NCBI GenBank assembly: GCA_025993795.1
Contig: JAMQHL010000049.1
Coordinates: 62,001-126,000 of the forward strand
Length of the DNA stretch: 64,000 nt
Source: Planctomycetota bacterium
GTDB taxonomy: Bacteria > Planctomycetota > UBA8742 > UBA2392
Direction: 5' to 3'
In this document: one piece after another, positions 1 through 64,000 of the stretch
Layout: each line of letters starts with the position of its first letter
Position numbering within the stretch: position 1 is the first letter of the stretch
Translations under genes and position numbers: made by a program
The notes under the pieces: generated by a model
Seen by the model: only the letters and a program-made list of their open reading frames with translations
Told to the model about the DNA's origin: nothing
The model's database searches: none

Positions 1-513
1 GCCGCGCTCGGGGATCACCCAGCATGAGTGCATCTTGCGGTTGTCGGGGCTCAGGTCGAAGCCGAAGTCCACACCCGGCGAGCGGTGAAGCTGGCTCACG
101 ATTACGCGCTCGGCGCCGTTGATGATGAACTCGCCGCCGCCGATCATCAGGGGCAGCTCGCCTAGGTAAACGTCTTCATCCACGCTTTCGCCGTCGCGGT
201 TCAGGCGCATCTTCACGACCAGCGGCGAGCCGTAGGTCAGCTTGAGCGCACGACACTCATCCGGCGTGTAGCGCGGCTCGCCGAGGTCGTAGCTGAGAAA
301 CTCAAGGCTCATCGTTTGGTCGTAGCTGTAGATCGGGAATATCTCGGTGACCAGCGACTGCAGCCCGATTTCCTCGCGCCGCGACTGCGGCACGTCGGCC
401 TGCAGAAAGCGCGCGTAACTCTGGGTCTGCAGCTGCACAAGATTGGGCAACTCGACCTGGCCGGCGGCTTTGCCGAAGCGGCGGATGGGTGTGACGTCTT
501 GTGATAGTGACAT
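1..513 (-). CDS. rpoB: RNA polymerase beta subunit, N-terminal part (cut by window edge)
   Basis: The minus strand is open from an ATG at 513 to the window edge, giving the first 171 residues. The protein begins MSLSQDVTPIRRFGK, then PNLVQLQTQSYARFLQ and FIINGAERVIVSQLHRSPGV, which are hallmark beta-subunit N-terminal sequences (external and protrusion regions near the template-binding cleft). The start is supported by GAGG seven bases upstream. The gene follows rplL, the standard order of the rplKAJL-rpoBC block, so it encodes the catalytic-core subunit of RNA polymerase. Only the first eighth or so of the gene is present; no defect is seen in this part. Confidence 0.97.
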   Translation of the reverse strand, partial: MSLSQDVTPIRRFGKAAGQVELPNLVQLQTQSYARFLQADVPQSRREEIGLQSLVTEIFPIYSYDQTMSLEFLSYDLGEPRYTPDECRALKLTYGSPLVVKMRLNRDGESVDEDVYLGELPLMIGGGEFIINGAERVIVSQLHRSPGVDFGFDLSPDNRKMHSCWVIPERG

Positions 514-571
514 TCGTGACCTCGTTCCCGGCGGGCGAACCCGCAGCCTTGCGGTCAAAGAAAACGCGAAA

Positions 572-600
572 GGGGCCCCGTGGTGGGGAACCACGTGCCC
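572..600 (-). terminator. Hairpin between rplL and rpoB, possible attenuator
   Basis: On the minus strand the rplL-rpoB gap holds a stem CGTGGT/ACCACG with a 5-base loop, extended by an outer GGG/CCC pairing across a small internal loop. A moderately T-rich tract (CCCCTTTCGCGTTTTCTTT) follows. Many bacteria have a partial terminator here that lowers rpoBC transcription relative to the ribosomal genes. That role is inferred from position; the T-tract is imperfect. Confidence 0.45.
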
Positions 601-742
601 TCTCAGTTCTGCGGCCTGCGTTCCCGGGACAATGCCGGCCATCCCCATGGCCAATGCGTGTCCCCGTCTGATTGCAGGCTGCGCTATTCACATGTGAAAC
701 GCGCAGCGCGGGGGCGGGCTTACCGCCCCCTGCTGATGAAAA

Positions 743-1141
743 CTACTTCAGGTCGACCTTGGCGCCGGCATCTTCCAGCTTCTTCTTCATTGCGTCGGCG
801 TCGGCCTTGTTCACGCCTTCCTTAACAGGCTTGGGCGCTTCCTCGACCAACTTCTTGGCTTCCGCCAGACCCAGGTTCGTGAGCTCGCGCACCACCTTGA
901 TCACCGGGATCTTCTTGTTCGGGTCGCTGATGCCGCTGAGCATCACGATGAACTCGGTCTTTTCGACGGCGGCAGCCGGGGCATCGCCACCAGCCGCGGG
1001 GCCTGCGGCGACCGCAACAGCGGCCTGGGCCTTTACGTCAAACTTGTCCTCGAAGGCCTTCACGAAGTCACGGACTTCGAGCAGCGACCACGTCGCAACT
1101 TCATTGAGAACCTTCTGTACCTTTTCAGCAGCTTCCGGCAT
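743..1141 (-). CDS. rplL: 50S ribosomal protein L7/L12
   Basis: A 132-residue acidic protein, slightly longer than the usual 120-125. It has an N-terminal dimerisation helix region, an Ala/Gly-rich hinge at about residues 38-58, and the C-terminal factor-binding domain with [20 protein letters not shown]. It forms the stalk of the large subunit that recruits elongation factors. GGAGAG sits six bases before the ATG at 1141. It lies between rplJ and rpoB as usual. Confidence 0.98.
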
Positions 1142-1151
1142 GGCAACTCTC

Positions 1152-1282
1152 CATTGCGGGCTTCAGATTGCGGATTGCGGACTTTCGTGCGCCGCGTCTT
1201 CCGTGTCCTGGCCCGACTTGTTCGATTCGTCAATTTGAGCGGAGCGGTTTAATCCCGATTCCGCTTTCCGCAATCCCCAATC
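1152..1282. repeat. Intergenic inverted word-repeat between rplJ and rplL
   Basis: The 139-base gap contains GATTGCGGATTGCGG at 1166-1180 and an inverted, diverged copy (CCGCTTTCCGCAATCCCCAATC) at 1261-1282 that runs into the rplJ stop codon. The halves could pair into a long imperfect stem in the operon mRNA. It belongs to a set of four such palindromic gaps in this window, each built from a different short word. Confidence 0.6.
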
Positions 1283-1826
1283 AACCCTGTTTTTCCAGCT
1301 TCTCTTCCAGAGCCGCAAAGGCCCACAGCACCTGCAAGTACCCCGTCTGGAACGTGGCGGCCACTTTCTGCGGCATCGCCAGGAAACCGCCGGCCATCTT
1401 GCCCAGCAGCTCTTTCTTTCCTGGCAGGGTCGAAACCTGCTGCACGCCGTCGGCGCTCAGCACGTCGTTGCCCATCTGGCCGCCCTTGACCTTGATCGTC
1501 TTGACGTTGCCCCTCAGCCACTTGGCCGTAAACTTGGCCGCATCAACTGCGCCTTCCGCGCCGTAAAGAAATGCGGTCGGGCCCTTGAACATCTCGGGCG
1601 CGCTGTCGGACTCAAGCAGCGGCTTCAATCCACGCTCTTTGAGCGCATTGATTGCAATACGGTTCTTGACGACTTCCATCGTCAAGCGCGCTTTGCGAAG
1701 CTCGGTGCGGAACTCGGCCATCTTCTCGCTGTTCAGCCCGCTGAAGTCGATTATGACGACTTCAGAGACGTCGCCCAGCGAGCGCTGGTACTGGTCCACA
1801 AGCAGTGTATTCAGTGTATTCGGCAT
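1281..1826 (-). CDS. rplJ: 50S ribosomal protein L10
   Basis: A 181-residue L10 protein, somewhat longer than the 165-175 typical length. The N-terminal rRNA-binding domain shows the usual pattern (VVIIDFSGLNSEKMAEFR, then VVKNRIAINALKERGL and GPTAFLYG). The C-terminal helix (VLWAFAALEEKLEKQ) is the docking site for L7/L12 dimers. It anchors the stalk to 23S rRNA and is often the autoregulator of this operon. It starts two bases after the rplA stop, with GGTGGAG upstream. The C-terminal region is slightly extended. Confidence 0.97.
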   Translation of the reverse strand: MPNTLNTLLVDQYQRSLGDVSEVVIIDFSGLNSEKMAEFRTELRKARLTMEVVKNRIAINALKERGLKPLLESDSAPEMFKGPTAFLYGAEGAVDAAKFTAKWLRGNVKTIKVKGGQMGNDVLSADGVQQVSTLPGKKELLGKMAGGFLAMPQKVAATFQTGYLQVLWAFAALEEKLEKQG

Positions 1827-1828
1827 GG

Positions 1829-2521
1829 TTACTGCTCCACCGCAACGTGAACACCGGGGGTCATTGTGCCTGACAGGCTGACCTTTTCGATGTACGCGCC
1901 TTTCACAGCCGACGGACGCAGGACCTTCAGGTGGTCAAGCACATGTTTCAGGTTGTCGAGCAGCTTGGCGTTGCTGAAGCTGCGCTTGCCCAGGGGCATG
2001 TGGATATTGCCACCCGCGTCAGTGCGGAATTCAAGTTTGCCCGCGGCGAATTCTTTCACCGCGGAGACCACGTCCTCAGTCACGGTGCCGGCCTTTGGCG
2101 TGGGCATCAGCCCTTTGGGACCGAGGACCTTGCCAAGCCGGCCGACATGGCGCATCTGGCTGGGATGGGCGATGGCTTTGTCAAACTCCATCCAGCCCTC
2201 TTCGATACGCTTTGCCAGCTCTGCACCGCCGACAGCCACGGCACCTGCTGCCAGGGCCTTCTCAGCGGCGTCGCCTTCCACAAAGGCCACCACGCGCTGC
2301 GCCTTGCCGACCCCGTGGGGCAGCGAGATGGCGCCGCGCAGGTTCTGCTCGGCTTTACGAGGATCGACGTTCAGCTTGACCGCAAGGTTCACGGTCTCAT
2401 CGAACTTCGTCTTCGGAAACTTCGCAAGAATCTCGATCGCTTCTTCGATAGAGTAACGGCGACCGAGCTCGACAAGTTTCGAGCCTTCCCGGTACTTCTT
2501 GCTGCGGAATTTATTTGCCAT
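1829..2521 (-). CDS. rplA: 50S ribosomal protein L1
   Basis: A 230-residue L1 protein of normal length. It contains the signature PKGLMPTPKAGTVTEDV and the N-terminal KFDETVNLAVKLNVDPRKAEQNLRG. L1 forms the mobile stalk near the E site and in many bacteria represses its own operon by binding mRNA. AGGAGA precedes the ATG at 2521. It sits between rplK (170 bases upstream) and rplJ (2-base gap), so it is likely cotranscribed and coupled to rplJ. Confidence 0.98.
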   Translation of the reverse strand: MANKFRSKKYREGSKLVELGRRYSIEEAIEILAKFPKTKFDETVNLAVKLNVDPRKAEQNLRGAISLPHGVGKAQRVVAFVEGDAAEKALAAGAVAVGGAELAKRIEEGWMEFDKAIAHPSQMRHVGRLGKVLGPKGLMPTPKAGTVTEDVVSAVKEFAAGKLEFRTDAGGNIHMPLGKRSFSNAKLLDNLKHVLDHLKVLRPSAVKGAYIEKVSLSGTMTPGVHVAVEQ

Positions 2522-2603
2522 CGATTCTCCTGGGCAGTGTTGCCGCTGTCTCCTGCCTGTTTACGCGTCCCGCCGACAGTCCGCGGGTTGCGTGCGCTTC
2601 AAA

Positions 2604-2680
2604 ATGAGCAATATCTAATGAACAATTGGCAATTGAAGCGACACTGCATTTGATTGCTCATCGTTCATTCGATATTGTTC
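2604..2680. repeat. AT-rich intergenic inverted repeat between rplK and rplA
   Basis: The gap holds ATGAGCAATATCTAATGAAC at 2604-2623 followed by CAATTGGCAATTG. A diverged inverted copy (GATTGCTCATCGTTCATTCG then ATATTGTTC) ends at 2680. The two halves can pair as an imperfect stem around a central AT-rich segment. The low GC stands out sharply from the flanking ribosomal genes and suggests an inserted, decaying palindrome. Confidence 0.6.
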
Positions 2681-2693
2681 TTTGCCTTTTCTC

Positions 2694-3122
2694 CTAGCCC
2701 TTCACGGCAATGCCCATACTGCGGGCGGTACCGGCGATTACCTTTTTGGCAGCTTCCAGGCTGCCGCTGTTCAGATCGCTCATCTTGATCTCGGCGATCT
2801 TGGCCAACTGCTCGTCGGTGATCGTCGCGATCGTTTCGCGGCCCGGTGTCTTGCCGCCGCTCTTCAGCTTCAGCTCGGTCTTGATCAGGACGCTGGCCGG
2901 CGGCTTCTTGAGGATGAAGTCAAAGCTGCGATCCTTGAAAATCGTGATTTCGACGGGCGTGACCATGCCCATCATCTTTTCGCGCGTGCGGTCGTTGAAG
3001 CGCTTCACGAAGTCGGCGATGTTCACGCCGTGCTGGCCGAGTGCGGGGCCCACCGGAGGCGCCGGAGTGGCCTGGCCACCCACGCACTGCAGCTTCACCT
3101 TCGCCATGATTTCTTTTGCCAT
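2694..3122 (-). CDS. rplK: 50S ribosomal protein L11
   Basis: A 142-residue L11 protein of typical length. Signature features are QATPAPPVGPALGQHGVNI at the N-terminal domain and the Lys-rich C-terminal rRNA-binding domain ending AGTARSMGIAVKG. L11 binds the GTPase-associated centre of 23S rRNA. The ATG at 3122 (MAKEIMAKVKLQ) is preferred over the ATG five codons later because it has AAGGA about seven bases upstream and matches the family N-terminus. Confidence 0.98.
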   Translation of the reverse strand: MAKEIMAKVKLQCVGGQATPAPPVGPALGQHGVNIADFVKRFNDRTREKMMGMVTPVEITIFKDRSFDFILKKPPASVLIKTELKLKSGGKTPGRETIATITDEQLAKIAEIKMSDLNSGSLEAAKKVIAGTARSMGIAVKG

Positions 3123-3153
3123 GTCCGTTCCATCCTTCGTGCCGGCCCGGTGA

Positions 3154-3206
3154 GCGGGTCAGGCACCTTTTGCTCCGCTGCGCTCCGCAAAAGGAGCCAG
3201 ACCCGT
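3154..3206. repeat. 19-bp palindromic repeat element directly after nusG
   Basis: The arms CGGGTCAGGCACCTTTTGC (3155-3173) and GCAAAAGGAGCCAGACCCG (3187-3205) are inverted copies with two mismatches, around a 13-base GC loop. The right arm ends one base before the nusG stop codon at 3206. The element could form a strong hairpin in mRNA between nusG and rplK. It looks like a small mobile palindromic element rather than a terminator, as no T-tract follows on the minus strand. Confidence 0.75.
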
Positions 3207-3781
3207 TACACCTTCTCGACTTGCCAGTACTCAAGACCCACCGGGGTCGCGCGGCCGAAGATCGTCACGATCACCTGCACGCGGCCGTTCTCTGCGTCGA
3301 CCTCTTCCACATGGCCTTCAAACCCGTCAAACGGGCCATCCTTGATCTTGACGGCATCGCCTTTGGTAAACTCAACTTTCACTACCGGCTCGTCGCCTGC
3401 TTCGGCCGGTTCGGAGATGCGCAGAATGCGGCGCACGTCTTCTTCGGTCATCGGTACCGGCTGGTCACGATCCCCCACGAAGTCGCCGACGCCCGGCGTC
3501 TCGCGAATCAGGTGGTAGGCCTCGCCATTGATGCGCCAGCGCTGGTCCGGGTTGTCCGACTTGTCTTCTTCCGTCTCGATCTCGAGGTACAGATAACCCG
3601 GGTGCATCTTGCGCTTGCGTTCACGTTTCTTGCCGCCCTTGATTTCCTGCACGGTCTCCATCGGGATCACCATGCGCTCAAACAAACCCTCAAGCCCGCG
3701 CGCCTTCACGCGCTTCTCGAGGTTTTCCTTGATCTTTTCCTCGCGCGAGCTTTGCACGCGCAGGCAATACCACATCTTCAT
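3206..3781 (-). CDS. nusG: Transcription termination/antitermination protein NusG
   Basis: The 191-residue protein starts MKMWYCLRVQSSREEKIKENL. This start is chosen because GGAGAG lies just upstream and a longer reading (from 3841) would overlap secE. The NGN domain (about 1-115) carries an extra charged stretch (GGKKRERKRKMHPGYLYLEI, then EEDKSDNPDQRWRINGEAYHLI) compared with compact homologues. The C-terminal KOW domain is clear (KDGPFDGFEGHVEEVD). NusG couples RNA polymerase to Rho or to the ribosome. It starts 19 bases after secE, the usual pairing. Confidence 0.96.
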   Translation of the reverse strand: MKMWYCLRVQSSREEKIKENLEKRVKARGLEGLFERMVIPMETVQEIKGGKKRERKRKMHPGYLYLEIETEEDKSDNPDQRWRINGEAYHLIRETPGVGDFVGDRDQPVPMTEEDVRRILRISEPAEAGDEPVVKVEFTKGDAVKIKDGPFDGFEGHVEEVDAENGRVQVIVTIFGRATPVGLEYWQVEKV

Positions 3782-3800
3782 GGCCGGGCTCTCCAACACG

Positions 3801-4346
3801 CTATTTGCCCTCTGCCTTTTCGGCTTCATCTGTCGGGTCAATCCTGAATACCATGGTCGCGATGCGGCCCCAGCCTACATCACTCCACTTCTGGCCCTGC
3901 AGCATGCCGATGCCCATGGTGAAGGTCAGGTCGTAGACGAACATGAAGATCGCGAACCACAGCACGAAATACAGCACGACGCCGGTTGCGCGATTCGTTT
4001 CTTTGCGGGGCGCCCAGCGCACACGCCTGAGTTCCGCCTCGGTTTCAATCAGTAGGTCGGCAAAGCTCGGCCGGTTCAGCCACTGGCGCAATGCGACCAG
4101 GCCGACGATGAACATGGCCAGCGCGATGAACATGCTCCAGGTAACCCATTCGGTCAACGCACCGCCGCCCTGCACAAGCTGCTTACCGAAGAACGGGTCT
4201 TCGAACTGCAACAGGCGGTCAAGGCGGGTGTTGCCGTAATTCAGGAATGCGTAGCTCACCCAGGCAAGCAGCAACAGAAGCAGCGCGGTCGCGAAACCGC
4301 GCGCCTTGCGTCCTGCCCCTCGCCTGTAGCTTTCGAAAAGCGCCAT
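3801..4346 (-). CDS. secE: SecE, preprotein translocase subunit (enlarged form)
   Basis: At 181 residues this is longer than the one-helix SecE (about 60-65) and the three-helix E. coli form (about 127). Three hydrophobic segments are visible at about 17-36, 67-87 and 121-141. The conserved SecE core is the amphipathic helix plus last membrane helix (LLIETEAELRRVRWAPRKET then GVVLYFVLWFAIFMFVYD). It stabilises SecY in the protein-conducting channel. The position between tRNA-Trp and nusG supports the call. The extra N-terminal helices and a 35-residue polar tail are unusual. Confidence 0.93.
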   Translation of the reverse strand: MALFESYRRGAGRKARGFATALLLLLLAWVSYAFLNYGNTRLDRLLQFEDPFFGKQLVQGGGALTEWVTWSMFIALAMFIVGLVALRQWLNRPSFADLLIETEAELRRVRWAPRKETNRATGVVLYFVLWFAIFMFVYDLTFTMGIGMLQGQKWSDVGWGRIATMVFRIDPTDEAEKAEGK

Positions 4347-4428
4347 CGTCTGATTTCCAGGTACTGCTCTAGACCAGCAACTTCGGACCTGCGTATTGGG
4401 CCGGGAAAACTGCCCCGATCCTGAAATC

Positions 4429-4504
4429 TGGCACGGCGGGAGGGAATCGAACCCCCAACCTGCGGTTTTGGAAACCGCTGCTCTGCCAGTTGAGCTACCG
4501 CCGT
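4429..4504 (-). tRNA. tRNA-Trp(CCA)
   Basis: A 76-base cloverleaf with acceptor arms ACGGCGG/CCGCCGT, anticodon stem-loop CGGTTTCCAAAACCG (anticodon CCA), a GGTTCGATTCC T-arm, discriminator G and an encoded CCA tail. It lies between rpmG and secE, as in other tuf-secE-nusG clusters. Confidence 0.98.
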
Positions 4505-4507
4505 ATC

Positions 4508-4570
4508 CGTTGTCAGTTGTCGGTTTTCAGTTGTCAGCTGCTGACAACCGACAACTGGCAACGGACAACG
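4508..4570. repeat. 30-base-arm imperfect palindrome upstream of tRNA-Trp
   Basis: Arms at 4508-4537 and 4541-4570 are inverted copies built from GTTGTC/TGACAAC words with about seven mismatches around a 3-base loop. The whole rpmG-to-tRNA-Trp gap is this hairpin. It would sit in the primary transcript directly before the tRNA 5' end. Confidence 0.75.
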
Positions 4571-4575
4571 ATTGC

Positions 4576-4743
4576 CTACTTCTTCTTTTCCTTGTGCACG
4601 GTGTGCTTCTTCAGCTTGCTGCTGTATTTCTTCAGTTCGAGCTTCTTGATGTTCTGGCCCTTGACGCGCTTCTGCGTGCGGTAGTACCGCACACCCGTCT
4701 CGGTGCATTCCATGAACACATACTCGCGGTTGTCGCCTGCCAT
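4576..4743 (-). CDS. rpmG: 50S ribosomal protein L33
   Basis: A 55-residue basic protein, MAGDNREYVFMECTETGVRY followed by YRTQKRVKGQNIKKLELKKY and a Lys-rich end. It matches L33 in length and in the ECTE/NY-type beta core. Only one cysteine is present, so this is the zinc-free form. L33 is a late-assembling large-subunit protein near the E site. It lies between tuf and tRNA-Trp/secE, its usual place in many phyla. It is too short to be caught by a length-filtered ORF list. Confidence 0.95.
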   Translation of the reverse strand: MAGDNREYVFMECTETGVRYYRTQKRVKGQNIKKLELKKYSSKLKKHTVHKEKKK

Positions 4744-4814
4744 GGTCGTTCTCGTCCGGGGACAGAACCGGCGGCGGACACTCGATCCGCCGCCGATCAG
4801 CCCTCTGTTTCCGT

Positions 4815-6014
4815 TTAGGCAATCACCTTCGTCACGTTGCCGGCGCCCACGGTGCGGCCACCTTCGCGAATCGCGAACTTGGCACCCTCTTCCATGGCCA
4901 CTGACTTGCCGAGCTTCACCTTCAACTTCACGGTGTCGCCGGGCATCACCATCTCGGCACCGCCGAGCAGGTCGCAGCTGCCCGTCACATCCGTCGTACG
5001 GAAGTAGAACTGCGGGCGGTAACCGCTGAAGAACGGCGTGTGGCGGCCGCCTTCATCCTTGGACAGCACGTATGCCTGACACTCGAACTCAGTGTGCGGT
5101 TTGATGCTGCCGGGCGCGCACAGGACCATGCCACGATCGACCTGGCCTTTTTCAATGCCGCGCAGCAGTATGCCGACGTTGTCGCCGGCCATGCCTTCGC
5201 CCAGTTCCTTCTGGAACATCTCGACGCCCGTCACCGTGCTCTTGATCGGGGCTTCAATCAACCCGACCAGCTCGATGTTGTCGCCGACCTTGACCTTGCC
5301 GCGCTCGATACGGCCGGTGGCCACAGTGCCGCGACCGCTGATGCTGAACACGTCTTCAACAGCCAGCAAAAACGGCTTGTCGACTTCGCGCACAGGCTCG
5401 GGGATGTCGCTATCAAGGGCGTTGAGCAGGTCGAGGATGCACTTGTTGGCGCCGGCATCGGTCGGCTTCTCAAGTGCTGCCTTGGCGTTCCCGCGAATGA
5501 TCTTGATGGTGTCGCCGGGGAACTCGTACTTGTTCAACAGCTCGCGCACTTCCAGTTCCACGAGCTCAAGCAGCTCGGGGTCGTCCACCAGGTCGACCTT
5601 ATTAAGGAAGACCACGATGGCCGGAACGTTGACCTGGCGCGCAAGCAGCACGTGCTCACGCGTCTGGGGCATCGGGCCGGTGTCTGCGGCGACTACCACA
5701 ATCGCGCCGTCCATCTGGGCCGCGCCGGTAATCATGTTCTTGATGTAGTCCGCGTGACCCGGGCAGTCCACGTGGGCGTAGTGGCGGGTTTCCGATTCAT
5801 ACTCGACGTGCGCCGAGTGAATCGTCACCGTCTTGGTGGCGTCGCGGACCGTGCCGCCCTTGGTGATGCTGGCGTAGTCCTTGGGCTTCGCCAGCCCCTT
5901 GGCCGCGCAGACAGCGACAAGAGCCGCCGTCAGCGTCGATTTTCCGTGGTCGATGTGTCCGATTGTGCCGACGTTGACGTGCGGCTTGGTGCGTTCGAAG
6001 ACTTCACGCGCCAT
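4815..6014 (-). CDS. tuf: Elongation factor Tu
   Basis: A 399-residue EF-Tu of standard length. GTPase motifs are intact: GHIDHGKST (P-loop), DCPGHADY (switch II) and NKVDLVDD, followed by the beta-barrel domains ([13 protein letters not shown]). It delivers aminoacyl-tRNA to the ribosome. It is placed after four tRNA genes and before rpmG, matching the thrU-tyrU-glyT-thrT-tufB arrangement known in enterobacteria. Sec-tRNA would need the separate factor SelB, which is not in this window. Confidence 0.99.
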
Positions 6015-6203
6015 GGCGATCTACCCTTACCCTGAAGTGCGCCCAGAGGTGCCGGCCAGTTGGCCGGAAAGCCACCACGGGAGCTGTCCATATTCTGCAC
6101 GTTCCCACACTGGGGCGGTGCCTATTAAACATTTTTCAAACTACAGCCGAACTACAGCCGCCTAAGACATTTTCAAACTACCGGCAGCGCGACGCGCCAA
6201 GTC

Positions 6204-6278
6204 TGGAGCTGCCCATGGGATTTGAACCCATGACCTCGTCCTTACCAAGGACGTGCTCTACCACTGAGCTAGGGCAGC
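6204..6278 (-). tRNA. tRNA-Thr(GGT)
   Basis: Acceptor GCTGCCC/GGGCAGC, anticodon arm CGTCCTTGGTAAGGACG (anticodon GGT), T-arm GGTTCAAATCC, encoded CCA. It is the last of four tRNAs upstream of tuf. Confidence 0.97.
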
Positions 6279-6342
6279 CTGAGCCAGGTCAGTCTGAGCC
6301 AGGTCAGCCCATGCCCGCGACTGCTGCACGCGGGCTCAAGTC

Positions 6343-6417
6343 TGGAGCGGGCGATGGGGCTCGAACCCACGACCGTCTGCTTGGAAGGCAGATGCTCTAC
6401 CACTGAGCTACACCCGC
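6343..6417 (-). tRNA. tRNA-Gly(TCC)
   Basis: Acceptor GCGGGTG/CGCCCGC, anticodon arm CTGCCTTCCAAGGCAG (anticodon TCC), T-arm GGTTCGAGCCC, encoded CCA. Confidence 0.97.
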
Positions 6418-6452
6418 TTTGTCCGCTTCAACAAAGCCCCGCCGCAAAGGAC

Positions 6453-6538
6453 TGGTGGGCGGAGAAGGATTCGAACCTTCGAAGGCATTAGCCACCTGAT
6501 TTACAGTCAGGCCCCTTTGGCCACTTGGGTATCCGCCC
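6453..6538 (-). tRNA. tRNA-Tyr(GTA)
   Basis: Class II tRNA of 86 bases with long variable arm. Acceptor GGGCGGA/TCCGCCC, anticodon loop CTGTAAA (anticodon GTA), T-arm GGTTCGAATCC, encoded CCA. Confidence 0.97.
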
Positions 6539-6691
6539 GGCTGTCTCGCCTTGGCTAACCTGCGTCCTGTATCCGCGCACCGCGCCTGCCGGTGTTCAAT
6601 TTTCAATTGTGCTGCACTGCTGACGCTTCCCTGCTGCCCCACTGCAACTGCCACAACCCGCAATCCCGACTGGGCTTCGGCTTAGTCTGGC

Positions 6692-6766
6692 TGGAGCCGG
6701 CGGCGAGAATCGAACTCGCAACCGCTGGTTTACAAAACCAGTGCTCTGCCATTGAGCTACGCCGGC
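6692..6766 (-). tRNA. tRNA-Thr(TGT)
   Basis: Acceptor GCCGGCG/CGCCGGC, anticodon loop TTTGTAA (anticodon TGT), T-arm GAGTTCGATTCTC, encoded CCA. First gene of the tRNA-tuf transcription unit. Confidence 0.97.
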
Positions 6767-6791
6767 GCACCGCGCCAAAATTGGAGCGGAG

Positions 6792-6819
6792 AAGATAGCA
6801 ACCGCCTTTTGCTCCGCAA
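6792..6819 (-). promoter_or_regulatory. Probable promoter of the tRNA-tuf unit
   Basis: On the minus strand TTGCGG and TATCTT are 16 bases apart, placing transcription start about 15-20 bases before tRNA-Thr(TGT). The -10 sequence and the 16-base spacing are the same as in the strong-looking rplM promoter at 21895-21922, which supports the call. Confidence 0.45.
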
Positions 6820-6996
6820 TGGGTGAGCCACCTGATTTCAACACTCATCCGGATTGGTCGTGTCTCCCAGAACAAACGCGACTAGAATCCCTCCCGATTC
6901 TGTGCCAAGACGCGTTTTCCTCGCGATGCGGGCTTCTGCATACAACCCCTTGCATGCCCTACAACTGACCAGTCCCTAACGTTTGCAGGATTCTCC

Positions 6997-7515
6997 ATGT
7001 GGCTCATACTCCTCAAGTTCACGCGCTGGGTCTACAAGACCCTTAACTCTGACGTGCGACCATGGCAGATCGCGCTGGGCTTCACGCTCGGTGCGCTGGC
7101 TGGTCTGCTGCCCCTGGGCCTTGGCACACTGGCCGTCTTTACCCTGATCCTGTTGTTGAACGTTCACTTCGGCAGCGCGATGTTCAGCTTCGGCACCTTC
7201 CGCCTGCTTGCATGGCTGCTGCAGGTACCGATCGTTCGCCCCATCGGCGAAGCCGCCCTGGATATTGCACCGAAAGGGCCAGTCGTTGCCGCTGCCGGCA
7301 CCCCGATCGTGGCCTGGTTCCGGCTTGATTACTTCGACGTGGCGGGCGCGATTGCGATCTGGTTGATCCTTGCGCTGCCGCTGTTCCTGGCGATGGCGGC
7401 ATTCTGGTCGCGCTTTCGGGGGTGGATGGACAAGCGCTTGAAGAACTCGCGCTTCATGAAGTGGGCTTCCAGGGTATGGCTGTTCAAGGGGCTGCGCTAT
7501 GTCTTCGTCGGTTGA
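6997..7515 (+). CDS. DUF2062-like small membrane protein (TIGR03546-type)
   Basis: A 172-residue membrane protein with hydrophobic segments at about 24-55, 62-80 and 112-132. The motif RPWQIALGFTLGALAGLLPL is typical of DUF2062 proteins (family knowledge recalled, function unknown). AGGA six bases before the ATG supports the start. Its end overlaps the next gene by 17 bases, so the two are surely coupled. As I recall, the TIGR03546 and TIGR03545 families are found as neighbours, and the next gene looks like a TIGR03545-type protein. No enzymatic motif is seen. Confidence 0.8.
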   Translation: MWLILLKFTRWVYKTLNSDVRPWQIALGFTLGALAGLLPLGLGTLAVFTLILLLNVHFGSAMFSFGTFRLLAWLLQVPIVRPIGEAALDIAPKGPVVAAAGTPIVAWFRLDYFDVAGAIAIWLILALPLFLAMAAFWSRFRGWMDKRLKNSRFMKWASRVWLFKGLRYVFVG

Positions 7516-10500
7516 CACTGAAACCAACGCCCCGGCCAAGACCGAGGCGCCAAAGCTGGAAACACCCAAACGCGCAGGCCCGCTGCGCCTTAAGGCAGTC
7601 GTGCTGCTGCCAGGCCTGCTGCTGATCGCAGGGCTGGTGTATTTCTTCACGATTGACGGCGTGCTGGCCGACCAACTGGTGGCCGCCGCCAGACTCAGCG
7701 CCGGTGAAAACGGGCAGGCCGAGGTCGACAGCGTGTCGTTCAGTATCTTCGGCCCCAAGCTGACAGTCCGCGACTTGCGCGCCTGGCAGGCACTTGAAGA
7801 CGGCTCGGAACGTGAAGTGCTGTACCTGGGCGAAGCCACACTCGATATCGATTTCTGGCCACTGCTTGAGCGGCGCGTGGTAGTCAATGAGGCATCCATG
7901 ACCGAAATCCGGTACTCGCACCCTCCCTCCGCCAAGAAGGAAAAGCGCAAGGATGACGTTCCAACCGACACCAACCAGCCGGACCTGAACGACTACCTGA
8001 AGCAAGTAAAGGACCTGCTTGAAAGCGACGAGCTGAACGAGGTTCGTGACTGGCTTGAGAAGCTGAAGGAATACTCGGAAAAGGACACGGAAACCGAACC
8101 CGCAGAGCCCGAGCCCGAAACCCGGCCAGAACCACCGGTACTCGACCCCGGGCCGTCGGACCGCGCGGTGTATGTCAAACGGGCGCTAGCCGCAGAGAAG
8201 ACCAAACCCACGATGCTGGTGCGCTATGCTGGACTCAAGAAACTCACCGCCAGCTTCGCGCAGCCCGATGGCAAGCGCTTCGTCAGCAACGTAACCGATA
8301 TCGAACTCTCGGCCGAGGAGGTGAGCAGCGACCCGGTCGGCCATGGTGCGCCGATGAAATTCAAGGCCGCCGGAAACCTTGACGGCATCGCCGATCGCCG
8401 CGTGGAGTTGGGCCTGACGCTGCGCTTTGACCCAGAGCAGCTGGTTACGCTTGAGCAAGTGGATGGCAGTGCCGGCATCAAGATACTCGACATCAGCAAA
8501 TTCGTAGATACCGATATCTTTGGCCGAACGCTGACGGACGCGCGGCTCAGCCTGGTACGGTACGCGGGCACCCACGCCGAGAAAGCCAGCCGCACACAGC
8601 TGATGATCGCGGGCATGGTGCAACCTCCGGGGTTTCCGAGCCCGGCAAGAGCAAGCTTCTCGATCTGGTTTGGCGGCTACGCGGGCGACAGCGCACTGGC
8701 GGCTTTGGCGCCCAGCGGCATCAGCGTCCAGATCGAGGACTTTCCGCTGATGCCAATCGTCAAGCTGACGGGTGGGTCACCACTGCCGCTGGAAGGCCGG
8801 GACGCGAAAATCAGTTTCGGCACGTGCGACGAACTGGGCAACTTCGGCACACCTGGCGCCGCCTTCACCTGGCATGACGGGGTGGAAGTGCGACTGCGGT
8901 TGAAGGTCAGCGGCCTGCGCTTTGCAGAGAAAGAGGGCGATCTTGCGGGCCTGCCCGGCGAGTTTGTGCTGCGCGGCTTGAACCGTGTGGTGGACGGGAT
9001 GGGCGGCCTTGACGTGATGGTGGGCTTCACCGGCAGGCGCGACAAGATCGCACTAAGCCTTGAGCGGCCGGGCCTGCGCGCCTTCATTGATGCAATCATC
9101 AATGCACTGTACATGACAGCGCCCGAGCTGAAGTCGTTGGTCGATCTGCCCTTTGACGTAAGCAGCAACGCCAAGGTCAACCTGGCCAGTGTCAACGCCG
9201 ACGGCACAGCACGCGACCCCAAGCTGACGATCAGCGGCGAAGCGCGCCACGACCTGAACGACCTGCGCGTGTCGCTGAACCTGACGGACGTGAGAATCTC
9301 GCCGAAGTCCGGCCAGAGCAGCATTGCTGGCCTGCCCGCCGCGGACTTCTGCAGGGCGTTCAACCTGTTCATGGATTCGCTGGGGCCTGCAGGACTGCGC
9401 GTGCGCACCCGAATCATGGGTGCTGACGGTGTCTTCAGCCCGGCACTTGAGAGCCCGGGAGTTCGCGGCCTTGTGGACTCCATGGTCAGCGTGTTTCAGT
9501 ACACCGGCGCAGAACTGAACAAGAGTTTCAACCTGCCGGTAAACGTCGCAACAGATGCGACGATCAAGCTTGAAAGCATCGATTCTGACGGCACTGTACG
9601 CAGCTACCTCAGCCCGGGCGGCGACAGCCATAACCTGAAAGACCTGCGCGTGCGCGTGCGCGCAATCAAGCTGACAGTGTCGCCCAAGGCCGGCCAGACG
9701 AACGTTCTGGGCTTGCCGGCCAACGACTTCTGTCGCGGCTTCAATGCGTTTCTGGCGGGCAGCAACGGCGAACTGAACGTCACGACGCGGATATTCGACG
9801 GCGACCTGTTCAGCCCGATGTTCGAAAGCCCCGGGGCGCGCGGACTTGTTGATGCCCTGATCGGCGCGCTGAGTTACACGGGCGCCGAGTTCGCATCAAG
9901 TTTCAACCTGCCAATGAATATCAATGCAGACTCGCGCATCCGGCTGGCCAGCATGGATGAAAAAGGGGGCGTGCGCGGCCTGAACTCGCCGGGTGCCGAC
10001 GGCGCATCCCTTGATGGCCTGCGCGTGCGCGCCGTTGCCCAGAACCTGACCGTGTCACCCAAGCAGGGCCATCCGAACATCGCCGGCCTGCCGGCCCCCG
10101 AGTTCTGCAAGGCGTTCAATACCTTCCTTACTTCACAGGGCGGCGGCTTGACGCTGCAACTTGGCGTGTTTGACGCCAAGGGCGTGTTCTCGCCTACGAT
10201 GCAGCAGCCAGGCGTGCGCGGCTTGGTGGACGGAATCGTCAACACGCTGCGGTACGGCGGCAACGACCTGAACAAGAACTTCAACCTGCCCTTTGAACTG
10301 GTGCCGGAAGCGACAGGCGAGTGCAGCAGCGTGGACACGACGGGCAAGCAGCGCACCATCAACAGCCCCGGCAGTGGCGCCGGTGACCTGAAAGACCTGA
10401 CAATCAAGGTCAACCTGAAGAACGGATTTGCAGCCAAGAAGGCGGGCCAGAACACGATTCTGGGCATTCCTGCCGACAGCTTCACGTTCGCGTGGAACAA

Positions 10501-10852
10501 GCTGATGACGGCGTATCCACTGGGCTTTCCGATGACGCTGCGCATGTTCGACGCACAGGGCAAGTTTGCGCCGGCACTGGTCGGGCCGACTGAGCAAGAG
10601 CTGCTGAAGCAGCTTGGCGCGGTTGTGGGGATTGACGACTTCGCAAAGAACTTTGGCGACCTTGCCAAGAAGTACGGCGTGGATTTTGGCGACTTCCAAA
10701 AGCGCGGGATCGACGCAGCCAAGGATGTTGCCAGCGGCAAGATCAAGCTGCCCGGCCCCGGCGAATTGCCGAAGGAAACACCGAAGGAACCGCCAAAGGA
10801 AATGCCAAAGCTGCCCGAGGTACCCAAGCCCAAGCTGCCCTGGGAGAAGTGA
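7499..10852 (+). CDS. Large membrane-anchored AsmA-like protein with five internal repeats
   Basis: A 1117-residue protein with one N-terminal membrane segment (VVLLPGLLLIAGLVYFFTI) and the remainder probably periplasmic. Residues 45-330 resemble the AsmA/TIGR03545 kind of N-terminus (VSFSIFGPKLTVRDLRAW, then LGEATLDIDFWPLLERRVVV). From residue 484 a unit of about 126 residues recurs, starting with GLPG/GLPA at 484, 611, 738 and 863 and GIPA at 989 (last copy partial). Each copy has a PGxRGLVD-type segment and a FNLP motif. The tail is Pro/Lys-rich (KETPKEPPKEMPKLPEVPK). An envelope-bridging or lipid-transport role is a guess from AsmA-like proteins. Confidence 0.8.
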   Translation: MSSSVDTETNAPAKTEAPKLETPKRAGPLRLKAVVLLPGLLLIAGLVYFFTIDGVLADQLVAAARLSAGENGQAEVDSVSFSIFGPKLTVRDLRAWQALEDGSEREVLYLGEATLDIDFWPLLERRVVVNEASMTEIRYSHPPSAKKEKRKDDVPTDTNQPDLNDYLKQVKDLLESDELNEVRDWLEKLKEYSEKDTETEPAEPEPETRPEPPVLDPGPSDRAVYVKRALAAEKTKPTMLVRYAGLKKLTASFAQPDGKRFVSNVTDIELSAEEVSSDPVGHGAPMKFKAAGNLDGIADRRVELGLTLRFDPEQLVTLEQVDGSAGIKILDISKFVDTDIFGRTLTDARLSLVRYAGTHAEKASRTQLMIAGMVQPPGFPSPARASFSIWFGGYAGDSALAALAPSGISVQIEDFPLMPIVKLTGGSPLPLEGRDAKISFGTCDELGNFGTPGAAFTWHDGVEVRLRLKVSGLRFAEKEGDLAGLPGEFVLRGLNRVVDGMGGLDVMVGFTGRRDKIALSLERPGLRAFIDAIINALYMTAPELKSLVDLPFDVSSNAKVNLASVNADGTARDPKLTISGEARHDLNDLRVSLNLTDVRISPKSGQSSIAGLPAADFCRAFNLFMDSLGPAGLRVRTRIMGADGVFSPALESPGVRGLVDSMVSVFQYTGAELNKSFNLPVNVATDATIKLESIDSDGTVRSYLSPGGDSHNLKDLRVRVRAIKLTVSPKAGQTNVLGLPANDFCRGFNAFLAGSNGELNVTTRIFDGDLFSPMFESPGARGLVDALIGALSYTGAEFASSFNLPMNINADSRIRLASMDEKGGVRGLNSPGADGASLDGLRVRAVAQNLTVSPKQGHPNIAGLPAPEFCKAFNTFLTSQGGGLTLQLGVFDAKGVFSPTMQQPGVRGLVDGIVNTLRYGGNDLNKNFNLPFELVPEATGECSSVDTTGKQRTINSPGSGAGDLKDLTIKVNLKNGFAAKKAGQNTILGIPADSFTFAWNKLMTAYPLGFPMTLRMFDAQGKFAPALVGPTEQELLKQLGAVVGIDDFAKNFGDLAKKYGVDFGDFQKRGIDAAKDVASGKIKLPGPGELPKETPKEPPKEMPKLPEVPKPKLPWEK

Positions 10853-11566
10853 TTGCCCAAGGTTGAGGTCATCGCCCACCGCGGAGCAGGCGGGCCCGAA
10901 AACACGCTGAGGGCGTTTCGTCGCGCACGCGCGCTGGGCGCCGACTGGTTTGAGTGTGACGTGCGCCTGTGCGGCAGCGGCGAGCCGGTCGTGATCCACG
11001 ACCGCACGGTGAACCGCACAACGGGCGGCAAGGGTCGTGTGGAAGACTTGATGCTGCACCAGCTATTGCGGTTGGACGGGGGCGATGGACAGCGCATCCC
11101 GACATTGCGGCAGGCGCTGACGCCAGCTGGCGCGCGGTTTGGCGCGTACGTCGAAGCAAAGGTCCAAGGCAATGCCGAAGCACTGGCACGGGCCGTTGTA
11201 TCAGAAGCGCAGCGCGCCCGGCAACGAGTGGTCGTGCAGTCATTCGATGCGCAGTTTCTGGAAGTCGCGGCGCAACTCGAACCGAAGCTGCAACTTGAGC
11301 TGCTGCTGGGCGCGCAGCCACCGGACGGCGGGAAGAATGCGCTGAAGTTCGCAACTCGTCACGGCCTGCGCGGTATCAACCTCAGTCTGCGCGCAGCCAC
11401 GCGCGGGACGATCAACAAGATTCACGAGTCGGGCATGCGCTGCGCCGTGTTTACGGTGAACGACGCCGGAAACATGCGAAAGCTCGCAGCCTGGGGTGCG
11501 GACGCGCTGATCACAGACGAGGTTGAGCTGTGCATCAACACGCTGGCTGCGATGTGCAGCCGCTAA
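10853..11566 (+). CDS. Glycerophosphodiester phosphodiesterase
   Basis: A 237-residue GDPD-family TIM-barrel enzyme. Catalytic and metal residues are visible: HRG in IAHRGAGGPENTLRAF, ExD in WFECDVRL, HD in PVVIHDRTVNRTT, and the later Glu in YVEAK. It hydrolyses glycerophosphodiesters to glycerol-3-phosphate and an alcohol. No signal peptide is seen, so it is likely cytoplasmic. The start is a TTG directly after the stop of the upstream gene, with GGGAGAAG just ahead, which suggests coupling. The exact substrate cannot be told from the sequence. Confidence 0.9.
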   Translation: MPKVEVIAHRGAGGPENTLRAFRRARALGADWFECDVRLCGSGEPVVIHDRTVNRTTGGKGRVEDLMLHQLLRLDGGDGQRIPTLRQALTPAGARFGAYVEAKVQGNAEALARAVVSEAQRARQRVVVQSFDAQFLEVAAQLEPKLQLELLLGAQPPDGGKNALKFATRHGLRGINLSLRAATRGTINKIHESGMRCAVFTVNDAGNMRKLAAWGADALITDEVELCINTLAAMCSR

Positions 11567-11603
11567 GTGGCATGCGCGTCCCGCAGGTGAGGTTCGCCGA
11601 CGT

Positions 11604-11687
11604 TGGCGGAGGGTAGAGGAATCGAACCCCTGTCCCAAGACAGCCCGGTTTTCGGGACCGGTTGCCCACCTTTGGGCACTACCCTCC
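11604..11687 (-). tRNA. tRNA-Ser(CGA), with C at position 33
   Basis: Acceptor GGAGGGT/ACCCTCC, D-stem TGCC/GGCA, anticodon arm CCGGTCCCGAAAACCGG, a short 13-base variable region, T-arm AGGGG/CCTCT, discriminator G and encoded CCA. The anticodon is CGA if the 7-base loop is CCCGAAA. That puts C instead of the near-universal U at position 33. The variable arm is short for a serine tRNA. Confidence 0.85.
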
Positions 11688-11750
11688 ACTAAGGACTGCG
11701 GGCGTTCCGCCCGCAACTTCTGCACGGACTGGAAGCCGAAGCCACGACTC

Positions 11751-11828
11751 TGGTGCATGGAGAGGGATTCGAACCCCCACTGTCCTGCTTCTGAGGCAGG
11801 CGCCTCCTTCCGGTTGGGCTACCCATGC
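11751..11828 (-). tRNA. tRNA with Leu anticodon CAG but a short variable loop
   Basis: Acceptor GCATGGG/TCCATGC, anticodon arm CCTGCCTCAGAAGCAGG (anticodon CAG, Leu), T-arm GGGGGTTCGAATCCCTC, discriminator A and encoded CCA. Bacterial tRNA-Leu is class II with a long variable arm. Here only five bases (ACAGT) lie between the anticodon stem and T-stem, and the D-loop is long (12 bases). The base after the anticodon is A, not the usual G. It could be a non-standard Leu tRNA or a decaying gene. Confidence 0.75.
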
Positions 11829-11842
11829 GAAGTTATCAAAAC

Positions 11843-11878
11843 ACAAGGCCCGCCGTTCCTGAGAGCGGCGGGCCTTGT
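11843..11878 (-). terminator. Perfect 13-bp hairpin upstream of the Leu-anticodon tRNA
   Basis: ACAAGGCCCGCCG and CGGCGGGCCTTGT pair perfectly around a 10-base loop. On the minus strand GTTTTGAT follows, so it looks like a terminator for transcription coming from topA. The tRNA 5' end is only 15 bases further on, so tRNA transcription must start in or before the hairpin, or the hairpin is part of the tRNA precursor. Confidence 0.6.
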
Positions 11879-12070
11879 GCTGTGAATGATATCGATCAGC
11901 CCGTACCGCCGCCAAAACCTGCAAGCAGGCTGCTGCAAAGCGATGTTGAGCGTGCCATCATCATCGATCATCCCTTCCGAAACCACTTTACGCGTCAAGA
12001 GTTGACGTGTCAATATAGAAACGCCGGACTGCCTGCCATGGTTTCAGAATTTCCGCGCGGCGCATGAGAC

Positions 12071-12092
12071 GCCCCCGATCTTGGTCGGGGGC
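12071..12092 (-). terminator. Hairpin downstream of topA
   Basis: GCCCCCGA/TCGGGGGC 8-bp stem with 6-base loop, 28 bases after the topA stop codon on the minus strand. It has no clear T-tract, so it may be a weak terminator or a 3'-end stabiliser. Confidence 0.45.
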
Positions 12093-12119
12093 TCAAGTTC
12101 TGCCTCGTCTCCGGCGAGC

Positions 12120-14846
12120 TTACACGAGTGCTTCTTCGTCGGCTGCGTCGGGCTGGTCGGCGCCTTCGGACTTCTTGTCGCCTGCCGGCGCGTTGGCTTC
12201 GCGTTCGAGTTTTTCGCGCTCGTACTTGGCCATGGCCTCGGCCACGACGCTTGCGTCCTGCTTCAGCTTGCCCTCGTCCATCGCCTCGCGCGCCTTGGCA
12301 GGGTTGAACGTGTTCTTGCAGTCGGGATAGCCACTGCAGCCGATGAACGGCCGTGCGCGAAAGAACTTTACCTGCATTGGTTTGCCGCACAGGTCGCACG
12401 TCAAGCCGGCGAACTCGGCTTCGGTCTTGAGCTGGCGCAGGCTCTTTTCACTGTCAAGGTTGCGGGTGCCGCGGCACAGCGGAAACGTGCTGCAACCCAG
12501 GAAGGGCCCGCGGCGGCTCATGCGCACGACAAGCTCTTTGTGGCACAGGGGGCACTCCAGGTCTTCCTTGTCCACCTTCAGGATCTTGCCGTCGCGATTG
12601 AGCGGAATCGTGCCCTTGCAATCGGGGAACTTGGTGCAGCCGTAAAACTTCCCGAAGCGGCTCCAGCGCTCGATCATCTCGGCGTTGCAGATCGGGCACA
12701 GCACGGGGTTGCCTGCTTCGTCGATTGCGGGCTTGCCTTTAACTTTCTCGATCTTTACTTCCGCTTCAGCCAGCTCTTCTTCAAAGACGGCGTAGAAGTT
12801 GCGCAGCACCTCAACCCAGTCGAGGTCGCCCTCTTCAATCTTGTCGAGCTGCGCTTCCATCTTTCTTGTGAAGTCGGTCTGCATGATTCGGCTGAAGTTG
12901 TTGACCAGCATGTCGCAGACCATCATCCCCAGCTCGGTTGCGAACAAGCGCCGACTTTCGTTGCGAACGTAAAACCGGTCCTGAATCGTGCCGATGATGC
13001 TGGCATACGTGCTGGGACGCCCGATGCCCTCTTTCTCCAGCGTCTTGACCAAGCTCGCTTCGCTGAAGCGCGGCGGCGGCTGGGTGAAATGCTGGTCAGG
13101 CTGCACCTGGTGTTCGACCAGTGCTTCGCCCTCAGCGACTTCGGGCAGCAGTTGCTCGTTCTTGTCAAGCTTGATGCCGCTGACGCGGGCGTGGCCGTCG
13201 AACAGCAGTCGCCGGCCGCCGACCCTGAACACGGCGTCACCGGCTTCGATATCGATCGTCGTGACCAGGTAAACCGCCGGGTTCATCTGGCACGCGACAA
13301 AGCGCTCCCAGATCATCGTGTACAGGCGCAACTGGTCGCGCTCAAGATACTTGGCGACACTGTCGGGGGTGCGCGCCACGCTGCTGGGGCGGATGGCTTC
13401 GTGTGCCGCCTGAGCCTTGCTGCTGGTCTTGTAAAAGCTCGGCTTCTCGGGCAGGTAGCGGTCGCCGAATTCGCGGGCGATCATTTCGCGCGCGTCGGCC
13501 ACGGCAAAGTCCGAGATGTGAAAGCTGTCGGTTCGCATGTAGGTAATCAGGCCCGTCGGGCCGTCCTCACCCATTTCCATGCCTTCATACAGCCGCTGCG
13601 CGATCTGCATCGTCTTGCGCGCGCCAAACCCCAGTCGCGTGCTGGCCGCCTGTTGCAGTGTGCTGGTGATGAACGGCGGCTTGGGCCGGTCGCGGCGCTC
13701 TTTGGTTTCAATCTTGCCCACTGTGAACGGCTTGCCCTGCACGTTGGCCAGCACGTCATCGACTGCGGCGCGGTTCGGCAGTTCAGGCTTTTCACCCTTG
13801 TACTGCTTGAGGTCAGCGTGAAACACGCCCCGCGGCAGCGTCGGTTTTTCCACCGGTGCTTCCGCAACCGACAGGTCTTCGTCTTCCGAGTCGATCTTGT
13901 CGTCGGCCTTTTCTTCTTCGCGCGTAGTGCCGTGGTAGAACTCGAGAAACCTCGCCAACTGCGCGCGCCCGCTTTCGGTCAGTTGCTCCTGGCCCAGAAA
14001 CGCAGTCACGGTCCAGTATTCGTCGGGCACGAACGCCATGATTTCACGCTCGCGCTCAACGATCAGGCGCAGCGCCACACTCTGCACGCGGCCGGCACTC
14101 AAGCCGCGAAACACCTTGCGCCACAGCAACGGGCTGATTTTGTACCCGACGAGGCGGTCAAGCACGCGCCGCGCCTGCTGGGCGTTGACCAGGTTGGTCG
14201 CGATCTCGCGCGGGTTCTCGAACGCGTGCTGGATTGCCTTCTTGGTGATTTCATTGAATGTCACGCGCCGGGCGCGGGCGTCTTCAATGTGCAGTGCTTC
14301 CTTTAAGTGCCAGGCAATCGCCTCGCCCTCACGGTCAGGGTCGGGTGCCAGGTACACCAGCTTGGCCTTGCTGGCGGCGGACTTCAGGTCCTTGATGATG
14401 TCCTTCTTGCCGCGGATGGTCAGGTACTGCGGCTCGAAGTTGTGCTCTACATCAATACCGAGCTTGCTCTTGGGCAGGTCCCGCACGTGGCCGACGCTTG
14501 CCTTGACGATGTAGCCGCCACCGAGGTAGCGGTTGATGGTCTTGGCCTTGGCCGGAGACTCGACGATCACCAGCGGCTTGCCGCGGTGGGCGCCCTTGCC
14601 AGCGGCAGACTTCTTTTTCCGTGCATTCTTCCTCTTGGCACCGGCCTTCCTGGCCTTGGAGGCGCCGTCTGCTGCCGGTTCAGTTCCTGGCGCGGGTACG
14701 GCATCAGCTTTGGCACCGACCTTGCGACCCTTGGCGGCCTTCTTTGCAGGCTTCTTCGCAGGCTTCTCTGCAGGCTTCTCTGCGGGCTTCTCTGCGGGCT
14801 TCTCTGCGGGCGGTGATGCCTCTGATTGTTCTTCCGGCTGATCCAT
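12120..14846 (-). CDS. topA: DNA topoisomerase I (type IA)
   Basis: A 908-residue enzyme that relaxes negative supercoils. It has a Toprim domain (GKPLVIVESPAKAKTINRYL at about residue 90; DPDREGEAIAWHL), the catalytic Tyr436 in GLITYMRTDSFHIS, and three C-terminal Cys4 zinc ribbons (CPICNAEM...CTKFPDC, CPLCHKEL...CSTFPLC, CDLCGKPM...CSGYPDC). The first 85 residues are a Lys/Ala/Pro-rich tail with tandem AEKP repeats, probably a DNA-binding extension. The C-terminus is also charged. It is followed by tRNAs and preceded by ruvX (24-base gap), so ruvX-topA may be cotranscribed. Confidence 0.98.
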   Translation of the reverse strand: MDQPEEQSEASPPAEKPAEKPAEKPAEKPAKKPAKKAAKGRKVGAKADAVPAPGTEPAADGASKARKAGAKRKNARKKKSAAGKGAHRGKPLVIVESPAKAKTINRYLGGGYIVKASVGHVRDLPKSKLGIDVEHNFEPQYLTIRGKKDIIKDLKSAASKAKLVYLAPDPDREGEAIAWHLKEALHIEDARARRVTFNEITKKAIQHAFENPREIATNLVNAQQARRVLDRLVGYKISPLLWRKVFRGLSAGRVQSVALRLIVEREREIMAFVPDEYWTVTAFLGQEQLTESGRAQLARFLEFYHGTTREEEKADDKIDSEDEDLSVAEAPVEKPTLPRGVFHADLKQYKGEKPELPNRAAVDDVLANVQGKPFTVGKIETKERRDRPKPPFITSTLQQAASTRLGFGARKTMQIAQRLYEGMEMGEDGPTGLITYMRTDSFHISDFAVADAREMIAREFGDRYLPEKPSFYKTSSKAQAAHEAIRPSSVARTPDSVAKYLERDQLRLYTMIWERFVACQMNPAVYLVTTIDIEAGDAVFRVGGRRLLFDGHARVSGIKLDKNEQLLPEVAEGEALVEHQVQPDQHFTQPPPRFSEASLVKTLEKEGIGRPSTYASIIGTIQDRFYVRNESRRLFATELGMMVCDMLVNNFSRIMQTDFTRKMEAQLDKIEEGDLDWVEVLRNFYAVFEEELAEAEVKIEKVKGKPAIDEAGNPVLCPICNAEMIERWSRFGKFYGCTKFPDCKGTIPLNRDGKILKVDKEDLECPLCHKELVVRMSRRGPFLGCSTFPLCRGTRNLDSEKSLRQLKTEAEFAGLTCDLCGKPMQVKFFRARPFIGCSGYPDCKNTFNPAKAREAMDEGKLKQDASVVAEAMAKYEREKLEREANAPAGDKKSEGADQPDAADEEALV
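14751..14811 (-). repeat. 12-base tandem repeat in the 5' end of topA (AEKP repeats)
   Basis: About five copies of a 12-base unit (GGCTTCTCTGCG on the plus strand) encode repeated Ala-Glu-Lys-Pro, grading into Ala-Lys-Lys-Pro copies. The reading frame is kept because the unit is a multiple of three, so copy-number change alters tail length only. Confidence 0.85.
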
Positions 14847-14870
14847 GGGGGCGGAATGATAAGCAGAGGT

Positions 14871-15347
14871 TTAACCCCCTGTCAAACCGGGGTCAGGCTC
14901 GCCTGCGTTGCCATCGGGCTGAGATCGCCCATTTTCAGAGGGTTTGCGGCTCTTGAAAAAACCTTCCAGGATCATCTGGGCCGCAACCGCGTGTACGCGC
15001 TGTTTGCGCTCGTGGGGTTTCAGGCCGCCATCGATCAACTTGCCTTCAGCTTCCCAGCTTGAAAGCCTTTCATCAAAGAGCTCGGCGGGAAACTGCGTGT
15101 GCGCGGACAGGCGCACCGCAAAGTCGCGGCACAGCCTCGCGGCTTTTCCTTCTTCGCCGTGCATATGGATCGGCAACCCGACGACAAAGCCCGCTGCGGC
15201 CTCTTCTGTTGCCAGCTTCTTGAGCGTGTCGAGCAGCTTGCGTTCGGGTTTGGCATCAAGCGTCTTGAGCGGAAAGCACATCGACTCGTCGCCTATGGCC
15301 ACGCCGATATACTTGCTGCCGAAGTCAACGCCGATCCATCGGGGCAT
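14871..15347 (-). CDS. ruvX: Putative Holliday junction resolvase RuvX (YqgF family)
   Basis: A 158-residue RNase H-fold protein. It starts MPRWIGVDFGSKYIGVAIGD, with the first catalytic Asp of the family, and contains VVGLPIHMHGEEG, FDERLSSWEAE and a late VHAVAAQMIL segment with a conserved-type acidic/His environment. YqgF proteins act in Holliday junction resolution or pre-16S rRNA 5' end processing. The last 20 or so residues are a Gly/Pro/Asn-rich tail not needed for the fold. It lies between manC and topA. Confidence 0.9.
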   Translation of the reverse strand: MPRWIGVDFGSKYIGVAIGDESMCFPLKTLDAKPERKLLDTLKKLATEEAAAGFVVGLPIHMHGEEGKAARLCRDFAVRLSAHTQFPAELFDERLSSWEAEGKLIDGGLKPHERKQRVHAVAAQMILEGFFKSRKPSENGRSQPDGNAGEPDPGLTGG

Positions 15348-15365
15348 GGGAAGTTCCGAGTCCTG

Positions 15366-16379
15366 CTACGCGCCGGGGTTTGCCTTTTTGACGTCCTGGC
15401 CGTGGCCCTGCTTCAGAACCAGCACCTTGCCGTCGCTGACAACGATGAGCAGGTTGGACTCGCCGACCACGACGATCTGCGCACCGAAGCCGCGATTGTT
15501 GACGCCGCCTACACTTGCCAACTCGCTGCCTTCACGGGGCAGGCGTCGAAACAACGCGTCCCATGTGCCGATGTCGTCAAACTCAGCGGCCAATGTGATC
15601 ACGCGCAGGCTGTCCGCCTTCTCGATCATCCCGAAGTCAATGCTGGTGCTTTCCAGTCCGGCATAGTCGGCTTCGCTGACTGCGGCTGCAGCCAGCCTTG
15701 CACTGTGGTCCGGCAGGTGGCGGGCAAGTTCGCGCTCGAAGGCAGGAATATTAAAGAGGAAGCAACCGGCGTTCCACAACCAGCCCTGCTGCACGAACTG
15801 CTCGGCGGCTTCGCAGCCGGGCTTTTCACGAAATGACTTCACCGCGCGCACGCCCGGCGCAAGCTCAGGACCGGGCTGGATGTACCCGAACCCGGGGTCG
15901 GGGCGTGTCGGCACGATGCCGAAGACATGAATCGCGTCGCGGGCATTCTCCACGGCGCGGGCGCGCCTGACGCCAGCGGACAACGCATCTGCGGGCTCAA
16001 TCAACTGGTCGGCGGGCAACACCAGCACCCACGCCTCGGGGTCAATCTCGGCGATGCGCCTCACGCCAAGCGCGACGGCTGCGGCAGTGTCGCGGCGGGC
16101 AGGCTCGATGATCAGGTTTGCGGTCTGGAACTCTGGCAGCGCGGCAGGAAACAGGTGGGCCTGCGCTGCGCTGGTAACAATGTAGACGCATTCCGGCTCC
16201 GTGGTTGCAAGCGCCCGCTGCCATGCCAGCTCAAGCAGCGTGTACTCGCCGATGCGCAGCAGGTACTTGGGGTGGTCATCGTCTGAGCTTGGCCAGAATC
16301 GCGAAGCGGCACCACCGGCCAGAATCAGCGCGTAAACGGCGCGCGGGTTGCGGCGCTCGGTGTTGGTGGGCTCAGCCAT
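15366..16379 (-). CDS. manC: Mannose-1-phosphate guanylyltransferase
   Basis: A 337-residue sugar nucleotidyltransferase. Motifs are ALILAGGAASRFWPSSDDDH followed by PKY (the usual GGxGTRLWPxSR...PKQ pocket, altered), LPADQLI, and FREKP. It would make GDP-mannose from mannose-1-phosphate and GTP for envelope glycans. It is the short type without a C-terminal phosphomannose isomerase domain. I chose the start MAEPTNTERRN because the in-frame extension to 16565 overlaps leuB and has no family resemblance. A weak AAGG lies upstream. It follows leuB by 40 bases. Confidence 0.9.
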   Translation of the reverse strand: MAEPTNTERRNPRAVYALILAGGAASRFWPSSDDDHPKYLLRIGEYTLLELAWQRALATTEPECVYIVTSAAQAHLFPAALPEFQTANLIIEPARRDTAAAVALGVRRIAEIDPEAWVLVLPADQLIEPADALSAGVRRARAVENARDAIHVFGIVPTRPDPGFGYIQPGPELAPGVRAVKSFREKPGCEAAEQFVQQGWLWNAGCFLFNIPAFERELARHLPDHSARLAAAAVSEADYAGLESTSIDFGMIEKADSLRVITLAAEFDDIGTWDALFRRLPREGSELASVGGVNNRGFGAQIVVVGESNLLIVVSDGKVLVLKQGHGQDVKKANPGA

Positions 16380-16419
16380 GGCTGCCAGACTACCTTGGAA
16401 TCCGAACTCGCGAAGCGGG

Positions 16420-17505
16420 TCAACCTGCAAGTGCTGCGAGGACCGCTTCGCCCATCTCGCGGGTGCCGACCAGCTTTTCGCCCTCGTTGCCGCGTGCGAT
16501 GTCGGCTGTGCGATAGCCCTTGTCCAGCGCAGCCGCCACGGCGTCGTCAATGGCTGTGCCGACATCCGGGCGCTTTGCGGCGTGGGTGTACATCATGCCC
16601 ACGGTCAGGATCATGGCCAGCGGGTTGGCCTTGCCCTTGCCAACGATGTCGGGTGCGCTGCCGTGCACGGGCTCAAACAGCGGCACACCCGCGCCCAGGC
16701 TGGCGCTTGGCAGCATGCCCAGGCTGCCGGTGATCTGCGCGCCGATATCGCTGAGAATATCGCCGAACATGTTGGGCGCGACAATCACATCAAACTGCTT
16801 TGGCACCGCGACCAGCTGCATGCAACAGTTGTCAACGAACACGTGCTTGAGCGTCACGTCGGCGTACTGCTTGTCATGAAGCTTCTGCATGGTCTCGCGC
16901 CATAGCTGCGTGGCCTCAAGCGCGTTGGCCTTGTCGGCACTGTACACGCTGTTGCGGCGCTGCCGGGCCGCTTCGAATGCGACCTTTCCGATGCGGTCAA
17001 CTTCCCAGGCATGGTACTTCAGAGTGTTGACGCCGTAGCGGCCCTTCTCATCTTCGAAGTACCCGCGCGGTTCACTGAAGTACAACCCGCCTACCAGCTC
17101 ACGCACGATCAGAATGTCGGCACCCTCGATCAGTTCGCGCCGAAGTGGACTGGAGTCAAGCAGCGCCGGCACCGGCTTGACCGGCCGCAGGTTGGCATAC
17201 AGTTCAAATGTCTTGCGCAGGATCAGCTTGGCGCGCTCGGGCCGGTCGGCAGGCGGCGCGTTGTCCCAGCGCGGGTCGCCGAACGGCCCGCACAGGATGG
17301 CGTGGCTGTCGCGGCACAGCTTCAGTGTCGCGTCGGGCAGCGGCGGCAGGCCAAGGTCAACGGCGGCAGCGGCGGCGGGCGCGCTGTCGTGGGTGAGCTT
17401 GACATCGAACTTGCGCGCTGCGGCTTCCATCACCTGGATTGCCGCCTTCGTGATTTCGGGGCCGATGCCGTCACCGGGGATTACCGCCACCTTCAACTCG
17501 GTCAT
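16420..17505 (-). CDS. leuB: 3-isopropylmalate dehydrogenase
   Basis: A 361-residue enzyme of leucine biosynthesis, NAD-dependent oxidative decarboxylation of 3-isopropylmalate. It begins MTELKVAVIPGDGIGPEI with GGAG nine bases upstream; the longer in-frame start at 17622 is not supported. Substrate and metal motifs include LRPVKPVPALLDSSPLR, RELVGGLYFSEPRG, the Lys/Asp pair in VFVDNCCMQLV and NMFGDILSDIGAQITGSLGM, and EPVHGSAPDIVGKGKANPLA for NAD binding. Other leu genes are not in the window. Confidence 0.97.
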   Translation of the reverse strand: MTELKVAVIPGDGIGPEITKAAIQVMEAAARKFDVKLTHDSAPAAAAAVDLGLPPLPDATLKLCRDSHAILCGPFGDPRWDNAPPADRPERAKLILRKTFELYANLRPVKPVPALLDSSPLRRELIEGADILIVRELVGGLYFSEPRGYFEDEKGRYGVNTLKYHAWEVDRIGKVAFEAARQRRNSVYSADKANALEATQLWRETMQKLHDKQYADVTLKHVFVDNCCMQLVAVPKQFDVIVAPNMFGDILSDIGAQITGSLGMLPSASLGAGVPLFEPVHGSAPDIVGKGKANPLAMILTVGMMYTHAAKRPDVGTAIDDAVAAALDKGYRTADIARGNEGEKLVGTREMGEAVLAALAG

Positions 17506-17710
17506 TCGCTGCTCCGGTTTGTCTTTCTGGTCGGCCCATACGCCAAAGTCTGCATCGCCACCGAACGGGTCAGAGCCCGCCGAGAGGCTGTCTTCACGGG
17601 TGCGCCGGATGCTCATGCCCACAACATTACCTTGTGCGCGGGCCGCGCCAAGTGCTGTCGGGCAGGCGCACGGGGAAGCACTTCGGGCGTTTCCGCGTTA
17701 CAATCGTGCC

Positions 17711-19474
17711 ATGATCAACATTCTGGGCATATTCATTGCCATCCTGATCGCCCACTCAACCGGCGGCCACGGGATTCTGGTCGGATGGGAATCCGCGGTC
17801 GCGGTGCTGGTCGCCGTGCCCGTTGTCCTGCTGTTCCATAACAGTGTCGCAAGCCACGTTATCGACCGCTGGCACCTTACCCGGCAGCAGTTCACCGCCG
17901 CCGAGGCGCAAGGCATGACCGAGTACGCGCGCCAACTGGCGCTTGAGCGGGAAGTGTTACAGCGCCGACTGCCGGTGTTTCGCATGGGGACCGACCTGCT
18001 GATCCTGGCGATCTATTTGCTGCTGAGCATCGTTTTCGGCTGGACCGACTTTGTCGGCAAGGTTCTGGGCGTGCCGCAGTACCTGGACCTGCTGCCACAA
18101 TTGCTGCCGTACTTCGGCCTGCTGGCGGCAAGCTGGGTCGGCCAATGGCGCATGGAACACGCGATTCGCGGCAGCGACCTGAGCCTTTCACGCTTCGTAG
18201 GGTTCAACACGCGCGCCAACCTGATGACCGTGGCGCCAATCCTGTTGATCTATGCCGTCTACTGGGCGCTGATCACCTGGGTTCCCGCCGTCAACGACCT
18301 GCGCCAGAGCTTTGAGTTTCTTGAGGTCGCCGTACATCTTGGCCTGGTACTGCTGGTCAGCCTGTTCGTGCCTGTGGTCGTGCGACTGGTCTTGCCGGGT
18401 GGCCCGATGCCCGACGGGCGGCTGCGCCGCAGGCTTGAGACATTTGCCCGCGACCGCGGCTTGCGCATCAACCAGATCATGGTCTGGCGCACCGGCGGCA
18501 GCATGTTCGCCACCGCCTTTGTGATCGGACTGATCAGCCCTTTCCGCTATGTCTTCCTGACCGATGCGCTGCTGCGACGCCTGAGTGAAGACGAAGTCAT
18601 GGCGGTGTTCGCCCACGAACTGGGCCATGTGAAGCACCGTCACCTGTGGTGGCTGCTGGCGTTTGTCGTCAGCTTCAGCGTGATCATGATGGGTTCGACG
18701 CTTGGCCTGAATGTCCTCACCGGCACCGCTGACTACGACATGGTCAGCATGGGGTTGTTGCTGGCGTATGGTTACTTCGTGTTCGGGTACGTTTCGCGCC
18801 GCTTTGAGCGCCAGGCGGATGCATTTGCGGCCAGACACACAAGTCCTGAGCTGATGGCCAGTGTGTTCCTGAAACTCGGGGCCGCAAACCCCGCCGCCAT
18901 GAAGAAAGACGGCTGGCGGCATTTCTGCCTGGAGCGACGAGTGCGTGAGCTGGTGCTGGCGCGCGCCCACCCCGAGGTCGCGCGCATTTTTCGCGCTGAG
19001 CTGCTGCGTGGCGTTGCGATTGCCGTTGGCGCCACGCTGCTGGGCGCGCTGCTGCTGGTACAGCCCATACGGCGCGACGTGGTGACCGGCCTGGCAACCT
19101 ACAGCCTGAATCAATTTGATCGCGAACGCGCAAAGGGAAGTGACGGAGCAAAAGTCGACGCGCTGCGCGAGAAGACCCTGCAACGCACGGCAGCCATGGC
19201 ACGCCTGAGCGAAGACCTTGAGCCCGTCGCGGAGTGGTACACCGGCATCGTCGTTGAACTGTCAGGCGAAGACACCCGCGCATTCGACAAACTGATCGCC
19301 AAGGCTGAAAGCAGGCTGGCGTCTACGACCAACGCCGACGAACGCGCCCGCATTGAGTCGCTGGCGGACCTCTGGAAAGTAAGCAAGGCAGCGGCAGCCC
19401 ACGCCCGCGAGCACGGCACGACGTTTGACGAAGAGTTCATCAAAGAGCGCAAACGTCAGGGCCTCAGCGAGTAG
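17711..19474 (+). CDS. M48-family membrane metalloprotease
   Basis: A 587-residue integral membrane protein with about eight hydrophobic segments. The zinc motif HELGH is at residues 302-306 (VFAHELGHVKHRH) and the third-ligand segment is YVSRRFERQADAFAARHTS, both diagnostic for the Ste24/HtpX (M48) family. It probably cleaves membrane or misfolded proteins. The C-terminal 180 residues are a soluble, charged region. No ribosome-binding site precedes ATG 17711. A TACAAT box lies seven bases before it, which hints at a leaderless transcript. It is divergent from leuB. Confidence 0.9.
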   Translation: MINILGIFIAILIAHSTGGHGILVGWESAVAVLVAVPVVLLFHNSVASHVIDRWHLTRQQFTAAEAQGMTEYARQLALEREVLQRRLPVFRMGTDLLILAIYLLLSIVFGWTDFVGKVLGVPQYLDLLPQLLPYFGLLAASWVGQWRMEHAIRGSDLSLSRFVGFNTRANLMTVAPILLIYAVYWALITWVPAVNDLRQSFEFLEVAVHLGLVLLVSLFVPVVVRLVLPGGPMPDGRLRRRLETFARDRGLRINQIMVWRTGGSMFATAFVIGLISPFRYVFLTDALLRRLSEDEVMAVFAHELGHVKHRHLWWLLAFVVSFSVIMMGSTLGLNVLTGTADYDMVSMGLLLAYGYFVFGYVSRRFERQADAFAARHTSPELMASVFLKLGAANPAAMKKDGWRHFCLERRVRELVLARAHPEVARIFRAELLRGVAIAVGATLLGALLLVQPIRRDVVTGLATYSLNQFDRERAKGSDGAKVDALREKTLQRTAAMARLSEDLEPVAEWYTGIVVELSGEDTRAFDKLIAKAESRLASTTNADERARIESLADLWKVSKAAAAHAREHGTTFDEEFIKERKRQGLSE

Positions 19475-19521
19475 AGATTCCCGACGCCTCCAGCGTCCGT
19501 GCACCCGATGAGCCCCCCACT

Positions 19522-20907
19522 TCAGTCCAGGCGATAGAGGCGGCCGTTGGTGCTGCTGCCTGCGTATACCTTGCCGTTGTAGCTGGCAATGCTGGGCCGT
19601 CCGTCGGCATTGCTGCCCGGCTGTCCGAACTTGCTGCCGGCGGCGCTATAGAGCTGTGTGAACGCCACGCCGTCCGTGCTGCCGTAAATGCGGTCGTTGG
19701 TGCCGTCCCACGCGACCATGTAGTAGTTGCCGTCGGTGTGCTTGATGACGTCCCACATGATGCCGCTGACGCCGGTGATTGCCGTCGTCGTGCTGCCCGG
19801 GTTCACGATGAAGTTGAAAACGCCGGCCTGTCCCCACAGCACCATGTACAGCTTGCTGTCGATCTCTTCGATGCAGGGGATCAAGTTGCCGCCGCTGGTG
19901 CTTGCGACAAAGCCGCTCTGGACCATATTGCTTTCAATCCAGACACCGTCCACGCCGCTCTGAGTGGTCTTGCTGGACCAGATCTTGTTGTCAAGAACGC
20001 CCATGTACTTCAGGCGCGAGTAGCTGCCAGTGCTGACCTGGTCCCACACGCTCGTGCTTGTGTTGTAGCGGTGCAGGGTGCTCTGGCCGCTGTTGTTGCT
20101 GCCGCTGACGTAAAGCTGCCCGCCGAACTGAACGACGTCAAAATTGTGCACCGCGCCGGTTACGCTGGTCTGCAGCGGCACAGTGCTGCCCGGGCTGAAC
20201 TCATACACGTACCCGGGTGCAAGACCGTTCGGGTCGCCGTCGGGCACGTACAGCTTGTTGTTGTAGATTTTCGTGCGCAGATAGCCCTGGCTACCCGAGT
20301 CGTACCGCGCGGTCTGGATGCTGCTGCCATTGAAGTAGTAAATGCCCGCGCCGAAGGGGCTGGCCAGCGGCGCCTGCGCAGCCGCGATGTACAGCTTGCC
20401 ATCGAACTCAACCATGTCGCTGAGCACCAGCATGCCGTTGGGAAGCTGCCCCATGTCAGTGAGTGTCACGCTGGCGGGCAGGCCGCCGCCGCCGCCCTGG
20501 CTTGCGACCACAATCGTCCAGCTTTGCGTGTCGCTGGCCTGGCCATCGCCGCAGAGCAGCGTGACGCTGAAGTTGCCGGCTGCGGTGGGTATCCAGTTCA
20601 CGGCGCCGCTGCCGCTGACGGTCATGCCCGAGGGAGCAGCTGCGAGTGACCATGTCAGCGGGTCGCCCTGAGCGTCGCTGGCAGTGGCTGCGTAGACGTA
20701 AGCGGTACCGACAGTGCCAGCCAGGGATGGGCTGGAGGTGATGGTGGGCGGGGTGTTTATTCCGCCGCCACCACCACCGCCCGAGCCGCCCCCGCCAGGC
20801 CCGACGGGTACGGTGGAAGCTGAGCCGCCGCTGTTGCCACAACCGGCGATGATTAGTCCGAGCAACGTGAAGAGGCAAAGTCCGAGTGCGCGCTGAGGAA
20901 TTAGCAT
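19522..20907 (-). CDS. Secreted lipoprotein with Ig-like domain and repeated beta segments
   Basis: A 461-residue lipoprotein. MLIPQRALGLCLFTLLGL runs into the lipobox IIAGC. A Gly-rich linker follows, then a PPTITSSP...GTAYVYAATASD domain typical of He_PIG/cadherin-like Ig modules (about 60-150), then a C-terminal region (about 150-461) with recurring short strands such as KIYNNKLYVPDG, VQFGGQLYVSGS and ASYNGKVYAGSS that suggests a beta-propeller. The start at 20907 has GGAG nine bases upstream. It is cell-surface or periplasmic. No catalytic motif is seen. Confidence 0.75.
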   Translation of the reverse strand: MLIPQRALGLCLFTLLGLIIAGCGNSGGSASTVPVGPGGGGSGGGGGGGINTPPTITSSPSLAGTVGTAYVYAATASDAQGDPLTWSLAAAPSGMTVSGSGAVNWIPTAAGNFSVTLLCGDGQASDTQSWTIVVASQGGGGGLPASVTLTDMGQLPNGMLVLSDMVEFDGKLYIAAAQAPLASPFGAGIYYFNGSSIQTARYDSGSQGYLRTKIYNNKLYVPDGDPNGLAPGYVYEFSPGSTVPLQTSVTGAVHNFDVVQFGGQLYVSGSNNSGQSTLHRYNTSTSVWDQVSTGSYSRLKYMGVLDNKIWSSKTTQSGVDGVWIESNMVQSGFVASTSGGNLIPCIEEIDSKLYMVLWGQAGVFNFIVNPGSTTTAITGVSGIMWDVIKHTDGNYYMVAWDGTNDRIYGSTDGVAFTQLYSAAGSKFGQPGSNADGRPSIASYNGKVYAGSSTNGRLYRLD

Positions 20908-21145
20908 TGGTCGCTCCGGTCCTAGGTATCCGGAGGCATGCTTGCGTCGTGCCAATGCGTTGGCTTGACCCGAAAGCTACGGTGCAAGACCTGTCATGGT
21001 AGGAAGATGCGCCTACTTGCAGACACCGAAACCAAGTTCTATTGAGCCTGTTAATCGTTCAGAATACGAACGAAAGCTGGCCCGGATTGGCAACGCCGGC
21101 GTCCGTGACGGATGGTGCTCGTGCGAGGGTGAAGCCTGCAAGTCG

Positions 21146-21817
21146 CTAAACAGTTGCTGGAACTTCACCGAACTGCGGATCGACGAAGATGGGTACCGAG
21201 GCCCGCACGCTGCGCTCAACCATCCCGCGCAGTGCCATTACGCCCCACTTGGCCCAGAAGCGGCGGCCTACGCCTTCACTTCGTTCGAACTTTTCCATGT
21301 CCTGGCGGCGCAGATCGACGAATGCGTCGAACTGGCGGATGCCCATGGTGTGCTCTACGGCGACATACTCGTCGAGCATGTCGAGTTCCTTCTTCATGCG
21401 CTGGCTTGAACACAGCACATAGGGGTGAGTACGGCCCTCAACCCTCGTCTCGAAAGGCACGCTGAAGTCGAACGGCACGACCATGCAATCGTTCTGGCCC
21501 ATCAGCACGATATGCAAAGCGCCGGTCCAGGCGTTTTCCTGGATGACCTCTTCCGGCGAGGTGCCGTCGATGAACGTGGCAAACTGCTGCAGCGGCTCAA
21601 GGAAGTTGAAGCGTTCGCAACGGAAGTGCGTGATGCAGTCCAGCTTGCGCTTGAACATATCAGAAATCGCCCGCTTCTGGTCGGGCAGCTTTTCGAGCAG
21701 CCGGGTTTCGGCTGCCTTGAGTTTCGCCTGTTCCAGTGCGAAGTCCGCCTTGGACAGGTACTTTCTGGCGTTCGCGAGGTGGTTCGGAACGCCCATGACA
21801 CGGGCATCAAACTTCAT
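21146..21817 (-). CDS. Hypothetical protein
   Basis: A 223-residue soluble protein that I do not recognise. It begins MKFDARVMGVPNHLANARKY, has a charged helical part (to about residue 65), then a mixed region with HIVLMGQNDCMVVPFDFSVP and a C-terminus ending FVDPQFGEVPATV. There is no signal peptide or membrane segment. An alternative TTG start lies two codons upstream; ATG 21817 has AAGG about seven bases ahead. It is divergent from rplM and shares the intergenic region. Confidence 0.7.
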   Translation of the reverse strand: MKFDARVMGVPNHLANARKYLSKADFALEQAKLKAAETRLLEKLPDQKRAISDMFKRKLDCITHFRCERFNFLEPLQQFATFIDGTSPEEVIQENAWTGALHIVLMGQNDCMVVPFDFSVPFETRVEGRTHPYVLCSSQRMKKELDMLDEYVAVEHTMGIRQFDAFVDLRRQDMEKFERSEGVGRRFWAKWGVMALRGMVERSVRASVPIFVDPQFGEVPATV

Positions 21818-21894
21818 GTGCAACCTTGGCGTCTGCCAAGAGGGTTCGTACAGCTAACCAACACAACGCTTGCGCTACAATAGCTCCCGCCCTG

Positions 21895-21922
21895 TTGACA
21901 GGGTACCCCGCGCTGTTATCTT
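21895..21922 (+). promoter_or_regulatory. Promoter of rplM-rpsI
   Basis: A perfect -35 TTGACA and a -10 TATCTT separated by 16 bases. Transcription would start near 21929, leaving a 50-base leader that contains a GCCCC/GGGGC stem before the ATG of rplM. Confidence 0.75.
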
Positions 21923-21978
21923 CCTCGCCCCTCCGCCTGCGAGCGGGGGCATTGTGTTTGTGGGCAAGCGAGGCAGCA

Positions 21979-22452
21979 ATGGTAGCACTCTCACAGAAGA
22001 CCTGGGTGGCCAAGGCGGTGGACGTAAAGCCGGCTTGGCATGTGATCGACGCGACCGGCCAGATTCTCGGCCGAATGGCAAACAAAATTGCCGTGATGCT
22101 GATGGGCAAGCACAAGGCGACCTATACGGCGCATGTGGACACCGGCGACTTTGTCGTGGTGACCAACGCCGGCAAGCTGGTCGTGACCGGCAAGAAGAAC
22201 AAGCAGAAGATGTACCAGGACTGGTCGGGCTATCCGGGTGGGCGCAAACTGCGCACGTTCGAGCAGGTCATTGAGAAGAACCCAGAGAAGGTCTTGCGCC
22301 TTGCGGTGCGCCGCATGCTGCCCAAGAACAAACTGGGCCGCAAAATGCTCGGCAAGCTCAAGGTCTATGAAGGCGCCGAGCATCCGCACGTCGCCCAGAA
22401 GCCCCAGCCGTATGTAGTGAAGTACGGGCGCAAGGCTTCGCTCGAATCGTAA
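21979..22452 (+). CDS. rplM: 50S ribosomal protein L13
   Basis: A 157-residue L13 protein, slightly longer than the typical 142-150. Signature segments are WHVIDATGQILGRMANKIA, GDFVVVTNAGKLVVTGKK and VRRMLPKNKLGRKMLGKLKV. It is an early assembly protein of the large subunit. The start at 21979 has GAGG upstream and lies about 50 bases after the predicted transcription start. It forms a two-gene operon with rpsI. Confidence 0.98.
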   Translation: MVALSQKTWVAKAVDVKPAWHVIDATGQILGRMANKIAVMLMGKHKATYTAHVDTGDFVVVTNAGKLVVTGKKNKQKMYQDWSGYPGGRKLRTFEQVIEKNPEKVLRLAVRRMLPKNKLGRKMLGKLKVYEGAEHPHVAQKPQPYVVKYGRKASLES

Positions 22453-22494
22453 CAAGCAAGCACGCGCCACATTGGCGCGCATGAGGTGATGCAC

Positions 22495-22890
22495 ATGGCA
22501 GACAATGAACACACCTGGGGCTTGGGCCGCCGCAAGACTGCGGTCGCCCGCGTTCGTATCCGCACGGGCACCGGCAAAATCACAATCAACAAGCGCGACG
22601 CCGACGAGTTTTTTGTCGCGGTGATGCAGCGCAACAGCATTCGCAAACCGTTCAAGGTCACCGACCTGAATGACAAGTTCGACGTGTTCGCCAACGTGCA
22701 CGGCGGCGGCGTGGGTGCTCAGGCCGAAGCCGTTCGGCTCGGTATCAGCCGCGCGCTGATCAAGGTGAACAAGGAACTTGAGCCCAAGCTCAAAGAGCAC
22801 GACCTGCTCACGCGCGACAGCCGCATGAAGGAGCGCAAGAAGTACGGCCTGCGCGGAGCACGCCGCGGCACCCAGTTCAGCAAGCGCTAA
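22495..22890 (+). CDS. rpsI: 30S ribosomal protein S9
   Basis: A 131-residue S9. It contains GLGRRKTAVARVRIRTGTGK near the start, VHGGGVGAQAEAVRLGISRA, and the conserved C-terminal tail GLRGARRGTQFSKR whose last residues contact P-site tRNA. The start at 22495 (MADNEHTWG) is preferred to GTG 22486 or ATG 22489 because GAGGTG lies six bases ahead. It is cotranscribed with rplM. Confidence 0.98.
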   Translation: MADNEHTWGLGRRKTAVARVRIRTGTGKITINKRDADEFFVAVMQRNSIRKPFKVTDLNDKFDVFANVHGGGVGAQAEAVRLGISRALIKVNKELEPKLKEHDLLTRDSRMKERKKYGLRGARRGTQFSKR

Positions 22891-22903
22891 CGCAACCAAA
22901 CTC

Positions 22904-22933
22904 AAAAGCCCCGGCAAACACGCCGGGGCTTTT
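22904..22933 (+). terminator. Rho-independent terminator of rplM-rpsI
   Basis: AAAAGCCCCGGC and GCCGGGGCTTTT form a 12-bp stem with a 6-base loop, ending in TTTT and followed by GCTTTG, 13 bases after rpsI. Confidence 0.9.
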
Positions 22934-22971
22934 GCTTTGACTGCCTGCCCGGCAGTATCGACGATTCAATC

Positions 22972-23751
22972 ATGGGCACAGTCACGGAACCTGAACCCAC
23001 ATTGCGCGGCGACTCGGCTGTGGACGCTCGCGACCAGCAGCGCGGGCCGGCTGTGCGTGCGATGTTTGCCGGCATTGCCGGGCGCTATGACCTGCTGAAC
23101 CGCATCATCTCGGGCGGGCGCGACCAGGCGTGGCGCCGCCGCGCCGTGAAGATGGCGGGTCTCAAGGGCGGCGAGCGCGTGCTGGACGTCTGCTGCGGCA
23201 CCGGCGACCTGGCACTCATGTTCGCATTCGCCAAGCCGTCGCCCGCCGGCGTCACCGCCAGCGACTTCACGCCCGAGATGGTGAAGCTCACGGCGCACAA
23301 GGCCGCCAAGGCGGGCATTGCCATGCCGCTGTGCGTGGCCGACGCGTTGCGCCTGCCGTTTGCCGATGCCAGTTTCGACGTGGTAAGCGTCGGCTACGGC
23401 GTGCGCAACTTTCAGGATATTGACGCCGGCCTGCGCGAACTGGCCCGCGTGCTGAAGCCCGCCGGGCGCGTGGCGATTCTTGAGGCCACGCCCGCGCGCG
23501 GTGTCATCGGCCGCTTCGCCAACTGGTATATCAACCGCGTCGTGCCATGGGTCGGCAACCGGCTGACGCGCAGCAACCACAAGGCGTACAGCTATCTCGC
23601 CGACAGCATACAACTGTTTCCAAACGCCGAGGCCCTGAAGCAGCGCCTGGAGCAGGCGGGGTTCTGCCACGTGCGGTACCGCAAGCTGAACGTGGGAACG
23701 ATGGCAATTCACGTCGGCGAGAAACGCCAAGCGGCAGGAAATGAACCTTGA
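22972..23751 (+). CDS. menG: Demethylmenaquinone methyltransferase (UbiE/MenG family)
   Basis: A 259-residue SAM-dependent methyltransferase. It has FAGIAGRYDLLNRIISGGRD, the SAM motif VLDVCCGTGDLAL, VSVGYGVRNFQDIDAGL, and NHKAYSYLADSIQLFPN, all characteristic of UbiE/MenG. It methylates demethylmenaquinone, or the ubiquinone precursor, in respiratory quinone synthesis. No other quinone genes are nearby, so menaquinone is assumed from the probable phylum. It follows the rpsI terminator and may share a transcript with the following hairpin. Confidence 0.92.
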   Translation: MGTVTEPEPTLRGDSAVDARDQQRGPAVRAMFAGIAGRYDLLNRIISGGRDQAWRRRAVKMAGLKGGERVLDVCCGTGDLALMFAFAKPSPAGVTASDFTPEMVKLTAHKAAKAGIAMPLCVADALRLPFADASFDVVSVGYGVRNFQDIDAGLRELARVLKPAGRVAILEATPARGVIGRFANWYINRVVPWVGNRLTRSNHKAYSYLADSIQLFPNAEALKQRLEQAGFCHVRYRKLNVGTMAIHVGEKRQAAGNEP

Positions 23752-23785
23752 GCAAGCCAGCATGCCAGCCAGTCAAACGGTGTCG

Positions 23786-23831
23786 GCCGCGAAAACGCCA
23801 AAGCATGGCCCTTCTTTGGCGCTTTCGCGGC
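23786..23831 (+). terminator. 18-bp hairpin between menG and accA
   Basis: GCCGCGAAAACGCCAAAG (23786-23803) and CTTTGGCGCTTTCGCGGC (23814-23831) pair with one mismatch around a 10-base loop. It lies 34 bases after menG. No T-tract follows, so termination is possible but not certain. Confidence 0.5.
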
Positions 23832-23887
23832 TGGCAGCAGAGTAAGGCGGACGCGCCGCCGAAGCTGCATGTGTTTCTTTCGGCCGT

Positions 23888-23915
23888 TTGCAGCGTCGGC
23901 TGATCAAGGTAGTCT
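23888..23915 (+). promoter_or_regulatory. Possible accA promoter
   Basis: TTGCAG and TAGTCT with 16-base spacing place a start near 23922, about 18 bases before the accA ATG. The -10 is weak. Confidence 0.35.
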
Positions 23916-23939
23916 TGGCGCGCCAAACGGAGAATACCT

Positions 23940-24929
23940 ATGTCCGGTGTAGACCGCCTGAATGTCCCTGAATTCGAGCGACCGATCGTCGAGCTTGAAA
24001 TGAAGATCGAGGGCATGCGCATGGACCTCGCCACCGCCATCGGCGAGCGCAAAGCCTCGATTGAATCCGACATCAGCGAGTTCGAGAAAGACCTCAAGAA
24101 GCTGATGGAAAGCGTGTTCAGCGGCCTTGACCCGTGGGACCGCGTGCAGCTTTCGCGCCACCCCAACCGGCCCCTGGTCACCGACTACATCAACGTGCTG
24201 ATCGACGACTTTCAGGAACTCAAGGGCGACCGCGCCTACAAGGACGACGCCGCCATCGTCTGCGGCTTCGGCACCTTCGAGGGCAACAAGATCATGGTGA
24301 TGGGCCATCGCAAGGGCCGCACGCTCAAAGAGCGGCTTGAGTGCAACTTCGGCTGTGCGCACCCTGAGGGCTACCGCAAGGCGCTGCGCAAGATGAAGCT
24401 GGCTGAAAAACTGAACCTGCCGATCATTTCGTTCATCAACACGCCCGGCGCTTACCCCGGCATCGAAGCCGAAGAGCGTGGCCAAAGCCAGGCCATCGCC
24501 GAGAACATTCGAGAGATGAGCGGCCTGCGTGTGCCGATCATTACGCTGACCATCGGCGAGGGCGGCAGCGGCGGCGCGCTTGGCATAGGCGTGGGCGACC
24601 GCTACCTGATTATGGAGAACGCGTATTACTCCGTGATCTCGCCCGAGGGTTGCGCCGCGATTCTGTGGCACGATGCCAAGAAGGCCAGCGACGCCGCGCG
24701 AGTGCTGCGTTTGACGCCCAATGACCTGATTGAGCTCGGCATCATGGATGAGATCGTGCCCGAGCCCTTCGGCGGCGCGCACCGTGACCCGCGCAAAGCC
24801 TACGAGTTCGTGCGGCAGTACCTGCTGAAGCATCTGGGCGAGCTCATGGCAATCCCGGTCGAGCAGCTCATGGACCAGCGCTACAAGAAGCTGCGCGGCA
24901 TGGGCAAGTACATCGAAGTGGCGGCGTAA
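23940..24929 (+). CDS. accA: Acetyl-CoA carboxylase carboxyltransferase subunit alpha
   Basis: A 329-residue AccA. It has VQLSRHPNRPLVTDYINVL, the oxyanion and CoA-binding motif GEGGSGGALGIGVGDR, and ENAYYSVISPEGCAAILW. With AccD it transfers carboxyl from biotin to acetyl-CoA to give malonyl-CoA, the first step of fatty acid synthesis. GGAG lies eight bases before ATG 23940. accD is not in the window. The last twelve codons (RGMGKYIEVAA-stop) recur as an isolated fragment at 29909-29947. Confidence 0.97.
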   Translation: MSGVDRLNVPEFERPIVELEMKIEGMRMDLATAIGERKASIESDISEFEKDLKKLMESVFSGLDPWDRVQLSRHPNRPLVTDYINVLIDDFQELKGDRAYKDDAAIVCGFGTFEGNKIMVMGHRKGRTLKERLECNFGCAHPEGYRKALRKMKLAEKLNLPIISFINTPGAYPGIEAEERGQSQAIAENIREMSGLRVPIITLTIGEGGSGGALGIGVGDRYLIMENAYYSVISPEGCAAILWHDAKKASDAARVLRLTPNDLIELGIMDEIVPEPFGGAHRDPRKAYEFVRQYLLKHLGELMAIPVEQLMDQRYKKLRGMGKYIEVAA

Positions 24930-25082
24930 ACCTGGCGCGGCCGGTCAATGACGCTGCTCGCCCACGCGTCGCGCCCAAGTGCGTGCGCCGACCGCCGAGC
25001 GATGGATGCCGAAGCGTTGTTCAGCGCCCACAATCACGGGTTGCCAGGCGCCGGAACGAAGCGGTCACGGAACCAACGCCAC

Positions 25083-26387
25083 TCATCGACTCATGATGTC
25101 CATGTAGTGCTGCCCAGTCGGGCTGAATGCCTGCGCGGTAATGTTGGGGTCGGCAAGCGTGTACGAGTAGGCCAGCTTTCCCGCGTCTGTCGCCGGCACA
25201 TTGGGATCATCGTAGTCTGCGTACGCAAAATGGTACTGCGACCAGTAGGGAACGACGAACAGCAGCTCTTTGTAATTGGCAAGCTTGTACAGTATCTCCA
25301 GAAACTGAATGTCGAGCGGCTGCCAGAAGCTGTACAGGTCGCGCGCGAACACCGAGACGTTGGCGATGCCGCCCGACAACTCGGAAACGCTTGCCTTGTA
25401 CAGCCAGCATTCGCCGACGCTGACCGCCTTGGTGGAATCGACAGCGCGAATGTCATCTGCCCACGACGCTACGTTCAGCATGTAGTCCGCGACGCCGTTC
25501 GTGAGGGGGTAGACATGCAGGTCAACGTAGTCGAGCGCTGAAACGCCGGCGAATGCCAGCGCATATGACCGGTCCTCCCAGGTCGCCGATCCCGCGCCAA
25601 ATTTCCCGCCGAATGCCGGTGCCGCTGATTGTACCTGCCCGATTGCGTACTGGACGTAAGAAGCCCACCCGGACGGGCCATACAGCACTGTCCCGCCAAC
25701 CGGCCCGAACAACGTATTCTGCGTTTCCACCTCATCAATCAGGGCGAAGTAGTCGGGCGCCATTGCCTGCGCAATGGCCACCGCCTCGGCCGCTTTCTGA
25801 ACCGCGTAGTCGATGCGTACCTGGCTTGGTCCGGCGGTCTTCATGTCCGCGAAGTAGGCGGCCGGATCCCATACCGTGTAGCCTGTGAACAAGGTGCCGT
25901 GCTCAACGGCGATCTTCATGCCGGCTGCGCGGCCGGCTGATGCGACGCTTGCGTAGTAGTTGATGAAATCCTGCGCCGTCTGGGTGTGCCCCTCGAAGTT
26001 GTGGTAGGCCTGGGTCAACAGCGGGTAGGTGATGTCGATTTTCAGCACATCGGCGCCCATTGCCGCAAAGGCCGCAATCTGGTCATTCAGCTTCTGTTGG
26101 CCGGCAGCGGTGAGCAGTGCCGGGCCACGGTTGCCATTGGCGGCATCAAGCTGCACCCCGAAGTCGGTGGCATAGCGACTGCCGCTCCACTGGGCGTCGA
26201 TCTGGGCTTCCTCGGCGTCCAGATAGCCATCCAGCTCCGAGTACAGAGCGGAATAGGCGCTCGGCACCGTCGGCCAATTGACCGGTGTGGAACCGGAGCC
26301 CCCTGAAGACCCGCCCCCTCCATCGTCGGAGCATGCCGCGGCCATCGTCAGCGCCGCACACAACAAGACGGGCAGTTGGTAACGCAT
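25083..26387 (-). CDS. Secreted lipoprotein, probable TIM-barrel (glycosidase-like)
   Basis: A 434-residue lipoprotein. MRYQLPVLLCAALTMAAAC gives a signal with lipobox, then a Gly/Ser linker. The body has barrel-like strands: GADVLKIDITYPLLTQAYHN, GMKIAVEHGTLFTGY, DYFALIDEVETQNTLFGP, DYVDLHVYPL, VGECWLYK. The pattern (LIDEVET, then LHVYPL, then SVGECW) resembles GH5/GH53-type glycosidases or glycoside-hydrolase-like barrels, with Glu in EVET and GECW as possible catalytic residues. That is inference. GGAAGGG lies ahead of ATG 26387. It follows the Ig-domain protein on the same strand. Confidence 0.75.
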   Translation of the reverse strand: MRYQLPVLLCAALTMAAACSDDGGGGSSGGSGSTPVNWPTVPSAYSALYSELDGYLDAEEAQIDAQWSGSRYATDFGVQLDAANGNRGPALLTAAGQQKLNDQIAAFAAMGADVLKIDITYPLLTQAYHNFEGHTQTAQDFINYYASVASAGRAAGMKIAVEHGTLFTGYTVWDPAAYFADMKTAGPSQVRIDYAVQKAAEAVAIAQAMAPDYFALIDEVETQNTLFGPVGGTVLYGPSGWASYVQYAIGQVQSAAPAFGGKFGAGSATWEDRSYALAFAGVSALDYVDLHVYPLTNGVADYMLNVASWADDIRAVDSTKAVSVGECWLYKASVSELSGGIANVSVFARDLYSFWQPLDIQFLEILYKLANYKELLFVVPYWSQYHFAYADYDDPNVPATDAGKLAYSYTLADPNITAQAFSPTGQHYMDIMSR

Positions 26388-26505
26388 GCCTTTCCCTTCC
26401 CCATACCTCGTGGTCCGGACCATGCGTTTCAGGCTTGGTCACTTGGATTCAGGCCACGAGATCGTCCACAACACCACGGGGGCAGACCGACGTCCAATCC
26501 AGGCT

Positions 26506-26540
26506 GACTCGGGGGCGCCGTGCTCGGTCGCCCCCGAATC
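26506..26540 (-). terminator. Terminator-like hairpin at the end of the sorting-tail protein gene
   Basis: GACTCGGGGGCG and CGCCCCCGAATC pair (one mismatch) around an 11-base loop, overlapping the stop codon at 26539. No strong T-tract on the minus strand. Confidence 0.55.
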
Positions 26541-28149
26541 AGGCTGCTGCCTGGTCACGCCTGCGCCTGCGAAACATGACCAGCAACAACAGCAATGGAA
26601 GGGCGGCGCCGCCAACGGCAGCCGAGCAGCCTCCACTACCTCCGCCGCCTCCGCTTCCGCCGATGGGTGCGGGCGGGGGCGCGGATACCGTAATCGTAAA
26701 TGTCTGCTGGTCCGTACCCGCGGAATTAGTCGCCGTCACCGTGATGGTCCCGCTTGTGCCGATGTCGCCTGTGCCTGGTGTGCCCGAAAGCGTGTTTCCC
26801 GCCACACCGAGCCAGGAAGGCTGCCCGCTGAATGTCACTGATGGCGGCGGGTTGCCGCCGGCGACTACGGAGTACGTATAGCTGGCGCCCACCAACACGG
26901 ATGTTACCGGCGTGCTGGTGATCGCGGGCGCGACGGCCGTGGCGCTGACCGTGATCGTGAATTGCTGCTGGTCGGTACCGGATGAGTTGCTCGCCGTGAT
27001 CGTCATTGCTCCCGTGCTGCCGACATCGCCCGCGCCAGGCATTCCACCAAGGGTGTCACCCGACAGGGTCAGCCATGCGGGCAGGCCGCTGGCGCTGAAC
27101 GTCGGGGTCGGGTTACCGCTGGCTGTAACCGTGTAACTGTATGCGCTGCCAACAAGGGCTGTGGTCGGCGCCGCGCTGGTGATGACCGGCGCTGAGGGCT
27201 GAGCACCCACCGTGATGCTGAAGGCCTGCTGGACCATTCCCATGACGCTCTGGGCCGTGATGGTGATGGTGCTCGACGTTCCGATGTTCGAGCTGCCCGG
27301 CGTACCCGCCAGGCGGTTACCGGTGAAGGAGAGCCATGATGGCAGGCCCGTCGCCGAAAGGCCTGGAGCGGGATTTCCCGTGGCGATGACGTCATAGGTG
27401 TACGCCTGCCCGACTGTGGCTGCGGTGGTGGGACTGCTCAGGATGTACGGATCAAATACGGTTGGACTGAAAAGAATCTCAATCTCCTCTGGGTACTTGG
27501 TGACAGCGCCCTGCGCCGCCACATAGCCCGGGACGGCACCGACCACCGTCGGCTGACTGCTCCCGACGGGGGCGGAAATGGCTACCGCGTAGTTCTCCGT
27601 GGTGGTCGCGCCTAATGATTGGAAAGCGTTGGGATCAGCGTAGCGGAACGCGATCTTGCTCGATGCCATGTCGAGCACGACTTGCATGCGCACCGCCGGC
27701 GTGAAGCTCGCCGGGCCGGAGTAGTGCGCGTAGACATCTCTCCACTCGACAGTGAGTACGCCGTTCTGAAATTTGTACCCGATGAAGTCATTGGCGCCGT
27801 TCGGCCAAAGGTCGCACCACAATGGCGCGATCACCTGGCCCGGCGCAGTAGTGTGGTCCGGAACGCTGCTCGTAGTTGTGCCCGTGCCACCCATCACGAT
27901 GTAGCCGTTGCTGCCGATCTTGAATGAGGTGTATGTCGAGCCGAAGTAGTAGAAATTGAAGCCCGGAGGGCTGATCGCAGAGCTGATGGCGTCGTCGCCA
28001 AGATTGACTGCGGTGGCGCCGGTCAAGTCAGCGTAGCTGCCGAACTTGCTTGACGACACGGTGTAACTCGGCATGGGCATCGGCGGCTGTGCCACCAGAT
28101 ACCCGCTGAACAGCACTGCCGGCAGCAAGACTGTCAACAAGCGAATCAT
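26539..28149 (-). CDS. Exported protein with three Ig-like domains and a GG-Cys C-terminal sorting tail
   Basis: A 536-residue surface protein. It has a signal peptide (MIRLLTVLLPAVLFSGYLVA), an N-terminal beta domain (about 25-230), then three related Ig-like units of about 85 residues, each with YTYxV..GNPxP...GLPxWL...GTP (from about 245, 335 and 420). It ends with a GGSGGGGGSGGCS segment, a hydrophobic stretch (ALPLLLLLVMF) and RRRRRDQAAA. That tail matches the layout of GlyGly-, MYXO- or Synerg-CTERM sorting signals. The start at 28149 has GGAGG eight bases upstream. It is probably cell-surface anchored. No sorting peptidase is in the window. Confidence 0.8.
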   Translation of the reverse strand: MIRLLTVLLPAVLFSGYLVAQPPMPMPSYTVSSSKFGSYADLTGATAVNLGDDAISSAISPPGFNFYYFGSTYTSFKIGSNGYIVMGGTGTTTSSVPDHTTAPGQVIAPLWCDLWPNGANDFIGYKFQNGVLTVEWRDVYAHYSGPASFTPAVRMQVVLDMASSKIAFRYADPNAFQSLGATTTENYAVAISAPVGSSQPTVVGAVPGYVAAQGAVTKYPEEIEILFSPTVFDPYILSSPTTAATVGQAYTYDVIATGNPAPGLSATGLPSWLSFTGNRLAGTPGSSNIGTSSTITITAQSVMGMVQQAFSITVGAQPSAPVITSAAPTTALVGSAYSYTVTASGNPTPTFSASGLPAWLTLSGDTLGGMPGAGDVGSTGAMTITASNSSGTDQQQFTITVSATAVAPAITSTPVTSVLVGASYTYSVVAGGNPPPSVTFSGQPSWLGVAGNTLSGTPGTGDIGTSGTITVTATNSAGTDQQTFTITVSAPPPAPIGGSGGGGGSGGCSAAVGGAALPLLLLLVMFRRRRRDQAAA

Positions 28150-28269
28150 GGGCTGTCCTCCGTGAGAATCGTCGACACAGCGGTCCTTCGCTGTTCTCGA
28201 ATTCAAAGATAGCGCTCGGCGCTTCGGCCCCGTAACATCCCACACCGAAAGTTTGCCGGATGTGGAATT

Positions 28270-29757
28270 ATGAAGCGCGCAGATCGGAAATCGGGTTCCA
28301 GTTCTGGAACCATGTCGCAGCGACTGAACCAACTGATACGCGAGCACTCGCTGACCACGCTTGCCAACCGTGTTGGTGTCCCCATCAGCAATGTGCATCG
28401 CTACGCCAGAGGGGGCGGCATGCCCTCTGAGTTTGTCGCGGCGTTGGCCGAACGGCTGTCGGTCAACCCCATGTGGCTGTTGGTGGGCGAAGGCGCCACA
28501 TACCTGACAGACGCTGGAGACAGCGGCGGTGCGCTCGCCGCCGGGCTGCGCGACCTGATTGAGGCTATGAATGCCACTTCACGCCTGAAGCTGGGGACTC
28601 TGGCGCACCGAAAGGACCTTGGCTTGGTCCGCAGCCTCACTGAGTCCGCTGCGAGGCATGCAGAGTTGCGCGGAAGACTGCACCGCCAGGTGGAGCCCGT
28701 GGCCAAGGAGTGGTTCGCGGCCTGGCGCGGCGCAATTGAGCGCAGAGACCGGGGCCGGGCAGATGACTTGCAGATCGCACTCGAGCGCCTGCTGGGTTTA
28801 AGCGACGACCCATCCTTGCGCCGCGAGTACGACCGGCTGTGCGCATACAACGCCTATGTCCAGGGCCGGCGGGCCGATGCGGTTGACATGCAGCGCCGCA
28901 ACCTGCTGCTGCGAATGGCCGAGACAGGCGGTGTGGATGAGCCCACCCTGCGCGAGTGTTTCAACCTGTGTGCTGCCCTGGTCGGTCTTGGGCGCGTGCA
29001 GGAGGCGCGCAATTTCGCCGAAGCCATTCTTGTGATTCATGGGCGGGACGTGCCGGATACTCCCGTGGCGCGAATGGTCCGGGGAATGCTAGGCATGTGC
29101 GAGATCTCTCTGGGCGCCGTCGGACACGGCACCGAGCTGATTGTCGCTGCGTACTCAACCCGTGAACACGCGGACAACGAACACCTGGCGTTGATGATGG
29201 CCTTTGCGATGGTCCGCACGGGCGTTCTGTCGCCCGCTGCGGTACTCCGGGAGTTCCCAACCACCGTTTCCATCGTTGTAGAAGTACTGAGAGCCGCCGC
29301 CTGCCTGGAAAATGCCGAGGAGTTGAAGGAAGTGCTTGGTCAATTGCGAGCCCTTGACGCCAACTTGCTGGTGGCATCGCACCTGTACGGGGTGCAGGCC
29401 GAATTCGTGCTGGCCGCGATCAAGAGGAAACGGCGCTCTCCGGATGAAAGCGCCTTTGAGCCGGTGGAAGCTCGAATGAAGCTGACGCCGTTTCTGGGCG
29501 AGTTGGAGGTCACGGTGCTTCGTTGTCAACGGGCGCGGCTTGTTGGGAAACGCACCGCCGTGGGCCTTGCGCTGGATGCTGAGGAACTCCTGGCGCGCAC
29601 TCCACGGGGCATTTCGGTAGACGACGTTGTTCTGGCAACGCACGCGCACAACGTGCTTGCACTGGTGCAGGGACAGCCCTCGCTGAAGGGGGCGGCAGAA
29701 CGCGCAACGGACTATCTCAGCCTCGTCCGCAGCCGCGGGTTGGGATTGCTCCGCTAG
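28270..29757 (+). CDS. HTH-domain regulator with long helical C-terminal region
   Basis: A 495-residue protein. The N-terminus has a phage-repressor-like helix-turn-helix (RLNQLIREHSLTTLANRVGV then NVHRYARGGGMPSEFVAALA). The remaining 400 residues are Ala/Leu/Arg-rich helices without a clear named domain, possibly TPR-like. It probably binds DNA through the N-terminus with the C-terminus as a protein-interaction platform. It is divergent from the surface-protein gene with 120 bases between, so it may regulate it. Start could be 28270 or ATG 28312; neither has a strong ribosome-binding site. Confidence 0.7.
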   Translation: MKRADRKSGSSSGTMSQRLNQLIREHSLTTLANRVGVPISNVHRYARGGGMPSEFVAALAERLSVNPMWLLVGEGATYLTDAGDSGGALAAGLRDLIEAMNATSRLKLGTLAHRKDLGLVRSLTESAARHAELRGRLHRQVEPVAKEWFAAWRGAIERRDRGRADDLQIALERLLGLSDDPSLRREYDRLCAYNAYVQGRRADAVDMQRRNLLLRMAETGGVDEPTLRECFNLCAALVGLGRVQEARNFAEAILVIHGRDVPDTPVARMVRGMLGMCEISLGAVGHGTELIVAAYSTREHADNEHLALMMAFAMVRTGVLSPAAVLREFPTTVSIVVEVLRAAACLENAEELKEVLGQLRALDANLLVASHLYGVQAEFVLAAIKRKRRSPDESAFEPVEARMKLTPFLGELEVTVLRCQRARLVGKRTAVGLALDAEELLARTPRGISVDDVVLATHAHNVLALVQGQPSLKGAAERATDYLSLVRSRGLGLLR

Positions 29758-29908
29758 TCAGTGGAGTACTCAAGCATCACGCTGCAAAGCTCCGTGACAG
29801 ATCCGGATGCTGGCGGTTGCCCCGTTTCCGGGACGCGATGCGTTCCGGCTGGACAGATGAGACCATCCCAGGCGTGGCCCGCGACTTCCAACTCAGCCAC
29901 CCCCGCCG

Positions 29909-29947
29909 ATGCGCGGCATGGGGAAGTACATCGAAGTCGCTGCGTGA
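29909..29947 (+). pseudogene. Relic of an accA 3' end
   Basis: The 39 bases read MRGMGKYIEVAA-stop and match the last codons of accA (24891-24929) at 35 of 39 positions, with all differences after the first codon at third codon positions (GGC/GGG, GTG/GTC, GCG/GCT) or in the stop (TAA/TGA). Upstream codons in frame do not resemble AccA. It looks like the surviving tail of a lost or transferred accA copy. The gap 29758-29968 has no other gene. Confidence 0.6.
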
Positions 29948-29968
29948 ATTCGGGCAAGCCCGAGTGGG

Positions 29969-30505
29969 TCAATCACGAGGCGCCGCCGCCCGGCTGACCA
30001 AGGGCTCGTTCAGTCCCCAAACCTCCCATAGCTCCTTCGAACGCGCCTCCAGCCGCTGGAAATGCGACCCAACGGAGGCGCCGACTAGGAACAACAGGAT
30101 CGTTGCAATCAGACCCACAAGCGGAACATCGGAAAAGACCGGCGCAGCGGCGGCGCGGTTGAGGACCGCACTGATTGCGACGAAAGTGAATCCAAGCAAA
30201 AGCACAGCTGCTGTGGCGACGTACCACTTGATGCGTTTCCATCTGTGGCGCATGTACTGCGACTCAAGTTCATGGGCGCGCTCTTGCCATGCCCGATACG
30301 CCTCTGGACTTCCCTGAATCACGACGTACCGCACTGCCCCCGCATAGGGCGGCTGACTCGGCGCAAAACGGCTCAACGCCGTGACGGAATCGCTCTGACT
30401 GATGCGCAAGTTTTCACCGCAATTGCGACACGCAATCTGCACTGCGCCATCGGGCACGAGCAGCGGTGCATCACACGTCGGGCAGAGCATTCCTATCTCG
30501 TCCAT
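29969..30505 (-). CDS. Zinc-ribbon membrane protein, second of a pair
   Basis: A 178-residue protein with an N-terminal zinc ribbon (CPTC at 7-10 and CRNC about 18 residues later), a polar linker, and two membrane segments (WYVATAAVLLLGFTFVAI; PLVGLIATILLFLVGASV). The start ATG 30505 lies inside the end of the preceding gene (13-base overlap), so translation is coupled. It is related in layout to that neighbour. Function unknown; the ribbon may bind zinc or protein on the cytoplasmic side. Confidence 0.75.
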   Translation of the reverse strand: MDEIGMLCPTCDAPLLVPDGAVQIACRNCGENLRISQSDSVTALSRFAPSQPPYAGAVRYVVIQGSPEAYRAWQERAHELESQYMRHRWKRIKWYVATAAVLLLGFTFVAISAVLNRAAAAPVFSDVPLVGLIATILLFLVGASVGSHFQRLEARSKELWEVWGLNEPLVSRAAAPRD

Positions 30506-30993
30506 CTGCGAGCCTGTTCGAGGGCGAGGCGGGAGCGGCCTTGGAAGTACAGCGCTACGTAGGCAATGATCGGCAATGTCAGCATTGCGCCAAGCATTGC
30601 CAAAACCGCGAGTTCCTGGTGTTCGCGCGAGCCCGTGAACAGCTCGCGCCCGCCGCCGACCCCGACAGCAAACACGGAAACCACTGCGGCCATGCACAGC
30701 AGAAAGATACCGCTCCAGCGGGCATGGCTTCGCAGTGCACTGCGCAGGCGCAGGTCGCGGCGTGTCGCCAGCAGCGCGCCCGCGTCGAACGGCTGCTGCG
30801 TGCGTGCGCCGCGTTGTGCCGGGGTCGAGTAGGGCACGTCGCCAATGGGCGGCAGCAGCGCAAGCCCGCTCACGCCGCCTGACACGATAAAGGCAAGCTC
30901 GGCACTGCAGTTGTCGCAGCGCATCACGTGCAACTCAGGCGGCACACGCAGGTGCGCCGCGCAGCAGGGACAGAGATGCAGGTCCGGGCTCAT
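30493..30993 (-). CDS. Zinc-ribbon membrane protein, first of a pair
   Basis: A 166-residue protein starting MSPDLHLCPCCAAHLRVP. A zinc ribbon (CPCC and CDNC) is followed by a linker and two membrane segments (WSGIFLLCMAAVVSVFAVGV; LAVLAMLGAMLTLPIIAYVA). It shares the ribbon-linker-two-helix plan with the downstream gene, which it overlaps. The pair may form a heteromeric membrane complex. No family name comes to mind. Confidence 0.75.
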   Translation of the reverse strand: MSPDLHLCPCCAAHLRVPPELHVMRCDNCSAELAFIVSGGVSGLALLPPIGDVPYSTPAQRGARTQQPFDAGALLATRRDLRLRSALRSHARWSGIFLLCMAAVVSVFAVGVGGGRELFTGSREHQELAVLAMLGAMLTLPIIAYVALYFQGRSRLALEQARRWTR

Positions 30994-31023
30994 GGTCACT
31001 CCGGATTCAGTATACACCGCCGG

Positions 31024-31635
31024 TCACTTCTTGGGCAGTTCGGCCCAGAACCAACCGCGCACATCGCCCGCCGCAAAGCCGCGTGCCGCGTCCTGCGGGT
31101 ATTCCGCTGCCAGAATTTGTTGCACTTCCGCGTTGATCTGGTCGTCGCTGCCGTGGCACTGCAAACACATTTCGGCGGCGATGATCGGCGACGCCACACC
31201 CACGCGGTCACCCAGGTCAAAAACGAGGGGCTGCACGTCTGAACCCTTCTTGCCGGCTGACCCGTAGACCAGTGCCTTGAGCCACGATGGGGCGCTGTTA
31301 GCGGGGTTCCGCAGTTTGTGGCTGGTGCGCCCCACCGGAAACCCCACCTGCCCGCGCGCTTCGTGCGTCATTGGTTGCGCGACATCCTTGCACACCCGTA
31401 CGGCTTCGGCTGCCCCACCTGAAGCCAGCGCCGCAGTCAGTCTTGGAATCAACCGCTTGCCCACGGCGTCGAAACCCTGCTTGGCCCGGTCTCGATAGGG
31501 CGCCAGCGCAACGGGTGTGTCGTCGAAGCTCCAGGATGTGGCAGGCTCGGCCCCATTGTTTGCTGACCTTGATGTACACGCGGCGATACCGCAAACAACG
31601 GTGGCGATCAGAAACAGGCAGGATAATCCGCGCAT
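31024..31635 (-). CDS. DUF3365-type lipoprotein with haem c motif
   Basis: A 203-residue lipoprotein. MRGLSCLFLIATVVCGIAAC ends in a lipobox Cys. The mature part has VRVCKDVAQPMTHEA, GRTSHKLRNPANSAPSWLKA and CLQCHGSD, a CxxCH haem-attachment motif. This matches Tll0287/DUF3365 haem-binding domains, which act as periplasmic sensors or redox proteins. GGAGGT sits five bases before ATG 31635. It is a single gene between comEC and the zinc-ribbon pair, on the same strand. Confidence 0.85.
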   Translation of the reverse strand: MRGLSCLFLIATVVCGIAACTSRSANNGAEPATSWSFDDTPVALAPYRDRAKQGFDAVGKRLIPRLTAALASGGAAEAVRVCKDVAQPMTHEARGQVGFPVGRTSHKLRNPANSAPSWLKALVYGSAGKKGSDVQPLVFDLGDRVGVASPIIAAEMCLQCHGSDDQINAEVQQILAAEYPQDAARGFAAGDVRGWFWAELPKK

Positions 31636-31658
31636 AGCGACCTCCGGTTGCGGGCATG

Positions 31659-34148
31659 CTACTTGCGCGCCGGGATCCACGGTATGGGCGCTACGCTTCC
31701 GTCTGCGCCAAGTTCGAACGTGATGGCGCCGTGCTGCCACGTTTTCCAAACCTGTGCCTCGGAAGCCGCGTAGACTTGCATCGCACTGTCAGCCGGAAAA
31801 GACTCGCGCGCGCTGACCACCACGTGTGCCGGCTGCCACTGTGCAAGCATTTGCGGCAAGCCGTCCACAGCGCTGCCCTGATGCGGCGCGAACAGAACAT
31901 CGACACGGGGCGCCAGCGGCAGCACGCCTGCCAAACCCCGCGTTTCAACATCGCTGGGCAGAAGCACGCGGCTTGGCCCGGCTTGCAGTTCAAGGACCAG
32001 GCCGCCGTCGTTGCGTTGCTCGCGCGCGCTCATCAGGCCGTGCGTCCAGTCCACATCGGGCCACAGGCAGCGTATTCGCAACTTCGGCGCCAGGTCAAGC
32101 TCGTCGCCGCGTTTGAGCACCCGCACCGCTGCTCGATTGCTCAGCCAGACCAGCAGCGCCGCACCGGTTTCGTCGTCGGCAAGCGTCTCACTCACGTAGA
32201 TCACGCCCACCGGAAAGCGCTCCAGCAGTTGCGGCAGGCCGTTCACATGGTCCGCATCAGCGTGCGAGATGATCAGCGCGTCGATGTGGCGGCGGCGCCG
32301 CGACCACAGGTAGGGAGCAAGCACACGCTCGCCGGCGGCACCCAGGCTGGTGCTGCCGCAATCCAGCACGACGCACGGGCCGTCGGGCACTTCAATCACC
32401 ACACACTGTCCCTGGCCGACGTCCAGCGCTGTCATGCGCGCCGGGCCGGGACCTTCACTGGATGCCAGTGTCGCGGCCGGCAGAACGCACAGCCACACCA
32501 GCCACGCTGCAACGCCTGCAACCCGCGGCAGGCGCAATCGCGGCGAAATCATCGTCAGGGGCAGCAACACGTAGTATCCGGCGAGCCACCACACCGGAGG
32601 CGCCGGCAGAAACAGGTGGCCGTACGGCACAGCAGCCAGACCGCCGGCCAGGGCGTCAAGCAGGCCCGCAAGCAGCGACAGCAACCAGGCCAGTGCAGCG
32701 CCCAGCCCGGGAATGACGGTCAGCGGAGTGAGCAAACCCAGCACCAGCATCAATGCCAGCAGCGGCGCCGCAAACAGGTTGGAAGCAACCATGACCGGGC
32801 TGAACACATGCACCGCGTACACCAGCAGCGGCCAAGTGCAGACACCCACGCCCAATGAAGCGCGCACTGACCCGCCAAGCCAGTTCGACGCGCGCCCCCC
32901 TATGCCGCGCGTGGCGCGCTCAGATGGCGTAAGCGGCTTGAACAGCTTGAATGCCGGCGCGAACACGAATATGCCCAGCACGCTCAGGTAACTGAGCTGA
33001 AACCCAAGCTCGGCCACGTCGCGCGGGCTGATCGCCAGCGACACCAGGGCGCTGGCACCCAGCACGTTCAGTGCATCGGGCCGGCGCGACAGCATGCGCC
33101 CCAGCGCGTACACCACCAGCATCACGGTTGCCCGCAGCACGCTTGGCTGCACGCCGGTGATAAACAGGTACGCAACGGAAACCAATGCGCCGGCGGCCCA
33201 CGCCTTGCGCGGCTCCAGTCCCAGAACCCGCAGGAACAGCACTACCGCGCCCGCCAGCAAGCCCACGTGCAACCCGCTGACGACCAGCAGGTGCACGGTG
33301 CCGCTGCGCACGAACTTCGCGCGCTGGTCGTGCGACAGGTTGCCACGCTCGCCCAGCAGCGTCGCGCCCAGTATCGCTGCGCGATCACGACTCATGCGCG
33401 AACCGACAAGCTCATGAAACCTCACATGCACGGCATAGGCCGTTGCATGCGGCGACCACCACGCGGGCTCGGTGACGACAACGGCGTGGCCGGGGTGGTC
33501 CAGCGTCATGGTGTGGGTGATGCCCCGCTGGCGGTAAAGCGCGCGGCTGTTCACCTCGCCCGGGTTTCCGGCACGGCGCGGCTGGCGCAGCTTGCCTATG
33601 ACGCGCACGCGCGACCCTGGTGTCAGGCGGGTGTCGGGGTGGGCGTACAGCTTGACGAACCCGCTGGCATCCTCGCCCAGGTCGGGCAGCATTTCCACTT
33701 CAAGCAGATAACTGACGTTGCGCCGTGTGTCGGCGCCTACCGGAAAGCCCCCCTGGGACTCTGGCGCCTCCGGATACTCAAAGGCCGCCGGGTCGCGGCG
33801 CACATAATCGCCGCCTTCGACAATCACACCCTCAATGCGCACCAGCTCGGCATCTGTCGGGAAAAACGTTTCCAGCGCGCCGGGCGCCGGCGATGCGCGC
33901 CATGAAGCCCAACCCGTAAACGCCGCTGCCACGGCGGCTGCGACTGCCAGTGCCTGGGCTCGCGGCTGGCCGCGCATCACGGCTGCGCCAATCGCCAACA
34001 GCCCTGCTGCGGCCAGTGCTGCATACTTCACGGCAACCGCATCGGGAAACCACGCCGCAACCGCACATCCGGCAACTGCCGCACCGCCGGCGAGAAGTGC
34101 CGGGCGGCGCGGTCTCGCGCGGGCAGGATTGGAAGTTTCTGAACCCAT
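31659..34148 (-). CDS. comEC: ComEC/Rec2 family DNA uptake channel
   Basis: An 829-residue membrane protein. An N-terminal hydrophobic pair and OB-like region (DUF4131, about 20-200) precede the Competence domain with about eight membrane segments (HLLVVSGLHVGLLAGAVVLF at about 275). The C-terminal metallo-beta-lactamase-like domain carries SHADADHVNGLPQLLE, with APHQGSAVDGLP and SDVETRGL. It would move single-stranded DNA across the inner membrane during natural transformation. No other competence genes are nearby. Confidence 0.95.
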   Translation of the reverse strand: MGSETSNPARARPRRPALLAGGAAVAGCAVAAWFPDAVAVKYAALAAAGLLAIGAAVMRGQPRAQALAVAAAVAAAFTGWASWRASPAPGALETFFPTDAELVRIEGVIVEGGDYVRRDPAAFEYPEAPESQGGFPVGADTRRNVSYLLEVEMLPDLGEDASGFVKLYAHPDTRLTPGSRVRVIGKLRQPRRAGNPGEVNSRALYRQRGITHTMTLDHPGHAVVVTEPAWWSPHATAYAVHVRFHELVGSRMSRDRAAILGATLLGERGNLSHDQRAKFVRSGTVHLLVVSGLHVGLLAGAVVLFLRVLGLEPRKAWAAGALVSVAYLFITGVQPSVLRATVMLVVYALGRMLSRRPDALNVLGASALVSLAISPRDVAELGFQLSYLSVLGIFVFAPAFKLFKPLTPSERATRGIGGRASNWLGGSVRASLGVGVCTWPLLVYAVHVFSPVMVASNLFAAPLLALMLVLGLLTPLTVIPGLGAALAWLLSLLAGLLDALAGGLAAVPYGHLFLPAPPVWWLAGYYVLLPLTMISPRLRLPRVAGVAAWLVWLCVLPAATLASSEGPGPARMTALDVGQGQCVVIEVPDGPCVVLDCGSTSLGAAGERVLAPYLWSRRRRHIDALIISHADADHVNGLPQLLERFPVGVIYVSETLADDETGAALLVWLSNRAAVRVLKRGDELDLAPKLRIRCLWPDVDWTHGLMSAREQRNDGGLVLELQAGPSRVLLPSDVETRGLAGVLPLAPRVDVLFAPHQGSAVDGLPQMLAQWQPAHVVVSARESFPADSAMQVYAASEAQVWKTWQHGAITFELGADGSVAPIPWIPARK

Positions 34149-34200
34149 GGCGTCCGGTCACGGACTGTAGCGACGGGACCATCAACTTAGGAGATTTCAC

Positions 34201-34827
34201 ATGAAGAACGCACTGGGCGTTTGTCTGGTCGCATTGGGCATGCTGGGCGGTTGCGCCTCGCGGCAGGTTCATGATCTGCCACCAGAGGACTTGCGTGTCA
34301 TGTCCGACAACGCAGCGGGCTCGACGGCCGAGCGGACCGACACGGTACCGCTGGGAGAAGCCGCGCCCGACCCGGCCGAGTTCAGGATCGAGCGCAGCGG
34401 CTGGATCAAGGTGGATGTGAAGGATGAGCTGCAGGCGTCTGCCAAGCTGCGTCGCCGGGCAAGCGAGTTCGACGCAATTGTGATGTCGCTGAGCACGAAC
34501 AGCGTGACGTTCAAGATGCCCGCAGGCAGCCTTGAGAAGCTGCTGAAAGAGATCGAGAACACCGACAAGTGGGAAATCGAAGAGCTGGACTTCAGCGCCT
34601 GGGACCGCACAGGCGAATACTGGTCGCTTGAGGCGCGCATCGAAAGCACCCGTGCCGTGCGCGCACGGATCATGGACATGATCGAGAGAGCGCAGGATCT
34701 GAACACGCTGTTCATGCTCGAGGGCAAGCTTGAGCCGGTGCAGACCAAGCTCGACCAGCTCGAGGGCACAAAACGCGACATCGGCCTGAAGGCCGGACGC
34801 GTGGACGTGAAAGTGATCTTGGACTAG
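34201..34827 (+). CDS. DUF4349-like lipoprotein
   Basis: A 208-residue lipoprotein (MKNALGVCLVALGMLGGC signal with lipobox). The body has SGWIKVDVKDELQASAKLRR, then VTFKMPAGSLEKLLKEIE and a coiled-coil ARIMDMIERAQDLNTLFMLE. The order IxVxD...P....L...I......V......DVT...D-like helix resembles DUF4349 domains, which are envelope proteins of unknown role. AGGAG lies seven bases before the ATG. It is divergent from comEC (52-base gap). Confidence 0.75.
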   Translation: MKNALGVCLVALGMLGGCASRQVHDLPPEDLRVMSDNAAGSTAERTDTVPLGEAAPDPAEFRIERSGWIKVDVKDELQASAKLRRRASEFDAIVMSLSTNSVTFKMPAGSLEKLLKEIENTDKWEIEELDFSAWDRTGEYWSLEARIESTRAVRARIMDMIERAQDLNTLFMLEGKLEPVQTKLDQLEGTKRDIGLKAGRVDVKVILD

Positions 34828-34833
34828 GCGCAG

Positions 34834-34859
34834 CATGGGGGCGCGCATTGCGCCCCCAT
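34834..34859. terminator. Bidirectional hairpin between convergent genes
   Basis: ATGGGGGCGC and GCGCCCCCAT form a 10-bp stem around a short loop, 7 bases after the DUF4349-like gene and 15 bases before the end of the opposite gene. No long T-tract on either side. Confidence 0.65.
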
Positions 34860-34873
34860 TGCTTCTCCGCGAT

Positions 34874-36265
34874 CTAGCGGCGCATGTAGCTGGACTGCAC
34901 CTTGCGGCCGGTCTTCTTGTCTTCGCACGAGTACTTTACAGCGTCCTTTTCGTACTCACGTGAGTTCGAGGTACGGTCGTTCGGCGCGGCTTCGCTGGGC
35001 GGCGTCGCTTCGTATGTGTTGCGTTCCAGCTCGTCGTTGCCCATCGTGTGGATGGACTCGGTCTGAACGCGTTGCCTGTTGGCGCTGCCTGAGAACTGAA
35101 CGACGCGGCCCTCGTACTCTGTCCTGCGCATCAGCAGCAGGCGGCTCTCCCGCACGACCGCGACCGCCTTGACCTGCTCGGCCAGTGCGTTGACAGCTGT
35201 GACGCCGTCAGTGCCATCGAGCTTCAGGGTCACGGTGCCCGTCACCTCTTCGTCGATGGTGATCGTGACGTTCAGGATCCGGCCAAGGTCGCTGGCGGCT
35301 TGGGTGATCGTGGCGCCAGTGCACGCGAAGCTGATCGTTTCGCGCGCCAGTTTCTGCGGCAGCGCCACCTCATATCCGTTGCCGATTGCGGTAATGATGT
35401 AGCTGCGCAGCAGCTTTTCGCTGACCTTCTGGGCCAACCCGGTGCTGTCAAAGATGTCCATGGCGGCGACTTCACCGTCGTGGACCACGGCAAACCCGAC
35501 CAGCTTGCCGTCCACGAGCTGCGCAGCCTGTGCGTAGGCATCTTCGATCTGCTTGCGTGTCTTTTCGTCGTCGTAGGTGGCGCGGAAGGTGCCTGAGTCT
35601 GCCGTGACCTTCAATGCGCTGTTGTTCACCGCTACCTGCTTCCATACCTCGCTCTGGTTGCCGGTCGCGATGGCCTGGCGCTTGACATTGACGTCCACTT
35701 GGCCGCATGACGCGTCGTTGGCAAACGTGCCTTTTTCGGCGTGCTCGCCATCTTTGCCCTGCACCTGCCAGCGGCCACTTTCGACGCAGAACACGGGGAT
35801 GCGCATGTCCTTGACGCCCGCGTCCACGACCACGCTTTCAGCCAGCACGCGGTCCTGCTTACCGCCCAGCACCAGGTCGCCGGCCATCAGGAAGATCGGC
35901 TTATCGCCGCTGTTGGTTACAAGCAGTGTGTTGACGTCGCCGTCCATCTGCTCGCCTTCGGCGCTGGCGGCGCCGGTTTCGCGAATGGTGCAGACTTCGG
36001 CCTTCATGGCTTCATCCAGCACAACGTAGGGCGTTTCGGCAGCGGCATCATCCGCGAGAATCGCGATGATGCGGGCGCCGTTGACCTCGACAGACTTGCC
36101 GGCGCGGTGACCCGTGGGCAGCAACGCGACCAGCGCACCGGGAGCCTCGGCGGCTTTGGGGGCCAAGATTTTCACATCGGGGGTCGTGCGCTCAACAGAG
36201 GGTTCAGGCGTGCGCGCCACGCACGCAGCCAGCAACAGCGGTATAGCAAGCAGCATTCGTTTCAT
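34874..36265 (-). CDS. Lipoprotein with ARPP-1-like and secretin-STN-like domains
   Basis: A 463-residue lipoprotein (MKRMLLAIPLLLAAC signal). Residues about 60-320 resemble the ARPP-1 (DUF6569) domain: VLLVTNSGDKPIFLMAGDLV-type order is visible as TLLVTNSGDKPIFLMAGDLV, then GGKQDRVL and PVFCVESGRW. Residues about 330-400 look like an STN/secretin N-domain (SDLGRILNVTITIDEEVTGT then VTLKL). The C-terminus is polar. An outer-membrane or adaptor role is possible from the STN-like part. GGAG precedes ATG 36265. Confidence 0.7.
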   Translation of the reverse strand: MKRMLLAIPLLLAACVARTPEPSVERTTPDVKILAPKAAEAPGALVALLPTGHRAGKSVEVNGARIIAILADDAAAETPYVVLDEAMKAEVCTIRETGAASAEGEQMDGDVNTLLVTNSGDKPIFLMAGDLVLGGKQDRVLAESVVVDAGVKDMRIPVFCVESGRWQVQGKDGEHAEKGTFANDASCGQVDVNVKRQAIATGNQSEVWKQVAVNNSALKVTADSGTFRATYDDEKTRKQIEDAYAQAAQLVDGKLVGFAVVHDGEVAAMDIFDSTGLAQKVSEKLLRSYIITAIGNGYEVALPQKLARETISFACTGATITQAASDLGRILNVTITIDEEVTGTVTLKLDGTDGVTAVNALAEQVKAVAVVRESRLLLMRRTEYEGRVVQFSGSANRQRVQTESIHTMGNDELERNTYEATPPSEAAPNDRTSNSREYEKDAVKYSCEDKKTGRKVQSSYMRR

Positions 36266-36442
36266 GGCGGACTCCGATCTGGGCCGAGGGCGAATTGGAA
36301 GCCAATCCGTGCATGTAAGGGTACGTGGCGAAGTACCTGACGTTTCACAGGATTCGGTAACGTCTTGGTAAACAGTGCTTGCGCGCGCGGATGATTCGCA
36401 CAACACTGGAACCTGAAAGCACTTGGCAGCGTTCTATTGAAG

Positions 36443-37483
36443 ATGAGCGAACTCGAAAACTCTGAGATTTCTCGTGCACTCGACCGCACCCGGCGGCGCT
36501 GGCTTACTTCAGCCATGGTAAACGCCGGCGGGCGCTGGGCGGTGCTGCCGGCAACCGGCGTCGCTTTTGCCGCAATTCTGGCCGGCTTGCTGTGGCAGCC
36601 CCAGTGGGCGTGGCTGTTGCTGCTGGCCACGCTTGGACTCGCGGGTGTGGCGTTTTCGCTGCTTCTGACACGGCGGGCGTACACCAAAAGTGGCTCGCCG
36701 GGCGCGCCGGATTACGCGCTGCTGCTGGACAAGGCGCTTGGGCTTGGCGACGCACTGCCCGCCTGGCTTGAGGGCAGCGGCGAGTTTCAAAAACCGCTGG
36801 CAGCACGTATTGCGGGCGCCCTCGACCCCCGGAAAGAAAAGGCAGCAGCACCGAGGCGCCATTTTGCGCCCTTGTTCGTGGCGCTGACGCTGGCGCTGTT
36901 TCCGCTGGTATTCGCCAGGCTTGACCCCCGGGAAGACGCGGCGACCCAGACGGCAAAGACTCCGCCACAGACAGAGCATCCGGCTGCGTCTCCCGAGAAC
37001 CCTTCCTCCGCGCAGGGCGGCGGTGGCGAACCCGCCGAGGGCACACCGGACACGCCCGGCGAGGGTGAAGGCGGCGGCGACGGCAACGAAGGCGACGTGG
37101 CCGGCAAGCCCGACGGCAACACGCCCGAGGGCGGCGGCGGCGATGCGCCGGACAATGCCAAGCCCAAAGATGACGGCCCACCCGAGGCGCCGGCCGCCGG
37201 CGGCACCGGCGACAAGAAGGGCGAGCCCGAGAAGCCGCCCGCAACCAACGAGCCGGACATCAAGACCAACATCGACAAGGTCAAGCCCGAAGCCGGCAAG
37301 GGCGACACAACCACGAAAGAGCGCTCGCGCTGGGTGTACAACCCGGACGGCGCGTCTCTTGACGGGTCAACACCACATGTGCCCGAGATGAAGCACCCCG
37401 GTGAACGCGCCGTTTCTCGCACCAAGGTCACCACGCGCGAGAAGAAGCTGATCGACGACCTGTATCGCGAGCTGTTCGAGTAG
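36443..37483 (+). CDS. Membrane protein with long acidic Gly/Pro-rich linker
   Basis: A 346-residue protein with two N-terminal hydrophobic segments (WAVLPATGVAFAAILAGLLW; WAWLLLLATLGLAGVAFSLL), a third at about 145 (FAPLFVALTLALFPLVFA), then a 130-residue Gly/Glu/Asp/Pro-rich low-complexity linker and a short basic tail ending EKKLIDDLYRELFE. It probably anchors a flexible periplasmic or cytoplasmic arm. ATG 36443 is used; a TTG two codons earlier is possible. Family not recognised. It is followed by lpxK in the same direction. Confidence 0.7.
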   Translation: MSELENSEISRALDRTRRRWLTSAMVNAGGRWAVLPATGVAFAAILAGLLWQPQWAWLLLLATLGLAGVAFSLLLTRRAYTKSGSPGAPDYALLLDKALGLGDALPAWLEGSGEFQKPLAARIAGALDPRKEKAAAPRRHFAPLFVALTLALFPLVFARLDPREDAATQTAKTPPQTEHPAASPENPSSAQGGGGEPAEGTPDTPGEGEGGGDGNEGDVAGKPDGNTPEGGGGDAPDNAKPKDDGPPEAPAAGGTGDKKGEPEKPPATNEPDIKTNIDKVKPEAGKGDTTTKERSRWVYNPDGASLDGSTPHVPEMKHPGERAVSRTKVTTREKKLIDDLYRELFE

Positions 37484-37527
37484 CCTTGGGGCTTCCGCTT
37501 TTCGGCGACGTTGCCTAAACCCTTGCT

Positions 37528-38613
37528 GTGCAGCAGCGCGACTTCATTCGCTTGATTTCCGGGCAGCGGCGCGGGCCGTGGGCGGCTTTCCTGCGCCTGT
37601 GCCTGCGCGTTGCTTCATGGTGCTTCACCCTGGGTGCGGTCGCGCGTTTGGCATGTTATCGCCTTGGCATTTGCAGGCGTCACAGCGCGGGAATAGCGGT
37701 CATCTGCGTCGGCAACCTGACCACCGGCGGCACCGGCAAGACGCCCGCCGTCGCGTGGGTGGTCGCTGCTCTGCAAGCCATGGGCCGCAAGCCGTGCATT
37801 GTCTCGCGCGGCTACAAGGCCGAAGGTGCGGGCAACGACGAGCAACGGGTGCTGGAAGAACTGTGCCCCGGCGTGCCGCATATCCAGGACCCGGATCGCG
37901 TCAGGGCAGCCCGTCGCGCCAAGGCTGAGGGCGCCGACGTGGTCGTGCTTGACGACGGCTTCAGCCATCTGCGCCTCAAGCGCGACCTCGACGTACTTCT
38001 GTTTGATTCGCTCAACCCATTCGGCTACGGGCGCATGCTGCCGCGCGGCCTGATGCGCGAGCCGCTGCGCAGCGTGCGACGGGCGCGCTTTGCCGTATTC
38101 TCGCGCGCCGACGTCGCCAAGCCGGAACGGTTGCGCGACCTTGAAGACACAATCCGCTGCGTCGGCTTTACGGGCGACGTTGCGCACGCGGCCCATGTGC
38201 CGGTACGCCTGGTGCAACTCGGCGGCACGCATGACATTCCGCTGGACATTCTGGGCGGCACTACGATTGCGCCGTTCTGCGGCATCGGCAACCCGACCGG
38301 CTTCCAGCGCACGCTTGAGGCGCAGGGCGCAGTCGTCAGCAGCGTTGGTGTACTGCAACTGGACGACCACCAGCACATGGACGCCGGCCTGTGGACGCGG
38401 CAGATTGAGCCCTTTCTTCGAGCTTCCAAAGAGGCCAATGCCGCGCTGGCTGTCTGCACGCAAAAAGACGCCGTAAAGCTGCGCGATCTGGCTGCACAGC
38501 TTGAGCCCGCGCTGCCGATTTACGAATTGCGTGTAGAGTTCCGGCTGCTCAAGGGAGAAGACGAACTCATGCGCGTGCTGTCAGCCGTCCTGGAAAAACC
38601 CAAGCAGCAGTGA
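37528..38613 (+). CDS. lpxK: Tetraacyldisaccharide 4'-kinase
   Basis: A 361-residue LpxK with the P-loop VGNLTTGGTGKTPAVAW at about residue 62 and the family motifs SRGYK, DDGFSHLRLKRDLDVLLFDS and GRMLPRGLMREP. It phosphorylates the lipid A precursor at the 4' position, so the cell makes a lipid A-type outer membrane. The start is GTG at 37528. It overlaps the next gene by four bases (GTGA), so lpxK-lpxL are coupled. Confidence 0.95.
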   Translation: MQQRDFIRLISGQRRGPWAAFLRLCLRVASWCFTLGAVARLACYRLGICRRHSAGIAVICVGNLTTGGTGKTPAVAWVVAALQAMGRKPCIVSRGYKAEGAGNDEQRVLEELCPGVPHIQDPDRVRAARRAKAEGADVVVLDDGFSHLRLKRDLDVLLFDSLNPFGYGRMLPRGLMREPLRSVRRARFAVFSRADVAKPERLRDLEDTIRCVGFTGDVAHAAHVPVRLVQLGGTHDIPLDILGGTTIAPFCGIGNPTGFQRTLEAQGAVVSSVGVLQLDDHQHMDAGLWTRQIEPFLRASKEANAALAVCTQKDAVKLRDLAAQLEPALPIYELRVEFRLLKGEDELMRVLSAVLEKPKQQ

Positions 38614-39641
38614 AGAAGAACAAGGCTAAACGTCGCCACACCCTCGACCGCGCCATCTTGCGCGTGCCCGTGGAACTTGCGATGCGCTGGTGCGCGTTCT
38701 GGTGGACGCTGTTTGGCCCGGCGTGGGCGTATTTCTGGGCCCGGCGGGTTGCCTCGCTGGGCTGGCTGCTGATGCGCAAACTGCGTGGCTATTCGCTGCG
38801 CAACGTGGACCTGTGCTTTCCCGAAAAGGACCTGCGTGAACGCAACCGCATCGCGCGCCTGGCGTTCCGGCACAGTGTCTACCAGTTCATCGATTACCTG
38901 CTGATCCCGCGCCACTTCACGCCCGGCAAGCACAGCCCGCGCTTTCACAGCGACGTGAACGAAGAACAGTTCCTTGCATGGTACCGCAAGCCCGAGGCCG
39001 TCTTTAACCTGACAGCCCACATCGGCAACTTTGAAATCGTCACGTTCAACATCGGCCGCAGCCCCGACCACCTGCCGCTTACGCTGATCGCCAAGCCGGT
39101 CAAGCCGTCGCTGCTTGACCGCTGGCTCGTGCGCGCGCGCAAGGCCCTGGGCAATGATTGCGTGAAAGCCGACGAAGGCGGCCGCGCGTACCTGCGGGCG
39201 ATCAAGGAAAAGCGCCAGGTCGGCACGCTGGTAGACCAGAACGGCGGCGACTTCGCGCAAGTCGAGACCTTCTTCGGCGTGCCCTGCACCTGGCAGACTG
39301 ATTTCACGCGGCTGGTGATGCGCGCCGGCGGCAACGTGTCGTTCCACTTTTGTGTGCGCGACGGTGACCGCTTTCAGTTCAGGTTTTTGCCGCCCCAAAC
39401 TCACACCTACGCGCAAGGCACTGACCCGATGCAGATTGTGCGCGACTACCGCGACGCCGTTGAGCGTGTCGTGCGCGAGTACCCCGAGCAATACTTCTGG
39501 GTGCATCGCCGCTTCAAGGCCCGCAAGAAAGGCTGGCCCGACCGCTATGCCAACCTTGGTCAGCGCTTGACCCCTGAGGCACGGGCGGTGATGCTGAACG
39601 TCCCTGGCTTCACCCCTCAGGGCCAAGATGGAGTGGCTTAG
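38610..39641 (+). CDS. lpxL: Lipid A biosynthesis acyltransferase (LpxL/HtrB family)
   Basis: A 343-residue membrane-bound acyltransferase. The catalytic H(X)4E is in TAHIGNFEIV, and further family motifs are TLVDQNGGDFAQVETFFGVP and EQYFWVHRRFKARKKG. It adds a secondary acyl chain to lipid A. A hydrophobic N-terminal anchor is visible (MRWCAFWWTLFGPAWAYFW). The GTG start overlaps the lpxK stop. Whether it is LpxL- or LpxM-like cannot be told. Confidence 0.92.
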   Translation: MKKNKAKRRHTLDRAILRVPVELAMRWCAFWWTLFGPAWAYFWARRVASLGWLLMRKLRGYSLRNVDLCFPEKDLRERNRIARLAFRHSVYQFIDYLLIPRHFTPGKHSPRFHSDVNEEQFLAWYRKPEAVFNLTAHIGNFEIVTFNIGRSPDHLPLTLIAKPVKPSLLDRWLVRARKALGNDCVKADEGGRAYLRAIKEKRQVGTLVDQNGGDFAQVETFFGVPCTWQTDFTRLVMRAGGNVSFHFCVRDGDRFQFRFLPPQTHTYAQGTDPMQIVRDYRDAVERVVREYPEQYFWVHRRFKARKKGWPDRYANLGQRLTPEARAVMLNVPGFTPQGQDGVA

Positions 39642-39885
39642 CGAAGTTTTTGACTTTCTCGTCAGCGTGCACTGGGTGCGCGTAATCATCACCATTCTGG
39701 CGACGGCAGTGGGCGTAGTGCTGGGCATCTGGGTCCCCGCCCGGTTGCTTGAGCTGCACACCAACCAGCCGGCTGTGCGTTACGTGTGGTACGTGATGGG
39801 CACGCTGACGCTGATCATGATCTACGTCTGCATGTACGCGTACGGCCACTTCTGGGACCTCTACGGCGACGCGACCGCGGCATAG
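39628..39885 (+). CDS. Small two-helix membrane protein
   Basis: An 85-residue protein with two membrane segments (VHWVRVIITILATAVGVVLG; VWYVMGTLTLIMIYVCMYAY). It overlaps the end of lpxL by 14 bases and has AGGG five bases before its ATG, so it belongs to the lpxK-lpxL operon. Family not recognised. A role beside lipid A enzymes is a guess from position. Confidence 0.7.
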   Translation: MEWLSEVFDFLVSVHWVRVIITILATAVGVVLGIWVPARLLELHTNQPAVRYVWYVMGTLTLIMIYVCMYAYGHFWDLYGDATAA

Positions 39886-39909
39886 GCGCCCGCGCTGTGC
39901 ACATCAGGC

Positions 39910-41043
39910 ATGGACGAGCCCATACGGAAACTTGACTACCTGTTCCGGCACGCGCTGCTGCGCGACGCTGCTTACGACCTGCAATTGCCCGCAGACAAAT
40001 CACGGCTTCACGGGCTGGCGCTGAAGCTGATCGAGAACTTTCACCCTGATGCGCAGCGCGACCAGCTTGCCGCAGAGCTTGCAGAGCACGCGCAGCGCTC
40101 GGGCGACCCTGCGCTGCAGGAGGCGCTGCTTGCCTACACCTGGCGCGCAGCGAGGTTTGCCCACGCGAAACATGATCCGGCGGCGCTGCGCTGGTTTGAC
40201 CAGGCAGCGGCCCTTGAACCCGACCCCTCCAAGAAGGCCCAGGCGCTGCAACTCGCGGCCGACCAGCTGCTCACCACCGGCAGCGCCGGGCAGGCAGGGT
40301 CACGGCTCGCACAGGCCCTTGAACTTGCGGTCGCAGCCGGTGACGTGAAGCTTCAGGCTTCAGTGATCCACAAGCAGGCGGTGACACAGTACGTGCTGGG
40401 TGGCTTCACAGAGGCGGAGTCGTTGTTGAACGAGGCGTTGGCACTCGCACGCGCCGCCGGGGAAACTGAGACCGAGGCCATGGCAATCACGAACATGGCA
40501 GGATTGCAGCGAATGCGGGGAAAGCGCGAGGAAGCATTTGCCTTGCAAAAACAGGCGCTGGAGCTGTATCGCGCGTCCGGCAACCGGCGCGGCGAATCGG
40601 TGGCGTTGGGCAACATCTGCGTCTATCTATCCGACGTCGGTCAGCCGCTTGAGGCGCTGGCATGTGCCGAAGAGGCATTCAAGGTCGCGACCGAGACCGA
40701 CAACCGGCGCACAGCCGGAATCGTACGCGGCAACGTGGGCATGATCCTGAACGGGTTGGGCCGACTTGCCGAGGCTGAGGCAAGCTATGCGGCCGCGCTA
40801 ACCCTGCACCGGTCTGTGTATAACCGGCCGTATGAGGGATATGACCGCTGCCGGTACGCGCTGGTGCTGCTGCGCCAGGGCAACGAACAGGCCGCCAGGA
40901 AGGAATGGCGGCGCGGGCACGAAATGACACTCGCGTACGGCGACGCGAGCGACCGGGAAGTCGAACTGCAGGACATGCGCCAGACGTGCGCGCAGGAAGG
41001 CGTGGCGCCCTTCGACGACGACGTCGTCTCGGCCAGAATCTGA
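39910..41043 (+). CDS. TPR protein with N-terminal FRHALLR motif
   Basis: A 377-residue protein. The N-terminus (YLFRHALLRDAAYDLQLPAD) resembles the segment that normally follows the ATPase module in large ATPase-TPR signalling proteins (FxHALxxxxAYxxL...RxxLH). Here no ATPase precedes it. The rest is TPR-like, about seven helical repeats (for example AITNMAGLQRMRGKREEAFA; ALGNICVYLSDVGQPLEALA). It has a close relative in this window at 62088-63614. It probably binds proteins. It is 24 bases after the small membrane protein. Confidence 0.75.
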   Translation: MDEPIRKLDYLFRHALLRDAAYDLQLPADKSRLHGLALKLIENFHPDAQRDQLAAELAEHAQRSGDPALQEALLAYTWRAARFAHAKHDPAALRWFDQAAALEPDPSKKAQALQLAADQLLTTGSAGQAGSRLAQALELAVAAGDVKLQASVIHKQAVTQYVLGGFTEAESLLNEALALARAAGETETEAMAITNMAGLQRMRGKREEAFALQKQALELYRASGNRRGESVALGNICVYLSDVGQPLEALACAEEAFKVATETDNRRTAGIVRGNVGMILNGLGRLAEAEASYAAALTLHRSVYNRPYEGYDRCRYALVLLRQGNEQAARKEWRRGHEMTLAYGDASDREVELQDMRQTCAQEGVAPFDDDVVSARI

Positions 41044-41221
41044 GTCTGCGACGTCTGCAAGGTGCAAGACGTGGGGCCATTGGAATGCGCCCGCAGGACG
41101 TATGCTGGGACCGCCATGCACCAATAACTGACCTGACGGACCATTACAGTTCTCACGCAAAAGGCATCTGCCGAAGTGGTACGATAGGCAACGCCGACGG
41201 GAAGTGAGCGCGGAGATGACG

Positions 41222-43039
41222 ATGCGCAGGCTCCTGCTCTTGTGCGGTCTTGTCATTGCCCTGGGCTTGGGTGCCATCGGGTTGTGGTTGTCCCGAACTG
41301 GCACAGCAGAAGGCACTAACGATTCAGGGCAGGGGGGCAGCAGCCTTCCCGTCACCTTCAGTGCCCCTGAAAACAATTCGTCACAACAGCCGACAGAAAA
41401 CCCACCAACGGACCGCTTGCGATTACCTGATGCCGCGAACCACACGGTTGCCGACCTGATCGATGGTCTGATGGCGGCTGCCGACGATCTCGATAACGTC
41501 GCCCTGATGGAAATCCGGGCGATGCTCGTTGCCCGCGATCCAGTTGAAGTGTCCCGCGCCGCCCGCGCGCAGATTGTCGTTGAGCGTGAGCAACCTTCGA
41601 CACGCCTGCCCCAACAGCGGGTCTGCCGGTTGGGGCACCTTTTTCTGCTTACGAAGGGCGAAGGTGATCCGCCCGCATTGACCGAACTGCGGCGGCGCTG
41701 GAGCGAACCGGAGATTTCGCAAGGCCGGCTCGCAAAGTGGACGCTGATCAATCGGCGACCGATCGGAGAAAGGGCAAGCAGGGCCCTTGCCGACGAGGAT
41801 GTGATTGAAGCCCGGGCCGTCGGGTATGCCATTCTGCTTGAGCTGTCCTGGGGCCAGGGGAAAGAGCCGGGTGTGACCGCGACGCTGCGTAGCGCGTACA
41901 AGTCCGGCATTCCGGACGGTGAGGTGCCCGACCCGTGGGTGTCCGAGGTAGTTGATCGCCTGGCGCGGCACCGCTCCGAGATTCAGGCCGTGGGTTGGGA
42001 CACGCTCGTTCCGTGCCTGCGGACCTTGCACGACCTGAAAGGGATCTCCGGGCGACTGCGCGAACAGATCGCCGCATTGTTCGTGGAAAAACCGGGCAGC
42101 TTCTGGGAGTTGATGGAGGCGCTGAATGATGCAAGCAGCATAGAGCCGGCGGCCCGGGCATTGATCGGCCTGATGTACAGCCGCGCGCTGTCCACGGATG
42201 AAGTAGACATGTTCCTGGCGCTGTTCCGGCAGAAGTTCGGGTGGGGAGCATCTCTCTATGAGCAGTTGATGAAGCTCGTAATGGGCGAAGGGCCGAACAT
42301 TCCGCGTGTGCATGTGCAGGACCTGGCTGCGTCGCTTCTGCAAGTTGCGCATGATTCAGACGACGCGTACCACTGGAACACAGCGATCGCGGCCCTCTAT
42401 GGCATGCGCTATGCAACAATGGCGACAGTTGCAGGCGATGATCTGCTCGCGAGAAAGGACAAGGACTTCAAGCAACTACTGAAAGCGCTGAACCGCAAGG
42501 CGTTGCGCACGGACAACGCAATTCCGAAGCAAGTCGACGGCTTTTCGGCGGCGATGGTTCTCGACCTTGTGTGGACGATGGATTTGCCGGCCGACGAGCG
42601 AATTGCGCTGGCACTGGAACTGGTGAGGTCCCGGGAGAAGTTGGGGTATGTGGACATAATCTGGACCATCAACGGATTGGAGCGTCAGAAAGATGAGCTG
42701 TTCCCCTCGTTGGGTTCACTGGTTGCCAGTCTGATCGAAGAGGTGTTTTTCCGAGCCGACATGAATGCCGTCCGCAAGGCTGGGAAATCCCCAGAGACTG
42801 GTCCGCTCCCGCTCCTCTCCAGCGAAGTTTTCTGGGTGGACCAGTCCAATGGCGTGCTGTCGGCGTGCGGATTTCCCACTCTTGGAGAAGTTTCTCGAGA
42901 CCTGCTCGTGTCCTGGGCACGGCGCACACTTGAGTACTATGAGCAGGCGGGTGCTGCGGCCGCAGAGGGCGAAGATGCAGACATCGGGCGCCCGATCAGG
43001 GATTCCGCGATGAGCATTGTTGCAACCTATGGTCGATAA
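41222..43039 (+). CDS. Hypothetical membrane-anchored protein
   Basis: A 605-residue protein with an N-terminal membrane anchor (MRRLLLLCGLVIALGLGAIG) and a long, probably periplasmic, helical body (for example HVQDLAASLLQVAHDSDDAY; MDLPADERIALALELVRSRE). No family recognised. ATG 41222 is chosen because GGAG lies six bases before it. GTG 41204 and ATG 41216 are alternatives. It is followed closely by the cysteine-rich protein. Confidence 0.7.
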   Translation: MRRLLLLCGLVIALGLGAIGLWLSRTGTAEGTNDSGQGGSSLPVTFSAPENNSSQQPTENPPTDRLRLPDAANHTVADLIDGLMAAADDLDNVALMEIRAMLVARDPVEVSRAARAQIVVEREQPSTRLPQQRVCRLGHLFLLTKGEGDPPALTELRRRWSEPEISQGRLAKWTLINRRPIGERASRALADEDVIEARAVGYAILLELSWGQGKEPGVTATLRSAYKSGIPDGEVPDPWVSEVVDRLARHRSEIQAVGWDTLVPCLRTLHDLKGISGRLREQIAALFVEKPGSFWELMEALNDASSIEPAARALIGLMYSRALSTDEVDMFLALFRQKFGWGASLYEQLMKLVMGEGPNIPRVHVQDLAASLLQVAHDSDDAYHWNTAIAALYGMRYATMATVAGDDLLARKDKDFKQLLKALNRKALRTDNAIPKQVDGFSAAMVLDLVWTMDLPADERIALALELVRSREKLGYVDIIWTINGLERQKDELFPSLGSLVASLIEEVFFRADMNAVRKAGKSPETGPLPLLSSEVFWVDQSNGVLSACGFPTLGEVSRDLLVSWARRTLEYYEQAGAAAAEGEDADIGRPIRDSAMSIVATYGR

Positions 43040-43077
43040 CGAAAGAGTTGGTCTATCTCAACAAAAGGGGGTTAGCT

Positions 43078-43509
43078 ATGTGGAAGGTACTACTCAGATT
43101 GTCGATGGCGTTGATTGTCGGCATCGCCGCCGTTGCCGGGACGGTGCAAGGAGAAGGCGGGTGTTACGAAGGTTGTCTTCCAGTACATACCGGCGGCGTT
43201 TGGCAGCCATATCAGGTGTATTACTGCAAACCACTTGACCCGTTGCCTGTGCAGGGCAACTGCCACCCGGACTGGGCGGGGTGTTTCGAGTGCTATTCTC
43301 AGGTAAAGTACGCCCAGGATCACGGTTGCTTTCTGATCGGGCCGGAAATTGAAGAGGGCGAAGGTAGGACCTGCTCCGCGCCGACCTTTGTGACAACCTA
43401 CTTTCGCACGCCCATTAGCTGCAACTACGGGAAGCAAACGTGCCGCCTGGGAGCCATAGGTCAGGGGGTTACTTTCACGACGCTGTGCGAGGTGTGTACA
43501 GTGGACTAG
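43078..43509 (+). CDS. Small secreted protein with twelve cysteines
   Basis: A 143-residue protein. MWKVLLRLSMALIVGIAAVA is a signal peptide. The mature part contains twelve cysteines (CYEGC, YYCK, GNC, GCFEC, HGC, RTC, ISC, QTC, TLCEVC), so up to six disulfides. AGGGGG sits about six bases before ATG 43078. It lies 38 bases after the previous gene and may form an operon with it. Function unknown. Confidence 0.75.
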   Translation: MWKVLLRLSMALIVGIAAVAGTVQGEGGCYEGCLPVHTGGVWQPYQVYYCKPLDPLPVQGNCHPDWAGCFECYSQVKYAQDHGCFLIGPEIEEGEGRTCSAPTFVTTYFRTPISCNYGKQTCRLGAIGQGVTFTTLCEVCTVD

Positions 43510-43560
43510 AGTTGCAATCGGGATTTGGTTCCTCACACGACCGAATCCTTTCGAATCCGA

Positions 43561-43584
43561 ATCAGGGCCCCAATGGGCCCTGAT
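43561..43584 (+). terminator. Hairpin after the Cys-rich protein gene
   Basis: ATCAGGGCCC and GGGCCCTGAT form a perfect 10-bp stem with CAAT loop, 51 bases after the gene. The following sequence is only weakly T-rich (CTGGATTTG). Confidence 0.6.
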
Positions 43585-43936
43585 CTGGATTTGTAAACTC
43601 GTGCACTGATCGTGGCTGACGCACGGGCGTAGCACCCTCCGACGAGATTGTCGCCTTGGCCCAGGCAATGGGAGCGCACGCCTCAGGCCTGCAACTGGTG
43701 CGGGCCTCCGGCCTGCGCCTTTTTCGATTGCGGTCGTGGCCGGGACGGCCACGGCGTTTGCCGGCTGGAAGCCTGCGCTCCCGGTACGGAAAATGCAGGC
43801 GGGTCAGCGCGCCGAAGCGCATGGCGCGAAGGCGGGACATCTGCGCTCATGGGGACTCGGCGTGGGCGCTTTCTGCTGTGCGGAAGTCACTTCTGCGCCT
43901 GTGGTTATTGCGGCCCAAACCCTTTGACTTGTGCGG
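43585..43936. other. 352-base GC-rich stretch without a gene
   Basis: Overlapping short frames here lack ribosome-binding sites and consistent codon pattern. The stretch contains repeat-like fragments such as GTGGCCGGGACGGCCAC (short palindrome) and GGCTGGAAGCCTGCGCTCCC, which resemble dispersed palindromic repeats seen in several environmental phyla. No RNA gene is recognised. Confidence 0.5.
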
Positions 43937-43965
43937 TTGACCCTGCCATACCCCCCTGTTATGTT
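43937..43965 (+). promoter_or_regulatory. Probable promoter of the ATP synthase operon
   Basis: TTGACC and TATGTT are separated by 17 bases. Transcription would start near 43972, about 20 bases before the TTG start of the first gene. Confidence 0.6.
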
Positions 43966-43991
43966 CCCGACCTCGCAGCCGGGAAAGGTGC

Positions 43992-44366
43992 TTGAAATTG
44001 GCCCCAAACGGCGAGAAAGCGCGTCCTGAACCGCCAACATCCGATGAATATCGGCGGCTGGAACAAGAGGCGGCGAAGCTTCGGCAATCGTCGCTTTCTG
44101 ACCGGTCAGATGCGGGGCTGAAGCGCCAGAGGCAGCAGGCAGGCATGCAGTCCTATGTGCGGTATACCGGCATAGGCATGCAGTTTCTGCTGATGATGTT
44201 GCTGCCGATGGGTGCCGGATACTGGCTGGACACCTGGCTGGGCACGTTGCCTTGGATCTTGGTGGCGGGCGCGGCGCTGGGCGCAGTTGGGGGAATGACT
44301 TGGCTGGTGCGATCAGTCAGGCGCATGGAAGCTGGAAGCAAGCGAAAGAAGCAGGAATCGCAATGA
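43992..44366 (+). CDS. AtpZ/AtpI-like ATP synthase assembly protein
   Basis: A 124-residue protein with a charged N-terminus and two membrane segments (MQFLLMMLLPMGAGYWLDTW; PWILVAGAALGAVGGMTWLV). The layout and first-in-operon position fit AtpZ, a small partner of AtpI thought to help c-ring assembly or divalent-ion handling. The start is TTG 43992 with GGGAAAGG close upstream. It overlaps the next gene (ATGA). Confidence 0.8.
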   Translation: MKLAPNGEKARPEPPTSDEYRRLEQEAAKLRQSSLSDRSDAGLKRQRQQAGMQSYVRYTGIGMQFLLMMLLPMGAGYWLDTWLGTLPWILVAGAALGAVGGMTWLVRSVRRMEAGSKRKKQESQ

Positions 44367-44752
44367 CGTGGCAACCTTATGCAGTGGCGGCCTTTGCGGT
44401 ACTCGTGACGGGTGCCGTGGTGGCGTTGCTTGCGCTGACGGGGTTTGATCGGGACATGGTGGCCGGTGCCGGCATCGGATTTGGCGTGGCACTGGCGTTG
44501 ATGATGTTCAATGAGTTCACAACCCGGGCAGCGTTTCGCGACCCCCACAAGAAGGCTGCCCTGGGCCATGTGTTGGGCGGGTTTCTGTTGCGCATGGTGA
44601 CGCTGGCGGTGGGCTTTTTCACGCTGGTGTTTTCAGGAGTTGCCAGCCCGATCATGTTCGCGCTGGCGTTTTTTGCCGGCGTGTCGATTTCGCTGGGGTT
44701 GCAGGTCTACCGCTACAGGCGTGGTTCGGCCCATAAAGCGGCGGCTGCCTAG
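44363..44752 (+). CDS. AtpI-like membrane protein
   Basis: A 129-residue protein with four hydrophobic segments (for example YAVAAFAVLVTGAVVALLAL; FFTLVFSGVASPIMFALAFF). Position between AtpZ and AtpB, and the small hydrophobic make-up, suggest the AtpI (ATP synthase protein I) role of c-ring chaperone. The sequence match to AtpI is loose. The ATG overlaps the preceding stop as ATGA, so translation is coupled. Confidence 0.7.
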   Translation: MTWQPYAVAAFAVLVTGAVVALLALTGFDRDMVAGAGIGFGVALALMMFNEFTTRAAFRDPHKKAALGHVLGGFLLRMVTLAVGFFTLVFSGVASPIMFALAFFAGVSISLGLQVYRYRRGSAHKAAAA

Positions 44753-44772
44753 ATCTGTCAGGAGAGAGCACC

Positions 44773-45702
44773 GTGTTCCTTGCGTCTGGCGATGGATTCA
44801 ACCCGGTAGAGCACCTGTACGACCGGTACACGGTGTGGGTGTCGTTCTGGGGCGCCCATGGCGAGTCCTTCATCAACGGTTGGAACGGCGTGATGCCGTC
44901 GTTCATGCACGTCACGCAGCATGTGATCATGATGTGGCTGGCGGCTGCGATCATGCTGGCCGGATTCAGCTATGTGACGTTCGCCCGCAACACGCGCGTG
45001 CCCAAGGGGCTGCGCAACTTCCTGGAACCGATCGTGTTATTCATCCGCGACCAGGTGGTGCGGCCCAGTATCCACAACCCGCACGGCCACGATCATGGCC
45101 ATGGCGACCACAAGCACGACGAGTTGCCGCCGCACTGGCTCGCCGACAAGTTTGTGCCGTTCTTTGTCTGCCTGTTCTGCTTTATCGCATTGTTGAACCT
45201 GATGGGCCTTGTGCCGGGCAGCACGACCGCCACAAGTTCCATCTTCGTCACGATCTCGCTGGCCCTGATTACGATGTCCGTCTACGCCGTAGGCGCGATC
45301 GTCATGAGCATCCGCCAGGAGGGCGGCGTCGGTGCGGGCATTTTCGGTTTCTTCAAGAACCTTGTGCCCTGCAAGTTCTCGTGGAAGCCGATGGACCTGA
45401 TGGTGTGGCTGCTGTTGTTCGGCATTGAGTTCGCAGGCCTTATCTTCATCAAGCCGTTTGCGCTGGCTGTGCGTCTTTTCGCCAACATGACGGCGGGCCA
45501 CTGCTCGCTGCTTTCGTTCCTGTTCATCAATCTGCTGATCCCGCATGACGCAGAAACCTGGCGCATAGCGACGGGCATACCCACGGTGTTCATGGGCGTA
45601 TGTCTGTACGGGCTGGAGATTTTCATCGGCATTTTGCAGGCGTACATCTTCACGTATCTCTCGGCGATTTTTCTCGGGTTGTACCTGGTTCCGGAACATT
45701 GA
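44773..45702 (+). CDS. atpB: ATP synthase F0 subunit a
   Basis: A 309-residue membrane protein with about six helices. The essential arginine is Arg234 in AVRLFANMTAGH, and the C-terminal helix GLEIFIGILQAYIFTYLSAI is typical. A His-rich loop (HDHGHGDHKH) after the second helix is notable. It forms the proton half-channels against the c-ring. The start is GTG 44773 with AGGAGAG seven bases upstream. Confidence 0.95.
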   Translation: MFLASGDGFNPVEHLYDRYTVWVSFWGAHGESFINGWNGVMPSFMHVTQHVIMMWLAAAIMLAGFSYVTFARNTRVPKGLRNFLEPIVLFIRDQVVRPSIHNPHGHDHGHGDHKHDELPPHWLADKFVPFFVCLFCFIALLNLMGLVPGSTTATSSIFVTISLALITMSVYAVGAIVMSIRQEGGVGAGIFGFFKNLVPCKFSWKPMDLMVWLLLFGIEFAGLIFIKPFALAVRLFANMTAGHCSLLSFLFINLLIPHDAETWRIATGIPTVFMGVCLYGLEIFIGILQAYIFTYLSAIFLGLYLVPEH

Positions 45703-45799
45703 TCCGCGTGTGCGTGGGTTGTGACCCACGCGGGGCGCCGGCCGGGAAGGCGCTCACGGCGGAGGACAGGGAAGCTCGCAACGAGTACAGGAGCAGAAC

Positions 45800-46090
45800 A
45801 TGGACTTTAGTGGATTTGGCTGGGGATTCGGAGTAGCCGGCATTGGTGCCGGTCTGTCCGCGATTGGTGCGGCTATCGGTATCGGCCGCATTGCGGGCCA
45901 GGCGATGGAGGCCATTGCCCGCCAGCCTGACAGCACGGGCGACATCCGCGGATTGACGATTGTGACGGCTGCGTTCGTGGAAGGTGCGGCGCTGTTTGCG
46001 ATCGTGGTGTGCTTGTTGGCGATGATCTTCGCGGGCGGCAAGATTCCTGCGGCAGCAGACTTCGTCACCATTCTGACACCCAAGGGCTAG
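45800..46090 (+). CDS. atpE: ATP synthase F0 subunit c
   Basis: A 96-residue two-helix proteolipid. The N-terminal helix is Gly/Ala-rich (GIGAGLSAIGAAIGIGRIAG), the polar loop is ARQPDS, and the ion-binding acid is Glu61 in AFVEGAALFAIVV. The Gly/Ala after the Glu instead of Ser/Thr suggests a proton, not sodium, ring (inference). AGGAG lies seven bases before the ATG. Confidence 0.96.
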   Translation: MDFSGFGWGFGVAGIGAGLSAIGAAIGIGRIAGQAMEAIARQPDSTGDIRGLTIVTAAFVEGAALFAIVVCLLAMIFAGGKIPAAADFVTILTPKG

Positions 46091-46150
46091 TTCGGTTGCT
46101 GACGGGGCGGCGTCTCGGCGCCGCCCCGCCGGCATCGCAAAGGAACTGCT

Positions 46151-46729
46151 ATGCGACTTCGCGTGATTCTTGCGTTGCTGTGTGTGACACTCTCCGCCCC
46201 GCTGCTCGCGGCTGGCGGCGAGGCGTCCCAGCATGAAGTGCTGCACTTCTCGGCCAACCTGATGTTCTGGGAATACGTTTCGTTCGGCATCATATTCCTG
46301 GTGCTGGGTGTGAAGGTGATCCCGATGATGCTCAAGCAGCTCGGCGCCCGGCAGGAGCGCATTCGCGACGCGCTGGACAAGGCCGACCAGGTGCGTGCCG
46401 AGGCCGAAGTGCTGCTCAAGAACCACGAACAGATGATGCGCAACGCCCACGCCGACGCCAAGAAGATCACCGACGACGCGATCATTGCCGCGCGCGAAAC
46501 CGCTGCCAAGATTACCGCCGAGGCCGAGGCCGCAGGCCGTGAGACACGAGACCGCGCACAAAGGGAACTTGACCAGATGCGTCGCAAGGCCGAAGCCGAG
46601 CTGCGCGACGCATCGATTGAACTGGCCTTGCTGGCGGGAAGCAGCGTGCTGGAGCGCTCATTGTCCGGCGACGACCACCGCCGCCTTGCCAAAGAAGCGA
46701 TTGACGCGTCAGCATTGATGAAGAACTAA
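46151..46729 (+). CDS. atpF: ATP synthase F0 subunit b
   Basis: A 192-residue subunit. It has a signal-like N-terminus (MRLRVILALLCVTLSAPLLA), then the membrane helix (FWEYVSFGIIFLVLGVKVIP) and a long charged coiled coil (ADQVRAEAEVLLKNHEQMMR to about 190). Subunit b is the stator stalk. The apparent cleavable signal peptide is longer than in E. coli b. AAGGA lies seven bases before the ATG. Confidence 0.93.
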   Translation: MRLRVILALLCVTLSAPLLAAGGEASQHEVLHFSANLMFWEYVSFGIIFLVLGVKVIPMMLKQLGARQERIRDALDKADQVRAEAEVLLKNHEQMMRNAHADAKKITDDAIIAARETAAKITAEAEAAGRETRDRAQRELDQMRRKAEAELRDASIELALLAGSSVLERSLSGDDHRRLAKEAIDASALMKN

Positions 46730-46735
46730 TTGTCA

Positions 46736-46822
46736 GCGGGCAGCCTGCAGCCAGCAGCTTGCAGCAACTGCCCCAGGGAATGTCGAATGGCTGCTGGCCG
46801 CAAGCTGAAGACCGTAGACTGA
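46736..46822. repeat. Inverted word-repeat between atpF and atpH
   Basis: CAGCCAGCAGCTTGCAGC and a diverged inverted copy (GGCTGCTGGCCGCAAGCTG) flank a 30-base centre in the 96-base atpF-atpH gap. It removes any obvious ribosome-binding site before atpH. Same style as the three palindromic gaps in the ribosomal block. Confidence 0.6.
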
Positions 46823-46825
46823 ATC

Positions 46826-47368
46826 ATGGCGACCAACCAATCTGATCCTGTAGCGCGCGTGTACGCCGTGGCGCTGTATGAGACCTCGCGCGACAAGGGC
46901 ATCATCGGCGACGTGCAGCAGGGCATTGCGGTGCTGATGGAGGCTTGGAGCGACAAGACATTTCGGAACTTCTTCACCAGCCCGCGGATCCCCCGGGCGA
47001 CCAAGATCAGGGGCATGGAGGCAGCACTGCTGGGAAAAGTGCCGCAGGAAGTGCTGAACTTCGTCAAGATTCTGATTGCCAAGGGCCGTGAGCCGCAGTT
47101 CGACAACATTTGCGCTTCGTTCCACGTCTATCGCGACCAGGCCGAGAACCGCGTGCACGCATGGATCGAAGCCGGCAGCCCCTTCGAGCAGGCTGAGATT
47201 GAGGCGATGAAGAAGCAGCTTTCGGTGGTGTCGGGCGGCAAAGAAGTGGTCATGCACTACGAGCACAAGCCCGAGTTGCTGGGCGGCGCCAAGGTGCGCC
47301 TGGGCGACCGTTCTGTCGATAACACGCTGCGTACGAAGCTGATTCATCTTGCGCAGTCCATGGCGTAG
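46826..47368 (+). CDS. atpH: ATP synthase F1 subunit delta
   Basis: A 180-residue delta (OSCP-like) subunit: ARVYAVALYETSRDKG at the start, TSPRIPRATKIRGMEAALLG, and the C-terminal GGAKVRLGDRSVDNTLRTKL (family pattern GGxxxxxGDxxxDxSxxxxL). It links the b stalk to the F1 head. No good ribosome-binding site precedes the ATG; the gap upstream is a palindrome. Confidence 0.92.
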   Translation: MATNQSDPVARVYAVALYETSRDKGIIGDVQQGIAVLMEAWSDKTFRNFFTSPRIPRATKIRGMEAALLGKVPQEVLNFVKILIAKGREPQFDNICASFHVYRDQAENRVHAWIEAGSPFEQAEIEAMKKQLSVVSGGKEVVMHYEHKPELLGGAKVRLGDRSVDNTLRTKLIHLAQSMA

Positions 47369-47408
47369 GCAGACGTAGTTCAGGCAGACGTAGCAAAGGA
47401 GACGCCAC

Positions 47409-47855
47409 ATGAAGTACGCACTGCTGAGTGTCCTGCTGTTTGCCCTGGCCGGCTGCGGCGGTGGTGCGTTGCCGCCCCCCGACAAGGCCAACGCGACGAA
47501 GTCAAACCCGTCGAACGCGCCGGTTGCGCCCAAGAAGGGGCCGAGCCTCGCAGCGCAGTACGAAAACTCGTACCAGAAGGCCGAAAGCGCGGTACAGGCA
47601 ATGGTCAAGGACATGAACGCCGAAAGTTACGCCCACGCCGGCGCGCTGTGCTATACGACGCTGCGCATCGGCATTGAGCATGAGAAGAACGGCCAAGACC
47701 TCGGCTTGCTGCGGCATCGTCGTGAAATGAACGTGCTGTTCACCGAGTGGAAGAAAGAGTTCGGCAAGCTGACCAGCGAAGACAAGAAGAAGTACGAAGA
47801 GATTCCGGAGTATGCAGAGGCCAAGAAAGCCTATGTGACAGCTGGCGGAAGCTAA
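47409..47855 (+). CDS. Small lipoprotein inserted in the ATP synthase operon
   Basis: A 148-residue lipoprotein with MKYALLSVLLFALAGC as signal and lipobox, a Pro/Asn/Lys linker, and a helical charged body (YENSYQKAESAVQAMVKDMN...). It sits between atpH and atpA with AAAGGAG before its ATG and gaps of about 40 bases on each side, all in one direction, so it is cotranscribed with the F-ATPase. Family and function unknown. Confidence 0.75.
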   Translation: MKYALLSVLLFALAGCGGGALPPPDKANATKSNPSNAPVAPKKGPSLAAQYENSYQKAESAVQAMVKDMNAESYAHAGALCYTTLRIGIEHEKNGQDLGLLRHRREMNVLFTEWKKEFGKLTSEDKKKYEEIPEYAEAKKAYVTAGGS

Positions 47856-47891
47856 CAGGCAACGACCACAGAAACGCACAGGTAGAAAACC

Positions 47892-49595
47892 ATGGAACTG
47901 CGCTCAGACGAAATCACGTCAGTCATCCGCAAGCAGATTGAGGCTTTCGGCGAAGAAATCGGCATGGAAGAAGTCGGCACCGTGCTCGAAGTCGGTGACG
48001 GCATCTGCCGCGCCTACGGCCTTGAGAACGTGCAGGCCAACGAGATGGTCCAGTTTGAAAACGGCGCGTTCGGCCTGGCGTTCAACCTGGAAGAAGACTC
48101 GGTCGGTATCGTGATCATGGGCGACTTCGTGACGATCGGCGAAGGCCAGCAGGTCAAGCGCACGGGCAAGATCCTGAGTGTGCCCTGCGGCGAAGGCTTC
48201 CTGGGCCGCGTCGTAACGCCGCTTGGCGAGCCCATCGACGGCAAAGGCCCGATTGAAGCGGCCGCGCAGCGCCTGATCGAGTTCAAGGCCCCCGGCATTG
48301 AGGCCCGCCAGCCTGTAAAAGTGCCGTTGCAGACCGGCATCAAGGCCATCGACGCGATGATTCCTGTCGGTCGCGGCCAGCGAGAGTTGATCATCGGCGA
48401 CCGCGAAGTGGGCAAGACCGCCGTCGCGATCGACACCATCATCAACCAGAAGGGCAAGGGAGTCATCTGCGTGTACGTGGCAATCGGCCAGAAGGCCAGC
48501 ACCGTGCGCCAGGTCGTTGCCACGCTTGAGAAGTACAACGCGATGGACTACACGATTGTCGTGTCTGCCAACGCGCAGGACCCGGCGCCGTTGCAGTACC
48601 TCGCGCCGTATGCCGGTGCGGCATTGGCCGAGTACTTCATGTATGCCGACGACAAGCCGCAGAAGATTCGCGACACCCTGTGCATCTACGATGACTTGTC
48701 AAAACAGGCCGTCGCATACCGACAGATGTCACTGCTGCTGCGCCGCCCACCGGGCCGCGAGGCTTTCCCCGGCGACATTTTCTATTGTCACAGCCGCCTG
48801 CTAGAGCGCGCCGCCAAGCTGAAAGAAGAGTACATCATCGTGAAGAAGGACGCGCCCTGGGACACCACCAGCGGCACCGATGGCAAGCGCTACGGCAACC
48901 GCACGCCCGAAGAATGGGAAGAAGCCGGGCACGCGCTGAAGGCCGCAGGCGATGGCCACGAGTTGCGCATGCACCCGCAGACCGGCGGCAGCATGACCGC
49001 GCTGCCCGTGATTGAGACGCAGGCCGGCGACGTGTCCGCATACATTCCGACCAACGTGATCAGTATTACCGACGGCCAGATTTACCTTACGCCCGAGTTC
49101 TTCTACGCAAACGTGCGCCCGGCCATTGACGTCGGTATCTCGGTGTCACGAGTCGGTGGTAACGCGCAGATCAAGGCAATGAAGAAGGTTGCCGGCCGCC
49201 TGCGCCTTGACCTTGCCCAGTTCCGCGAACTGGAGGCGTTTGCCCAGTTCGGCAGCGACCTCGACAAGGCCACCCAGCAGCAGCTCGCGCGCGGCCAGCG
49301 GCTGGTTGAGGTGCTGAAGCAGGGTCTGTATCAGCCGGTGCCGGTCGAAAACCAGGTCGCCACGATCTGGGCCGCAACCAACGGCATGCTGGACGAAGTG
49401 GCGATTGAAGACGTCAAGAAGTTCGAAACCGCATACAACGAGTACCTGAACACCAACAAGGCTGCACAAATGGAAGCGTTGCGCGTGAAGAAAGAACTCA
49501 CCGACGAAATCGCATCCACGTTCAAAGAAGCAGCCAGGATCGTGAACGACCAGCTCAAGCAACCCCGGCAGCAGCCGGTAGGCGCAAGCGCGTGA
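47892..49595 (+). CDS. atpA: ATP synthase F1 subunit alpha
   Basis: A 567-residue alpha subunit, about 50 longer than usual (about 510). It has the P-loop [27 protein letters not shown] context, [14 protein letters not shown] and the alpha-type [20 protein letters not shown]. Residues about 317-364 form an insertion rich in Trp, Glu and Gly ([20 protein letters not shown] onward) where other alphas have about 13 residues. Alpha holds the non-catalytic nucleotide sites. A terminator follows directly. Confidence 0.96.
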
Positions 49596-49613
49596 TGCAC
49601 ACGGCAACTCACT

Positions 49614-49636
49614 CCGGGCGCCCCAAGGGCGCCCGG
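49614..49636 (+). terminator. Rho-independent terminator after atpA
   Basis: CCGGGCGCCC and GGGCGCCCGG form a perfect 10-bp stem with CAA loop, followed by TCTCGTTT, 18 bases after atpA. Confidence 0.8.
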
Positions 49637-49993
49637 TCTCGTTTGGACACGGCGGTCCTGCGCTTTTGCGGCCCGCAATGGGTCATTGTGCGTAAAAGAT
49701 TGCCGGTGGATTCCACTTGTTAAGGCAGGTTCTAAGTCTAGGATGACTTTACTTTGCTGACGTCCACTCGCCCATTGCACTCAATGCAAGTGCCTGCCTC
49801 GCGCAGGTTTACGTCAGCGATGCAACGTCTGCCCGTGAGCAGCGGCTTTTCCTGAGTACGCTAGTTCCGCTACCGGTCGGTGGTGCACACGTTGTTCAGT
49901 GCCTGCGCCGACAAATTCCCGACACTTTCAACCCGGTCTTGAGTGCCGGCGTGGCCATTGGGGCCAATGATTCCACGTGTCGCGCGGTCTATT
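49637..49993. other. 357-base region without a gene before the transporter operon
   Basis: No frame with a ribosome-binding site or recognisable product is seen on either strand. It contains a short inverted repeat (TTGCACTCAATGCAA, around 49775-49789). It should hold the promoter of the downstream transport operon, but no convincing -35/-10 pair stands out. Confidence 0.5.
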
Positions 49994-50007
49994 GAGAGGA
50001 GAGATGG

Positions 50008-50958
50008 ATGAGCAAGTTGATAACAGCGAAAATGCTGGCTGTGACGGTTGGGTTGCTGCTTTGGTCCAGTGTAAGCACGGCCGGCGCACCAGTACAACAG
50101 ACACGGATGACATCTGTGCAGAGTGCCGAGATCAAGGAAATCCGCATCAGCGCGATTCCTGACGCAGACGCCAAGGCCATCGAAGAGAAGTGCAATCTGC
50201 TTTCCGAGTATCTGAGCAAGAAGGTGGGCCTGCCGGTCAAGTTCATGGCCCAGCAGAACTACGCGGCATGCGTCACCGGGCTAGCCACCGACCAGCTTGA
50301 GGTTGTGTGGTTCGGCGGCGTAACGGCGGTGCAAGCCGACCAGAAGATGGAGGGCAAATGCGCGTACCTTGCGTGCCGCGAGTCAGACCTGAAGTACAAG
50401 TCTTACTTCATTGCAAACAGGAATGCCAAGATCGGGAAGATCAAGAGCTTGACCGAGCTGTCGGAAAATGAGTCCGCCGGCGAATGGAACTTTACGTTCG
50501 GCAGCAAGAGCAGCACCAGCGGCCACGTGATGCCGCGCCACTTCTTCCATGAGCAGACAGGCGAGAAGCCGGAAGACGTGTTCAAGAGGGTAGCGTACAG
50601 CGGCAACCACGACGCGACGCTCCGCAACGTGGCGGACGGCACTGCGGACATTGGCGCGATGAACTACAAGAACTGGGACAACGCCAAGGACGACCTGGCC
50701 AAGGCCAAGGAAAAGTGTGAGCTGATCTACACTACGCCCTTCTACGTTGACTACGTGTTCATGGCGCGGAACGGCATCGGCGAGGACTTGATCAAGAAGC
50801 TCAAGGACGCCCTGCTCGCTCTGGATGCCAAAGACGAGACGCAGAACAAAATTCTCGCGGCATGGGGCGCCAAAGACAGCAAGATGGTCGCGTGCGAAAA
50901 GAAAGACTGGGACGGCATCAAGAAGATCCTCGACGCGGGCGTGGACGTGGGTGGGTAA
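50008..50958 (+). CDS. PhnD-family substrate-binding protein, possibly for selenium oxyanions
   Basis: A 316-residue periplasmic binding protein (signal MSKLITAKMLAVTVGLLLWS). It has IRISAIPDADAKAIEEKCNL, LEVVWFGGVTAVQADQ, FTFGSKSSTSGHVMPRHFFH, NHDATLRNVADGTADIGAMN. The AIPD...VWFGG...TFGS.SSTSG pattern is closest to the PhnD branch annotated as putative selenate transporter binding proteins, rather than classic phosphonate PhnD (recalled, not searched). It is the first gene of a three-gene ABC operon and lies 7 kb from selA and tRNA-Sec. GAGAGGAGAG precedes the ATG. The substrate is inference. Confidence 0.85.
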   Translation: MSKLITAKMLAVTVGLLLWSSVSTAGAPVQQTRMTSVQSAEIKEIRISAIPDADAKAIEEKCNLLSEYLSKKVGLPVKFMAQQNYAACVTGLATDQLEVVWFGGVTAVQADQKMEGKCAYLACRESDLKYKSYFIANRNAKIGKIKSLTELSENESAGEWNFTFGSKSSTSGHVMPRHFFHEQTGEKPEDVFKRVAYSGNHDATLRNVADGTADIGAMNYKNWDNAKDDLAKAKEKCELIYTTPFYVDYVFMARNGIGEDLIKKLKDALLALDAKDETQNKILAAWGAKDSKMVACEKKDWDGIKKILDAGVDVGG

Positions 50959-51012
50959 GCAGCGGCAGCACTTGTACGGGGGCCGCGGAAGACCCGCGCC
51001 CCCGTTTTCACG

Positions 51013-51834
51013 ATGAACGCACAAACTACACCAACGGTTACCCAGCAGCGAGGCGACTTTGTTCTCTCGGGCGTTTCGCACAGCTTCGGCCGCGCGGAAG
51101 TTCTGACTGACCTGAACCTCACAATCGCACCCGGGGAACGTGTTGCGGTCATCGGGCCCTCCGGCGCCGGCAAGACCACGCTGTTCCGTTTGCTCTCCGC
51201 GTTCCTGATTCCTACGGCGGGGCATGTGAACTCGTTGGGCCAGGACACGCGCCGCCTGCGCGGCAGCAAGCTGCGCCGCCTGCGTCGCGAGATCGGCGTG
51301 ATGTACCAGAACGACAACCTGGTGCCGCACTTACGTGTTGTCCACAACGTGCTGATGGGCAGGCTGGGCCATTGGTGCGCCGGGCAGGCCTTGCTGAGCC
51401 TGTTCTGGCCCCAGCAGCTGCAGCGCGCACGTGCTGCGTTGCGTGAAGTGGAAATTGAAGACAAGTTGTGGGCATTGCCGGGCGAACTATCAGGCGGCCA
51501 GCAGCAGCGCGTGGCCATCGCGCGCCTGCTGGTGCAACGCCCTCGTGTGGTGCTGGCCGACGAGCCTGTAAGCCAGCTGGATATGCGCCTTGGCCATGAA
51601 GTAATCGCGCTGCTGAACAAGTACGCGCACGACGCCAAAGCCACGCTGATGGTGAACCTGCACTCGCTGGATTTGCTGCGAGACAACTTTGAGCGCGTAA
51701 TTGCGCTTCGCCAGGGCGCTGTGTTTTACGACGGCGGCGCCGGCGGGCTGACTCGCGAGAAGCTGAAAGAACTGTATGGCGCCGAGTATCGGGCATTGCA
51801 CCTGGACGACGTGGCGCTGGAGCCGACTGGATGA
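51013..51834 (+). CDS. ABC transporter ATPase (PhnC-like)
   Basis: A 273-residue ATPase with Walker A GPSGAGKTT at about residue 49, signature LSGGQQQRVAIARLL at about 159, Walker B RVVLADEP and the switch His in MVNLHSLDLLRDNFERVI. It powers the importer formed with the neighbouring binding protein and fused permease. It overlaps the permease by four bases (ATGA). No strong ribosome-binding site precedes its own ATG. Confidence 0.93.
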   Translation: MNAQTTPTVTQQRGDFVLSGVSHSFGRAEVLTDLNLTIAPGERVAVIGPSGAGKTTLFRLLSAFLIPTAGHVNSLGQDTRRLRGSKLRRLRREIGVMYQNDNLVPHLRVVHNVLMGRLGHWCAGQALLSLFWPQQLQRARAALREVEIEDKLWALPGELSGGQQQRVAIARLLVQRPRVVLADEPVSQLDMRLGHEVIALLNKYAHDAKATLMVNLHSLDLLRDNFERVIALRQGAVFYDGGAGGLTREKLKELYGAEYRALHLDDVALEPTG

Positions 51835-54026
51835 CATCGCCGTTACTGGTCAAGTACGCCAAGCGCCGGCCGATCTGGCACTTCATGGCGCTTGGCGCAC
51901 TCCTGATTGCGCTGTATCTGGCTTTCTTTGCCGTTGACCCGCACGACTTCAATCTGCTCGATTTCGACGGCGACGTTTGGGACTTCTCAAGCTTCACGGA
52001 CCCCGAACGCTTCGACGCAGCCACGCGCCGCCTGGGCGACTTCATTGCCTCGTTCTCGCGGCCTGACTTCAGCAGCGACTTCCTCAGCCGCGGCTGGGAA
52101 CTTACGTGGCAGACGCTTTCTGCCGCGCTGTTGGCGGTAGCGATCGGCATTGTGTTCGGGTACCTGCTGGCGCTGGGGGCTGCACGCAGCGTTTCAGTAG
52201 GCGAAGAACGCGGGCCACGCTGGCTGCGCTGGTTTCCGTTGCGAAGACCTGCTGCTCTGGTGTGTTCGGCCTGTCGGCTTGTGCTGGACGTGTTGCGTGC
52301 GGTGCCGGACTTTGCCTGGGCGGTGCTTCTTGTTCCGCTGCTCGGCATTGGCCCGATGACGGGCATGCTGGCCCTGGCAATCAGCACGACCGGCATTCTG
52401 GGTAAGATCTACAGCGAGATCTGGGACAGCGCAGACCCCAGGCTGTACGAAAACGTACGCGCCACCGGTGCCGGGCGTTTTCGCGTGTTCCTTTACGGCA
52501 TACGGCCACTGACGCAGCGCAGCATGCTCAGCTACACGCTGATGCGCAGCGAATGCGCAATCCGCAATGCTGCGGTGATCGGCGCAATTGGCGGCGGCGG
52601 CGTGGGAGCTGAGATCAAGCTGCGGCTTGACTACGGCGAGTATGACCGCGTAGCAACCATGGTGCTGTTCACGCTTGCCCTTACGCTGCTTGCCGACGTT
52701 GCCGCAAATTTCATCCGGCGCCAGCTTCGCACGGACCCCAATCACCCGCGTGCCGTACGCAACCAGTCGTTTCGTGCACAGGTGACTCGAAAGTGGATCG
52801 GCGTCGGGTTTGCACTCAGTGCCGTGGCATGGTCTGCGTGGTACCAGTTGCAGCCACACCCGTTGACGGTCCAGGAACCTCAGCTTCAGCGACTGATCGC
52901 CCTGTTTGAGCCCAAGGGCTGGGAACACATGGCGTTTTTCAAGGACCTGCTGAAGCCCGACCTTGACTGGACCAGCGTGGACACTGAGTCAAGCGACGTG
53001 CGCAGCCACTTCATTGCACGCAAGGAACTTGTGATTGAGAAGTCCGATGACCGCGCGGAATTTCTGGCGCGCGTGAGGGGTCTGCGCCTGGCGCTGGGCC
53101 CGCCCGACCTCGACGCGAGCAATCGCATACCGCGCAAAGTACTTGAGCAGGAAGGCGGTGCGCCTGTCGCCGACCTGTTCAGCGAGGTGATCGAAACGGG
53201 CAGCGACGCAGAGACGTTTCGCGCCCTGGCCGAAGGCCGGGCCGACATTGGCGCTATTGAGTGGGAGTCATGGGGCGCGGCACGAAATGACAAACAGGTG
53301 TTTGCCTGGCGCAAGCACAGCGCGCTGGCATTCACGACGCTGCGCTACGAGGGGACCAAGATTGAGCCCGGGCCACTGCAAGTTGCGGTAAAAAGCGCCA
53401 CGATACCGGTGGCGATGGCACTTGTCGGCACGCTGCTGGGTGTGCTGGGCGCAATGCTGCTGTGTTACCCGCACTCGGTTGCGTTTCAGCTTGAGTCGCA
53501 CCGGTTCACGGGCGAGACGCCTGCGCTGTGGCAGACCGCGTTGCGTTGGCTGCAGGCTGTGCTCTCGCGACTGGTTGCCGTGACCTCGCGTGCGATCCCC
53601 GAAGTGATGTGGGCCATGTTCTTCATGGCGTTCTTCGGCATGGGGGTCGTGGCGGGCGCTTTTGCCATTGCCGTACACACCATGGGGTTGCTGACGCGGG
53701 TGTTCGGCGAATCGGTGGACAACATTCCGTATCGGCGCTTTGAGCAAGGGTTTGCGGGCAGCCGGGTGGCATGCTTTGGTTACACAGCCGTGCCGACGAG
53801 CTGGCGGGACTGGATGACGTACAGCTTTTTCCAGTTCGAAAGCAACGTACGAATCGGCGTTGTGCTGGGCATTATTGGCAGCGCGGGCCTGGGCTTTGTC
53901 TTCAGTTTCAACTTTGAGCACTTCCGCTACGAGCGCGCGAGTACAGACCTGATCGTCATCATCTTGCTGACAGTCGTAATCGACCGCCTGTCGCGCGTCC
54001 TGAAGCTGACGCGGGTTGCGACCTGA
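51831..54026 (+). CDS. Fused double permease with an embedded binding-protein-like segment
   Basis: A 731-residue PhnE-type protein. The first permease unit is at about 85-305 (EAA-loop-like ENVRATGAGRFRVFLYGIRP), the second at about 510-731 (SVDNIPYRRFEQGFAGSRVA). After a membrane segment at about 322-342, residues 343-505 are hydrophilic. Residues 391-490 align with the second lobe of the upstream binding protein: HFIARKELVIEK, LGPPDLDASNRIPRKVLEQE, TFRALAEGRADIGAIEWESW against YFIANRNAKIGK, FGSKSSTSGHVMPRHFFHEQ, TLRNVADGTADIGAMNYKNW. So the one chain carries permease, binding-lobe-like segment, permease. It overlaps the ATPase gene start-stop. Confidence 0.85.
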   Translation: MTSPLLVKYAKRRPIWHFMALGALLIALYLAFFAVDPHDFNLLDFDGDVWDFSSFTDPERFDAATRRLGDFIASFSRPDFSSDFLSRGWELTWQTLSAALLAVAIGIVFGYLLALGAARSVSVGEERGPRWLRWFPLRRPAALVCSACRLVLDVLRAVPDFAWAVLLVPLLGIGPMTGMLALAISTTGILGKIYSEIWDSADPRLYENVRATGAGRFRVFLYGIRPLTQRSMLSYTLMRSECAIRNAAVIGAIGGGGVGAEIKLRLDYGEYDRVATMVLFTLALTLLADVAANFIRRQLRTDPNHPRAVRNQSFRAQVTRKWIGVGFALSAVAWSAWYQLQPHPLTVQEPQLQRLIALFEPKGWEHMAFFKDLLKPDLDWTSVDTESSDVRSHFIARKELVIEKSDDRAEFLARVRGLRLALGPPDLDASNRIPRKVLEQEGGAPVADLFSEVIETGSDAETFRALAEGRADIGAIEWESWGAARNDKQVFAWRKHSALAFTTLRYEGTKIEPGPLQVAVKSATIPVAMALVGTLLGVLGAMLLCYPHSVAFQLESHRFTGETPALWQTALRWLQAVLSRLVAVTSRAIPEVMWAMFFMAFFGMGVVAGAFAIAVHTMGLLTRVFGESVDNIPYRRFEQGFAGSRVACFGYTAVPTSWRDWMTYSFFQFESNVRIGVVLGIIGSAGLGFVFSFNFEHFRYERASTDLIVIILLTVVIDRLSRVLKLTRVAT

Positions 54027-54032
54027 CGCCGC

Positions 54033-56738
54033 TCAACCCGTGTTCAGCAGGCCGCGAGCGATGCCCTTGACGGTCGTGAACAGCGCGCGCTCAAGCCCCG
54101 TGTCTTCGCGGCCGCCGGCCCGCCATTGTTCCAGCAGATCAATCTGCGTCAGGCTCATGGGGTCGATGTATGGGTTGCGCAACCGGATTGCCCGCGCAAG
54201 CCACGGCTCATGCTCGAGCAGTTGCGTCTGGCCGCGCACTTCAAGCACGGCATCTCGCGTGGATTCAAACGCGGCCTTGAGCTCGCCGAACAGTTCGCCT
54301 GCCGCCGCGTCTGCCAGCGCGGCGTAGCGCGTCGCGATTCCTAGGTCAGCCTTTGCCATCACCATCTCAACGTCCGAAAGCAGCACGCGCAGCACCGGCC
54401 AGTCCCGCGCCGCTGCCTGCACACCGGCCAGCGTGTGCTTGTCGATCGCCGCGCGCAGGCCGTGGCCCATGCCGTACCATCCCGGCAGCGTCAGCCGCGA
54501 CTGCGTCCAGGCAAACACCCACGGTATCGCGCGCAGGTCGCCAATGCCTTTCTGTGCGCGGCGCGAGGGTGGCCGCGACCCGATGTGCATGCGTGAGATT
54601 ACGTCTACCGGCGTGGCAGACTGGAAATAGGCAAACAATCGCGGATCGTCATGCACCAGCGCGCGGTAGGCCCGCCGCGACTCGTCGGCCAGTGTCTGCA
54701 TGATCGCGCACCACTGTGGCCCCGGTGCCGGCAGGCGGGGCTCGCGCATTGAAAAACCAAGCACCGCGCCTGCCATCACCTCAAGCGTGCGTTGTGCAAT
54801 GCCACGCAACCCGTATCGCGAGTGAATGATCTCGCCCTGCTCGGTCACGCGCAGCCGGTGGCGCACGCTGCCCGGGGGTTGCGCGGGAATGGCTTCCGTT
54901 ACCTTGGTGCCGCCGCGACTGACGGTGCCGCCGCGCCCGTGAAACAGTACCAGTTGGACGCCGGCGCGGTCGGCGCATGCAACAAGCTGCTCTTGCGCAC
55001 GGTACAGCGCCCAGCGCGCCGCGCCGATGCTGGAGTCTTTGCCGCTGTCGGAATATCCGAGCATGACGTGCTGCACGTTGCCGCGTGCCGCGAGGTGCCG
55101 GCGATATTCGGCGTTGGCCAGCACCGCCTCAAGCGTGCTACTGGCCTGCTGAAGATCGGCTACGGTCTCAAACAGCGGCGCCACGTCCAGCGGCACGTGT
55201 GCGCCGTCTGTCAAACCGGCTTGGCGCGCCAGATACAGTACCGCCAGCATGTCGTCGGGCGCTTGCGCCATGCTGATGATGTAGGGGCCGATTGCATCCG
55301 CCCCGTGCATGCGGCGTGCGCGTGCGATGGCTTTGAATACGTCCATCGTGGACTGTGCCTGCGGTGACTCGGCCGGCAGGCCGGGCTGTGTCAGCGCAGC
55401 CGAAAGCGCAGCCGAAAGCGCAGCCGAAAGCGCAGCCGTGCGTTGTTCAGCGTGTCGCTCGCTGAACAGCTCATCGCCCAGCAGCTCTGCGCAGCAGTGG
55501 CGATGCACCTCGCTGTCCTGCCGCACATCCAGCGTGGCAAAAAAGAACTGAAACGTCTGAATGCGGCGGCCAAAGCGCAGCAGATGGTGCAACCCGGCAT
55601 GCGCACCCTTGTTGTCGGCAACGCTTTGAGTGATCAACGCGACGTCAGCGAGCAACTCGTTGGCTGAACCGTACGGGTGGCGGCCGTCACGTCTGGTCGC
55701 GCGCAACTTGGCAATCATGCAATGCAGCATCACGCGGTAGGGCATCTCGCGGTGCCGTGCGGGCGCGCGGTCGAGTTCACGCGAGAACTGCGTCGACAGC
55801 TCGCGCTTGCGTTGCAGCAACGGTGCGCTGAACGATGCCCGGGATTCGCTTTGGCTGAGGCGGTCGGCAAGCTCCTGCGCTTCTTGCATGTAGAGCTGCA
55901 AAATCGCGTCGCGTTGGCGCTGCAATGTGTGCTCAATGGTGGTGGCATTGACGTTGGGGTTGCCATCCATGTCGCCGCCCACCCAACTGCCAAAACGCAG
56001 CAGTGCCGGACAATCCAGGGCCTCGCCGAAAGTGGCCTGGAAGGCGGACTCCAGCGATTCCATGAAGCTGGGTACGATTCGATAAATCACCTGCGACAGA
56101 TAGAACAGCACATGGCCGGTTTCGTCATCCAGGGTCGGTCGTTCGCGAAAGTGTTCTTCGGTCTGCCAACTGGCGTGCACCTCTTCGGTGATGCGGTCCC
56201 AGGCGCGCCGCTCTTCGGCAGGGGTCAGCGCGCCGGGTTCAATGCGGTCAACCAGCGCTCGGGCAATGCGCTGCTGCTTGGTCAGCAGCGTGCGGCGAAC
56301 AGCCTCGGTCGGGTGTGCAGTGAACACCGGGCGCAACGCCAGATGCGAAAGTGCTTCGCGAACCTGCGCGCGTGTAAAGCCCTGGGCCTTGAGGGCGCCA
56401 AGCACGTCCAGAGGGCTGTTGGGCTGGATACCGCTGTGCTCATAGGCGCGGCGCCGCCGGATGCGATGAATCTGCTCGCCCATGTTGACCGCGCCGAAAT
56501 ATGCCGAAAACGCGCGCACCAGTTTCTCAAGAGTTGACAGGTCAAGACTGGAGGTGCCGGCCTGCAATGTTGCCGCGCCATCGCCCTGCCGCGCTCGCTG
56601 TGAGGCAAGACGCGTAGATTCGACCAAGTCAAAGAAGGCGTCGCCCTCCTGCTGTCGCAGCATGTCACCGACGATGGCGCCAAGGCGGCGAACATCGTCG
56701 CGCAGCGGGTCAGTCTTAGCATCGGGATCAGTTGGCAT
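54033..56738 (-). CDS. ppc: Phosphoenolpyruvate carboxylase
   Basis: A 901-residue PEPC. Catalytic motifs are VFTAHPTEAVRRTLL (His), GYSDSGKDSSIGAARWALY, FHGRGGTVSRGG and IPWVFAWTQSRLTLPGWYGM; it ends RNPYIDPMSLTQIDLLEQWR and a near C-terminal KGIARGLLNTG. It makes oxaloacetate from PEP and bicarbonate for anaplerosis. A 12-base tandem repeat (55393-55438) gives SAALSAALSAAL in a loop region. It ends six bases from the opposite permease gene. Confidence 0.97.
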   Translation of the reverse strand: MPTDPDAKTDPLRDDVRRLGAIVGDMLRQQEGDAFFDLVESTRLASQRARQGDGAATLQAGTSSLDLSTLEKLVRAFSAYFGAVNMGEQIHRIRRRRAYEHSGIQPNSPLDVLGALKAQGFTRAQVREALSHLALRPVFTAHPTEAVRRTLLTKQQRIARALVDRIEPGALTPAEERRAWDRITEEVHASWQTEEHFRERPTLDDETGHVLFYLSQVIYRIVPSFMESLESAFQATFGEALDCPALLRFGSWVGGDMDGNPNVNATTIEHTLQRQRDAILQLYMQEAQELADRLSQSESRASFSAPLLQRKRELSTQFSRELDRAPARHREMPYRVMLHCMIAKLRATRRDGRHPYGSANELLADVALITQSVADNKGAHAGLHHLLRFGRRIQTFQFFFATLDVRQDSEVHRHCCAELLGDELFSERHAEQRTAALSAALSAALSAALTQPGLPAESPQAQSTMDVFKAIARARRMHGADAIGPYIISMAQAPDDMLAVLYLARQAGLTDGAHVPLDVAPLFETVADLQQASSTLEAVLANAEYRRHLAARGNVQHVMLGYSDSGKDSSIGAARWALYRAQEQLVACADRAGVQLVLFHGRGGTVSRGGTKVTEAIPAQPPGSVRHRLRVTEQGEIIHSRYGLRGIAQRTLEVMAGAVLGFSMREPRLPAPGPQWCAIMQTLADESRRAYRALVHDDPRLFAYFQSATPVDVISRMHIGSRPPSRRAQKGIGDLRAIPWVFAWTQSRLTLPGWYGMGHGLRAAIDKHTLAGVQAAARDWPVLRVLLSDVEMVMAKADLGIATRYAALADAAAGELFGELKAAFESTRDAVLEVRGQTQLLEHEPWLARAIRLRNPYIDPMSLTQIDLLEQWRAGGREDTGLERALFTTVKGIARGLLNTG
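55393..55438 (-). repeat. 12-base tandem repeat inside ppc
   Basis: AGCGCAGCCGAA occurs as three full copies and one partial copy on the plus strand, giving repeated Ser-Ala-Ala-Leu in PEPC. The unit keeps frame. Confidence 0.9.
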
Positions 56739-56806
56739 GGGTCACTTCAGGCGACAGAGATACTCGGAACCCACTCGCAACGGTTCAGGATTTACGTCAA
56801 AGAGCC

Positions 56807-56899
56807 TGGCGGGAGCACATGGGAATCGAACCCACCTGACACTTGCGCGTCACTACGGTTTTGAAGACCGAGAGGCCCACCAGGCGCCTTTCTGCTCCC
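56807..56899 (-). tRNA. selC: tRNA-Sec(TCA), selenocysteine
   Basis: A 93-base tRNA with encoded CCA. The anticodon arm is CGGTCTTCAAAACCG (anticodon TCA), with a long variable arm (GTGACGCGCAAGTGTCA-type pairing), an extended acceptor (GGGAGCAG against GTGCTCCC, the eighth pair being G-G) and T-arm GTGGGTTCGATTCCCAT. Opposable UCA, extra-long acceptor and long extra arm identify tRNA-Sec. It lies downstream of the selA-glycosyltransferase pair and decodes UGA with SelB. Confidence 0.96.
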
Positions 56900-56956
56900 G
56901 TGCTGTCATTTATACCTATCCCGAGGCCGGGTTGTAGAGCGCTCCCGCGTTCCTAC

Positions 56957-57622
56957 TTACCTCCCACGCTGCCGCCACAACTGCCGCAGAAACGCAAAGC
57001 CATACCTGAGCAAACGGTTCTTGCTGCGACCCTTGCCCCTTGGGTAGTAATGGATGCCGACTTCTTTCACTTTCGCATTCTTCTTCCCGGCCCATGCAAG
57101 CAATGCCGGCTGTACCTCAAAGTAGCGCGCGGTGATCTGCGCGTCGGCGAACACCTCCCTGCGATACAGCCGAAACCCGCTGCTCACGTCACGCACGGGC
57201 AAGAGGGCAATCGTGGCAAACATGCCGGCAAGCATGCGCGACAGAAAGCGCCGAAACGCGCTGCCATCGCTGCCGCCACCGGCGGCATAGCGCGAGCCGA
57301 CAACCAGGTCGGCGCCCTGCCTTGTGTCCCACAATTTGCGCGCGTCTTCGGCGCGGTGACTGCCGTCAGCGTCCATTACCAGCACCCATTCGCTGCCGGC
57401 TTGACGCATGCCCTGCATCAAGCTGTCAGCATATCCGCCGGTGTTGACGATGACGGTAGCGCCTTCGGCGTGCGCCTGTTGCCTCGTGTCGTCTTTGCTG
57501 TCGCCATCGACCACAAGAAATGCGGGCGCAGGCAGCACATCGCGCAGGGCGCGAATCAGCGGGCCGATGTTGCCGGCTTCATTGATCGTGGGCAGGACGA
57601 CGGTCAACTCAGGCACGGTCAA
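56957..57622 (-). CDS. Family 2 glycosyltransferase
   Basis: A 221-residue GT-A enzyme of the dolichol-phosphate-mannose-synthase-like type: LTVVLPTINEAGNIGPLIRA, VVDGDSKDDT, the DxD-type VLVMDADGSHRAED, VVGSRYAAGGG and RDVSSGFRLYRREVF. It lacks C-terminal membrane helices, so it is the soluble type. The TTG start overlaps the selA stop (TTGA), so it is coupled to selA. A direct role with selenium is not known; the pairing may be incidental. It may modify a lipid or protein glycan. Confidence 0.88.
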   Translation of the reverse strand: MTVPELTVVLPTINEAGNIGPLIRALRDVLPAPAFLVVDGDSKDDTRQQAHAEGATVIVNTGGYADSLMQGMRQAGSEWVLVMDADGSHRAEDARKLWDTRQGADLVVGSRYAAGGGSDGSAFRRFLSRMLAGMFATIALLPVRDVSSGFRLYRREVFADAQITARYFEVQPALLAWAGKKNAKVKEVGIHYYPRGKGRSKNRLLRYGFAFLRQLWRQRGR

Positions 57623-59025
57623 GCCTGCCTGGCGGATGCAATAGCTGCAACCAGCTCTGCATCCTGGCCGGGCAGCAGTGTTCGGGGGTCAAAGACCAGG
57701 GCGTCGTTCTCGATACGGCAGAACACGCTGGGTGTGCCCATGCGCAGACGTTTTGCAGCTGCGTCGGGCGAGCCGCCAAGCTTGTCGATCACGAGCACGG
57801 TCGTCGGCAACTCTTCGCCGGGGGTGGAGCCGCCGCCGATCTGGCTTGTGCTTTCCTGCAACGTCGCAGTTACGCCATGCTTGGCAAGCCGCCTGGCAAT
57901 GCTTCGCGCGAGCTTGGCCACCTGTGCAGCCGGGCGCGCGATCGCCGCCAGTGTGGGCACAGACTGCGTTGCAGTTGACGTGTCAAGATACAGCTTCAGA
58001 GTGTGCTCAAGCAGGCTCAGCGTAACTTTGTCGCAGCGCATCATCCGGAACAGCGCGTTTTTCTTGATCTTGTCGATCAGCCCCTTGCGCCCCACGATCA
58101 TGCCTGCCTGCGGGCCGCCGAACAGCTTGTCGCCGCTGAAGCAGACAAGATCGGCGCCGGTTGCCACCAGTTCAGGTACCGTCGGCTCGCGCGTGATGCC
58201 CCACGGCTTCAGGTCAACAATGCTGCCTGCGCCCAGGTCATACACAACCGGAATGTTGCGGCGCCGCCCCACTTCGACAAGCTCCTCCAGCGATGCCTCT
58301 TCGGTAAACCCGACAATCGCGTAGTTGCTGGTGTGTACTTTCAGCAGCATTGCCGTGCTGTCGCTGATCGCGTCTTCATAGTCTTTGGGCTTGGTCTTGT
58401 TGGTGCAACCGACCTCAACCAGGTGGCAGCCGGCTTTGCGCATCACGTCAGGCATGCGATAGCTGCCGCCGATTTCGACCATATGGGCACGCGAGCAGAC
58501 AACGTCCGCGCCATCGGCCAGGGCGTTCAGGATGATCATGGTTGCCGCGGCGTTGTTGTTCACGACGGTGGCGGCTTCGGCCCCGGTGATTTTTTCAATC
58601 AGCGCGTTCACAAGCTTGTCGCGGTCGCTGCGCTTGCCGCTGGCGCGATCAAGCTCGAGACACGAGTACCCGGCGGCTTCGCGCATCGCGGCTTCGACGG
58701 CAGCGGGCGCCAGCGGCGCGCGCCCGAGCGAAGTGTGCAGGATGACGCCCGTGGCGTTGATGACCCGGCACTGGATCGGCCCCATTAACCGCGCAAGCCG
58801 TTGGCCCACGCGCACGGCCAGCACTTCGGGCGTAAGCTCGGACAGGAACACATGTTTGTCTTCACGAATTCCGTGGCGCAACTCATCGAGCGCAAGGCGG
58901 GTTTCACCCGTTGCGAGGTCACGGCCGTGGGCTTCAAGAAGGCCCGCAAAGGCAGCATGGCCGAGCAGGGCGTCCAGCTTGGGCAGGTCTCGCGGCGTGG
59001 CGATGTTGGATGCGGTCTTGGTCAC
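57619..59025 (-). CDS. selA: L-seryl-tRNA(Sec) selenium transferase
   Basis: A 468-residue PLP enzyme. The PLP lysine is Lys300 in CFSGDKLFGGPQAGMIVG. Other marks are CRVINATGVILHTSLGRAPL, EAAGYSCLELDRASGKRSDR and NNNAAATMIILNALA. It converts Ser-tRNA(Sec) to Sec-tRNA(Sec) using selenophosphate. The start is GTG 59025 (MTKTASNIATPRD); the start signal is weak. It lies downstream of two selenoprotein genes and upstream of a glycosyltransferase and tRNA-Sec. selB and selD are outside the window. Confidence 0.97.
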   Translation of the reverse strand: MTKTASNIATPRDLPKLDALLGHAAFAGLLEAHGRDLATGETRLALDELRHGIREDKHVFLSELTPEVLAVRVGQRLARLMGPIQCRVINATGVILHTSLGRAPLAPAAVEAAMREAAGYSCLELDRASGKRSDRDKLVNALIEKITGAEAATVVNNNAAATMIILNALADGADVVCSRAHMVEIGGSYRMPDVMRKAGCHLVEVGCTNKTKPKDYEDAISDSTAMLLKVHTSNYAIVGFTEEASLEELVEVGRRRNIPVVYDLGAGSIVDLKPWGITREPTVPELVATGADLVCFSGDKLFGGPQAGMIVGRKGLIDKIKKNALFRMMRCDKVTLSLLEHTLKLYLDTSTATQSVPTLAAIARPAAQVAKLARSIARRLAKHGVTATLQESTSQIGGGSTPGEELPTTVLVIDKLGGSPDAAAKRLRMGTPSVFCRIENDALVFDPRTLLPGQDAELVAAIASARQA

Positions 59026-59150
59026 GGCAACAGTCTAGCAGTCAACGGCAGCCCCACCAACTGACTGGGCCCAAGCATCTTGCCTGTTGATGCGAGCTGG
59101 CACGTCTACCGTCCCTTACAGCCAACGGCTGAGTCCTTGCGAAATGCGAA

Positions 59151-59172
59151 GCGGCGGCCTTTCGGCCGCCGC
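59151..59172 (-). terminator. Hairpin after the first selenoprotein gene
   Basis: GCGGCGGCC and GGCCGCCGC form a perfect 9-bp stem with a 4-base loop, 23 bases after the stop at 59196 on the minus strand. TTCGCATTT follows. It may separate the selenoprotein gene from selA. Confidence 0.7.
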
Positions 59173-59195
59173 TCTTGTTGCGTGGTTCCACCAGT

Positions 59196-60119
59196 CTAGC
59201 TGGCGCTCTTGATGGCCTCGTCGATTTCCTTCTCGAGGTCAGTCTTCTTGAACTCTTTGGCCAGGTTCTTGAGGCCCGCGGTGTCCTTCTTCTCGGCAAG
59301 CGTCTTCATCTCTTCGCGCGCTTCGTCGAGAATCTTGTGGTACAGCCGAATGGTCTCTTCCTGCGCCGCAAGGCCGACGATGCCTGCCTTGAAGTTCTTC
59401 AGGATGTTGCTCAACGCGCCTTTCCGGTCGGCCTTTTCGTGGGCCGCAGTGGCCTTGTCGAGAGTGCTCTGCAGCTTGGCGTTGTCCTTTTCCGAGGCTT
59501 CCTTGACCTTGTCGACCATGGACTCGAGCGACTTGGCGGACGGCGCCGAGTAAAGGCGATTGTGCTCGTTCCCGTAGCTGTCGGTGACCAGGATGGTGCT
59601 CTGGCCGACCTTGATTCCATAGTCGCGGGCCGGGTTGTCGCTCAGCAACTTGCTGGTCGGCACAGTGCTTTCCGTAGCCCAGGGCGACTTCTCGCGGTCA
59701 GCGTTGTATGGAAGCTTCAGGAAAAGCGCTGAGGACTTGCTGAGGTCAGCGATTTCCTTGCCCGAGAAGCTGGCGTCCGACTCATTTTCAGAGGGGAACC
59801 AGATCACCAGGGGACGACCCTCGCGCGCTGCGCTTTCAAGCGCATCGGTGGATGGCCGCTGCCATGACGGAAGTTCTTCGGGTTTGACTGTGGGGCCGGC
59901 TGGACGGGCTGCGCCACCGCCACCACCCTGTCGATCAACACGACCGACGGTCTTTCCGCTACCAGATGCGCCCGTACCCGGGCCGCTGGAAGCTCCACCT
60001 GAGGAGGCACCGCCCCCTCCGCCACCGCCACATCACTGTGCTGCAAGCGGCTGCGCGATGATGCCGGTGAGCACGAATGCCCCAGCCGCCGCGAGCGCCA
60101 TAATATTGAAACGCTTCAT
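59196..60119 (-). CDS. Putative exported selenoprotein, Sec-Cys form (TGA at codon 29)
   Basis: Reading from ATG 60119 (GGAGGAG six bases upstream) through TGA 60033-60035 gives 307 residues: signal MKRFNIMALAAAGAFVLTGI, conserved IAQPLAAQ, then Sec29-Cys30 (TGA TGT), then a Gly/Ser-rich linker (31-75) and a domain from about 75. That domain has RPLVIWFP, ALFLKLPYNADREKSPW, VPTSKLLS and VTDSYGNE, resembling a thioredoxin fold without CxxC, followed by a charged helical C-terminus. It is paralogous to the next gene upstream. Nearby selA and tRNA-Sec support Sec. A conventional reading would start at 59807 and lack signal and linker. Confidence 0.85.
60003..60020 (-). promoter_or_regulatory. 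SECIS-like hairpin of the Sec-Cys gene
   Basis: GGAGG/CCTCC stem with loop GGGCGGTG begins 12 bases after TGA; the loop starts 17 bases after it, within the usual 16-37-base window for bacterial SECIS loops. The loop begins with G as expected. The surrounding Gly codons make the stem GC-rich, so specificity is uncertain. Confidence 0.5.
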
Positions 60120-60288
60120 CGAATCTCCTCCAGATTGAGGTCAAACCCAGCACCTGTGTTCTAGTGGAACAGCCTAGCACTTAGTTACAGGTCAAACGAC
60201 AAATTCACGGATCTTGTTCGACACAGCCGTCCTGTATGACAAAGTGATGACAAATGGCTGTGGCTCTCAAAGAGCTGAAGAACGCAAG

Positions 60289-60312
60289 AGGGGCGGCCCG
60301 AAGGCCGCCCCT
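60289..60312 (-). terminator. Terminator after the Sec-Sec gene
   Basis: AGGGGCGGCC and GGCCGCCCCT form a perfect 10-bp stem with a 4-base loop, 43 bases after the stop at 60356, followed on the minus strand by CTTGCGTTCTT. Confidence 0.7.
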
Positions 60313-60355
60313 TAGTCATGTTGCGATGGAAATCCATCCAGCATTGGCTGAACAG

Positions 60356-61222
60356 CTAGCCCTTGGTGGTCTGGGTGCTGGGATTCTTGAGGGCTTCGTT
60401 GGCTTCTTTCTCGAGGTCGGTGCCTTTGTAATCCTTGGCAATGCCCTTGAGGCCGTCGACGTCACCCTTTTCGTGCATTTCCTTGATGCGATCGCGGCCG
60501 GCGTCCATGATTTCGTGGTAGAGCTTGATGGACTCAACCTGCGAAGGAAGGCCCACTACGCCCTCCTTGAAGTTCTTGAGCAGCGTCTTCACAGCGTTCT
60601 TGTCGTCCTGCTTGCTGTGCTGGTCGCGTGCCTTTTCGAGATTCTTGAACAGCTTCTTGTCCGCCTTGTCCGCCTCGTCCTTGACTTTGGCGATCAAGGC
60701 CTTGAGCGCATCGGTCTTTACCTTGGCGCCCGGACGGAAGTAGCTGTTGCCGTAGCTGTCGCACACGAACATGTCGGCTTTGCCAACGGAAACACCGTAG
60801 GCCAGTGACGGATTCGGACTCAGCAGCTTGCTGGTCGGAATCACTGAGTCTTCCGTCCAAGGCGACTTCTCGCGATCGGCGGAGTACGGAATCTTGATGA
60901 AGAGCGCGTCTTCCTTGCTCAATGCCGCCCAATCATCACCATACAGGTCAAAGTCGCTGTCCGCCTCGTCCGGGAAGTACAGGACGATCGGACGCCGCTC
61001 CGCTGCCGCTGTTTCCAGCGTGGCGGCATCGGCCTTGTTCCAGGACGGAACCTTGTTGGGATCTTTCGTGCGGGCTGCACCAGCCCCGGAGTTGGTCGGA
61101 CGATCAACGCGTCCGGCCTTACTCCCACCACCTCATCACTGGCCCGCAAGCGGCTGGGCAATCACGCCGGCAAGGCTGCCGACTACGATGCTCAGGGCCG
61201 CGATCGTGAGGAACTTTCTCAT
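60356..61222 (-). CDS. Putative exported selenoprotein, Sec-Sec form (two TGA at codons 29-30)
   Basis: Reading from ATG 61222 (GGAG, six-base spacing) through TGA TGA at 61133-61138 gives 288 residues: signal MRKFLTIAALSIVVGSLAGV, IAQPLAGQ, Sec29-Sec30, Gly/Ser linker, then a domain with RRPIVLYFP, ALFIKIPYSADREKSPW, IPTSKLLS and VCDSYGNS, then helices ending in KG. The same codon position holds TGA TGT in the paralogue at 59196. The two genes share IAQPLA-Q-U-x-GGG and the domain. Without recoding, only 60356-60922 would be seen, with no signal peptide. Function unknown; a redox-active vicinal pair on a flexible tether is plausible. Confidence 0.85.
61094..61118 (-). promoter_or_regulatory. 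SECIS-like hairpin of the Sec-Sec gene
   Basis: CGGACG/CGTCCG six-base stem, extended by two G-C pairs across a C-A mismatch, loop CGTTGAT. The loop starts 26 bases after the first TGA and 23 after the second. G is the second loop base, as the bacterial SECIS rule expects. Stronger than the hairpin of the other gene. Confidence 0.6.
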
Positions 61223-61276
61223 GAAGCGCTCCGTTTCTGTGTTAGTGCGATTTGCACCAAACGCACCCGATTGGAA

Positions 61277-61306
61277 ATTGTACGGCATACTTGAGTGATA
61301 TGGAAA
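61277..61306 (-). promoter_or_regulatory. Possible promoter of the selenoprotein genes
   Basis: On the minus strand TTTCCA and TACAAT are 18 bases apart, giving a start near 61270 and a 48-base leader before ATG 61222. Confidence 0.4.
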
Positions 61307-61367
61307 CGGATTCCCTTACGCAGGTCGCAACTATTTTTTTGAGATCGAAAGCGCGCTACCTCGGGGG

Positions 61368-61413
61368 TTGTTTTCGATAGATTCTGCTTTATATATTACC
61401 CAGAACATGTTCT
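61368..61413 (+). promoter_or_regulatory. sodB promoter with palindromic operator
   Basis: TTGTTT (61368) and TATATT (61392) are 18 bases apart. The perfect 12-bp palindrome AGAACATGTTCT at 61402-61413 covers the expected start site, which is where a repressor would act. The regulator is unknown. A GCGGGC/GCCCGC hairpin and AAGGAG follow before the ATG. Confidence 0.5.
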
Positions 61414-61454
61414 CAGGCTGCGGGCCTACAGCCCGCCTTTAAGGAGACTTCCGC

Positions 61455-62036
61455 ATGCCATTCGAACTGCCCAAGCTACCGTACGCCAAGACTGATCTCG
61501 CGCCGCACCTGAGCGAGGAAACCTTCAACTATCATTACGAAAAGCACCACACCGCATATGTGACCATCCTCAACAAACTCACTGAGGGCAAGCCCGAAGC
61601 CGGCAAGTCCCTTGAGGACCTGATCAAGACCACCGAAGGCGGCGTGTTCAATAGTGCGGCCCAGGTGTGGAATCACACGTTCTATTGGCACAGCATGAAG
61701 AAGGGCGGCGGCGGCGCGCCGACCGGCAAGTTGGCCGATGCAATCAACAAAGACTTCGGCAGCTTCGACGAATTCAAGAAGCAGTTCACTGAAGCCGCCA
61801 CCACCCAGTTCGGCAGCGGTTGGGGCTGGCTGGTCAAGGGCAAAGACGGCAAGTTGAAGGTGGTCAAGACCGGCAACGCCGATTGTCCGCTCAAATACGG
61901 CGACACCCCGCTGCTGACGATCGACGTGTGGGAGCACGCGTACTACATTGACTACCGCAACGCGCGCCCCAAGTACATCGAGACCTTCCTTAACAACCTT
62001 GCCAACTGGGACTTCGCAGCCAAGAACCTGGGATAG
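61455..62036 (+). CDS. sodB: Superoxide dismutase, iron type
   Basis: A 193-residue Fe/Mn superoxide dismutase. Metal ligands and family marks: NYHYEKHHTAYV, VWNHTFYWHSMKK, FGSGWGWL, VWEHAYYIDYRN. FNSAAQVWNH with the Gln and AATTQFGSGW favour the iron form. It removes superoxide in the cytoplasm (no signal peptide). AAGGAG lies nine bases before the ATG. It is divergent from the selenoprotein gene and behind a palindromic operator. Confidence 0.95.
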   Translation: MPFELPKLPYAKTDLAPHLSEETFNYHYEKHHTAYVTILNKLTEGKPEAGKSLEDLIKTTEGGVFNSAAQVWNHTFYWHSMKKGGGGAPTGKLADAINKDFGSFDEFKKQFTEAATTQFGSGWGWLVKGKDGKLKVVKTGNADCPLKYGDTPLLTIDVWEHAYYIDYRNARPKYIETFLNNLANWDFAAKNLG

Positions 62037-62059
62037 CCCCGAAAGGGTTTCCGATCAAG

Positions 62060-62087
62060 ACCAGCCCGGCGCACTCGCCGGGCTGGT
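62060..62087. terminator. Hairpin between sodB and the convergent TPR gene
   Basis: ACCAGCCCGGCG and CGCCGGGCTGGT form a perfect 12-bp stem with CACT loop, followed on the plus strand by TCAGTCTGTC. It can serve both genes. Confidence 0.75.
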
Positions 62088-63614
62088 TCAGTCTGTCCCC
62101 AACGCCACGATACCCGCAGCGTCGCACGACTCATGCATCTCCTGCGACAGTCGCGCGAGAGCCGCAGGGTCAGCCATTCGCAGGCACTGCACACCTTGTG
62201 ACCAGCGTTGCTGCGCCGCGTCGGGCGCCGCTCGGTGCAGCATCAGCAGGGCTTGCCGGCAAAGCGTCGTTCCCTCAAGACCCTGATCGCCCAGGCGGCG
62301 GGCGGTCGCGATGGCGTGCTCGAACTGCTTGTCGCACAGATCCGGCTTGCCGAGGTCCTCATATGCGGCAGCTAAATGCAACTGCGAACGCACGGCACCT
62401 CGTTCATCTCCGGCTTTCAGTCTGGCCGCGATGGCCGCGAGGTATGTTGGAACGGCCTGCGAATCATTTTTCTGTGATCTGTAGAATGACGCAAGGTTGG
62501 AAAGCTTGATGCCCTCGCCGTGCGGATTCCCGATCGACCGTTCAATGTCGATGGCCCTGAGGTACGTGGCTTCCGCCAGTTGGTGGCGGCCTGCGTCGTC
62601 GTGCAGCGAAGCGAGATTCCCCAGCGTGGCGGCCTCGACACGAAGGTTGCCGACGCGGTGATGAATCGCCAGGGCGCGATTTGCGGTTTCTTCGGCAAGT
62701 GCAACGCGGCTGGTGACCGCATAGACATTCGAAAGATTCACCAGCGCGCTGCCTTCGCCCCGCAGGTCACCCAAATCGCGGTGGATTGCAAGTGCATCAA
62801 GAGCGGCCTTCTCGGCGCTGGCGTAATCCTGCGCGCTGAGGTGAATACCAGAGAGATTGGACAGGGCAACGCACTGCGCTTTGCGGTTGCCGACTTCACG
62901 ATGGATCTCCAGGGCATCCTCCAGCATCTGCTGTGCCTCGGAGTAGCGGCCGGTCTGCTGCAGGTATGTCGCCATGTTTGCGATCGCGATGCCGATGTCG
63001 CGTCGTGTGCCGTATCGTCGCTGTATTGCCAGTGACTGCGTGTACGCCTGTTCGGCTTCTGTCCCGCGCCCGGTTTCCCGGTACACCAACCCCAGCGTAC
63101 TGAGCACGGTTGCATGCATGCCGGGCTGGCCGGCCGCGAGAAAGCCTTGCGCGGATTCATCCAGCAACCGCAGCGCCTTTTGGGATTCCAGCGAGTGATG
63201 CAGGCACAGCCCCGCCCGCCATTGCGCCATCGCCTGATGCTTGCCCGACGTAATCCCGCCAAGCTGCAGCCAAATCCCGGCGGCTTCAGCATTGCGATAG
63301 TTTCGCTGGGCGAATTCCCCGGCACGAAACAGGTAAGCCGCCTGCATTTGTCGAAGCTCCGGGGAGTCCGCGACATTGGCCTCTGCGGCATGCCGTGCCA
63401 GGTCAAGCGCAATGGCGTCATGAACGTGCGTACTCTCGGGTGCGTCGTCGCCGACGTGAAAGTCGTGCGGCGGCGGGTCGCAGCCACCCTGCAGAATGGA
63501 AAGCGCATGGGCATGCAGCACCGCACGATCGCCGGGCAGTTGCAGCTCATAGGCGGCCACTCGCAAAAGCGCGTGTCGAAAAAAGTACGCGATTTCGGCG
63601 CTCGGCGCGGGCAT
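62088..63614 (-). CDS. TPR protein with N-terminal FRHALLR motif (second copy)
   Basis: A 508-residue protein. The N-terminus YFFRHALLRVAAYELQLPGD is near-identical to that of the gene at 39910 (YLFRHALLRDAAYDLQLPAD). About eight TPR-like repeats follow (for example ALSNLSGIHLSAQDYASAEK; ALVNLSNVYAVTSRVALAEE). No ATPase domain is attached. It probably is a protein-interaction scaffold. It starts at ATG 63614; nothing recognisable precedes it. Confidence 0.75.
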   Translation of the reverse strand: MPAPSAEIAYFFRHALLRVAAYELQLPGDRAVLHAHALSILQGGCDPPPHDFHVGDDAPESTHVHDAIALDLARHAAEANVADSPELRQMQAAYLFRAGEFAQRNYRNAEAAGIWLQLGGITSGKHQAMAQWRAGLCLHHSLESQKALRLLDESAQGFLAAGQPGMHATVLSTLGLVYRETGRGTEAEQAYTQSLAIQRRYGTRRDIGIAIANMATYLQQTGRYSEAQQMLEDALEIHREVGNRKAQCVALSNLSGIHLSAQDYASAEKAALDALAIHRDLGDLRGEGSALVNLSNVYAVTSRVALAEETANRALAIHHRVGNLRVEAATLGNLASLHDDAGRHQLAEATYLRAIDIERSIGNPHGEGIKLSNLASFYRSQKNDSQAVPTYLAAIAARLKAGDERGAVRSQLHLAAAYEDLGKPDLCDKQFEHAIATARRLGDQGLEGTTLCRQALLMLHRAAPDAAQQRWSQGVQCLRMADPAALARLSQEMHESCDAAGIVALGTD

Positions 63615-64000
63615 GTCCGGATGCTACCGGGCGAGTCGTCGCGTGCAATGAAGCGCTGGGGACTGTCAGAATCGACTGTTTTGTCCCCATATCAACTATC
63701 AACCGACAGCGCTGGCTTTGCTGTTCTGGCGCGGTACATTCCCGTCGTGCAGTGCGGTGTTGCAGCACTGGGTTGTGGGTGTCGCCTCTGCGAAGGCAGG
63801 CACCCGGGGGATGGCGCCCCGCGCCGGGTAACCGGCGCAAGTGGGACGACGGCACCGGCCGCCTTACCATGGGAGTCATCACCGCGCGGGGATACCCGCG
63901 CCTGCAGTCCGGTCCTGTGAGTTGCCGGCGCAAGTCGTCAGCCCGCTGGGTCAGGGTTGTGGAGCTGGGTGAGGAAACCAGCCGCTGCACAAAGCCACGG
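63615..64000. other. 386-base GC-rich stretch without a gene, with stable hairpins
   Basis: No supported gene is seen. Two 7-bp hairpins stand out: GCGCCGG-GTAA-CCGGCGC (63821-63838, a GNRA-type loop) and GCGCGGG-GATA-CCCGCGC (63884-63901). CCGGCGCAAGT occurs twice (63832 and 63925). The pattern suggests a structured RNA that may continue past the window edge, but I cannot assign a class. Confidence 0.4.

Follow-up and report, generated by a model that had tools for sequence, protein, structure and literature searches.

The fused PhnE permease of a planctomycete PhnDCE operon carries, between its two membrane halves, a domain homologous to the second lobe of PhnD, the substrate-binding protein (SBP) of the same operon. 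This domain has lost the ligand residues of PhnD, is under purifying selection and is found in a single clade of permeases. We put the chance that it acts as a fixed pseudo-SBP lobe in docking or gating at roughly one half; by the mechanism that we infer, it would present a permanently 'loaded-looking' surface and would not compete for cargo.

In the window, by which we mean the whole stretch of 64,000 nucleotides analyzed here, phnD, phnC and the fused phnE are all located on the + strand and form one PhnDCE operon, in which the last 4 bases of phnC are also the first 4 of phnE. The operon encodes a type I ABC importer. Its parts, together with two nearby genes, are:

50008..50958, + strand: PhnD-like periplasmic substrate-binding protein, 316 aa (PF12974, E=1.1e-50)
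51013..51834, + strand: PhnC-like ATPase, 273 aa (PF00005, E=2.1e-35; TIGR02315, E=2e-66)
51831..54026, + strand: fused PhnE-PhnE permease with inserted lobe, 731 aa (TIGR01097, alignments, model)
51978..52730, + strand: first permease half, residues 50-300 (best PF00528/TIGR01097 stretches 149-300 and 57-299)
52857..52982, + strand: ancestral periplasmic loop, residues 343-384, common to lobe-less sister permeases (alignment of long and short forms)
52983..53384, + strand: inserted PhnD lobe-2 pseudo-domain, residues ~385-518 (Pfam, BLASTP, alignment, profile, model, shuffles)
53109..53117, + strand: degenerate STS anion-loop position, residues 427-429, L-D-A in the window's PhnE (residue comparison of lobe and PhnD)
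53205..53207, + strand: Asp459, at the position of the ligand His of the STS-H motif (9/9 lobes)
53385..54017, + strand: second permease half, residues 519-729 (alignments of long and short forms)
56807..56899, - strand: tRNA-Sec, 2.8 kb from phnE (ARAGORN; Rfam RF01852, 69.2 bits)
57619..59025, - strand: selA, L-seryl-tRNA(Sec) selenium transferase (TIGR00474, 530.5 bits, cut-off 267.9)

The permease matches TIGR01097 in two stretches, with 293 bits against a curated cut-off of 216.7. The window's PhnD is a complete two-lobe SBP with an intact STS-H anion motif (ligand positions STS at 169-171, His201 and Tyr133) and a signal peptide without a lipobox. The PhnD proteins of the lobe-bearing clade (50008-50958 in the window; L032-L041) also have conserved cysteines, e.g. 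in EEKCN, AACVTG, LACR and KCELIY, which are largely missing from the PhnD of lobe-less operons and might form disulfides.

The initial annotation had aligned permease residues 391-490 (window positions 53001-53300, in frame) with the second lobe of the adjacent PhnD, and this similarity is confirmed by BLASTP, where PhnE 391-506 matches PhnD 131-246 with 47.4 bits (E=4e-10, 26% identity), and by PF12974 (Phosphonate-bd), whose profile positions 83-174 of 242 match PhnE 388-488 above the gathering score (30.6 bits against 27, E=2.8e-7). NCBIfam SBP models match the same stretch with E-values of 2.4e-6 to 2.4e-4. In Smith-Waterman alignments, the lobe segment scores 110 against PhnD, compared to a maximum of 52 for shuffled sequences (n=3000; Gumbel p ~1.5e-10). 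When the nine known permease lobes were combined into a profile with no PhnD inside, the top PDB sequences were chains of PhnD and PtxB (7s6g, E=3.1e-4).

Structure prediction points in the same direction. A model of the whole PhnE, built at moderate confidence (67.6) from 18 permease sequences with PhnD excluded, predicts an α/β domain at residues 381-513, between helices 314-339 and 515-545, and has PhnD1 and PhnD among its top Foldseek matches. A lobe-only AlphaFold model, for which the nine permease lobes were the sole input, reached a mean pLDDT of 84, with core blocks mostly at 85-96. The periplasmic-binding fold expected from the initial annotation is indeed predicted: the model matches lobe 2 of PhnD1 (5lq5) with Z 17.3 and an rmsd of 2.0 Å over 115 residues, followed by AioX, ArrX, PtxB and HtxB at Z ~14-15. 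Given that lobe 2 of Ps_PtxB comprises residues 96-196 (PMC5700983), the fold match and the PhnD and PtxB chains at the top of the PDB search indicate that the insert corresponds to one whole PhnD lobe 2; of the two hinged lobes that make up an SBP, it contains only this one. A chance similarity is ruled out by the shuffles, the profile match and the fold match, and a frameshift or misassembly joining two genes by the same open frame in nine separate assemblies.

Of the region that the initial annotation had marked for structure prediction, residues 343-505, the first part lies outside the lobe. The lobe itself is real, but extends over residues ~385-518 and is followed by a membrane helix, whereas residues 343-384 belong to the loop of the sister permeases. 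In these, the same loop start is followed by ~45 residues and then by the next membrane helix, and the alignment of long and short forms shows that the lobe takes the place of those ~45 residues. Basic residues precede the first helix of each permease half (KYAKRRP and RRQLRTDPNHPR), so that, by the positive-inside rule, these ends should be cytoplasmic and the lobe-bearing loop periplasmic. Together with the topology of the model, this signal would place the lobe in the periplasm, close to the docking face.

A search for the same arrangement of permease half, half SBP and permease half in other genomes found it in nine, all from one planctomycete family, seven other genomes of which encode a fused permease whose loop is short. 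One further genome, without such an operon, completes the 17 genomes of the order. Among 392 genomes of the phylum, a one-piece match to the full-length model was obtained in those nine alone, each with a reading frame that is open throughout. Close relatives in Thauera/Pseudothauera and in Desulfonatronum/Desulfovibrionales have a fused permease without a lobe. A limited first look at samples of 398 genomes from the phylum of Pseudothauera and 297 from that of Desulfonatronum revealed no lobe, and plasmids yielded no lobe with at least 80% query cover; beyond the order, the genomes were thus sampled incompletely, and the organisms are known from MAGs only. The architecture also appears to be undescribed, as the initial annotation had supposed: our searches of the open-licence literature found no earlier description of an SBP lobe within a permease.

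The lobe-bearing permeases form a single clade spanning five genera. In a midpoint-rooted tree of the membrane halves, the long forms lie on one side of a branch with 100/100 support, so that a single change is needed. Since PhnE generally and all distant relatives are devoid of the lobe, we regard a single gain as far likelier than repeated loss. One genome of the window's own genus has a lobe-less operon (L046, G001:C8:19695-21575), which groups with the lobe-less clade; here, horizontal transfer has probably swapped the operon beside tRNA-Sec.

The lobe appears to derive from the operon's own PhnD. A profile of the lobes ranks the nine PhnD proteins of the lobe-bearing genomes at the top (56.9-65.7 bits), followed by those of the seven lobe-less family genomes (40.7-55.7 bits), while all other SBPs score below 40. 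In a tree of lobe-2 sequences, the lobes likewise group with the PhnD of the long-form operons (90/92), inside the clade of operon PhnD (99/98). The two lines of evidence agree, albeit across a very long lobe stem (2.31), which makes the exact branching point unsure; an origin from an unrelated SBP is disfavored by both, subject to the same uncertainty.

In the PhnD/PtxB family, the ligands contributed by lobe 2 are the STS triplet, one His and Tyr residues (PMC5700983). All of these are intact in 19/19 free operon PhnD proteins. In the permease lobes, by contrast, the STS-H anion motif is absent in 9/9: the Tyr ligand (Y133 in PhnD) is replaced by His393, the central Thr of the triplet by Asp or Glu at position 428, and the ligand His by Asp459, each in all nine lobes. 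What the lobe and PhnD share is mainly structural (F394, G423, P434, R435, G443, F450, A467, G469, G474 and T503), and the lobe-specific invariants include H393, P424, D459 and R485. This outcome favors a pseudo-lobe, and with its ligand residues lost while selection persists, the lobe should be a maintained domain that does not bind an oxyanion in the way its parent does.

One could still imagine a working receptor or half-site, which accepts a different ligand (a cation bound by the acidic pair, for example) or closes with lobe 1 of PhnD over a ligand common to both. The parent domain is after all a binding lobe, and the pairing of Asp/Glu428 with Asp459 in all nine lobes is what one would expect of a new site rather than of random loss. 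However, this would have to be achieved by a single lobe without a hinge and without the second wall of the cleft, whose known oxyanion contacts are lost or acidic. A specific new ligand at such a lobe would, to our knowledge, be unprecedented in the PhnD/PtxB family, and we find this explanation quite unlikely.

Selection on the lobe was assessed in five close pairs only, as between-genus dN/dS values are near saturation and were left out. The lobe yields values of 0.09, 0.14, 0.09, 0.06 and 0.06, the membrane halves 0.03-0.08; the lobe is thus under purifying selection. Between genera, it retains 36-62% identity versus 72-85% for the membrane halves, and this much faster divergence implies a weakly conserved surface, a point against the docking or gating role. 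The initial annotation had considered a relic of a full PhnD-PhnE fusion, to which one may add a neutral insertion in decay. Fast divergence between genera would suit either, but dN/dS values of 0.06-0.14, an open frame in all nine genomes and a well-predicted fold do not. Moreover, the alignment of long and short forms shows no remnant of lobe 1 in the permease loop, the sister permeases have a short loop, and the long forms constitute one clade in five genera that requires a single change in the tree. This idea is therefore largely refuted, and we consider it very improbable. Purifying selection, together with the loss of an anion site that PhnD has kept, suggests instead a maintained pseudo-lobe that is neither a relic nor a second receptor.

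A domain may also be maintained for folding only, as a spacer or stabilizer that stands in for a loop and has no specific partner. The replacement of a loop at the same position, the greater variability of the lobe relative to the membrane halves and the mainly structural character of its agreement with PhnD are all in keeping with such a role, which nevertheless leaves unexplained why H393, P424, D459 and R485 are invariant and why the copy was taken from the operon's very own PhnD. We judge it unlikely.

Among known systems, lobe 2 of PhnD and PtxB (PMC5700983; 5lq5, 7s6g, 5o2k) has the same fold and belongs to the same sequence family as the insert, which differs in being a single lobe, in the loss of STS-H with inversion of charge and in its location within a permease chain. 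MalF-P2 is a folded periplasmic loop domain of the maltose-importer permease, which works with the binding protein (PMC8134467 and references therein). As a folded periplasmic domain in the permease loop of a type I importer, it is the nearest permease-loop precedent. The PhnE lobe, however, would derive from a binding protein, while MalF-P2 does not, and the P2 fold is not known to be related to that of an SBP lobe. GlnPQ and OpuA have complete SBDs that bind ligand and are attached to the transmembrane domain (PMC8025302, PMC11065425), which makes these importers the nearest precedent for an SBP-derived domain covalently joined to a permease. PhnE differs from them in that it has half an SBP between its permease halves, in which the PhnD-type site is lost, and in that the operon retains a complete gene for a free PhnD. 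Finally, the lobe-less fused PhnE proteins of the family and of Desulfonatronum/Thauera are part of the same PhnD-PhnC-PhnE system and have homologous halves, with 51-57% identity overall, but a short loop of ~45 residues instead of the lobe. Neither MalF-P2 nor GlnPQ/OpuA features half an SBP from the operon's own receptor.

To account for these observations, we propose that, in the stem lineage of one planctomycete clade, lobe 2 of the operon's PhnD was copied into the periplasmic loop, where it replaced ~45 residues. The copy would have retained its fold, while its anion site was lost and turned acidic, leaving a pseudo-binding-protein lobe fixed on the periplasmic side, near the place where PhnD docks. 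There, it may hold or orient the soluble PhnD, and its surface, permanently 'loaded-looking' because carboxylates occupy the oxyanion position, might prime docking or gating. The reversal of charge has probably turned the nutrient-catching half of a receptor into a docking or control part. Of the two options in the initial annotation, the docked or regulatory pseudo-substrate lobe is in line with a lobe 2 in the loop between the halves and with the loss of its ligand residues, whereas the relic has to be abandoned; a pseudo-substrate in the strict sense, with the lobe imitating the loaded state, is no more than a possibility.

The docking role could also be a negative one. As a plug or auto-inhibitory lid, the lobe would fill the docking site at rest and be displaced by loaded PhnD, a form of competitive gating for which a homolog of the docking partner, tethered beside the docking site and with an acidic site that could mimic the loaded state, seems well placed. 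Yet lobe 1, which normally docks as well, is absent, and we deem a plug improbable.

The PhnD proteins themselves offer a hint at a tethering or docking role. A lipobox is present in PhnD from 5/5 lobe-less planctomycete operons with a readable N-terminus versus 0/8 lobe-bearing ones; the lipoproteins in question (L039, L043, L044, L045, L046) combine it with a Gly-rich linker. This contrast, which amounts to one phylogenetic event, is faintly suggestive of a lobe that replaced the membrane tether of PhnD. Thauera and Desulfonatronum have a soluble PhnD and no permease lobe, and such an exchange is therefore not obligatory.

As for the cargo, the best NCBIfam model for the free PhnD is TIGR04553, a putative selenate SBP, with 239.6 bits just under the cut-off of 250; the protein also stays below the cut-off of the PhnD equivalog TIGR03431 (132.9 against 261.1 bits). 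No paper on TIGR04553 was found in the open-licence literature. In the window, the 3' end of phnE has tRNA-Sec and selA in its vicinity. This linkage to selenocysteine genes recurs: in 11/16 family genomes (G000, G001, G002, G003, G004, G008, G011, G012, G013, G014 and G015), tRNA-Sec is found at most 3.4 kb from phnE on the same contig, accompanied by selA in 10 of the 11, with the contig ending there in G008; in the other five, phnE and tRNA-Sec are on different contigs. The cargo is hence probably a selenium oxyanion, and the adjacency to tRNA-Sec and selA, along with the TIGR04553 match, makes PhnDCE a candidate selenium oxyanion importer in its lobe-bearing and lobe-less versions alike. 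That the lobe tracks selenium use is ruled out, as operons of both kinds are located near tRNA-Sec. The selD gene of the window's genome (L064, G000:C70:24866-25786) has a reading frame that continues through one in-frame TGA, and its product is thus likely a selenoprotein itself. Elsewhere in this part of the window, we noted a short in-frame repeat, ALSAALSAALSAAL, within a phosphoenolpyruvate carboxylase gene (55395-55445) and two neighboring paralogous ORFs of 188 and 203 aa (59196-59807 and 60356-60922, both on the - strand), for which no convincing Pfam match was found.

In its most specific form, our proposal is that docking or gating is licensed by a captured, charge-reversed lobe, built into the permease as an 'already loaded' pseudo-lobe, maybe in a dedicated selenium importer; as a whole, we hold it only tentatively and with considerable doubt. 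By what means type I importers distinguish a loaded binding protein from an empty one is a long-standing question, and a built-in pseudo-lobe would, if true, be a novel means by which a translocator reads the binding protein. A site-altered copy of lobe 2 near the docking face also opens the role of this lobe in docking to domain exchange, for which the closely related lobe-less permeases are ready controls, while the linkage to tRNA-Sec and selA singles the operon out as a concrete candidate for uptake dedicated to selenium.

Follow-up and report, generated by a model that had tools for sequence, protein, structure and literature searches.

Genes at the selA locus

The window analysed here is the whole stretch of 64,000 nucleotides (positions 62,001 to 126,000 of contig JAMQHL010000049.1) from a member of the Planctomycetota. 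Near its end, two adjacent genes on the minus strand carry in-frame TGA codons directly behind a signal peptide and adjoin selA:

56807..56899, minus strand: tRNA-Sec, anticodon UCA, position conserved
56957..57622, minus strand: glycosyltransferase (family 2) gene; its place between selA and tRNA-Sec is conserved
57619..59025, minus strand: selA, selenocysteine synthase, adjoining the selenoprotein pair
59196..60119, minus strand: selenoprotein gene 1 (P0001, U29-C30), stop codon TAG, assigned from homologues and dN/dS
60033..60035, minus strand: TGA (Sec) at codon 29 of gene 1, followed by TGT as codon 30 (60030-60032)
60039..60119, minus strand: signal peptide of gene 1, about 27 aa, with a GGAGGAG ribosome-binding site ahead
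60356..61222, minus strand: selenoprotein gene 2 (P0002, U29-U30), stop codon TAG, assigned from homologues and dN/dS
61133..61138, minus strand: TGA TGA tandem (Sec-Sec, codons 29-30) of gene 2
61142..61222, minus strand: signal peptide of gene 2, about 27 aa
61455..62036, plus strand: Fe/Mn superoxide dismutase (SOD) gene, divergent conserved neighbour

With TGA read as selenocysteine (Sec, U), gene 1 encodes a 307-aa protein (M...AQPLAAQ-U29-C30-GGGGGGG..., one TGA) and gene 2 a 288-aa protein (M...AQPLAGQ-U29-U30-GGGSK..., two TGAs), both ending at TAG. The two proteins share 45 % identity from end to end, including the TGA junction. The translations thus agree with the earlier note on this DNA, which had described tandem paralogues with TGA at codon 29, TGT or TGA at codon 30, and a conserved block spanning the TGA. 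A general recoding of UGA, already discounted in that note, was rejected, since TGA is the most frequent stop codon among the 38 long open reading frames (ORFs) of the window (18/38). A consensus scan for promoters and terminators returned nothing above chance.

The genome from which the window derives harbours selA, tRNA-Sec, selB and selD; lack of the latter two would have counted against Sec insertion according to the note. SelD of this genome is itself a selenoprotein with Sec in a GAGUGCK motif (L193, G000:C70:24866-25786), and its gene has one in-frame TGA in 16/16 genomes. The adjacency of selA and tRNA-Sec to the pair claimed in the note applies to selA; tRNA-Sec is near rather than strictly adjacent, located about 2.3 kb beyond the pair, since selA and one glycosyltransferase gene intervene. 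Judged from coordinates, the Sec cluster immediately precedes selA in 15/16 genomes, and ten named loci largely preserve the arrangement SOD (divergent), cluster, selA, glycosyltransferase, tRNA-Sec (SOD in 8/10, selA in 9/10, tRNA-Sec in 9/10). No reductase or electron donor adjoining the cluster was identified.

Distribution of the family and junction motifs

Homologues are present in 16/16 genomes of the Planctomycetota family to which the window belongs, with 3-8 copies per genome. The class comprises 20 genomes, and the four lacking a Sec homologue lie outside this family. A phylum-wide sample of 392 genomes showed Sec members with a junction TGA in the window's family only. Relatives in viral contigs were not found. 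A search for the U[UC]GGG arm on unrelated proteins retrieved chance matches only, none with a signal peptide, and where TGATGHGGNGGNGG occurs outside the family, it is not preceded by a signal peptide either.

The N-terminus could be assessed for 82 members. A TGA directly following the signal peptide is found in 67/82, Cys at this place in 7/82 and neither in 8/82. The 67 Sec members comprise 25 with U-U, 23 with U-C and 11 with three Sec residues (UxSU...TUGQ); the remaining eight display a single U (5), UGGU (2) or C-U (1). The first Sec is positioned exactly at codon 29 in 43/67, and the Sec residues of all paralogues add up to 2-12 per genome. Recurrence of TGA at the same junction in 67/82 members and 16 genomes excludes chance and artefact. 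Homologues with C, U-C and U-U at this place had been predicted, and all three forms were indeed found. Clean starts behind the TGA were not seen among the homologues; rather, the signal peptide with the U/C junction is their most recurrent feature.

A third paralogue in the window's own genome contains three Sec (UASU...TUGQ; L080:1219-2022, G000:C72:53227-54018), and all three are kept in 11/11 intact members of this subclade. One paralogue (L050:8699-9577, minus strand) displays G-C-U-G at the junction, the same letters as the C-terminus of thioredoxin reductase. In the same clusters, Cys-rich paralogues have multiple Cys within the Gly-rich arm, arranged in arrays (CSGGGCSGGGCG...). The eight paralogues with neither Sec nor Cys in the arm (L038:6925-7698, L051:2185-3090, L053:1303-2202, L074:2708-3616, L076:1778-2686, L068:1545-2351, L068:5598-6494 and L070:1457-2347) indicate that the fold has some use without a Sec/Cys arm. 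Two members in one genome (L061 and L063, G008) are apparently split by frameshifts, in one case within the Gly tract; assembly indels are the probable cause.

Other Planctomycetota possess distant homologues with a single Cys at the same place, within the invariant block TCGGGGGGG, the longest one of these Cys forms. Homologues starting with this block include L100, L103, L104, L106, L108 and L112, some of which carry a fused, long C-terminal part containing repeats.

Recoding signal

Bacterial SECIS elements are delimited by a small apical loop, an early G and a distance of 16-37 nt from the UGA (PMC13188914). Both window genes possess a candidate hairpin:

60001..60019, minus strand: SECIS-like hairpin of gene 1, stem of 8 bp, GGU triloop 21 nt past the TGA
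61094..61118, minus strand: SECIS-like hairpin of gene 2, stem of 6+2 bp, CGUUGAU in the loop, 23 nt past the second TGA

The hairpin of gene 2 is within the published limits (PMC13188914) but outside the alignable triloop class. A loose bSECIS criterion is passed by 67/67 genes, but also by 91 % of codon-shuffled controls, and is therefore uninformative in GC-rich DNA. It was replaced by a stricter test based on covariation, with the alignment anchored on the protein and not on folding. In many genes, this test revealed a hairpin of 7-8 bp whose GGU-type loop lies 18 or 21 nt past the first TGA. In the alignment of 26 sequences, 94.7 % of the cells pair. The covariation score is 0.430; shuffles score 0.165, with 0/500 reaching the real value, and sliding the pairing partners gave 0.142 at most. 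A perfect stem with 6 or more base pairs is present in 82 % of the Sec genes versus 26 % after codon shuffling, and a GGN triloop is present in 28/67 Sec genes versus 0/7 Cys genes. No more than about half of the genes belong to the alignable triloop class, folding z-scores of individual genes are weak, and no SECIS model of Rfam matched, even in a permissive scan. Since spacings of both 18 and 21 nt occur in single-UGA genes, the single hairpin of a U-U gene is in range of its two adjacent UGAs and probably serves the pair.

Selection and tree

Across twelve orthologue or paralogue pairs, dN/dS ranges from 0.02 to 0.18 downstream of the TGA and from about 0 to 0.42 upstream of it, where the stretch is short. 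According to these sequence comparisons, purifying selection acts on either side of the TGA, which agrees with the claim of coding sequence on both sides. On the tree of the body domain, U-U and U-C are interchanged at least nine times, implying that the second motif position tolerates Sec or Cys; the Cys forms fall into about three separate groups. P0001 (U-C) clusters with U-C and U-U genes of the two nearest relatives, its closest counterpart there being U-U. Taken together, coding sequence on both sides, a covarying SECIS-type hairpin, the full Sec machinery and the interchange with Cys in place leave hardly any doubt, at the level of sequence, that the UGA codons of this family are decoded as Sec.

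Protein architecture and mature N-terminus

In AlphaFold2 models of 65 members (mean pLDDT 88), a disordered arm at the N-terminus is followed by a thioredoxin-like domain and, C-terminally, by a helical part. For gene 2, the predicted structure places the domains as follows:

60728..61048, minus strand: thioredoxin-like domain, about aa 59-165, no CxxC
60386..60715, minus strand: C-terminal helical domain, about aa 170-279

The best Foldseek match in the PDB is DsbH (2ju5, E 5e-4). The thioredoxin-like fold lacks a CxxC active site, and the strand expected to precede it runs into acidic and Ser/Asp residues. Models and Foldseek search hence support the CxxC-less thioredoxin-like fold that had been supposed from the sequence. 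The FAD/NADPH domains with CxxxxC of a thioredoxin reductase are lacking: there was no flavoprotein match, and the model consists solely of the thioredoxin-like domain and helices.

The only Cys of P0001 is C30 and that of P0002 is C154; P0001 is among 25/67 Sec members without any Cys outside the motif. Should the family consist of redox enzymes, the active group has to be the pair at the N-terminus. The proposal of the earlier note that the U-U or U-C pair is the active group is strengthened by these 25 members, and is one that we still infer.

A signal peptidase I site with small residues is predicted 0 or 1 residue before the Sec/Cys in 74/74 motif-bearing members. Given this position, the mature protein probably starts with the motif.

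Proposed function and alternatives

A redox arm in the cell envelope appears to be the most likely mechanism, a view held with moderate confidence. Signal peptidase I would cut directly or one residue before the pair, and the first residues of the mature protein would be (Q/G)-Sec-Sec, (Q/G)-Sec-Cys or Sec-x-Ser-Sec. These would sit on a disordered, Gly-rich arm linked to the CxxC-less thioredoxin-like domain and the helical domain. The vicinal pair would cycle between the selenol/thiol state and a selenenylsulfide or diselenide, and would reduce peroxides or disulfides in the cell envelope; the folded domains would serve docking and not catalysis. The conserved SOD neighbour fits a role in oxidative defence without proving it.

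The main rival to the redox arm is capture of soft metals or metalloids, the N-terminal Sec/Cys tip binding Hg, Cu, Ag or As and the folded domain acting as carrier. The Cys-rich paralogues of the same clusters, with several Cys in the Gly-rich arm, lend themselves to this reading, their arrays suiting metal binding as much as redox chemistry, and several catalogued selenoprotein families bind metal (PMC13188914). Most Sec members, however, offer merely one or two ligand residues in the arm, and the conserved neighbour is a SOD and not a metal-efflux or mercury gene, rendering metal capture rather unlikely. Even less probable is a structural or storage role, in which intermolecular diselenide, selenosulfide or disulfide links would form in the cell envelope or selenium would be stored. 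The exported location and the multiple paralogues per genome with 2-12 Sec altogether would agree with this, but one to three Sec per protein make a poor store, and strong purifying selection on the folded domain suggests a specific interaction.

The proteins might also be lipoproteins, with Sec/Cys as the lipidated +1 residue and the Gly tract as the lipoprotein linker. A loose lipobox pattern does occur in 27/74 members, and unrelated Planctomycetota lipoproteins (L190, L191) start with AAC-GGGGGG. However, a strict lipobox before the first Cys/Sec is found in only 1/74, the -1 residue is Gln in 29/74 and Thr in the distant Cys homologues, and lipidation would leave the second or third Sec unexplained; this reading is accordingly very improbable. 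Finally, TGA as a true stop (a short leader followed by a re-initiated downstream protein) or as a sequencing or pseudogene artefact is scarcely credible: mechanical ORF finding does return only the post-TGA ORFs of the two genes, with GTG/TTG starts, but the TGA is conserved across independent MAGs, which also speaks against the sequencing error considered in the earlier note, paralogues have Cys at the same place, the hairpin covaries, dN/dS is below 1 on each side and the Sec machinery is complete.

Returning to the redox arm, one may speculate that a single SECIS decodes the tandem UGA-UGA and that the product bears a vicinal diselenide at the mature N-terminus of an exported protein. Such an arrangement, tentatively proposed, could represent a new type of extracytoplasmic redox centre, mirroring the C-terminal arm of thioredoxin reductase and occurring in several paralogues per genome within one bacterial family.

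Relation to known systems

Mammalian thioredoxin reductase has a C-terminal -GCUG arm, i.e., a vicinal Cys-Sec pair beside glycines on a flexible tail. The family resembles this arm in the vicinal pair next to glycines, and one member has GCUG. It differs in that the protein is exported and free of flavin and bears the pair, mostly U-U or U-C, at its mature N-terminus; a sequence relation to thioredoxin reductase does not exist. With DsbH, DUF255 and Thioredoxin_7-type domains the family shares the fold, DsbH (2ju5) being the best PDB match, and weak sub-threshold Pfam matches concern Thioredoxin_2, Thioredoxin_7 and Thioredox_DsbH. In contrast to these domains, however, the family has no CxxC, possesses an extra helical C-terminal domain and carries Sec/Cys on an N-terminal arm. 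CnoX/YbbN, the second and third Foldseek matches, likewise combine a thioredoxin-like domain with a helical C-terminal part, but TM-scores are low (about 0.26) and the sequence match is not significant. In the three-Sec subclade, the U[AG]SU motif is similar to that of the UGSC-containing selenoprotein (NF041046), but the NF041046 model did not match three members of this subclade.

Pfam and NCBIfam searches with the window proteins and 65 members gave no family model above cut-off, and a sequence search of the PDB retrieved nothing significant. In the 2026 catalogue (PMC13188914, Table 1), which covers 119 families and subfamilies of prokaryotic selenoproteins, no entry has a U-U motif; the two-Sec families there display UxxU, CxxU, UxxxxU and similar motifs. 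Shared with the catalogued proteins are UGA-encoded Sec, a downstream stem-loop and, for most of them, a thioredoxin-like fold (PMC13188914). Selenoproteins of planctomycetes were reported earlier (PMC4807772), and those described in the available part of that report belong to other families. A survey of the accessible literature on tandem UGA or diselenide proteins of bacteria and on Planctomycetota selenoproteins yielded no prior report. The proteins thus form a hitherto undescribed family of bacterial selenoproteins, new also in the arrangement of Sec and, in the genomes searched, restricted to a single Planctomycetota family.

Significance

With 67 Sec genes found, this is a sizeable selenoprotein family that has not been listed so far, and its Sec placement, one to three Sec opening an exported protein, often as Sec-Sec, is outside the 2026 catalogue. 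Standard-code gene calling would miss such proteins or cut them at residue 28. The U-U genes offer a natural system for how bacterial SelB decodes two adjacent UGAs with one hairpin. Moreover, the naturally occurring U-U, U-C, C-U and C versions make the benefit of Sec over Cys, and of a diselenide over a selenosulfide, accessible to measurement.
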